DNA from: a virus
Strand: one strand, 5' to 3'
DNA length: 23,984 bases
IMG/VR virus record: IMGVR_UViG_3300006868_000111
Span: 1-23,984 of that record
Shown piece after piece: positions 1-23,984 of the stretch (positions within the stretch are counted from its first letter, which is position 1; every line of letters begins with the position of its first letter). Below the pieces are notes generated by a model, which made no database searches, had not been told where the DNA came from, and saw only the letters and a list, made by a program, of their open reading frames with translations. The position numbers and the translations under genes are program-made.

Positions 1-3000
1 CTTCCCCTTCCCCGCACCAGCCTCGGAGGCCGGCATGAAGAGTTTTTCGGTAATTGCGACATCGGCTTCATCGAAGATTACATAATTGTAATCGCCCTCG
101 CCTTTGGATCGGGATGAACCATCGAGGTATTTGATGCCTGGTATGCCGGCTTCTTTTAGGGCGGCGGAGCTTTTAGGCTTACTGCCTAATTTTCCCGCTA
201 GTTCGCCATAAATCACATCACCTTTTGCCTCAATGTCCTTCCAAAATTTTGGATGAGTTGCACCACTATCTCCTTTTCCTCGAAAAGTTGTGTTAAGTCC
301 GAACTTTTTAATTATAGGCTCAATCTTCTCCCTCACTCCCTTGGGTTGCTCGGACAGAGGCTTATCCCATAGCAGATACTCGTTCTCCTTGGGGGCGAGT
401 TCGACTTTGTAGAGGGAGCCAGGTTCAGTAAATTTTTTATTATGTTTAAGAGTTAATTCTCTGCTTTCTTTAGTTAAATCGTCTGCTTGTTTGAGTAACT
501 TTTTAGATTTTACTGAATCTTTATCTTTAAAATACTTCGATTTTATTCTCAAATCTGCAATTTCCTCTCGCATACCCTCAAGTCTTGCCTCTAGTTCTTT
601 TAGGCCCTTCATATCTTTCACATTTTGTCGATAATGCTCCGCCACTTCCTTTTTCCCCGCAAAGTAAAGCCCATGCCCATAGGCTTGCGCACCCTCGCCA
701 GTACCGATGGCCGATGTTCTGAATCTGCCGAAGGGTGCTCCTGGCTCGGCTGAAAAGGTGTGCGGTGTGCCGTGGTAGGCGGGAGTATAAAGTTTCTGAG
801 CCTCGGGTGACATTAAATTAATAACTCTTTGCTCGTTTACAGGTGATGCTTTTCCTGATCGTTCCGCATTAAATACTCGATCTAATCGGAATGTCTTTGT
901 GGCTGGACCAAATGGGTTATGCTTTTTATTAATAGCCGCCATATTATATCCGATTGCATCTAGCACTGGATTCATAGCGACTTGAGACTTGGTAATTCCA
1001 CCATGCAATGCATTTAGGAAGTTCAACTTCTTATTTGCGATGACAGGATCGGCATCTAGTCCTGTTCTGCCGTCAATGCCGTTGGCCGTATTCTGCCTAT
1101 AAAGTGAAAATGCGTCCCAAACGGCATTGTCGTTCCCAAATAATTCATCGTACATCCCGATTAATTCGTCAGGTAATTTCTTTGGCTGTCTTTCGCCCTT
1201 TAAAAATTGTAAGTTTTTCTGTATCTGATCGACATCGTGAAGGCGGACGAGGATGTTACCCTGTGCGGTAAGCTCAAATCCGTAAGGCATTGTTGTACGA
1301 ACTGCAAATGGTACGGCCTTGGGTTTTCTGCCCTGTGTGGCGGAATAGTATCCGATGAGCATACCCGCCCTTTCTCCATCTCCCTGTCTTAATGCTCGGG
1401 AGATTTCACGCAAGGCGGCTATTTGTCTTGGATGGATTGGTCCTTTAGCGAGTTGATCAATAACTGCCTCGCTGAGTGCTGGTAAGTCCTTGGCGAATGG
1501 CCTACCCTTGTCGTTGGTTTCTACATCAATTCCATTCTTCCGCAATACATCTGCGGCATGATCTCCTGCGGCCTGAGATACTTTATCAGCTTCACCCTTT
1601 GTCATGCGGATCGGATTGCCGAGTGTATCTTTTTCAATCTCTCCAGTTTGTGGATCGGTCTTATAGATTCCGCCCGTGTTTAATTTATCAACCACATTGG
1701 GGTTCTTCTGATCTTCAACTGTGTAAAGAGTTTCAAATTCGTCATCGATTGGTTTCTTACCTTCAGTCTTGCGAGTCTTTCCAGTATTCGGATCGGTAAA
1801 CTCAGAACCTTCAATCTCTGCCTTCTTTAATCCTCGGACATCTTTGTAATACTTTTCGATTAAATTCTGTAACTCGGGTATCTTTCGGAGTTTGCCCTTA
1901 AATAGATCAGTCGAAGTAATAAATTTGCCATCTGCATTGAGTGGCTGATTTAATTTAAGGAGAAAGTCACGAAGGAAAGACACTCCAGTTATTCCGTCAA
2001 TGGTTGCCTGTATGGCTTTGCCCGCTGGTCCTTGGTTGAGTGCTTTTTCCCGCTTACCGGTTAAAAGGAAATCCGCTCCCTGGTCGGCAAATATTTCTCT
2101 ACCTATTTTAGTTGGATCGGATTCGTAAGCGGCTACCGCTTCGGGGTCAAGAGATGCATCTTTGCGAAGTCGATCCATGTAGATGTCTCGCAGTCCTTCT
2201 ACATAATTGCCGTCTTTGTCAGTATACCCAATAAATTCATCAGTATAAATAATATTTCCATCTTTATCGTAGGATGCAAACTCTCCAGCAGTCTTAGTCT
2301 CCTTGTCCCCGAATAGTATTCGATTAACCATCGGAGTAAGTCCGTGTACTTCCATGAAGTGGGTAAGCTCATGTGCCAATGTTCCTTTTAAGTATCCCGA
2401 ACCATTTGGATTATAGGAAACCTCCATCGTTACAGGATTAAACCCACCCTCCCCTTTGGTTGTCTGTTTAAATACCACATCGGGATGCGATAAACTGTAT
2501 CCAGCAATTTGTGTGCGGATGTGAGCGGGCATGGCATCAAATTCCGCCTGTTCGCTTTTCGTTAAATGCTCACGATAATATTGAATATCTCCAATCTGTT
2601 TACTGTAGAGATCTCCTTTAGTCTTATAATTTTCGTACATCCCAGCACCCGCACCTAATGCGGTAAAGGGTGCGGACATGATTGCACCGGCAACCGCACC
2701 ACTCGGCTGACCCGCAGATGCGACAAAGCCAATTGTTGCGGGTAGACTTGCACCGGCGGCCATCCCTTTGCCGAATCTGCCAAGTGTTTCGAGTGGTGTA
2801 CCTAATCGCCCAACCACTCCGGCATTATCCAAGAAATTTGCAACCTTCTGAGTGGCATTTGATATGGTCGGGGCTTGCCCGATTTTCTCTCCACCTGGTC
2901 CAACTCTAAAAGGTTGTGCCGATGGGTTTACCTCTTTTGCTGATGCCCTACCCCCTTGAGCAATTGCATCTTTTGCTCTACTAACTAATCCCTCGGGACT

Positions 3001-4842
3001 CGGTTTCATTAGGATATTAAATTTATCCATCGTTGCCCCCGCCAGTCCTTGGTCAGGAGTTGGGAGCATAGAAAGTCTTCGGAAAAATGGCGTATGATCA
3101 CCTGTCCTTGCGAGGGTAAGTTCTGATCCGACTACTCGGGCATCTCTTGCAATGTTATCATATAAACTTAATGCTTTTGGCCCAATAAATGTTGCTAGTG
3201 CCGCCACAGCCGCACCGCCACCTAATGCATCTTGGTCAAACGAAAATCCAGCCGCTGAACCCAAACCCAATGCTGTACCACTTAAATTCTTAAAGTTTTT
3301 ATACCTTTGGCGGGCTGATTCGATAGTCACTTCTCTCCCAGCTTGCCGTTCAGCGTTTATTATATAGCGGATAGCGCTATTTTCGGTCATAGAAGATAAG
3401 AACCTACCAATCTTTGCGATAGTCGGTAATGATGCACCAACAGCCGCACCAACTGGTCCCGCTACTAATGCACCAACACTAGCACCGGCAATCTCAGGAT
3501 TGAGCTTGGCCGCAGTGTTCGCAACTCTTCGGAGTTTGCTCATCTTGTCGGTTGCTTTTGTTGCCTCCTGGACTAATCCCATGCCCATCTTTCCGGCATC
3601 GGTTGACTGGTCAAATGTTTCCATTGCCACCTTGCCGAGAGTTTCGGGTGAGGCTTTACCCATCAAACGAAGGTGAAGCGAATTGCTTCCATACTTCTGT
3701 AAAACCTTTTGCTGTTCTGCTAGTTCACTAGCCACCCGATCAGCCTGTTGGACTACTCTACCTCGGACTAGAGCATCTTCAGGCAATTTACTTAGTATAT
3801 TTTGATACTTTGTAAGTTCGATTGTTTTCTGTTGGACATCTTTTATCGTTTTAAGCATTCTGCCCTTCAACCCAATTCTCATTGGTGCGGTCACTCCTTT
3901 AGCTAGAGTGCCGCCAGCCGCATTAAGCGGATCTCCAACAACTTCAAAAGCTAATCCAATACCCTCACTTGGTACTTGGAAGTCCGAACGGAGATCCTGT
4001 TCAAGTTGGGAGTCGAATGTCATCGATTCGGGTTCTATTCCCACTGTTCCTTTTAATGCATCGACAGGATTATCCATCACCCATGCGGCAAACTCGGCGG
4101 CAGTTTCATACTCGTAATTTACCTTATCAAATCCTATTAAACTATTTACATAGCTAAGGACTTCTCCGTCATCCTCTTCGTCTAAAGTTAAATAATTTGA
4201 TAATGCGGCTCCGCCCCGAAGTAAAAACTCAGGTGTCTTCCATGCCCTAGCTGTACCCATTCCGACAGATGATTTTATATTGTCAGATGCGTAATCCATT
4301 GCGGCGGCTTTTACTCGGCCACGGGCATCTTTATTTTTTTGGTAAAATGGCATCCCTGTCTGCTTGAGTGCTTCGGAGATTGGGTCGAATCCTAAATCGC
4401 CTAAACTTTCTTGGTTATCTAGTAACCCAAAAAGTCTTTTTCCCGCTTCCCTAAATTGCTCTATATTTTCTGTTTTATCGTAGGATACTGCTTCATCATC
4501 TAACTGAAGGACTTTTGAGTATGGCGAGGTTAGTGGGTCAATTCGTGTACCTAAGTTTCTTACCATCCCCCCAAGGGTAGAAAGTAAACCAGGTGATTTC
4601 TCATCTTGAATTGTCTCAGGGTCATCATCCACATCTAGTATCGGACCGGACGGAGTATCAAAGAATCCATTCCGATAGGCGGATATTTTAGCTTCGTCTG
4701 ATAATTGCGATGCACCATATGGCCGCACCATCGTCTTAGCCGCTTCCCAAAAATGCTGATCGGATGGTTCCTCGCCATCCTTTAATTCTAGTATCCCTCG
4801 GACCTGTGGTAGCTCGGGGTGACTAATTTCGTACTTAGCCAT
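1..4842 (-). CDS. Giant polyvalent virion protein with HExxH peptidase and ADP-ribosyltransferase-like domains (partial)
   Basis: The frame is open from ATG at 4842 to the window edge, giving at least 1614 codons, so the C-terminus lies outside. The start is fixed by a TAATG overlap with the stop of the upstream gene. Three Gly/Ala-rich hydrophobic stretches lie near residues 443-475, 510-557 and 684-732 and could insert into a membrane. A metallopeptidase signature HELTH occupies residues 824-828 (H824, E825, H828), and E916 in REIFAD is a candidate third zinc ligand. Near the end, YHGTPHTF at 1356-1363, YGHGLYFA ending at A1395 and YVIFDEADVAI around F1590 match the ADP-ribosyltransferase module known from phage polyvalent proteins, with H1357 and Y1393 as likely H-Y catalytic positions. 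By position (last of the virion genes, after two helical proteins) it corresponds to the T7 gp16 class of ejected proteins. I infer that it is injected with DNA and modifies host targets. Domain identification is confident; the function is inferred. Confidence 0.85.
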   Translation of the reverse strand, partial: MAKYEISHPELPQVRGILELKDGEEPSDQHFWEAAKTMVRPYGASQLSDEAKISAYRNGFFDTPSGPILDVDDDPETIQDEKSPGLLSTLGGMVRNLGTRIDPLTSPYSKVLQLDDEAVSYDKTENIEQFREAGKRLFGLLDNQESLGDLGFDPISEALKQTGMPFYQKNKDARGRVKAAAMDYASDNIKSSVGMGTARAWKTPEFLLRGGAALSNYLTLDEEDDGEVLSYVNSLIGFDKVNYEYETAAEFAAWVMDNPVDALKGTVGIEPESMTFDSQLEQDLRSDFQVPSEGIGLAFEVVGDPLNAAGGTLAKGVTAPMRIGLKGRMLKTIKDVQQKTIELTKYQNILSKLPEDALVRGRVVQQADRVASELAEQQKVLQKYGSNSLHLRLMGKASPETLGKVAMETFDQSTDAGKMGMGLVQEATKATDKMSKLRRVANTAAKLNPEIAGASVGALVAGPVGAAVGASLPTIAKIGRFLSSMTENSAIRYIINAERQAGREVTIESARQRYKNFKNLSGTALGLGSAAGFSFDQDALGGGAAVAALATFIGPKALSLYDNIARDARVVGSELTLARTGDHTPFFRRLSMLPTPDQGLAGATMDKFNILMKPSPEGLVSRAKDAIAQGGRASAKEVNPSAQPFRVGPGGEKIGQAPTISNATQKVANFLDNAGVVGRLGTPLETLGRFGKGMAAGASLPATIGFVASAGQPSGAVAGAIMSAPFTALGAGAGMYENYKTKGDLYSKQIGDIQYYREHLTKSEQAEFDAMPAHIRTQIAGYSLSHPDVVFKQTTKGEGGFNPVTMEVSYNPNGSGYLKGTLAHELTHFMEVHGLTPMVNRILFGDKETKTAGEFASYDKDGNIIYTDEFIGYTDKDGNYVEGLRDIYMDRLRKDASLDPEAVAAYESDPTKIGREIFADQGADFLLTGKREKALNQGPAGKAIQATIDGITGVSFLRDFLLKLNQPLNADGKFITSTDLFKGKLRKIPELQNLIEKYYKDVRGLKKAEIEGSEFTDPNTGKTRKTEGKKPIDDEFETLYTVEDQKNPNVVDKLNTGGIYKTDPQTGEIEKDTLGNPIRMTKGEADKVSQAAGDHAADVLRKNGIDVETNDKGRPFAKDLPALSEAVIDQLAKGPIHPRQIAALREISRALRQGDGERAGMLIGYYSATQGRKPKAVPFAVRTTMPYGFELTAQGNILVRLHDVDQIQKNLQFLKGERQPKKLPDELIGMYDELFGNDNAVWDAFSLYRQNTANGIDGRTGLDADPVIANKKLNFLNALHGGITKSQVAMNPVLDAIGYNMAAINKKHNPFGPATKTFRLDRVFNAERSGKASPVNEQRVINLMSPEAQKLYTPAYHGTPHTFSAEPGAPFGRFRTSAIGTGEGAQAYGHGLYFAGKKEVAEHYRQNVKDMKGLKELEARLEGMREEIADLRIKSKYFKDKDSVKSKKLLKQADDLTKESRELTLKHNKKFTEPGSLYKVELAPKENEYLLWDKPLSEQPKGVREKIEPIIKKFGLNTTFRGKGDSGATHPKFWKDIEAKGDVIYGELAGKLGSKPKSSAALKEAGIPGIKYLDGSSRSKGEGDYNYVIFDEADVAITEKLFMPASEAGAGKGK

Positions 4843-6281
4843 TACTGAGCAATCGGTGTGAATATACCGCCACCTGGTAATGTCCTTGCTTGGGGTACAC
4901 TTGGGACTTGAGGGGGTTGCCCTGATCCCGTGCCTTGGTTATCAGGTTGATCAAATCCGTACATTATGCCGCCGAACTGAGTATATTTTCTCACCTCTTC
5001 GGGCGTAATCTCAAAGTTTTTTGCAAGTGATTTTACAGTATAATCAGTTTTTTCCATTAATACCTCTTGGGCGCGTTTTCTAAATACTGCGGTAGTCTCT
5101 TTTAGATACTTCTTTAGCTTAGGGTCTAAAGTTCCCGTCTTTTGTTGTTCTATAAACGATTGAAATCTATCTATAAATGCTTGAGAGCCGCCCATCCTTT
5201 TCAAATCATCCTCAGTAAGTATGCCTTGAGGCTGTACCATCCTAGCTAATTTTTCTTTCGCTACCGATGAAGATAAAGGGTTTCCTTCTGTCAAAAATGC
5301 CTCCAAATCGTCTGCGGCCTCCAAAACTGTCCTTGGTTCATCAAGATTTAATTTACTAAATCGAGTGTCTGCGGCTGATCTTAAATCTTTAGTCGGTATG
5401 ACTTTTTGCTTAGATACCGCTTGAGCCAATTGGTCTTTATTAAGATTTATACCTAGCTTTGTTGCTTCTGCGCTTACAGCATTTGCGGCATCAGACTCGC
5501 TAAAGTAGTAGGGCTGTAATGCTCCCACTCTTGATGAAAATTGATCTCCAAGCTTGCCGGTATTTTCTTTGGCTACTGCTTGCTCAGCCTTCTGCAAATC
5601 CATAAATCGATTCTTAGCAAGCACAGGATCAAGATTTTGCTCCCTTGCATACCTACCAAAATCAGATGAGCCAAGTTCTCCGCCCAATACTTTGGGAGCT
5701 TCATCCCTTTGAAATTCTAAAAATCGATTCCTTGCACCTTGGTCACCGCCTAAAGCAAATAGACCAGGCTGTGCTTGGTTATAATCTTCTAAGACTGCTG
5801 GGTCAGTTGTTTCAGCTAATAGGGCCTCCGCCATTCCCATCTCATTTTCTTCCGCCTCTCGAATCTTATCCTGTTGAGTACTGAATAATTCCTCTTTCAT
5901 ATCCATCTCACGATTCTTTTGGAATGCTTGATCGGAAGATTGTTTTTGTTGGGCGGCTAATTTTTGGGCTTCCATTTGAAGGCGGTTGCCTTCCATTTGC
6001 ATTTGAGCCTCGGTTGCCTTTTTCCGCTGATATTCTTTTTGCAGAAATGGATTCTTGGCGATTGCTTTGGCATCTTTTTCGGAGACTCCCTGGTTCATCA
6101 GATAGCCCGTCATTTCTTCTGCCCGTGCTTTTTTCTCCTGTCCCTCAATGAATCCTTTGGCGACCTGGTTAAGAGCATTACCGAATGCCATATTTGCATT
6201 CGCATTCGCCTGTCCCGCCCTTTCATAAGCCGAGGTGTCGATTCTCATTAAGCCCGCTTGAACTGTATCTCCTATTGCCAT
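4842..6281 (-). CDS. Internal virion (ejection)-type protein, helical and Gln/Ala-rich
   Basis: This 479-aa protein has no signal peptide or membrane segment that I can see. Residues about 45-160 are dominated by Lys, Glu, Gln, Met and Ala in long helix- and coiled-coil-like runs, and the rest also looks mostly helical. The C-terminal 40 residues are Pro/Gly/Gln-rich and probably disordered. The start has a clear upstream purine-rich site (AGAGGA, about 7 bases before ATG). Its stop overlaps the start of the giant polyvalent gene, and it lies 4 bases after the preceding 464-aa gene. In T7-like phages this position, between the tail genes and the largest virion protein, is held by internal core proteins (gp14, gp15) that are ejected into the host. 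I assign it to that class from position and composition only; no recognised family motif supports it. Confidence 0.6.
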   Translation of the reverse strand: MAIGDTVQAGLMRIDTSAYERAGQANANANMAFGNALNQVAKGFIEGQEKKARAEEMTGYLMNQGVSEKDAKAIAKNPFLQKEYQRKKATEAQMQMEGNRLQMEAQKLAAQQKQSSDQAFQKNREMDMKEELFSTQQDKIREAEENEMGMAEALLAETTDPAVLEDYNQAQPGLFALGGDQGARNRFLEFQRDEAPKVLGGELGSSDFGRYAREQNLDPVLAKNRFMDLQKAEQAVAKENTGKLGDQFSSRVGALQPYYFSESDAANAVSAEATKLGINLNKDQLAQAVSKQKVIPTKDLRSAADTRFSKLNLDEPRTVLEAADDLEAFLTEGNPLSSSVAKEKLARMVQPQGILTEDDLKRMGGSQAFIDRFQSFIEQQKTGTLDPKLKKYLKETTAVFRKRAQEVLMEKTDYTVKSLAKNFEITPEEVRKYTQFGGIMYGFDQPDNQGTGSGQPPQVPSVPQARTLPGGGIFTPIAQ

Positions 6282-6285
6282 AATT

Positions 6286-7680
6286 TTATCCTCTACTTAG
6301 GTAGCCACCGCCTAATGTTCCAATTGCTCCAAATAATCCCTGTGCCATTCCACTAGCCGCATTTTCTCGGGCGGCATAGTTCGCCGCATCGTAATTCGCC
6401 TTATTTGCGTATGCTTGCATACCAATATTAACACCAGCATCGGGATTAATCCGAGTGGCAGATTCCTGTGGCAATCCAAACAATGCGGACCTTTCCCCAA
6501 ATCCTTGGGCCGTATAATTCTGTCCGCCTCGAAGCATAGCCAATGGATCGACTGCTGTCTGCCTGTTTAATCCAGCGGCATAAGATCCGAGGCTTTGTGC
6601 TTGTTGGCGATTTTGCCCAATAATATCTCTTAAATAATCTTCTCGGCTCATGGCTTCAGCGGCAATGCCCGCATTATCCATTCCCCTACCCCGTGCGACT
6701 AATCCTTCACGGGCGGACTGAGTAGCTCGCCTTCTCATTTCGGGCGATAGGTCAGTCATTTGTGCCTCATTGAAAGCCTGTTCCGCAAGCTGATTAGCTT
6801 GGTTTGTACGAGCTTGCATGAGCGGATCGGATGCACGATAGGCTTGGTTCATGTCTGCCCCAAATCGACCTAGCATACTGATATCCGATCCAGCCTGTCT
6901 TTCCGCCATCCTCGCACCAAAGTCCTGTGACCGCATGGCATTTGATTCTGCCAGGCTGGCCATCGGATCGGCGGCTCGTTTAGCGAGTCCCATCTGTAAA
7001 TCTTGATACTGTGGGTCGTACTGTTGGCGAACTCCTAGAAGCTGGTCTTGAAGTCCCGAGTCGGCCATTGCTCCAACATAATCTCGGGCAGATTTTCCGA
7101 CATTAAATTCGGGCAAGGGAGGGGGAGCTTTTCCACCCCCAAAGAGTTTCTGTAAGAAAAATGAAGGAACTCCCGAAGAGTTGACCGGTTTACCCGCTCC
7201 ACCCGCATCTTTAAGCATTTGTGCCTCTTCTTGATTAATGTACGCTAATTCTTCACCTTCGGGAGCGGCAGTATTAAGAAGCATGGCCGCCTGTTTGAGC
7301 GGATCTTCGGGGGCATATGAAACCACTCCATCTTTTGTCATTTTTCCTGATGCACCGGACAGCATTAAAAGTTCACGCTCAATGGGATTAATGTAAGCTA
7401 AAGATTCGCCCGATGGGGATTGTTCGGCTAAATATTTTATTACCTGGTCCTGTGAAATGTCGGAATTAAAATGGTCGGGGTCGGTATCCGGAAAGCTAGT
7501 AGGGTTTCCACGCCTCAACATCATTACATGGGTATCCCCATAGGTTGGGTGAAGTGGATCTTTTGCCTTTAAAACTTGAGTCGGGGAAATTTGGGCATCT
7601 CGAACGCCTTGAAGTCTTTTTTCTGCCTCTTCTGCTATTTCCTCTTTTGAAGGGCCGATTAATTTTTTTATGAATTCCAT
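6286..7680 (-). CDS. Internal virion-type protein with duplicated N-terminal motif
   Basis: This 464-aa protein follows the collar-domain fibre by 1 base and precedes the next internal virion-type gene by 4 bases. The first 175 residues contain an imperfect tandem duplication: residues about 88-122 and 138-174 share the pattern P-x-GE-x-LAYIN-x2-E-x3-ML-x5-GK followed by GV and an aromatic. The region from about 185 onward is Ala/Gln/Met/Arg-rich and helical, with many 'ARMAERQAG'-like segments. The last 20 residues are a Gly/Leu-rich tail that could contact a membrane. It probably belongs to the core or ejection proteins of a short-tailed phage, like T7 gp14, but no catalytic motif is visible. 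The call rests on gene order, helical composition and the hydrophobic C-terminus. Confidence 0.6.
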   Translation of the reverse strand: MEFIKKLIGPSKEEIAEEAEKRLQGVRDAQISPTQVLKAKDPLHPTYGDTHVMMLRRGNPTSFPDTDPDHFNSDISQDQVIKYLAEQSPSGESLAYINPIERELLMLSGASGKMTKDGVVSYAPEDPLKQAAMLLNTAAPEGEELAYINQEEAQMLKDAGGAGKPVNSSGVPSFFLQKLFGGGKAPPPLPEFNVGKSARDYVGAMADSGLQDQLLGVRQQYDPQYQDLQMGLAKRAADPMASLAESNAMRSQDFGARMAERQAGSDISMLGRFGADMNQAYRASDPLMQARTNQANQLAEQAFNEAQMTDLSPEMRRRATQSAREGLVARGRGMDNAGIAAEAMSREDYLRDIIGQNRQQAQSLGSYAAGLNRQTAVDPLAMLRGGQNYTAQGFGERSALFGLPQESATRINPDAGVNIGMQAYANKANYDAANYAARENAASGMAQGLFGAIGTLGGGYLSRG

Positions 7681-7681
7681 A

Positions 7682-8422
7682 TTAAGTCTTTATTATGTAA
7701 TTTAAAATGATGGTGGGCTGGACATTGTTGTGTGGGCTGGCCGAAGAAGTATTAATGCCATTTGTACTAGAACTGAATGGTGCAGTTATTCCGCCAGTTC
7801 CACCATCAACAGCGTGTGAAATAGTGGGAGTCGAGTTTGTGTGTTCCATTTCTGAGGAAGTCAGAGTATGCGTTTCTGTACCGCCTGAACCCCCTAAAAC
7901 ATCTCCATCGACTCCGCCAGTTAGCCCGGTTAATCGATTGGCGGAAGAACCCCCCATATCATCTTGTCCGGCAATTACTCGACCACGAAGATCGGGGATA
8001 TTAAAAGTCGTTGAACCATCCCCCGCTCCGTAAGTTGTACCGACTAAAGCGAATAAAGCTGAATAAGTTGTCCTTGAAATTGCCGCACCATCACAGAGTA
8101 AGAACCCTGTCGGAGCGGATGCCCCAGCATATGGCATGAGCGAACCGCTCGGCATAAGTACACTAACTGCACCCGCATCGAGTTTTGCGGCTGTTACCGC
8201 TCCGTCCTGAATCTTTGCAGTAATTACTGCATCTGTTGCAAGTTGAGTCGATGTGATTCCGGCATCTTTTACTTTTAATTTACTCGAACCTAAAGTAAGG
8301 GTCGAATTATCAGTCGTATCTGCCGCCGAAGTAAAAGTCGCTTGACCAATTATGTCGTTTAATTTCTGAGCGGTTACTTGGTCACCACTCGCAAAACTTT
8401 GTCCTGTTGATAATACTGCCAT
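7682..8422 (-). CDS. Tail fibre with phage tail-collar domain
   Basis: This 246-aa protein carries the phage tail-collar signature in residues about 90-150: MPSGSLMPYAG, then APTGFLLCDG, then TTFNIPDLRGRV. The C-terminus contains HTLTSSEM and ends NVQPTIILNYIIKT, the typical ending of short tail-fibre and microcyst-type collar proteins. The N-terminal 85 residues have repeated polar segments (TSTQLATDAVI, then AVTAAKLDAGAV) that look like a trimeric fibre shaft. An AGGAG ribosome-binding site precedes the ATG by about 7 bases. It follows the large nozzle-like gene by 10 bases. The likely role is a receptor-contacting fibre or fibre tip on the short tail. Domain identity is clear; the target is unknown. 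Confidence 0.85.
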   Translation of the reverse strand: MAVLSTGQSFASGDQVTAQKLNDIIGQATFTSAADTTDNSTLTLGSSKLKVKDAGITSTQLATDAVITAKIQDGAVTAAKLDAGAVSVLMPSGSLMPYAGASAPTGFLLCDGAAISRTTYSALFALVGTTYGAGDGSTTFNIPDLRGRVIAGQDDMGGSSANRLTGLTGGVDGDVLGGSGGTETHTLTSSEMEHTNSTPTISHAVDGGTGGITAPFSSSTNGINTSSASPHNNVQPTIILNYIIKT

Positions 8423-8432
8423 AATTTTTCTC

Positions 8433-10874
8433 CTATGAAATAGATGTCGTGCTTCTGTCGGTTACTCGGGCATCGATTTTAACTGCCCTTAAAAATGGTC
8501 TGCCCGCTGTGGGCTTAAAGTCTGTCTGTATTCCAAATCCTCTTTTCCTTACGCCCAATCGTATGGAGGAATCTTCGCTTGCCGGTAATGTGCTACCGAG
8601 TAAAGTTGAGATTGATGTGGCCGATGTTGTGGAGTCGGGATCTTCAGTTATAAAACTAATATCACCATCGGAAAGCCCTTCGTCTGAGCTTTTAATATGT
8701 AGCTCGGATCGGGCGAACATTTTTCTATCAGCAGTATCCGCATCATATTGGCGAGTTGTGCATTGAGAAACTACTGCAATGGTCTCGGGGATCGCCTGGC
8801 CGGCAGCCATGCTTACCACATCCCCACCTTCCGCTCCATCGACTTTGTGGATGCCTCCTTCTTCAGTAGTCAGATATAAAGCATTCTGCGAACCTTCCTT
8901 CCCGACTATTAATTCTCTAATTGCAAACTCGGTTGAGTTAACTGTGTCAATGCTTTCAAAGCCTCCATTAAGGAAGCTGTACACGATTATAGTGTTAAGC
9001 TTAGTCGCATCTCCGCTCCCAGGAACAATGTCTAATGGCAAGGCGATCCAATATTTATTATCAAAATAAACTGCACAGCTTAGATGAACATAGTCTTGGT
9101 TTATTCGGTCGATAAATGGCTGGATGGTTTCGGAAATCGGCATCCCTGTGCCTCGTAAATTATACTCATCAATGAAAGTAACCGCGTAAAGCCCTTGGTC
9201 CGATAAAAACATTATTTGATTAGCCACTTGGACAACAGACTTTCTTGCCGAGCATCCAATTTCAGTAGTTACCACATTAGTGGAAACATCGGCAAGAGAT
9301 CCGCTTATCCCACTCATCAGATGGATCGATTTTCGATTAAATACTACGAGAGAATCTTTTGTAAATGGAGTAAGCTGGACCAAGTAATCACTTTGTCCGG
9401 CGGACGGTCTGAACTGATTCCCGATTACATCCACAGTATCGAAATCCATTATATCAGATGCTACGATTTCATCTCTAATTCCTCGGTCCGTTGGATTGGT
9501 TTCCGAGGTGTACCAGTAAGGCATCCAAAGTCTTCGTTCGTGAACCACTCCCCAAGGTGCGGCGGGTTGGTGGATGTAGCCTTTTCCGACTGCAAGAGGT
9601 TTATTGACTGTTAAAGTCTTGGAATCTCCGAGGGATACATTTGCGACTTCTAAGTTAAATGTAAATTGATTGGCTGTAGGCGCTCCCGTAACTCTGACTT
9701 TTTGGTCAGCGAACAGGTCGAATGGACTAGTCCCCGACTGAATAGTTAAGTCATCCCCAGCAGATAGTCCGTGAGAAGTGATATCCATCGTTACCACTCC
9801 ATCCTGTGCCACTGCGGCAGTGTCGGTAAGATAAACCGGTGCGGTATAAGTCCCATTTGCCACTTTCGTGAAGTCTAAGAAAAATTCCACCTGTGCACCG
9901 GAAACATTAAAAGTTGTAGTTTGGCTGGTTGCCATTTTGACGGTGAACTGATTTGTCGATGCAGTCTCAATCTGATAGCAGTCATTTGGATTATTGGTCC
10001 AATTCCCTAGACCAGTTAAAGTAACATAATCATTAGCAGAGCGGCCATGTGCCGTGGCGTTTACCGTTATCGTCTGCCCACTTTGGGAAGCCGATGTGAT
10101 ATCCACTCGCTGAACCTCGGGGCTGGCCTCGAGAGTTGTTTGACGAGTACGAAAGATATACATCTTCCCGAGTCCCTGAGTCATTTGTACCGGTCCATCA
10201 ACAGACTCTCCTCCCGCTTCATACCGACACTTAAAAAGTGCAGAATCTTTCAGACGCAGAATGATACAAGTTGTATCTGTGGCGGTAAAAATATAATCGT
10301 CATTATTCGATGTGGCATCGGAAAAGACTGCCGATCCGAATACTTCGTTTACCCCGTTGTCGTTTAGGGTAAAATTTAAAGTTGTACCGATGGATGTGCC
10401 AGTCGATACGACTGAAGTATTTCCCACATTCTCACCATTAATCGTAAAAGTAGTATCCGCTCCGCTGTTGGCGAAAGTTAAAGTCTTAGTCGTAAAATTG
10501 ACCGATGCTAAAGTGCGAGTTCCATCGACCGATGCATCGAGGTCAGCAATATGAAAATCTTCTCCAGGTATGAAAGAAAGTGAAGGTGTGGTGCTTAATA
10601 TTAAGGTTACCACATTGCTCTGCCTTTGAGCCGACAAAATTATGTAAGGCAATCGGATCGCATTTGTCCCCGATGTAATCGATCCAAACAGAGTGGATAA
10701 CCCTTTGCGAGTTTGCCAAGTTCCGTCCTTATTCATCCGACCATTTTTCGACAATGCAACTTCACCGGGCTTTAGCTGGTTAGGCCGCAATCGGGCATTC
10801 ATCCGCAAAAAGAAAGTATCCCCTTCTGTCACGAATGGATCGTCTAGTTTGCCGTATGAACGATATCTGCTCAT
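8433..10874 (-). CDS. Large beta-rich tail protein, probably tail nozzle/hub
   Basis: This 813-aa protein has few helices and many short beta-type segments. The N-terminal ELALSKNGRMNKDG-like stretch (PGEVALSKNGRMNKDGTWQ, residues 36-54) resembles the start of large tail proteins of short-tailed phages. Residues about 88-135, 267-314 and 361-409 look like repeated small beta modules; the last two share AHGRS/SHGLS followed by D-x-V/L-T-L/I and later NQFTV/NQFTF. The C-terminal half has repeated propeller-like blades (for example LVQLTPFTKDSLVVFN, IMFLSDQGLYAV, ALYLTTEEGGIHKV). Size, beta-propeller look and place after the adaptor suggest the tubular tail or nozzle component, equivalent in role to T7 gp12. 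Its start overlaps the preceding stop as ATGA. The function is inferred from position and fold type. Confidence 0.65.
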   Translation of the reverse strand: MSRYRSYGKLDDPFVTEGDTFFLRMNARLRPNQLKPGEVALSKNGRMNKDGTWQTRKGLSTLFGSITSGTNAIRLPYIILSAQRQSNVVTLILSTTPSLSFIPGEDFHIADLDASVDGTRTLASVNFTTKTLTFANSGADTTFTINGENVGNTSVVSTGTSIGTTLNFTLNDNGVNEVFGSAVFSDATSNNDDYIFTATDTTCIILRLKDSALFKCRYEAGGESVDGPVQMTQGLGKMYIFRTRQTTLEASPEVQRVDITSASQSGQTITVNATAHGRSANDYVTLTGLGNWTNNPNDCYQIETASTNQFTVKMATSQTTTFNVSGAQVEFFLDFTKVANGTYTAPVYLTDTAAVAQDGVVTMDITSHGLSAGDDLTIQSGTSPFDLFADQKVRVTGAPTANQFTFNLEVANVSLGDSKTLTVNKPLAVGKGYIHQPAAPWGVVHERRLWMPYWYTSETNPTDRGIRDEIVASDIMDFDTVDVIGNQFRPSAGQSDYLVQLTPFTKDSLVVFNRKSIHLMSGISGSLADVSTNVVTTEIGCSARKSVVQVANQIMFLSDQGLYAVTFIDEYNLRGTGMPISETIQPFIDRINQDYVHLSCAVYFDNKYWIALPLDIVPGSGDATKLNTIIVYSFLNGGFESIDTVNSTEFAIRELIVGKEGSQNALYLTTEEGGIHKVDGAEGGDVVSMAAGQAIPETIAVVSQCTTRQYDADTADRKMFARSELHIKSSDEGLSDGDISFITEDPDSTTSATSISTLLGSTLPASEDSSIRLGVRKRGFGIQTDFKPTAGRPFLRAVKIDARVTDRSTTSIS

Positions 10875-11020
10875 TTCTTTTTTAACTCCTGGTAAAGTTT
10901 GAGCGACATATATACTAGGGTGACTAGACCTACCACTATCCCGATTGCCGAGTCAAAGGTTGACAGGCCGAAGGTGGCCGCTGTGCCTGACATTCCTAAA
11001 ACTGATGCTCGATCAATCAT
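10871..11020 (-). CDS. Small single-span membrane protein, possible holin
   Basis: This 49-aa protein starts at an ATG that overlaps the upstream stop as TAATG. A longer reading from 11137 would overlap the upstream gene by over 100 bases, so I reject it. A single membrane span covers residues about 22-42 (SAIGIVVGLVTLVYMSLKL), with a charged C-terminus ending ELKKK. A short hydrophobic helix with a lysine-rich cytoplasmic end, encoded in a membrane-gene cluster, fits a small holin or pinholin-like protein. The stop overlaps the next start as ATGA. From memory, similar 'MIDRA..G.SGT' proteins occur beside 3-TM holins in aquatic phages. Lysis function is not proven. Confidence 0.6.
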   Translation of the reverse strand: MIDRASVLGMSGTAATFGLSTFDSAIGIVVGLVTLVYMSLKLYQELKKK

Positions 11021-11484
11021 TATCTGCGGGGCGATGGCCCGAAATAGAATCCCAAAATACAGGGAAGGATGGTGAGGTTTCCCATAAGGCTGATGTGTCC
11101 AGTAGAAATGGTGATCGGCTTTTGACTTGCTGGCCATGAGACAAGGCCGAAGAGGAACTCTGTTCTACCTTCGCCGTTTGCGTTGGTAAAAGTGACCAAT
11201 TCCTGGGTGGGGAAGAGCGTACACAGGACAATACAAGCACACATGGAACTAACCCCAATAGTCGCCAATAATTTTCTCGTCTTCGAGGCCGTTTCTGCCT
11301 GTCCTGAGTTTGCAATTTGCTCTTGGAGACGGAGAAAGTTTTCATTCCCCCTACTCTCCCTTGCCATCTCCATGTCATGCTTTTGCTTGCGGCCTTCAAA
11401 GACCATACCAAAAACGCCTTTAAGGATCGCACCCATTGCTGTACTGCCTCCACCGGTAAGGAACATGGCAATAAGTTCTCCCAT
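11020..11484 (-). CDS. Three-span holin-like membrane protein
   Basis: This 154-aa protein has a Gly-rich hydrophobic N-terminus (about residues 3-29, with TGGGSTAMGAILKGVFGMVF), a charged helical linker (31-70), a clear span at about 72-91 (LLATIGVSSMCACIVLCTLF) and a final span at about 129-148. This layout matches the three-TM holin group found in phages and gene-transfer agents. The gene lies 1 base after a small membrane-anchored coiled-coil gene, and its stop overlaps the next small membrane gene as TAATG. I infer that it forms lesions in the inner membrane at lysis. No endolysin is visible in the window to pair with it. A same-strand overlapping reading in another frame is a shadow. 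Confidence 0.65.
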   Translation of the reverse strand: MGELIAMFLTGGGSTAMGAILKGVFGMVFEGRKQKHDMEMARESRGNENFLRLQEQIANSGQAETASKTRKLLATIGVSSMCACIVLCTLFPTQELVTFTNANGEGRTEFLFGLVSWPASQKPITISTGHISLMGNLTILPCILGFYFGPSPRR

Positions 11485-11485
11485 T

Positions 11486-11710
11486 TCATTTAGCCTCCAT
11501 CTTCTCGAATAACTTTTTTATATCTTCCCTTCGATCTTCGCAGACTTTGGTCAGATGATTAATGTCCTTAATCTGTCCGGCATGAGATATTTCTAATTGT
11601 CGAACTCGATCCTTCATGTCGTCAATCTCCCATTTGTTACGCTTGATGAAGAATGCGAGGATGGATAGTGCAACCCCAAGGCCAGCGAACATATAGTGTG
11701 TAACTTCCAT
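11486..11710 (-). CDS. Small membrane-anchored coiled-coil protein
   Basis: This 74-aa protein has an N-terminal membrane span at about residues 6-22 (YMFAGLGVALSILAFFI) followed by KRNK, so the charged remainder probably faces the cytoplasm. Residues 26-70 form a heptad-like helix with E, K, D and L. It sits 1 base after the preceding membrane gene and 1 base before the three-span holin-like gene. Its membership in a membrane-protein cassette suggests a lysis-accessory or holin-regulating role, but no family is recognised. A spanin i-subunit is possible from topology, though the protein is short. Confidence 0.6.
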   Translation of the reverse strand: MEVTHYMFAGLGVALSILAFFIKRNKWEIDDMKDRVRQLEISHAGQIKDINHLTKVCEDRREDIKKLFEKMEAK

Positions 11711-11711
11711 T

Positions 11712-12056
11712 TCACTTTTCCACTCTGTTGCGAAGTCGATCCAACTCTTTTTCTAAATAGTTTAGTCTCTCAAACTGTTGAAAGTCAGAGGTGATAGGTG
11801 CGTCTTGCATCTCGACTAAATGATCAAGATCCGCTTTTGCTTGTTCTGCAAATTTTTCCAGGTGCATCATTCTTGCAGATAAATCACCCAACAGAGTTCC
11901 TTCGTGTTGCACTCTCCCCAAGCTATTATCGAGTTCGTTAATCTTGTTCCAAATGACGGAGTAGCCCCAAACACAAGTGCCAACAATGGCGATAACTTTC
12001 GCCATAAATGCCAAGTTTGCTTTGACCTGTACATTCTCTCCGACTTCAGTTGCCAT
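11712..12056 (-). CDS. Membrane-anchored coiled-coil protein of the lysis cassette
   Basis: This 114-aa protein has one membrane span at about residues 15-35 (LAFMAKVIAIVGTCVWGYSVI) and a long helical domain afterwards, with leucine-spaced charged segments (residues 40-80 and 90-114). The ATG overlaps the stop of the upstream gene as TAATG. From memory, aquatic phages carry similar 'EVGENVQVK.NL..MAKVIAIV' proteins next to holins. A spanin-like or holin-associated role is plausible; nothing catalytic is visible. Confidence 0.6.
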   Translation of the reverse strand: MATEVGENVQVKANLAFMAKVIAIVGTCVWGYSVIWNKINELDNSLGRVQHEGTLLGDLSARMMHLEKFAEQAKADLDHLVEMQDAPITSDFQQFERLNYLEKELDRLRNRVEK

Positions 12057-12301
12057 TACTCGCCAGGAGGATTAGGGTCAGTCCATTCGTCAGTTGCTAA
12101 GATAGTAAGTATTTCGGAGTGAGTATATTGTGTTTTGCCATCCAAGAATGAAGGTGTTGTATCTCCATCAAATTTGACAAAAGTTTTCGTGTTAGCTGGA
12201 TTGATATTATATCTTAGCGTGTTTTCACCTGTCTCATCCACTTGACTAAAATCAACGGAGTCTACTTCATCCGCATTTATTATTACATATTTTCTGCTCA
12301 T
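12056..12301 (-). CDS. Small acidic protein following the LamG fibre
   Basis: This 81-aa protein is acidic and starts MSRKYVIINADEVDSVDFSQ. No membrane span, signal or catalytic motif is seen. It lies 6 bases after the LamG-domain fibre gene and its stop overlaps the next start. Small proteins at this place commonly accompany fibre genes, as a fibre chaperone, tip or decoration, and I recall related 'TYTHSEILTILATDEW' C-termini beside fibre genes in aquatic phages. The role is inferred only from the neighbour. Confidence 0.5.
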   Translation of the reverse strand: MSRKYVIINADEVDSVDFSQVDETGENTLRYNINPANTKTFVKFDGDTTPSFLDGKTQYTHSEILTILATDEWTDPNPPGE

Positions 12302-12307
12302 AATTTA

Positions 12308-13576
12308 TTAAGGTACATCGGTTGAGAAGGTTGGGCCGTTTATAAGTATTGCATTAGCTCTAGAATTTCCACTCATATCATATATGTCTGTTCCACTACC
12401 TGCTTCAGTTCCGTCTCCCATGCGATACCAAACAAGTGGAGATAAAGATGTTATATCTCCTGGAGTGCCACTATTATATATAGTAGATATATTCCCACTA
12501 GTTAAAGCTGAGTCCCAAGTAGCGAGTTCATCGACCAAGCAATCACTAAATCCGTTCCATCTACCGCCTCCTCCAGCCCATATGCTAAATCTTGTGGCAT
12601 ATCCATTAGATGTGTCGGTGCTTGTTACATTTGCTGCCCCGTTAACATAAGTTTTTACATCAGTCCCATCCCAAGTCCAAGCGATGTGATACCAAACACC
12701 TGTGTTAAAAGTTCCTGTGAAATGACTTTGAGTTCCAGATAACCAAAGGTAAAAACCAGTTGTTGACATATGTATGCCTGAGTTTCCTCCCGCAAAGCTT
12801 GCGTTGAATGTACCATCATTATTATATTTACCGATACCAAACACTGCATCATTAATCGCAAATGTATTAACTTTAACCCAAGCACTTTGCGATACAGGGG
12901 TTGTAGTTGCCCATGTTGCACCGCCTAACCTGTCGATAGGTAATGAACCCATGTAGTCATTTGTACCATCAAAGCTATTAGAATAAGTATTAGAAAAAAC
13001 AGATAGATAATCAATATCCCCTGTTAAACTATAAACATTAGTTCCTGTTGGTACTAAATCCACGACCCCATGTTGCCCGATACTTGCGTTTGGTGTGTTT
13101 GAACCGCTTGTATATCCATTTACAGTTGTGCCACTTGTCAAAAATCTGACTTGACCAGCACCACCTTGAACCACTCGGCAATTAAATCCACTCGTAAGTC
13201 CCGATGGAACTGTAATGTCAATTCGACTACTTGAGTTGCAAAATATTACTTTTCCATTCTCGGCATTTGTTAAAGTATAATTAGCTGTTTTAGTAACTAT
13301 ATTATAAAAAGCTGTTGCATAGTCTGTACTTGCAGTAGTAGCTGCTGTGCCTAACCCTAAATTCGTCCTACTTGTTTCGGCATTCGCAACATCGGATAAA
13401 TTATTGGATGCGAGTAGATCGCCCTGTGGAGCGGCCGCTACCAGGTTCGCGACTGTTACCTTTTTAGTTGTACCTTGTGCTGAACCTGTGGTGTCCGAGA
13501 TATCCGTGATTGGGATGATATCGCCGACTGCTGGAGTTGCCCCAAGTGCTGTTAATGCTGAAATTTTCTTATTCAT
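12308..13576 (-). CDS. Fibre or appendage protein with C-terminal LamG (concanavalin A-like) domain
   Basis: This 422-aa protein has a fibre-like N-terminus (MNKKISALTALGATPAVGDI) and a middle part (about residues 90-185) of alternating beta strands typical of fibre shafts. Residues about 199-375 form a LamG/concanavalin A-like lectin domain: SFDGTNDYM at 201-209, SAWVKV at 231-236, WYHIAWTWDGTDVKTYVNG at 295-313 and LVDELATWDSAL at 348-359. This domain class binds carbohydrates. The gene lies between small head-associated genes and the membrane cassette, away from the collar-domain fibre, so it may be a head fibre or a second receptor-binding appendage. The assembly site on the virion is unknown. 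Confidence 0.75.
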   Translation of the reverse strand: MNKKISALTALGATPAVGDIIPITDISDTTGSAQGTTKKVTVANLVAAAPQGDLLASNNLSDVANAETSRTNLGLGTAATTASTDYATAFYNIVTKTANYTLTNAENGKVIFCNSSSRIDITVPSGLTSGFNCRVVQGGAGQVRFLTSGTTVNGYTSGSNTPNASIGQHGVVDLVPTGTNVYSLTGDIDYLSVFSNTYSNSFDGTNDYMGSLPIDRLGGATWATTTPVSQSAWVKVNTFAINDAVFGIGKYNNDGTFNASFAGGNSGIHMSTTGFYLWLSGTQSHFTGTFNTGVWYHIAWTWDGTDVKTYVNGAANVTSTDTSNGYATRFSIWAGGGGRWNGFSDCLVDELATWDSALTSGNISTIYNSGTPGDITSLSPLVWYRMGDGTEAGSGTDIYDMSGNSRANAILINGPTFSTDVP

Positions 13577-13581
13577 AGTTT

Positions 13582-13722
13582 TTAATCAAAAGCTAAAATG
13601 CTCCCGTCTTCCGTGTTTAAAAAAGCCCCGTTTTCTGCCCTCAATGAACCATCTATGGGCGGTCCGACTGCACTATCCGCATCGGTGTCCCCAACTAAGA
13701 GTCCTAGACAGTTAAAAGGCAT
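13582..13722 (-). CDS. Small hypothetical protein (46 aa) after the adaptor
   Basis: The start is ATG at 13722, which overlaps the stop of the upstream gene as TAATG. A longer reading from 13773 would run well into the upstream gene, so I prefer this start. The 46-residue product begins MPFNCLGLLVGD, then becomes acidic, and contains PPIDGSLRAENGAFLNTEDGS, a short beta-like stretch. It precedes the LamG fibre gene by 5 bases. Its role is unknown; by position it may be a minor structural protein or a fibre-anchoring peptide. Confidence 0.5.
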   Translation of the reverse strand: MPFNCLGLLVGDTDADSAVGPPIDGSLRAENGAFLNTEDGSILAFD

Positions 13723-13982
13723 TAGGATTTGTAGGCTAAACAGGCTCCACTTGCTAAAGTGAAGCTCGAGCATTCGCCATAAATTACCTGGCCTTGCGAA
13801 AATGTAGTTCCGTCCGAAATCAGAGCGGATACATTTTCTACTTTACCAGTGTATGCCGAAAGAACTGAGTCCTCGGTGAATTGGATCGATGTGAATGTGC
13901 CAGTGTGAACCGCTGTATCGTTAGCGTAAAGGCTTCCGCCGGCTCCCATTGCATTTAGAATATTTACTCCTGATAATCCCAT
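13722..13982 (-). CDS. Small probable virion protein
   Basis: This 86-aa protein begins MGLSGVNILNAMGAGGSLYAN and is rich in Gly, Ser and Thr with alternating beta segments (for example HTGTFTSIQFTEDSV and ENVSALISDGTTFSQGQVIYG). It resembles small head-decoration or tail-ring proteins in composition, but no family is recognised. It follows the adaptor by 4 bases. It starts in an AAAATTATGG context and its stop overlaps the following gene. Confidence 0.5.
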   Translation of the reverse strand: MGLSGVNILNAMGAGGSLYANDTAVHTGTFTSIQFTEDSVLSAYTGKVENVSALISDGTTFSQGQVIYGECSSFTLASGACLAYKS

Positions 13983-13986
13983 AATT

Positions 13987-14619
13987 TTATACTGTTGTTA
14001 AAATGTTAACTCCGAAGCTGTAGCTCGGATATGTGTTGACCGAAATTTTATTCATTCCTTCAAGGCGTTCGACTCGGTCGATTTCGAGTGCCAAGGTTTC
14101 TTCCGCCATTTGTTCTTGCTGGATGCTTTTTTCCAACTGGCCGTCTGATTTGTACCAGTCTGCAATGGTTGCTAATAATAAGTACCTCTCCAAGAATCTT
14201 GGCAGATCGGGATCTCCCGTCTCACCATAACTCGAGGGAGTTACCTGGTTGCCCATCACAAAGACTGAACTTTGAGACGAATTGGCGGGTAATACTAAAT
14301 ACCCATTGATTAAATTGTAATCCAATTTGAATGCTGTTCGATCCGATAATGGATTTTTATCGAAGACCGAAAACACATCCATCAGATTTGCATCGTTGTC
14401 TATTTGAACCGCTTTGTCTGCCACGATTGGCGAGGTGACAGCGGCAACAGATTTCTCTACTACTGTCATTAACTCGGGCCATTGTGCGCGGGTCCATGCT
14501 CCCTTTACTCGGTCGTTTAACGAGTTCTTGAATGCTGTTTCTTCAACCGATAATAAAGTATCCACCCCGATAGCCGAAGTGAATCGATTTTTAAGCTCGG
14601 TGTAGGTTACAGTTCTCAA
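13987..14619 (-). CDS. Head-tail adaptor (connector) protein
   Basis: This 210-aa protein has the helical C-terminal signature of head-to-tail adaptors: LPRFLERYLLLATIADWY followed by a Q/E-rich helix (SIQQEQMAEETLALEIDRVE). The middle is beta-rich. The frame has no ATG near its start, since the next Met is residue 51, so I take TTG at 14619 as the start; it overlaps the upstream TGA as TTGA and translation is probably coupled. The position after the capsid gene equals the place of T7 gp11. Function: it joins the portal ring to the tail. Confidence 0.65.
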   Translation of the reverse strand: MRTVTYTELKNRFTSAIGVDTLLSVEETAFKNSLNDRVKGAWTRAQWPELMTVVEKSVAAVTSPIVADKAVQIDNDANLMDVFSVFDKNPLSDRTAFKLDYNLINGYLVLPANSSQSSVFVMGNQVTPSSYGETGDPDLPRFLERYLLLATIADWYKSDGQLEKSIQQEQMAEETLALEIDRVERLEGMNKISVNTYPSYSFGVNILTTV

Positions 14620-14924
14620 CTTCCGATTACTGTTTCGGGGTTGGCTTTTGCGAAGTCTCGGCGATATTCTGAATCAGACATACAGCCCTTGTTTTGAATC
14701 TCATGTCTCAAAAAGGTAGTCGCATCGATGGCAGAAACTAAGCGGAAATCTTTTCCTCCACCAAGTTTCTCGGCATTCTTTCGGGCGGCGATTGCTCGCT
14801 TACTATACCCAGCTTTTTCTCGCTCGGCATCCCGTTCAACTTTTTTTGATAAGTAGTGGGCCATCTCTTCACCCGACATTCCACCGCTTCTTTTTCCGCC
14901 TTTTACTATGATATTGAGACTCAT
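14616..14924 (-). CDS. Small basic protein after the capsid gene
   Basis: This 102-aa protein is Lys/Arg-rich and mostly helical (residues about 18-60: GEEMAHYLSKKVERDAEREKAGYSKR, broken by turns). No motif is recognised. It starts just 15 bases after the hairpin of the terminator behind the capsid gene and has no Shine-Dalgarno site, because that position is occupied by the T-tract. Its TGA overlaps the adaptor's TTG. It may be a minor head or connector component; no function can be assigned. Confidence 0.55.
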   Translation of the reverse strand: MSLNIIVKGGKRSGGMSGEEMAHYLSKKVERDAEREKAGYSKRAIAARKNAEKLGGGKDFRLVSAIDATTFLRHEIQNKGCMSDSEYRRDFAKANPETVIGS

Positions 14925-14930
14925 ATTTTA

Positions 14931-14970
14931 AAGAAAAAAGGGAGGCCGGCCACTTTCCAACCGGCCTCCC
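14931..14970 (-). terminator. Intrinsic terminator after the capsid gene
   Basis: On the minus strand GGGAGGCCGG (14970-14961) pairs with CCGGCCTCCC (14949-14940) as a perfect 10-bp GC-rich stem with an 11-base loop, directly followed by six T, a C and three more T. It begins about 22 bases after the capsid stop codon. Because the T-tract runs to within 6 bases of the next ATG, it probably limits, rather than ends, transcription of the downstream virion genes. Confidence 0.9.
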
Positions 14971-14992
14971 CAAATAACACTAATAAACCAAG

Positions 14993-16024
14993 TTAAACTA
15001 TTGAACCCAAAGCGCGTGGATTTCCTACCCTCAAAGTCAACATTGCCTCAGAGAATGCGCGTTTTCCGGCACCGTTGTCGGGGAGATCCTGAATTGTAAT
15101 ACCTTCCAAGAACTTTAATGAAACAGTGTCATCACTTGGAATAATATATCCACGATCTGTGTTTACTGTACCCTCTGCGGTGTCAGTCCCACTAGGTGAT
15201 CCATCCACACGACCCAAAAATAAATCAGGGATGATATTAATTTGGCCGTAATCGGAAATGTAGGTCAGAATTGAACGAACTAAGACCTTACCACTAACAT
15301 CCTGGTCAAAACTAAAGTTTCCGTTAGTTGTAGTTGAACGGGTATAGTCTGTGATCTTGTTCATAACCGCGGGACCGGCAAAAAGATTCAGATTTCCTTT
15401 GGAACCGGAAGCAGTGTAAACAGCTTGAAGGAGTCCACGGAAAGCGGATTCTGTCAAGGATGCAAGGCTTACACGAGAACCACTTACTGCACGAAATGCT
15501 TGTTTAGCACTTGTATCGAAAGTATTTCCGGTCGCTGTCGGATCTGACCAAATCCCGAGCCCACAGAGCTTCGCCGCGGTAGAACTTGATCCAACATTTT
15601 GATCATTACCCGATCCGATTGCTGTCTCAATTGAACGCTTTAACTGCAAAAGACTTTTTGCTTTGGAAGCGGCGAAAAGAGACCCACCAGGAGCGACATC
15701 AATCATTTCTGACTGCCGACTGGTTGCAAACGCATCGCGGATTGTCTGTACCCTATTCCCAAGCCTAGCTCTTGAGTCAATTAAGTTTTGAAAGTTTGAT
15801 CCACCGGCAGAAAGTGTTAAATCAACACCATCAATTGTTCCTCCGATTTCGGGGTTTGCGAGTGAATCGACAAGCCACTCATTCAGAGTTGCCTTGGGTG
15901 CGGCAGACTGTGAAAGCGTAGAATATAGGGGCGTTTCGGTAGGCTCCACAGTACGGAGGACATTTTCTAGGTTGGTTTGTGCGCCTTTGTCGGCGGTCAC
16001 ATTATATGAAGTGCTTAAAGCCAT
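14993..16024 (-). CDS. Major capsid protein (HK97-fold, DUF5309-like)
   Basis: This 343-aa protein has the size and layout of the SU10/DUF5309 type of HK97-fold capsid proteins: an N-terminal arm (VEPTETPLYSTL, residues 27-37), the LNEWLVDSL segment, and RLGNRVQTIRDAFATSRQ at 87-104, the place of the family's conserved 'GN..QI' strand. The ATG is preceded by AAGGAAT. It follows the scaffold gene by about 36 bases and is followed by a strong terminator, both usual for the most abundant virion protein. It assembles on the portal with the scaffold. No separate protease is seen in the window. Family assignment is from memory of sequence pattern and gene order. Confidence 0.8.
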   Translation of the reverse strand: MALSTSYNVTADKGAQTNLENVLRTVEPTETPLYSTLSQSAAPKATLNEWLVDSLANPEIGGTIDGVDLTLSAGGSNFQNLIDSRARLGNRVQTIRDAFATSRQSEMIDVAPGGSLFAASKAKSLLQLKRSIETAIGSGNDQNVGSSSTAAKLCGLGIWSDPTATGNTFDTSAKQAFRAVSGSRVSLASLTESAFRGLLQAVYTASGSKGNLNLFAGPAVMNKITDYTRSTTTNGNFSFDQDVSGKVLVRSILTYISDYGQINIIPDLFLGRVDGSPSGTDTAEGTVNTDRGYIIPSDDTVSLKFLEGITIQDLPDNGAGKRAFSEAMLTLRVGNPRALGSIV

Positions 16025-16060
16025 TTTCGTAATTCCTTATTTTAAGATTTTTAAATTTTT

Positions 16061-17080
16061 TTAGTCCGCTAAGAATGCGGCGAGATCGTTGACCGAGAGA
16101 TTTTTACGCTCCAAAATCTTTTGCTTATTTGCAGTCTTTCGAGTGGCCGAGGTTTGTACCGGTGGACTTGAATCGCCCATCGTTGTCGGAGGTGCTTTGG
16201 CTACCCTTTTGGCTTTAGGCTTGGCCGTCTTGGCCGCCTGATCCGCTTTAATTGCTTCAACTCCTCGAACGAGGGTTGCGGCAATAAAATCGCCATTAGG
16301 TAGGGATTTTAGAATGTCTGCATACTGACTTTTTATCTGACCTAAAACGGCTCTGCGTTCTTCGGCGATATCGGTATCGACTTTGTCTGAAATCCACGGG
16401 TGAGTATTGATCGTATCCCGTTGCCACTGCGCCGCTGACTGGAGATATTGTGCCCTTTCGGGGATTTTCTCCGTTAGGTAGTCTTCCGCTTGCGTGAGAA
16501 TATTTCTGATATCCTCATCGGCATATTCCTTCCCACCGGATTCTACATAATCTTTCCCGATGTGTTGTAATGCCCATTTCTTGGCGGCGATTGCTTCCTT
16601 TCGTAAGGTTTCCAATGACTCAAAGTCATTTACTTCTTCGAGTGCTGGCTGACGAGATTCCGATTGCTTCTGTGGATTAGCCTTTAGGGATTCGATTTGA
16701 GCTTGTAACGCTTCGGCTGTTTCTTCGGCTGACTTGGCTCGGGCGGTCAGTTTATTGACCTGTTTAAGCAGTTTGCCAACAGCTTTGGGCGGTTCAGCTT
16801 CTTCCGATCCTGACTCCTCCTCTTCGGCTATCTCTTCCGTTTCCTCCTCTGATTCCTCAGAGTCTTCGGTAGACTGTAAAAGAACATCTGTATCCTGGTC
16901 GGTTTCTGCATCTGCGGTTGTGGTCTCGGGACCAACTTCCACTTCAGATTCCTGTGAGGGTTCAGCCTCTTCGACTTTCTCAACGAACGATGCCGTTAAT
17001 TCTTCCAAAGTGGTGATCCCTTGCGTTTGTGTTTCTGCTCCCGAATCAGCCGGAGCCTCGCTTAATTCTGTATCTGCCAT
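16061..17080 (-). CDS. Capsid scaffolding protein
   Basis: I take ATG at 17080 (MADTELSE), giving 339 aa. An upstream in-frame ATG at 17146 would add 22 basic residues that look non-coding. The N-terminal 100 residues are strongly acidic with long Glu/Ser/Thr runs, residues about 100-145 form a coiled coil (LLKQVNKLTARAKSAEETAE), and the C-terminal 60 residues are Lys/Ala-rich and end in a short helix (SVNDLAAFLAD). Acidic, helical and basic-ended composition directly before the capsid gene is the usual scaffold pattern; the basic end normally contacts the capsid protein. It would be removed before DNA filling. Confidence 0.75.
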   Translation of the reverse strand: MADTELSEAPADSGAETQTQGITTLEELTASFVEKVEEAEPSQESEVEVGPETTTADAETDQDTDVLLQSTEDSEESEEETEEIAEEEESGSEEAEPPKAVGKLLKQVNKLTARAKSAEETAEALQAQIESLKANPQKQSESRQPALEEVNDFESLETLRKEAIAAKKWALQHIGKDYVESGGKEYADEDIRNILTQAEDYLTEKIPERAQYLQSAAQWQRDTINTHPWISDKVDTDIAEERRAVLGQIKSQYADILKSLPNGDFIAATLVRGVEAIKADQAAKTAKPKAKRVAKAPPTTMGDSSPPVQTSATRKTANKQKILERKNLSVNDLAAFLAD

Positions 17081-17171
17081 AATTCTGCGTTTAAAGTTCG
17101 CACTCTTGCGTTGTTCTGCGGACCGATATGGTTCGCCACATCCCATTATGACAGGGGGCCAAGAAAATTAC

Positions 17172-17627
17172 TCAGGCAGTTTTAAATATTTCCCACGCTT
17201 CCCGATATTTCTCGTGCTTGGCTTTGGAATTGGGGTTGTGCGGGTATACCGCAACTGTTAATGCTCCATCAATTGCGAGGCATGGAATTAAATACCAGGC
17301 ATCAATGTCAGCGCAGAATATTGCCACCACATCGACTTTTGTGCAGTCCAACGGATATTTGACAACTCGGCCTGTGGTCGTTGAAAATTTATACCTAGCA
17401 CATCCGTTTTTTCTCTCCGAAACACTCGATTTTTCAGAACCCTTGATTTGAACATTAAATTTCCGACCCGCCGAATTAACGACAATGCAGTCTACCGGTA
17501 AATGATCCCCAAGGGGGCAAAAAACTTCTAGGCCGTTTTTTAAAGCTTCAGTAAAAAAAATCTGCTCATAGATGTAGCCGTTACGCTTCGTGTTCTTCGT
17601 CATCGTCGAGGTCGATATCGCATTCAA
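17172..17627 (-). CDS. PD-(D/E)XK-type endonuclease
   Basis: This protein of up to 151 aa has the PD-(D/E)XK pattern, with E21 in the first helix (YIYEQIFFTEAL), D46 in LPVDCIVV and Q60-x-K62 in FNVQIKG, followed by VDVVAIFCADIDAWYLIP, a layout of group-I-intron-like and phage PD-(D/E)XK endonucleases. Two starts are possible: TTG at 17627, which has a GAGGTGAT site upstream, or ATG at 17603 (then 143 aa). Both overlap the preceding small gene. It lies between small genes and the scaffold, so it may be a free-standing homing-type nuclease or have a packaging or host-DNA role. No repeats flank it. Nuclease fold is fairly clear; its target is unknown. Confidence 0.7.
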   Translation of the reverse strand: MNAISTSTMTKNTKRNGYIYEQIFFTEALKNGLEVFCPLGDHLPVDCIVVNSAGRKFNVQIKGSEKSSVSERKNGCARYKFSTTTGRVVKYPLDCTKVDVVAIFCADIDAWYLIPCLAIDGALTVAVYPHNPNSKAKHEKYREAWEIFKTA

Positions 17628-17784
17628 ATTCGATCACCTCTTCATCCATCCATTCCTCTATATCCGCCAAAACGATCTTCGCCATATCATGGTCCTCAAT
17701 GTCGCTCTCTTCGAGCCAGCGATTGAGTAAGGCCCGATGTTCGTTTTTAAATTGCTGATGGGGTGTCAGTGTCTCTTTCGGCAT
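17581..17784 (-). CDS. Small acidic protein
   Basis: This 67-aa protein is very acidic: the last 30 residues contain long Asp/Glu runs (for example DIEEWMDEEVIEFECDIDLDDDEE). The N-terminal part is a mixed helix. It overlaps the stop region of the preceding 76-aa gene by 38 bases and the start of the nuclease gene downstream. A DNA-mimic or chaperone-like role could be imagined from the acidity, but there is no evidence for it. Confidence 0.5.
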   Translation of the reverse strand: MPKETLTPHQQFKNEHRALLNRWLEESDIEDHDMAKIVLADIEEWMDEEVIEFECDIDLDDDEEHEA

Positions 17785-17977
17785 TTTCTAAGCTTTCTAC
17801 TATTCGTGTTAAACCAGCAATCTCACCGCTAAGTCGGGCGAGTTTCTGAGGGTTATCCACATGGGTATAGTCCTGAAAATCGACCAGGCACATATCCCGC
17901 TGTTCTTTAATAAAATCTTTTATTACGAGCCATTCAGTCTGTTCGCCGAGGCCGTTTATTGCATCACCTAGTGTCAT
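17747..17977 (-). CDS. Small helical protein
   Basis: This 76-aa protein is helical (residues 14-62, for example WLVIKDFIKEQRDMCLVDFQ and PQKLARLSGEIAGLTRIVES) with no recognised motif. It has a good Shine-Dalgarno (AGAAGGA) and an ATGA overlap with the upstream DUF5872-like gene. It may be a short head-completion or assembly-helper protein, as found between portal and scaffold in some podoviruses. Unrecognised. Confidence 0.5.
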   Translation of the reverse strand: MTLGDAINGLGEQTEWLVIKDFIKEQRDMCLVDFQDYTHVDNPQKLARLSGEIAGLTRIVESLENAERDTDTPSAI

Positions 17978-18324
17978 TTTTTCCTTCTTATTGGTTTAAC
18001 TCTTCTGCCCATGCCAACCTTCGATTTCTCCGCCTTCTTCCGTTTCAATTGGCTTTTGCTCATCTCTGATTTTAGCTTGGGCGTTTTACTCGAAACTCTT
18101 TTAGTCGGGCGGCAGTATTCATTTGCCTTACCCTGTCCGCATGGTTTGCCGGTCCGTGTATCTTGCCACTTTTCAGCACCCCATCTTTTTAACGAAGACC
18201 CAGCCGGAGACTTCTTAACCTGTCCCTTCGACTTCCGACATTTGGCAATCTGCTGAGATGCTCGGGCGGATGGAAATACCTTTACCCGTGCCTTTACCTT
18301 TTTGTAGCAAGCGTCCTTTGGCAT
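17974..18324 (-). CDS. DUF5872-like basic cysteine-containing protein
   Basis: This 116-aa protein matches, from memory, the DUF5872 pattern: PKDACYKKVKARVKVFPSA, then AKCR, W-x-A-E-K-W, TGKPCG and YCRP, with cysteines at 6, 29, 62 and 71. It is extremely basic, with a C-terminal tail of Lys/Arg. The first 75 residues look folded and could bind metal through the four Cys; the tail could bind nucleic acid. It is the third of three consecutive small basic genes, 1 base after the second. Its role in the phage is not known. Confidence 0.6.
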   Translation of the reverse strand: MPKDACYKKVKARVKVFPSARASQQIAKCRKSKGQVKKSPAGSSLKRWGAEKWQDTRTGKPCGQGKANEYCRPTKRVSSKTPKLKSEMSKSQLKRKKAEKSKVGMGRRVKPIRRKK

Positions 18325-18325
18325 C

Positions 18326-18586
18326 TTACCACTTCTTACAGGACCAATACCCCGCCGTTAGCTTTGACTTTTTCTCATCACAACTATGCCTTGCACGAAA
18401 AGACTTACGGGCAGATGGGTTAGACTTTCGGATCTTCATCTTGGCATCCCCATAGCGAATTGTCTTCTGCTTACCGCCTTCAGACGCTCGGACTACAAAT
18501 TTCTTAACCCCATACCCAGCTTCACCCTTTCGGATTCTCCTTGGGCTGTTAACCTTACTTGGCCTTCCGAGTGCTTTTCTTGGCAT
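18326..18586 (-). CDS. Small Lys/Arg-rich protein
   Basis: This 86-aa protein is highly basic, with YGDAKMKIRKSNP around residues 45-57, FRARHSCD at 63-70 and GYWSCKKW at the C-terminus, with Cys69 and Cys83. From memory, similar proteins with the motifs SFRARH-x-C and A-x-YWSC occur in aquatic phages. It overlaps the end of the preceding 41-aa gene by about 30 bases and is 1 base ahead of the DUF5872-like gene. A nucleic-acid-binding or particle-associated role is possible but unproved. Confidence 0.6.
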   Translation of the reverse strand: MPRKALGRPSKVNSPRRIRKGEAGYGVKKFVVRASEGGKQKTIRYGDAKMKIRKSNPSARKSFRARHSCDEKKSKLTAGYWSCKKW

Positions 18587-18680
18587 AGCTTATCTTTTTA
18601 CCCGATTTCTTGGCGGCGGCTTTAGCTTTAGCCATTCCTTTAGGCGTGTACGAATAATGTTTCTTTCCTACTTTTGGCAT
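18555..18680 (-). CDS. 41-aa lysine-rich peptide
   Basis: This gene is short. It starts at ATG 18680 with an AAGGAA site 5-6 bases upstream, runs 41 codons and ends at TAA. The product begins MPKVGKKHYSYTPKGMAKAK and continues as an Ala/Lys-rich helix. About 40% of its residues are lysine or arginine. From memory, near-identical layouts ('MPKVGKK..YT.KG.A.AK') occur in aquatic phages. It comes 16 bases after the portal stop and overlaps the next basic gene in a different frame. The function is unknown; charge suggests nucleic-acid binding. Confidence 0.6.
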   Translation of the reverse strand: MPKVGKKHYSYTPKGMAKAKAAAKKSGKKISYAKKSTRKAK

Positions 18681-18696
18681 AATATTTCCTTTTTAT

Positions 18697-20769
18697 TTAA
18701 GCGGCCATCGATGTGCCTGGTACATTGCCGGGGGCAGTACCTAGCTGGCCAATTATTGCGTTTCTTTGTTGAGCTTGCATCATTTCAAGCTGTCCCGCAT
18801 ATGTCTGAAGTCTCTTTGCGAAGTTCTCATCCTCTTGCATCCTTTGCTGTACATCGGTTGCTGGCACTTCGGGAGTTCCCTGAAGGTACTCTTGTAACTT
18901 CTGTAAACGAAGTTGAGAATTTACACCCTGTTGAGGTACATTAACCACTTGTCCCGATGCAATCTTAGCAATGTCTGCGGAAGTTTCTTGGATTTCCTTG
19001 TCGGTTGCTTCTTCAACTGGGGCGATCAATTGACCGGCAAGATTAGGATCGATTGCTTCTAAAACTTTACGAAGATATACATCATATCGACCAACTCCTT
19101 GACGGTCATAAGTTGACATTAATTTACCAACAGTATCGAGCTTCTGAAGAACCTTCTCCTCGTCCTGATTCATCGAGTTCCATGTGATATTAAAATCATA
19201 CACCTCGGCAGTCTCATCGAGCATGAGCATCGCACCCTGTTCATTATTTGTTACCCGAAACCATATCTGTGGTCCGCCGTAAGTCCGATCCAAGCACCAA
19301 ACCCGATTTAAAATCTGTTTGAATCCATTGAGCCACTGATTAACCAAGTGCTGGCGAATGCTGTTTGCTTCTACCGCATCCTCGGGCGATGTTGCCCGGC
19401 CGGTTATCTTATTGGCGAGTTGTCTAATTTGCATCTCCACTTCCATCGAGGCTTGCGAATACCTCGGGATCTCCATGAAACCAACTTCTCCCCTTCGGCG
19501 GACTGCCAAGGTTGCCCCTGGGCCTATCCTCTCGGGACGGCGGCCAGCCAAGTGCTCCACGGGTGGCAAGGTACTCATCGAGGCGCGGTCTCGCCGCGCA
19601 TCCATCTCGGTCTTAACTGCGATTTGATAACTCTTTAAAAGCTCGGGGTAACCTCTTGAATCGAGTAGTCGGTGATTTAGGTTCTCCCTAGTAATGCAGA
19701 CAAATGGATATCTGCCCTCATCGTATTCCATCGGACTATGAAAACCATGCCCTTCGGCCTCATCCGCCCAACAGGTAATCGTGCAAATAGGTACATCGTC
19801 TTCATCTAATTCCTTACGATATGTTGTAATAACTCGGACCATGCCTTCATAATCCTGTGTGCCATAAAAATTACCGGTATCGTAAGACATTAAATCAGAA
19901 CTATAACTCTCAGGTGCATAAAAACCCTTACTGTTCTCCAGTACCTCCTCAATCCACTTCTTATCCCATCCCTCATTGACCTTCTGCATGAGTGCTTCGG
20001 GAGAATAATAGTGAATGCAGTGAATGCTCCTGGCAGATTCTAAATCGATTACATTTGAATCGATGATTATTTCTCTGCCCAATTCATACGCCTTAATTGC
20101 CGGTCTGTTTACTACCGCCTTTTCAGTCGGAACTTTGGAAACGCCTTTATTGCGAAGTTCGTTAATCATCTTCCGAACTCTTCGCTTTTTCAGATTCGGG
20201 AATAGCGGAAATAGCATCTCTTCAACTCCCTCTTTCATCTCAGGATCTTGGATGGCCATTGCAAGCTCGGGACTCATCTGTGCAATCTCTTCGAGGCTAA
20301 TATCCTTAAATACTCTTGTGGTTTCACGCTTCCAGTAAGTGCCGAAGAAAGTAATTCCATTTTGCAGTAAATAGTTCGCTCCGATGGCGGCTTCCCGAGG
20401 AAGTTCTGTCATTGAGTTCATCCGCCATTTTAAAAACTCGCTCACCAACTTAGCCGAACCAATGTCGGAACTTTCGACGGGAGCGGCTACGAGGTTGGCT
20501 TGGCTGAGTGACTGACTAAGTAAGGCTACATCCCCATCAATCAACGGGTTAACCAGGTTTGGCTCGAGATCACTGGAGCCGTCCCAAGGAAATGCCTCCG
20601 GTCCGTTCTTCTTGCCTGACTCATCCTTGCCAGCCCATTCGTTAAATCGACACTCCCTACCCTGTTCCGCTTTATCCATCCAAAAGCTCAAGTCTGCTTT
20701 CGCATCTTCAAACTCTTTTTTGATGGCATCTACATCGGGTCCTTTTTCGCTAAATTCCTGTATTTCCAT
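18697..20769 (-). CDS. Portal protein
   Basis: This 690-aa protein matches the size and layout of large podovirus-type portal proteins: an acidic helical N-terminus, AFPWDGSSDLEPNLVNPLID at 59-78 (the family's conserved P-x-x-G-x-SD region), a long alpha/beta wing domain, a crown-like helical stretch and a Gln-rich C-terminal tail (about 600-690). It is the first long gene after terL and the two HTH genes, and precedes the small genes and scaffold. It forms the dodecameric ring at the unique vertex through which DNA enters and leaves. It begins 20 bases inside the preceding sigma-like gene. Confidence 0.8.
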   Translation of the reverse strand: MEIQEFSEKGPDVDAIKKEFEDAKADLSFWMDKAEQGRECRFNEWAGKDESGKKNGPEAFPWDGSSDLEPNLVNPLIDGDVALLSQSLSQANLVAAPVESSDIGSAKLVSEFLKWRMNSMTELPREAAIGANYLLQNGITFFGTYWKRETTRVFKDISLEEIAQMSPELAMAIQDPEMKEGVEEMLFPLFPNLKKRRVRKMINELRNKGVSKVPTEKAVVNRPAIKAYELGREIIIDSNVIDLESARSIHCIHYYSPEALMQKVNEGWDKKWIEEVLENSKGFYAPESYSSDLMSYDTGNFYGTQDYEGMVRVITTYRKELDEDDVPICTITCWADEAEGHGFHSPMEYDEGRYPFVCITRENLNHRLLDSRGYPELLKSYQIAVKTEMDARRDRASMSTLPPVEHLAGRRPERIGPGATLAVRRRGEVGFMEIPRYSQASMEVEMQIRQLANKITGRATSPEDAVEANSIRQHLVNQWLNGFKQILNRVWCLDRTYGGPQIWFRVTNNEQGAMLMLDETAEVYDFNITWNSMNQDEEKVLQKLDTVGKLMSTYDRQGVGRYDVYLRKVLEAIDPNLAGQLIAPVEEATDKEIQETSADIAKIASGQVVNVPQQGVNSQLRLQKLQEYLQGTPEVPATDVQQRMQEDENFAKRLQTYAGQLEMMQAQQRNAIIGQLGTAPGNVPGTSMAA

Positions 20770-20998
20770 TTTTAATCTCCAATTCTAACATTATTTTTTT
20801 TAAATTACTCAGGGCTCTTTTTTCGATCCTTCTCATCGTCTCAAAACCAACCCCGCTAAAGTCTGCTATCTCCTGTAAAGTATGACTCCTCGGATCTCTT
20901 CCCGCCTCAAATGCCGCCAAGCCCTCCTCTACCACCATTTCCCTCAACATAAGATCAATCCGCTTCTCCGTCTGATCATGCGATTCGATACAAATCAT
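20750..20998 (-). CDS. HTH protein resembling sigma-70 region 4
   Basis: I choose ATG at 20998, preceded by GAGGGAG, giving 82 aa; ATGs at 21022 and 21094 are possible longer starts. Residues about 40-70 (HTLQEIADFSGVGFETMRR, then IEKRALSNLKKIM) closely follow the sigma-70 region 4.2 pattern 'T-L-x-E-I-A-x-x-x-G-V-[S]-x-E-x-[V]-R-x-I-E-x-[K/R]-A-L-x-x-L'. No region 2 is present, so it cannot act as a complete sigma factor. It could be a truncated sigma, an anti-sigma or region-4 mimic, or a transcription regulator of late genes. It overlaps both neighbours. Confidence 0.65.
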   Translation of the reverse strand: MICIESHDQTEKRIDLMLREMVVEEGLAAFEAGRDPRSHTLQEIADFSGVGFETMRRIEKRALSNLKKIMLELEIKNGNTGI

Positions 20999-21332
20999 CG
21001 TCTCCCTCGACTTTTTTGACATAAATTTCCGATTTTGGAGGGTGATTGGCTCCTGGTCTCTTAACGCACCTCGCAATCCCTTCCCGATCATCAAAGTGGA
21101 TAAGCATAAGGCGGGGATTTGGGACGAGTTTAAGCACCCTAGCCTTTTCTATCTGCTTTGCCGGCGGGGCGGGCAGTTCGATTTTACCATCCGATTCCTC
21201 AGACCAAATCTTCTGACAGCTAGAACGAGGGATGCCCACCCCTTTACTTACCTTCGGCCAGCTTAATCCAGTCTTCCGTAAAATTACCACTTGGTCCCTC
21301 TGCATTTGACTCCACTTTTTAGTTACTCCCAT
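20976..21332 (-). CDS. Small HTH protein next to terL
   Basis: This 118-aa protein has a trihelical HTH in residues about 7-45 (WSQMQRDQVVILRKTGLSWP, then KVSKGVGIPRSSCQKIWSE), like homeodomain/resolvase-type HTHs. The rest is mixed beta. It starts 2 bases after the terL stop with ATG in an AATTATGGG context, and overlaps the following sigma-like gene by about 23 bases. It could be a small terminase-like or regulatory DNA-binding protein. Because another plus-strand HTH gene next to terL is a better small-terminase candidate, I leave the role open. Confidence 0.6.
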   Translation of the reverse strand: MGVTKKWSQMQRDQVVILRKTGLSWPKVSKGVGIPRSSCQKIWSEESDGKIELPAPPAKQIEKARVLKLVPNPRLMLIHFDDREGIARCVKRPGANHPPKSEIYVKKVEGDDDLYRIA

Positions 21333-21334
21333 AA

Positions 21335-22939
21335 TTAATACCCTCCTCCACCTGTTGAAATTAATTCGTCCTCGCTGAAATACTCGAAATTACCGATGCA
21401 AAAATACCTGGCATTATCTACGAAATCTTTGCTCGGACATTTTAGCCCAGCACTTGGTTGGTAAGCTTGCATACAACTTATTAGATTTTGACACTCATCG
21501 CTGAACATCAATTTAGGCTTATTATCCAAATCCATCTCTTTATCCCGATCCCATGCGAGTAAATTATTAATAGCCTGTAATCCCGTCTCGATGTCTAACG
21601 CTTCGGCCGGCTGAACAATAATATCTTCGTCCATTAAATCATCGATTATGTTGGAAGATCCTTCCGACTTCTGATAGCTCGCCGCTCCCAAACGAGGGTC
21701 GATTATGCGGATGACCTCACTATCCCCACATACCTTCTCCATTCTCCTAATCTCATCGGCATAATCCGCCAGGCCGTACCCGTTCGGTTGGGCAGCCTCG
21801 CCGGCACTTAGCTTGTCCTTAGTTAAGTCAATCCATCCTCCCCATGTGTCGAAGTCAGGAAACTCCTTAACCGCCCAGGCGACTCCATGTGGATCGATTG
21901 CAAAGAGGACCATTGTCCAAGGTTTTGCTCCCGCCGGATCGATGGATAATACCCAGTTGGCATCCGAGAAATCGGGCAGTTTGTCCGATGTTACGAAGTT
22001 TTTATCGGTCAAATTAGGGAAAATAGCCCTAGACTGCCTCACAGGCACTCCATACGCCCGACATAAAATAGTTTCCCGCTTCTCGCCTTCCAATTGATTC
22101 TTCATCGCCGCCCAGCCGCCAAAGGGATTCGCCGCTGTATGGAAATAAACCACAGAACTGGCTTTGCGGATGGGCTGTTGAACGAGGGGGACTTCTTCGC
22201 CGTCTAATAGGTCCGCTTTCGTTGACTCTATGGTGCGGGCACCGGTGAGCATCGATTTTACGACAGAGTTCCATCCGTCAACGGCGGTGAAGCTGATAAT
22301 TCCCTTGGAATTGCGGGTAACTGTCCTAAAACGAAGGGTATTTACCCATGACATCGGTACTAATTCGTCCGCCCAATATCCGATATTATGTGTTCCATTG
22401 ACTGGATCTTGCGGTGAGCCAATCTCTCCTCCCTCAATGGTGCTGATATCTTGGGACCAGTTACGGAAAATACACTGACTTCCGTTCGGCAAAGTGAACT
22501 TTTGCGAGGTAAATCCATTTTTAAGCGACCACATTACATATCCTATCTTACCTCTCCCCAACGACTTAAACTCTTTTGGGAGAGCATCGTAAACGAGCTT
22601 CTGTTGGAATTGCACAGAATTTGCCGATGTTTCTGTAAGACACCATATAATCGTGCCGGGGTTTTCAACGAGGGATTGAACTACCCGCTTGGCCGCCCAA
22701 AAACTCTTTCCAGCCCTATTCCCTCCCATGACCAAGATCTCGGCATGAGTCTTCAGTTCCTTATCCGCTAACTTCCAGGTATCAAGTTCAAAGCCATGCC
22801 GGTATGGATCATCCTTCTCGAGCTTGATCGCTTCCTCACGCTTTTCCCAATATGCGAGGATTGATTCGGGGGACATGGACAGCATCTCTGATTTTGTCAG
22901 AGGCGGTAAGGCGGGGTGCGGTGTCCAGGTAAGTGGCAT
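21335..22939 (-). CDS. terL: Terminase large subunit
   Basis: This 534-aa protein has the two domains of a packaging motor. The ATPase part shows Walker A GGNRAGKS at residues 72-79 and a Walker B-like IGYWADE at 186-192 (D191, E192). The nuclease part shows acidic positions D334 in LSIDPAGAKP, D414 in IIDPR and the D505/D508 region of KDFVDNARY, in the RNase H-fold order. It cuts concatemers and drives DNA into the prohead through the portal. It is the first gene of the minus-strand cassette; no good Shine-Dalgarno is seen before the ATG, and a roughly 290-base intergenic region lies upstream. Confidence 0.92.
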   Translation of the reverse strand: MPLTWTPHPALPPLTKSEMLSMSPESILAYWEKREEAIKLEKDDPYRHGFELDTWKLADKELKTHAEILVMGGNRAGKSFWAAKRVVQSLVENPGTIIWCLTETSANSVQFQQKLVYDALPKEFKSLGRGKIGYVMWSLKNGFTSQKFTLPNGSQCIFRNWSQDISTIEGGEIGSPQDPVNGTHNIGYWADELVPMSWVNTLRFRTVTRNSKGIISFTAVDGWNSVVKSMLTGARTIESTKADLLDGEEVPLVQQPIRKASSVVYFHTAANPFGGWAAMKNQLEGEKRETILCRAYGVPVRQSRAIFPNLTDKNFVTSDKLPDFSDANWVLSIDPAGAKPWTMVLFAIDPHGVAWAVKEFPDFDTWGGWIDLTKDKLSAGEAAQPNGYGLADYADEIRRMEKVCGDSEVIRIIDPRLGAASYQKSEGSSNIIDDLMDEDIIVQPAEALDIETGLQAINNLLAWDRDKEMDLDNKPKLMFSDECQNLISCMQAYQPSAGLKCPSKDFVDNARYFCIGNFEYFSEDELISTGGGGY

Positions 22940-23040
22940 AGTTCGATTTTAGCAGACTGGAGGGCGAGTGGTACGCAATTGGGCAAAATTTTTTTATGGG
23001 ACACAATCGGTCTCGGTGACCGGCGGGCCGCAAAATCCGA

Positions 23041-23054
23041 CCCCCCTCCCCCCC
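23041..23054. repeat. C6-T-C7 tract (G-tract on the minus strand)
   Basis: Six C, one T and seven C occur in a row, 102-115 bases upstream of the terL ATG. On the minus strand this is a G7-A-G6 purine run in the probable terL leader. It is unusual in this AT-leaning spacer. It may be a packaging or regulatory element, or a slippage-prone tract; nothing confirms either. Confidence 0.5.
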
Positions 23055-23136
23055 TGTTGGAGTTAACCGATTTAATTACACAACTTGCACGATCCTAGAT
23101 CATTTACATAAAGCACTAATAATCAATGCCTTAATA

Positions 23137-23166
23137 TTTACACTAATTTCGTGTAATAGTGATTAT
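23137..23166 (+). promoter_or_regulatory. Candidate promoter for the plus-strand gene
   Basis: TTTACA (23137-23142, 5 of 6 matches to the -35 consensus) and GATTAT (23161-23166, 4 of 6 to the -10 consensus) are separated by 18 bases. A start near 23173 would give a leader of about 60 bases. The match is moderate; the overlapping inverted repeat makes regulation plausible. Confidence 0.4.
23138..23156. promoter_or_regulatory. Inverted repeat TTACAC-N7-GTGTAA (candidate operator)
   Basis: A perfect 6-bp inverted repeat (23138-23143 and 23151-23156) with a 7-base centre overlaps the -35 and spacer of the candidate promoter. The symmetric half-sites are those of a dimeric DNA-binding protein site; the plus-strand HTH protein or the minus-strand HTH proteins are the nearest candidates to bind it. 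Confidence 0.45.
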
Positions 23167-23194
23167 GTCTAATTGTTCTTGCCAAATCCCTTAT

Positions 23195-23210
23195 TGATAA
23201 TTCATTATCA
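23195..23210. promoter_or_regulatory. Inverted repeat TGATAAT-TC-ATTATCA (candidate operator)
   Basis: A perfect 7-bp inverted repeat with a 2-base centre lies 22 bases upstream of the plus-strand gene's ATG. It is AT-rich and very tightly spaced, so it looks more like a protein-binding palindrome than an RNA hairpin. A role in autoregulation of the HTH gene is inferred. Confidence 0.45.
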
Positions 23211-23232
23211 TTATGCCACACCGATTAAAATC

Positions 23233-23742
23233 ATGCCTACAAAAAGACCGAGAGCATATCAGAAAGCCGAGAACCTTCCGGCTAATTTAGTTGTCGAGGA
23301 AGCCTGTCCCGCAGTTTGGACCGGACAGAAGCTTTTCGATAAGAGGCCTAACGATTATGCTAAATGCGTTCAGATGCTGGCAGAGGGTTCCACGATCACA
23401 AGTATTACAAAGCAGTGTAAGATATCCGCCCATACAGTTGCAGTCGTCAAGTCTCGAGAACAGGAAACACTGAAAGATACGAAAAAGCATCTTAGAGGAT
23501 TAATCGGAACAGCGACCCAGCTTGCAGTTGAAAGTCTGATAACTAAACTCCAGGACGATGAAATCCCATCAGGAGTCCTACCAATCGCTACCGGCATTCT
23601 AATCGACAAGCATCGCCAGTACGAAGGTGAACCTACTCAGACTATCGAAGTGAAGAAATCTTTAAGCCTGGATGAGATCCGAGCCGAGCTTGCCAATCTG
23701 AAGGATGAAAAAATCATCGAGGCCGAAGTCACCGATACATAA
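23233..23742 (+). CDS. HTH protein, probable terminase small subunit
   Basis: I choose ATG at 23233 (MPTKRPRAYQ), giving 169 aa. An upstream start at 23173 would add 20 hydrophobic residues and cover a palindrome, so I reject it. An HTH lies in residues about 42-76 (YAKCVQMLAEGSTITSITKQ then CKISAHTVAVVKSRE). It is followed by a helical region ending in ATGILIDKHRQYEGEPTQTI at 119-138, which resembles the helical region before the tail of phage small terminase and related HTH proteins. The tail is acidic. It is the only plus-strand gene, divergent from terL, and no other small terminase is evident. No strong Shine-Dalgarno is seen. It would recognise packaging-initiation DNA. Confidence 0.55.
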   Translation: MPTKRPRAYQKAENLPANLVVEEACPAVWTGQKLFDKRPNDYAKCVQMLAEGSTITSITKQCKISAHTVAVVKSREQETLKDTKKHLRGLIGTATQLAVESLITKLQDDEIPSGVLPIATGILIDKHRQYEGEPTQTIEVKKSLSLDEIRAELANLKDEKIIEAEVTDT

Positions 23743-23773
23743 TAATCAAAGAGAGTGGTATGCTCTCCTAACC

Positions 23774-23881
23774 TTATTCTTCTTTTTCCTCGAACGGGAT
23801 CTTATAATCGACAGCCTGTTTATCATACTTCAGATAATATTTGAAATATTCGGATAAATATAAACCGACATATAATTCCAT
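23774..23881 (-). CDS. Possible 35-aa minus-strand ORF
   Basis: This frame starts with ATG at 23881 and ends at TAA, giving 35 aa. The product begins MELYVGLYLSEYFKYYLKYD and ends acidic (FEEKEE). The aromatic-rich helix looks like a real small protein, but there is no convincing ribosome-binding site and it would converge on the plus-strand gene. It could be chance. Confidence 0.25.
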   Translation of the reverse strand: MELYVGLYLSEYFKYYLKYDKQAVDYKIPFEEKEE

Positions 23882-23907
23882 ATATAGCGTTTAAAGCCCC
23901 GTAGAGG

Positions 23908-23924
23908 ACGCTGAGAGCGTTTTT
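23908..23924 (+). terminator. Weak terminator-like hairpin
   Basis: ACGCT (23908-23912) and AGCGT (23916-23920) form a 5-bp stem with a 3-base loop followed by four more T. It lies about 165 bases downstream of the plus-strand gene. The stem is short, so it is only a possible terminator for that transcript. Confidence 0.35.
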
Positions 23925-23984
23925 AGCCTCCAACCTATACAATCTACCACACTAGGGCATAAGACCGCCAATCCCGCCATTCCT

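Follow-up and report, generated by a model that had tools for sequence, protein, structure and literature searches.

A giant polyvalent phage protein with a zincin-type core and an array of exchangeable cassettes opened by a recurring peptide

The locus and its giant gene

The window, by which we mean the whole stretch of DNA analyzed, is a viral record 23,984 bases long. Its minus strand carries a single frame that begins with an ATG at 4842 and runs free of stops to base 1, giving 1614 codons and staying open at the contig edge. The gene is grouped with virion genes and, following those for the nozzle-like and collar proteins, is the last and largest of the set, as listed here from the contig edge inward.

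1..4842, minus strand: giant polyvalent protein of ejection type, represented by residues 1-1614, with the C-terminus open
4842..6281, minus strand: neighbor of 479 aa, candidate second ejection-locus protein by position, no family match
6286..7680, minus strand: neighbor of 464 aa, candidate first ejection-locus protein by position, no family match
7682..8422, minus strand: tail collar/fiber protein
8433..10874, minus strand: head closure Hc3/nozzle-like protein
14993..16024, minus strand: major head protein
21335..22939, minus strand: terminase large subunit

The virus is a marine bacterial one, and its giant protein is probably fired into the host with the DNA. A first-pass annotation made from the sequence had placed the protein in the position of a T7 gp16-like ejected protein. 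This holds for the gene order, which is that of Phage C75C1 (OQ984151), T7 gp16, and podophage ejection loci, with a terminase, a portal-sized gene, head, nozzle, and collar genes, and finally a run of large genes that the giant one closes. It does not extend to the content of the protein, for which Pfam searches up to an E-value of 10 returned no domain, including no lytic transglycosylase, and which differs from known ejection proteins in having no sequence similarity to them. Whole-protein searches of Pfam, NCBIfam, and PDB sequences likewise gave no useful match, and a PHROG match named "endolysin" (phrog_873, residues 1473-1602) was rejected because that annotation belongs to a large multidomain family. 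A channel role is unsupported because hydropathy analysis found at most one membrane-like segment.

The length of the complete protein can be judged from a second contig, L011, whose protein is 99.8% identical over residues 951-1614 and extends 212 residues further before a stop, which would make the full-length window protein about 1826 aa. The extra residues comprise a second ADP-ribosyltransferase (ART) cassette and a conserved tail of 46 aa ending in SERFR; the first-pass annotation had suggested further effector domains past the edge, and the second ART is one.

Several other genes were noted along the way. The counterpart of the 464-aa window protein in Phage C75C1 (L069; OQ984151 CDS0001) is 2769 aa long with internal repeats. 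Between the head and tail genes of the window, a protein of 422 aa (12308-13576, minus strand) has a LamG/concanavalin-like C-terminal half, with PHROG hits to families of unknown nature and to a single virion structural protein. A frame of 151 aa (17172-17627, minus strand) contains VDCIVVN...VQIKGS and resembles a PD-(D/E)XK or Holliday-junction nuclease core.

A constant core with a metallopeptidase active site

We compared the protein with 13 relatives from viral contigs, retrieved with patterns independent of the punctuation motif described below. Read from its sequence, the protein consists of a constant core, with an intact zincin active site and a conserved folded spacer, and a polymorphic punctuated array.

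2626..4842, minus strand: N-terminal core, residues 1-739, constant in the family and without a known domain
2053..2625, minus strand: zincin-type metallopeptidase region, residues 740-930
2359..2373, minus strand: HELTH, residues 824-828, with H824, E825, and H828 invariant
2179..2181, minus strand: Y888, the sole other invariant residue of the peptidase alignment
2095..2097, minus strand: E916, candidate third metal ligand, an invariant residue that the model places in its second conserved helix
850..2052, minus strand: spacer joining peptidase to array, residues 931-1331, conserved, folded, and modeled confidently
781..795, minus strand: first punctuation peptide, KLYTP, residues 1350-1354, where the constant core ends
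46..780, minus strand: cassette 1, ART-like domain (H1357, Y1393, E1592), residues 1355-1599
31..45, minus strand: second punctuation peptide, KLFMP, residues 1600-1604
1..30, minus strand: start of cassette 2, ASEAGAGKGK, which in L011 leads into a domain of the ART-PolyVal family and then the conserved tail of 46 aa

The first-pass annotation had described HELTH at 824-828, E916, and a YHGT/YGHGLYFA/YVIFDEADV set in a frame of at least 1614 codons; all of these positions match, and the strand, which it left unstated, is minus. It had also named H824, E825, and H828 as residues whose conservation would bear on a peptidase assignment. They are invariant in an alignment of 14 peptidase regions, drawn from relatives of the window protein and from phages with very different cores, in which identity falls as low as 14% and the invariant columns are otherwise only Y888 and E916. 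Among the sequences collected, the HExxH appears as HEVGH, HELGH, HEIGH, HEIAH, HESMH, HEFTH, and HEIIH.

A model covering residues 740-1349, for which 20 sequences were used, has a mean pLDDT of 77. It places HExxH within one helix and E916 within the long helix that comes next, so that both the conserved active site and a confident model now speak for the HExxH peptidase. Confidence drops under 50 at residue 1331 and stays there through the last modeled residue, just ahead of the first boundary peptide, and this stretch is probably flexible. Foldseek comparison of the peptidase model against BFVD gave eight matches at E ≤ 0.001 (best E 1.4e-10), several of them named polyvalent or ART-PolyVal-like. 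Against the PDB, the matches were to the zincins ArdC, selecase, lethal factor, and IrrE, all non-significant, and Peptidase_M48 matched weakly in 5 of the 20 sequences (best 0.017). We regard the region as a zincin by its active site and architecture, the fold itself being likely.

In one core cluster (L055 and L175), EELGH replaces HELGH, with loss of the first His metal ligand; the Glu ligand and the LFMP punctuation are kept. The peptidase of these two proteins is possibly inactivated, judging by the substitution.

ADP-ribosyltransferase-like cassettes

In the window frame, YHGT lies at residues 1356-1359, YGHGLYFA at 1388-1395, and YVIFDEADV at 1587-1595. H1357 and Y1393, the two residues singled out by the first-pass annotation, are invariant across 19 ART copies, as are D1591 and E1592, and two inner stretches are highly variable. 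Pfam ART-PolyVal matches 6 of the 19 copies (best E 1.7e-5). The evidence from sequence supports cassette 1 as an ART of the Tox-ART-HYD2 type, which combines H, Y, and an acidic residue. AlphaFold gave no usable model of this domain (pLDDT 55), and we make no claim about its structure for that reason; the earlier ART-like assignment is thus sustained by the sequence but not by the structure model.

In L003, L008, and L012, cassette 2 matches Pfam ART-PolyVal above the cut-off. The second ART of L011 keeps the His and has Phe in place of Tyr, and that of L003 has Arg in place of His; with such substitutions, some members may have a degenerate second ART. When profiles of the two ART types were compared, alignment was limited to the GLYFA/FFS block.

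A polymorphic array opened by a recurring peptide

Beyond residue 1354, the relatives diverge completely. The array of the window virus, completed from L011, consists of an ART, an ART-PolyVal-type domain, and the tail. Cutting all arrays at the motif and clustering the pieces gave 38 groups, some of which are fragments or chance matches. The contents include ART, ART-PolyVal, and GNAT domains (Acetyltransf_7 above the Pfam cut-off), an ASCH-like cassette just below the cut-off, and another cassette with a ParB C-terminal match. L007, L008, and L013 have different arrays on cores that share 99.5-99.8% identity. Conversely, a cassette of 486 aa is 100% identical between L038 and L051, despite an identity of 25% between the two cores, and a second one of 495 aa is likewise common to L066 and L079. 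At the array end, the 46-aa C-terminal tail is usually conserved, and the downstream gene is conserved whatever the array (six different arrays), so there is no cassette-specific immunity gene.

The cassettes are opened by an LFMP-like peptide, for which 52 boundaries with non-redundant flanks give the consensus (D/N)(K/R)L(F/Y)MPA. Positions outside the search pattern are also conserved, with D/N at -2 in 30 of the 52, K/R at -1 in 34, and A at +1 in 27. The motif was hit 135 times in 35,961 array residues and 6 times in 53,645 core residues, making the arrays ~33 times denser; in a previous count, for which the pattern differed somewhat, 90 hits fell on the C-terminal side of HExxH and none in the 27,237 residues on its N-terminal side, with about 3 expected from shuffling. 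Copies are spaced from 15 to several hundred residues apart, and some arrays have a single copy. The ten other large proteins of the window lack the motif, bar one IFTP at the end of the 479-aa neighbor. In many relatives, the C-terminal tail repeats the theme in the form NYMP ... RFMAPAASAGA ... ERFR.

Many of the loci were retrieved with the pattern [DE]KLFMPA, so one motif copy in each is there by selection and the copies are not independent. Retrieval based on the peptidase is a cleaner test of the motif, and 9 of the 11 new contigs found by peptidase alignment carry it; one other ends before the array, and the last (L097) is without it. A scan for DKLFMPA restricted to CTN leucine codons hit 47 contigs. 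Five of the new hits fell in short chance frames and were rejected, as was L193, a chance match in a terminase-like protein.

Peptide signal or DNA junction

In most of ten cassette pairs, DNA identity leaps from random to near 100% at or beside the motif codons, so that exchanges are bounded at the motif. Homology also ends within 5 residues of the motif in 21% of cases, versus 4% at random. Contig ends lie within 60 residues of a motif in 14 of 23 cases, against 41% expected, an excess too weak to serve as evidence of repeat-induced assembly breaks. The motif has 36 DNA spellings among the 52 non-redundant copies, with Pro codons at background, and the variants LYTP, RFMP, NYMP, and LYMP retain an aromatic-Met/Thr-Pro amid unrelated flanks. 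Both observations argue for selection on the peptide. The comparison thus favors a motif selected as a peptide, with recombination tolerated where the peptide stays intact.

Among the ART-PolyVal proteins encoded in bacterial genomes, the ART is usually succeeded by a DIRF/NILH-like peptide. Clear repeats occur in only a few of these proteins, such as three DIRFAPR in L106 and three IYHQ in L149, and for this reason we do not claim that punctuation is general. L106, from a metagenome-assembled genome titled Nitrospirales, has an open frame of 3851 residues with HELGH at 623 and one DIRFAPR directly after the ART; DIRFAPR is possibly punctuation spelled differently.

Relation to known systems

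By its sequence, the window protein is a polyvalent protein, a known class characterized in the sections consulted of Iyer et al. 2017 (PMC5512222) by at least two domains of disparate activity in one polypeptide and by a virion gene neighborhood. The family shares with that class a zincin metallopeptidase, HYD2-type ARTs, GNAT and ParB-like domains, several unlike enzymatic domains, and the virion neighborhood. It differs in its punctuated array, in which every cassette begins with the recurring peptide and cassettes change quickly on cores that are nearly identical. The sections of PMC5512222 that were covered, together with a term search, yielded no mention of a boundary motif, and a limited open-access collection gave no relevant mention of an LFMP-type motif, the word matches examined being unrelated abbreviations. 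The array beyond residue 1354, with interchangeable cassettes each opened by the consensus peptide, is to that extent new, in that we did not find it described.

Similar to the MuF polymorphic toxins of temperate phages (PMC5576092), the family joins a constant N-terminus to a variable C-terminal effector. ARTs and peptidases are among the MuF effectors, and delivery with the phage DNA has been proposed for them (PMC5576092). The window family, in contrast, has several cassettes per protein and no immunity gene specific to a cassette. It also has no MuF domain, as judged by Pfam searches of the window protein and of four relatives that are full-length. The virion RNA polymerase of coliphage N4 (PMC12633501, PMC5512222) is likewise giant and ejected, and in it an HExxH domain precedes a large conserved region. 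It differs from the window protein, in which Pfam and PHROG gave no match to an RNA polymerase module. It enters the virion unprocessed (PMC5512222), and the texts consulted mention no punctuated array in it. In Phage C75C1, the first 1098 aa of the equivalently placed protein contain neither HExxH nor LFMP.

The same ART type (IGTGEGAQAYG.GLYFA ... IPGIKY) occurs in two other viral settings. Gp5 of Sulfitobacter phage phiGT1 has it beside head genes, but as a solo ART with punctuation absent. The archaeal virus vir555 has it in a giant ART-peptidase protein after an internal virion protein, but with another domain order and again with punctuation absent. Among relatives that have been cultured or sequenced, Limnohabitans phage DC33 and ctEw122 have polyvalent proteins with an ART and a related cassette and no punctuation. 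The DC33 record (PQ492659) bears a taxonomy line of Inoviridae, which are filamentous, yet has a 39 kb genome and a 3125-aa polyvalent protein; its taxonomy looks wrong.

Possible roles of the peptidase and the punctuation

We propose that effectors are released by the embedded peptidase at the punctuation peptides of a virion-borne polyvalent polyprotein, a reading to which we give slightly less than an even chance. The giant protein would be made late, packaged beside the portal, and ejected with the DNA, and the metallopeptidase would cut it at the punctuation peptides, either in the virion or on arrival. The freed cassettes would then act separately, and in the window virus, we infer that two ARTs would modify host proteins by ADP-ribosylation, in the manner of T4 Alt. 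As each cassette would carry its own start signal, phages could swap cassettes by recombination with processing undisturbed, and the effector set would for that reason turn over much faster than the core. Self-processing by such peptidases has been proposed for polyvalent proteins since 2017, without a defined cut site in the sections consulted (PMC5512222), and the punctuation family gives a specific candidate. Against self-processing stand L055 and L175, which keep the motif with an EELGH peptidase, the N4 polymerase with its unprocessed packaging, and the unpunctuated proteins of DC33 and ctEw122.

The punctuation might instead be a cassette junction and flexible linker only, where recombination between folded domains is tolerated and the peptide travels along with the cassettes, the peptidase acting on host proteins or in assembly. 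We consider this unlikely, though well within reason. A role purely in recombination would also agree with the DNA breakpoints at the motif and with the excess of homology ends near it, and the motif in L055 and L175 persists without an intact peptidase. However, an inert linker or DNA anchor needs no fixed residues, and neither the many spellings of the motif nor the aromatic-Met/Thr-Pro kept by its variants would then be expected. It is improbable, in our estimate, that the motif serves as a recognition or docking element, for portal-tail threading or a virion partner, through which each cassette is delivered with no proteolysis. The echo of the motif in the C-terminal tail and its confinement to the giant protein within the window would suit such a role, but no partner is known, and the irregular spacing and the single-copy arrays speak against it. 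Host proteolysis at the start of infection, alongside ADP-ribosylation, was the role suggested by the first-pass annotation. The intact active site is consistent with it, and the consulted text of Iyer et al. (PMC5512222) keeps the possibility open. The peptidase, however, sits in the constant core, outside the polymorphic part where host-facing effectors lie, which favors a house-keeping role; we judge self-processing likelier and a peptidase effector aimed at the host quite improbable.

On a broader scale, marine podophages may share a market of effector cassettes in which (D/N)(K/R)L(F/Y)MPA is a standard processing peptide, cut by the core metallopeptidase, and any cassette fits any core. 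We offer this tentatively, thinking it rather more apt to fail than to hold. If true, phages would possess a viral polyprotein system that frees and delivers whichever cassette is joined to whichever core. The exchange of bounded cassettes on near-identical cores would be a possible renewal route for injected effectors, much like that of polymorphic toxins. The motif also offers a simple handle for effector discovery, as each segment between motifs is a candidate host-targeting or anti-defense domain, and several of these segments match no known family.

Two cassettes without a Pfam match were noted by their motifs. That of L016, from residue 1600, contains EGHCFEW, YHVW, and YDAE and resembles a papain-like Cys-His-Asp arrangement. 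That of L189, from residue 1524, carries two HxT-type motifs, MHLTLVSRH and YHITLANKT, and by eye resembles a 2H phosphoesterase, a possible counter to nucleotide-signaling defenses.
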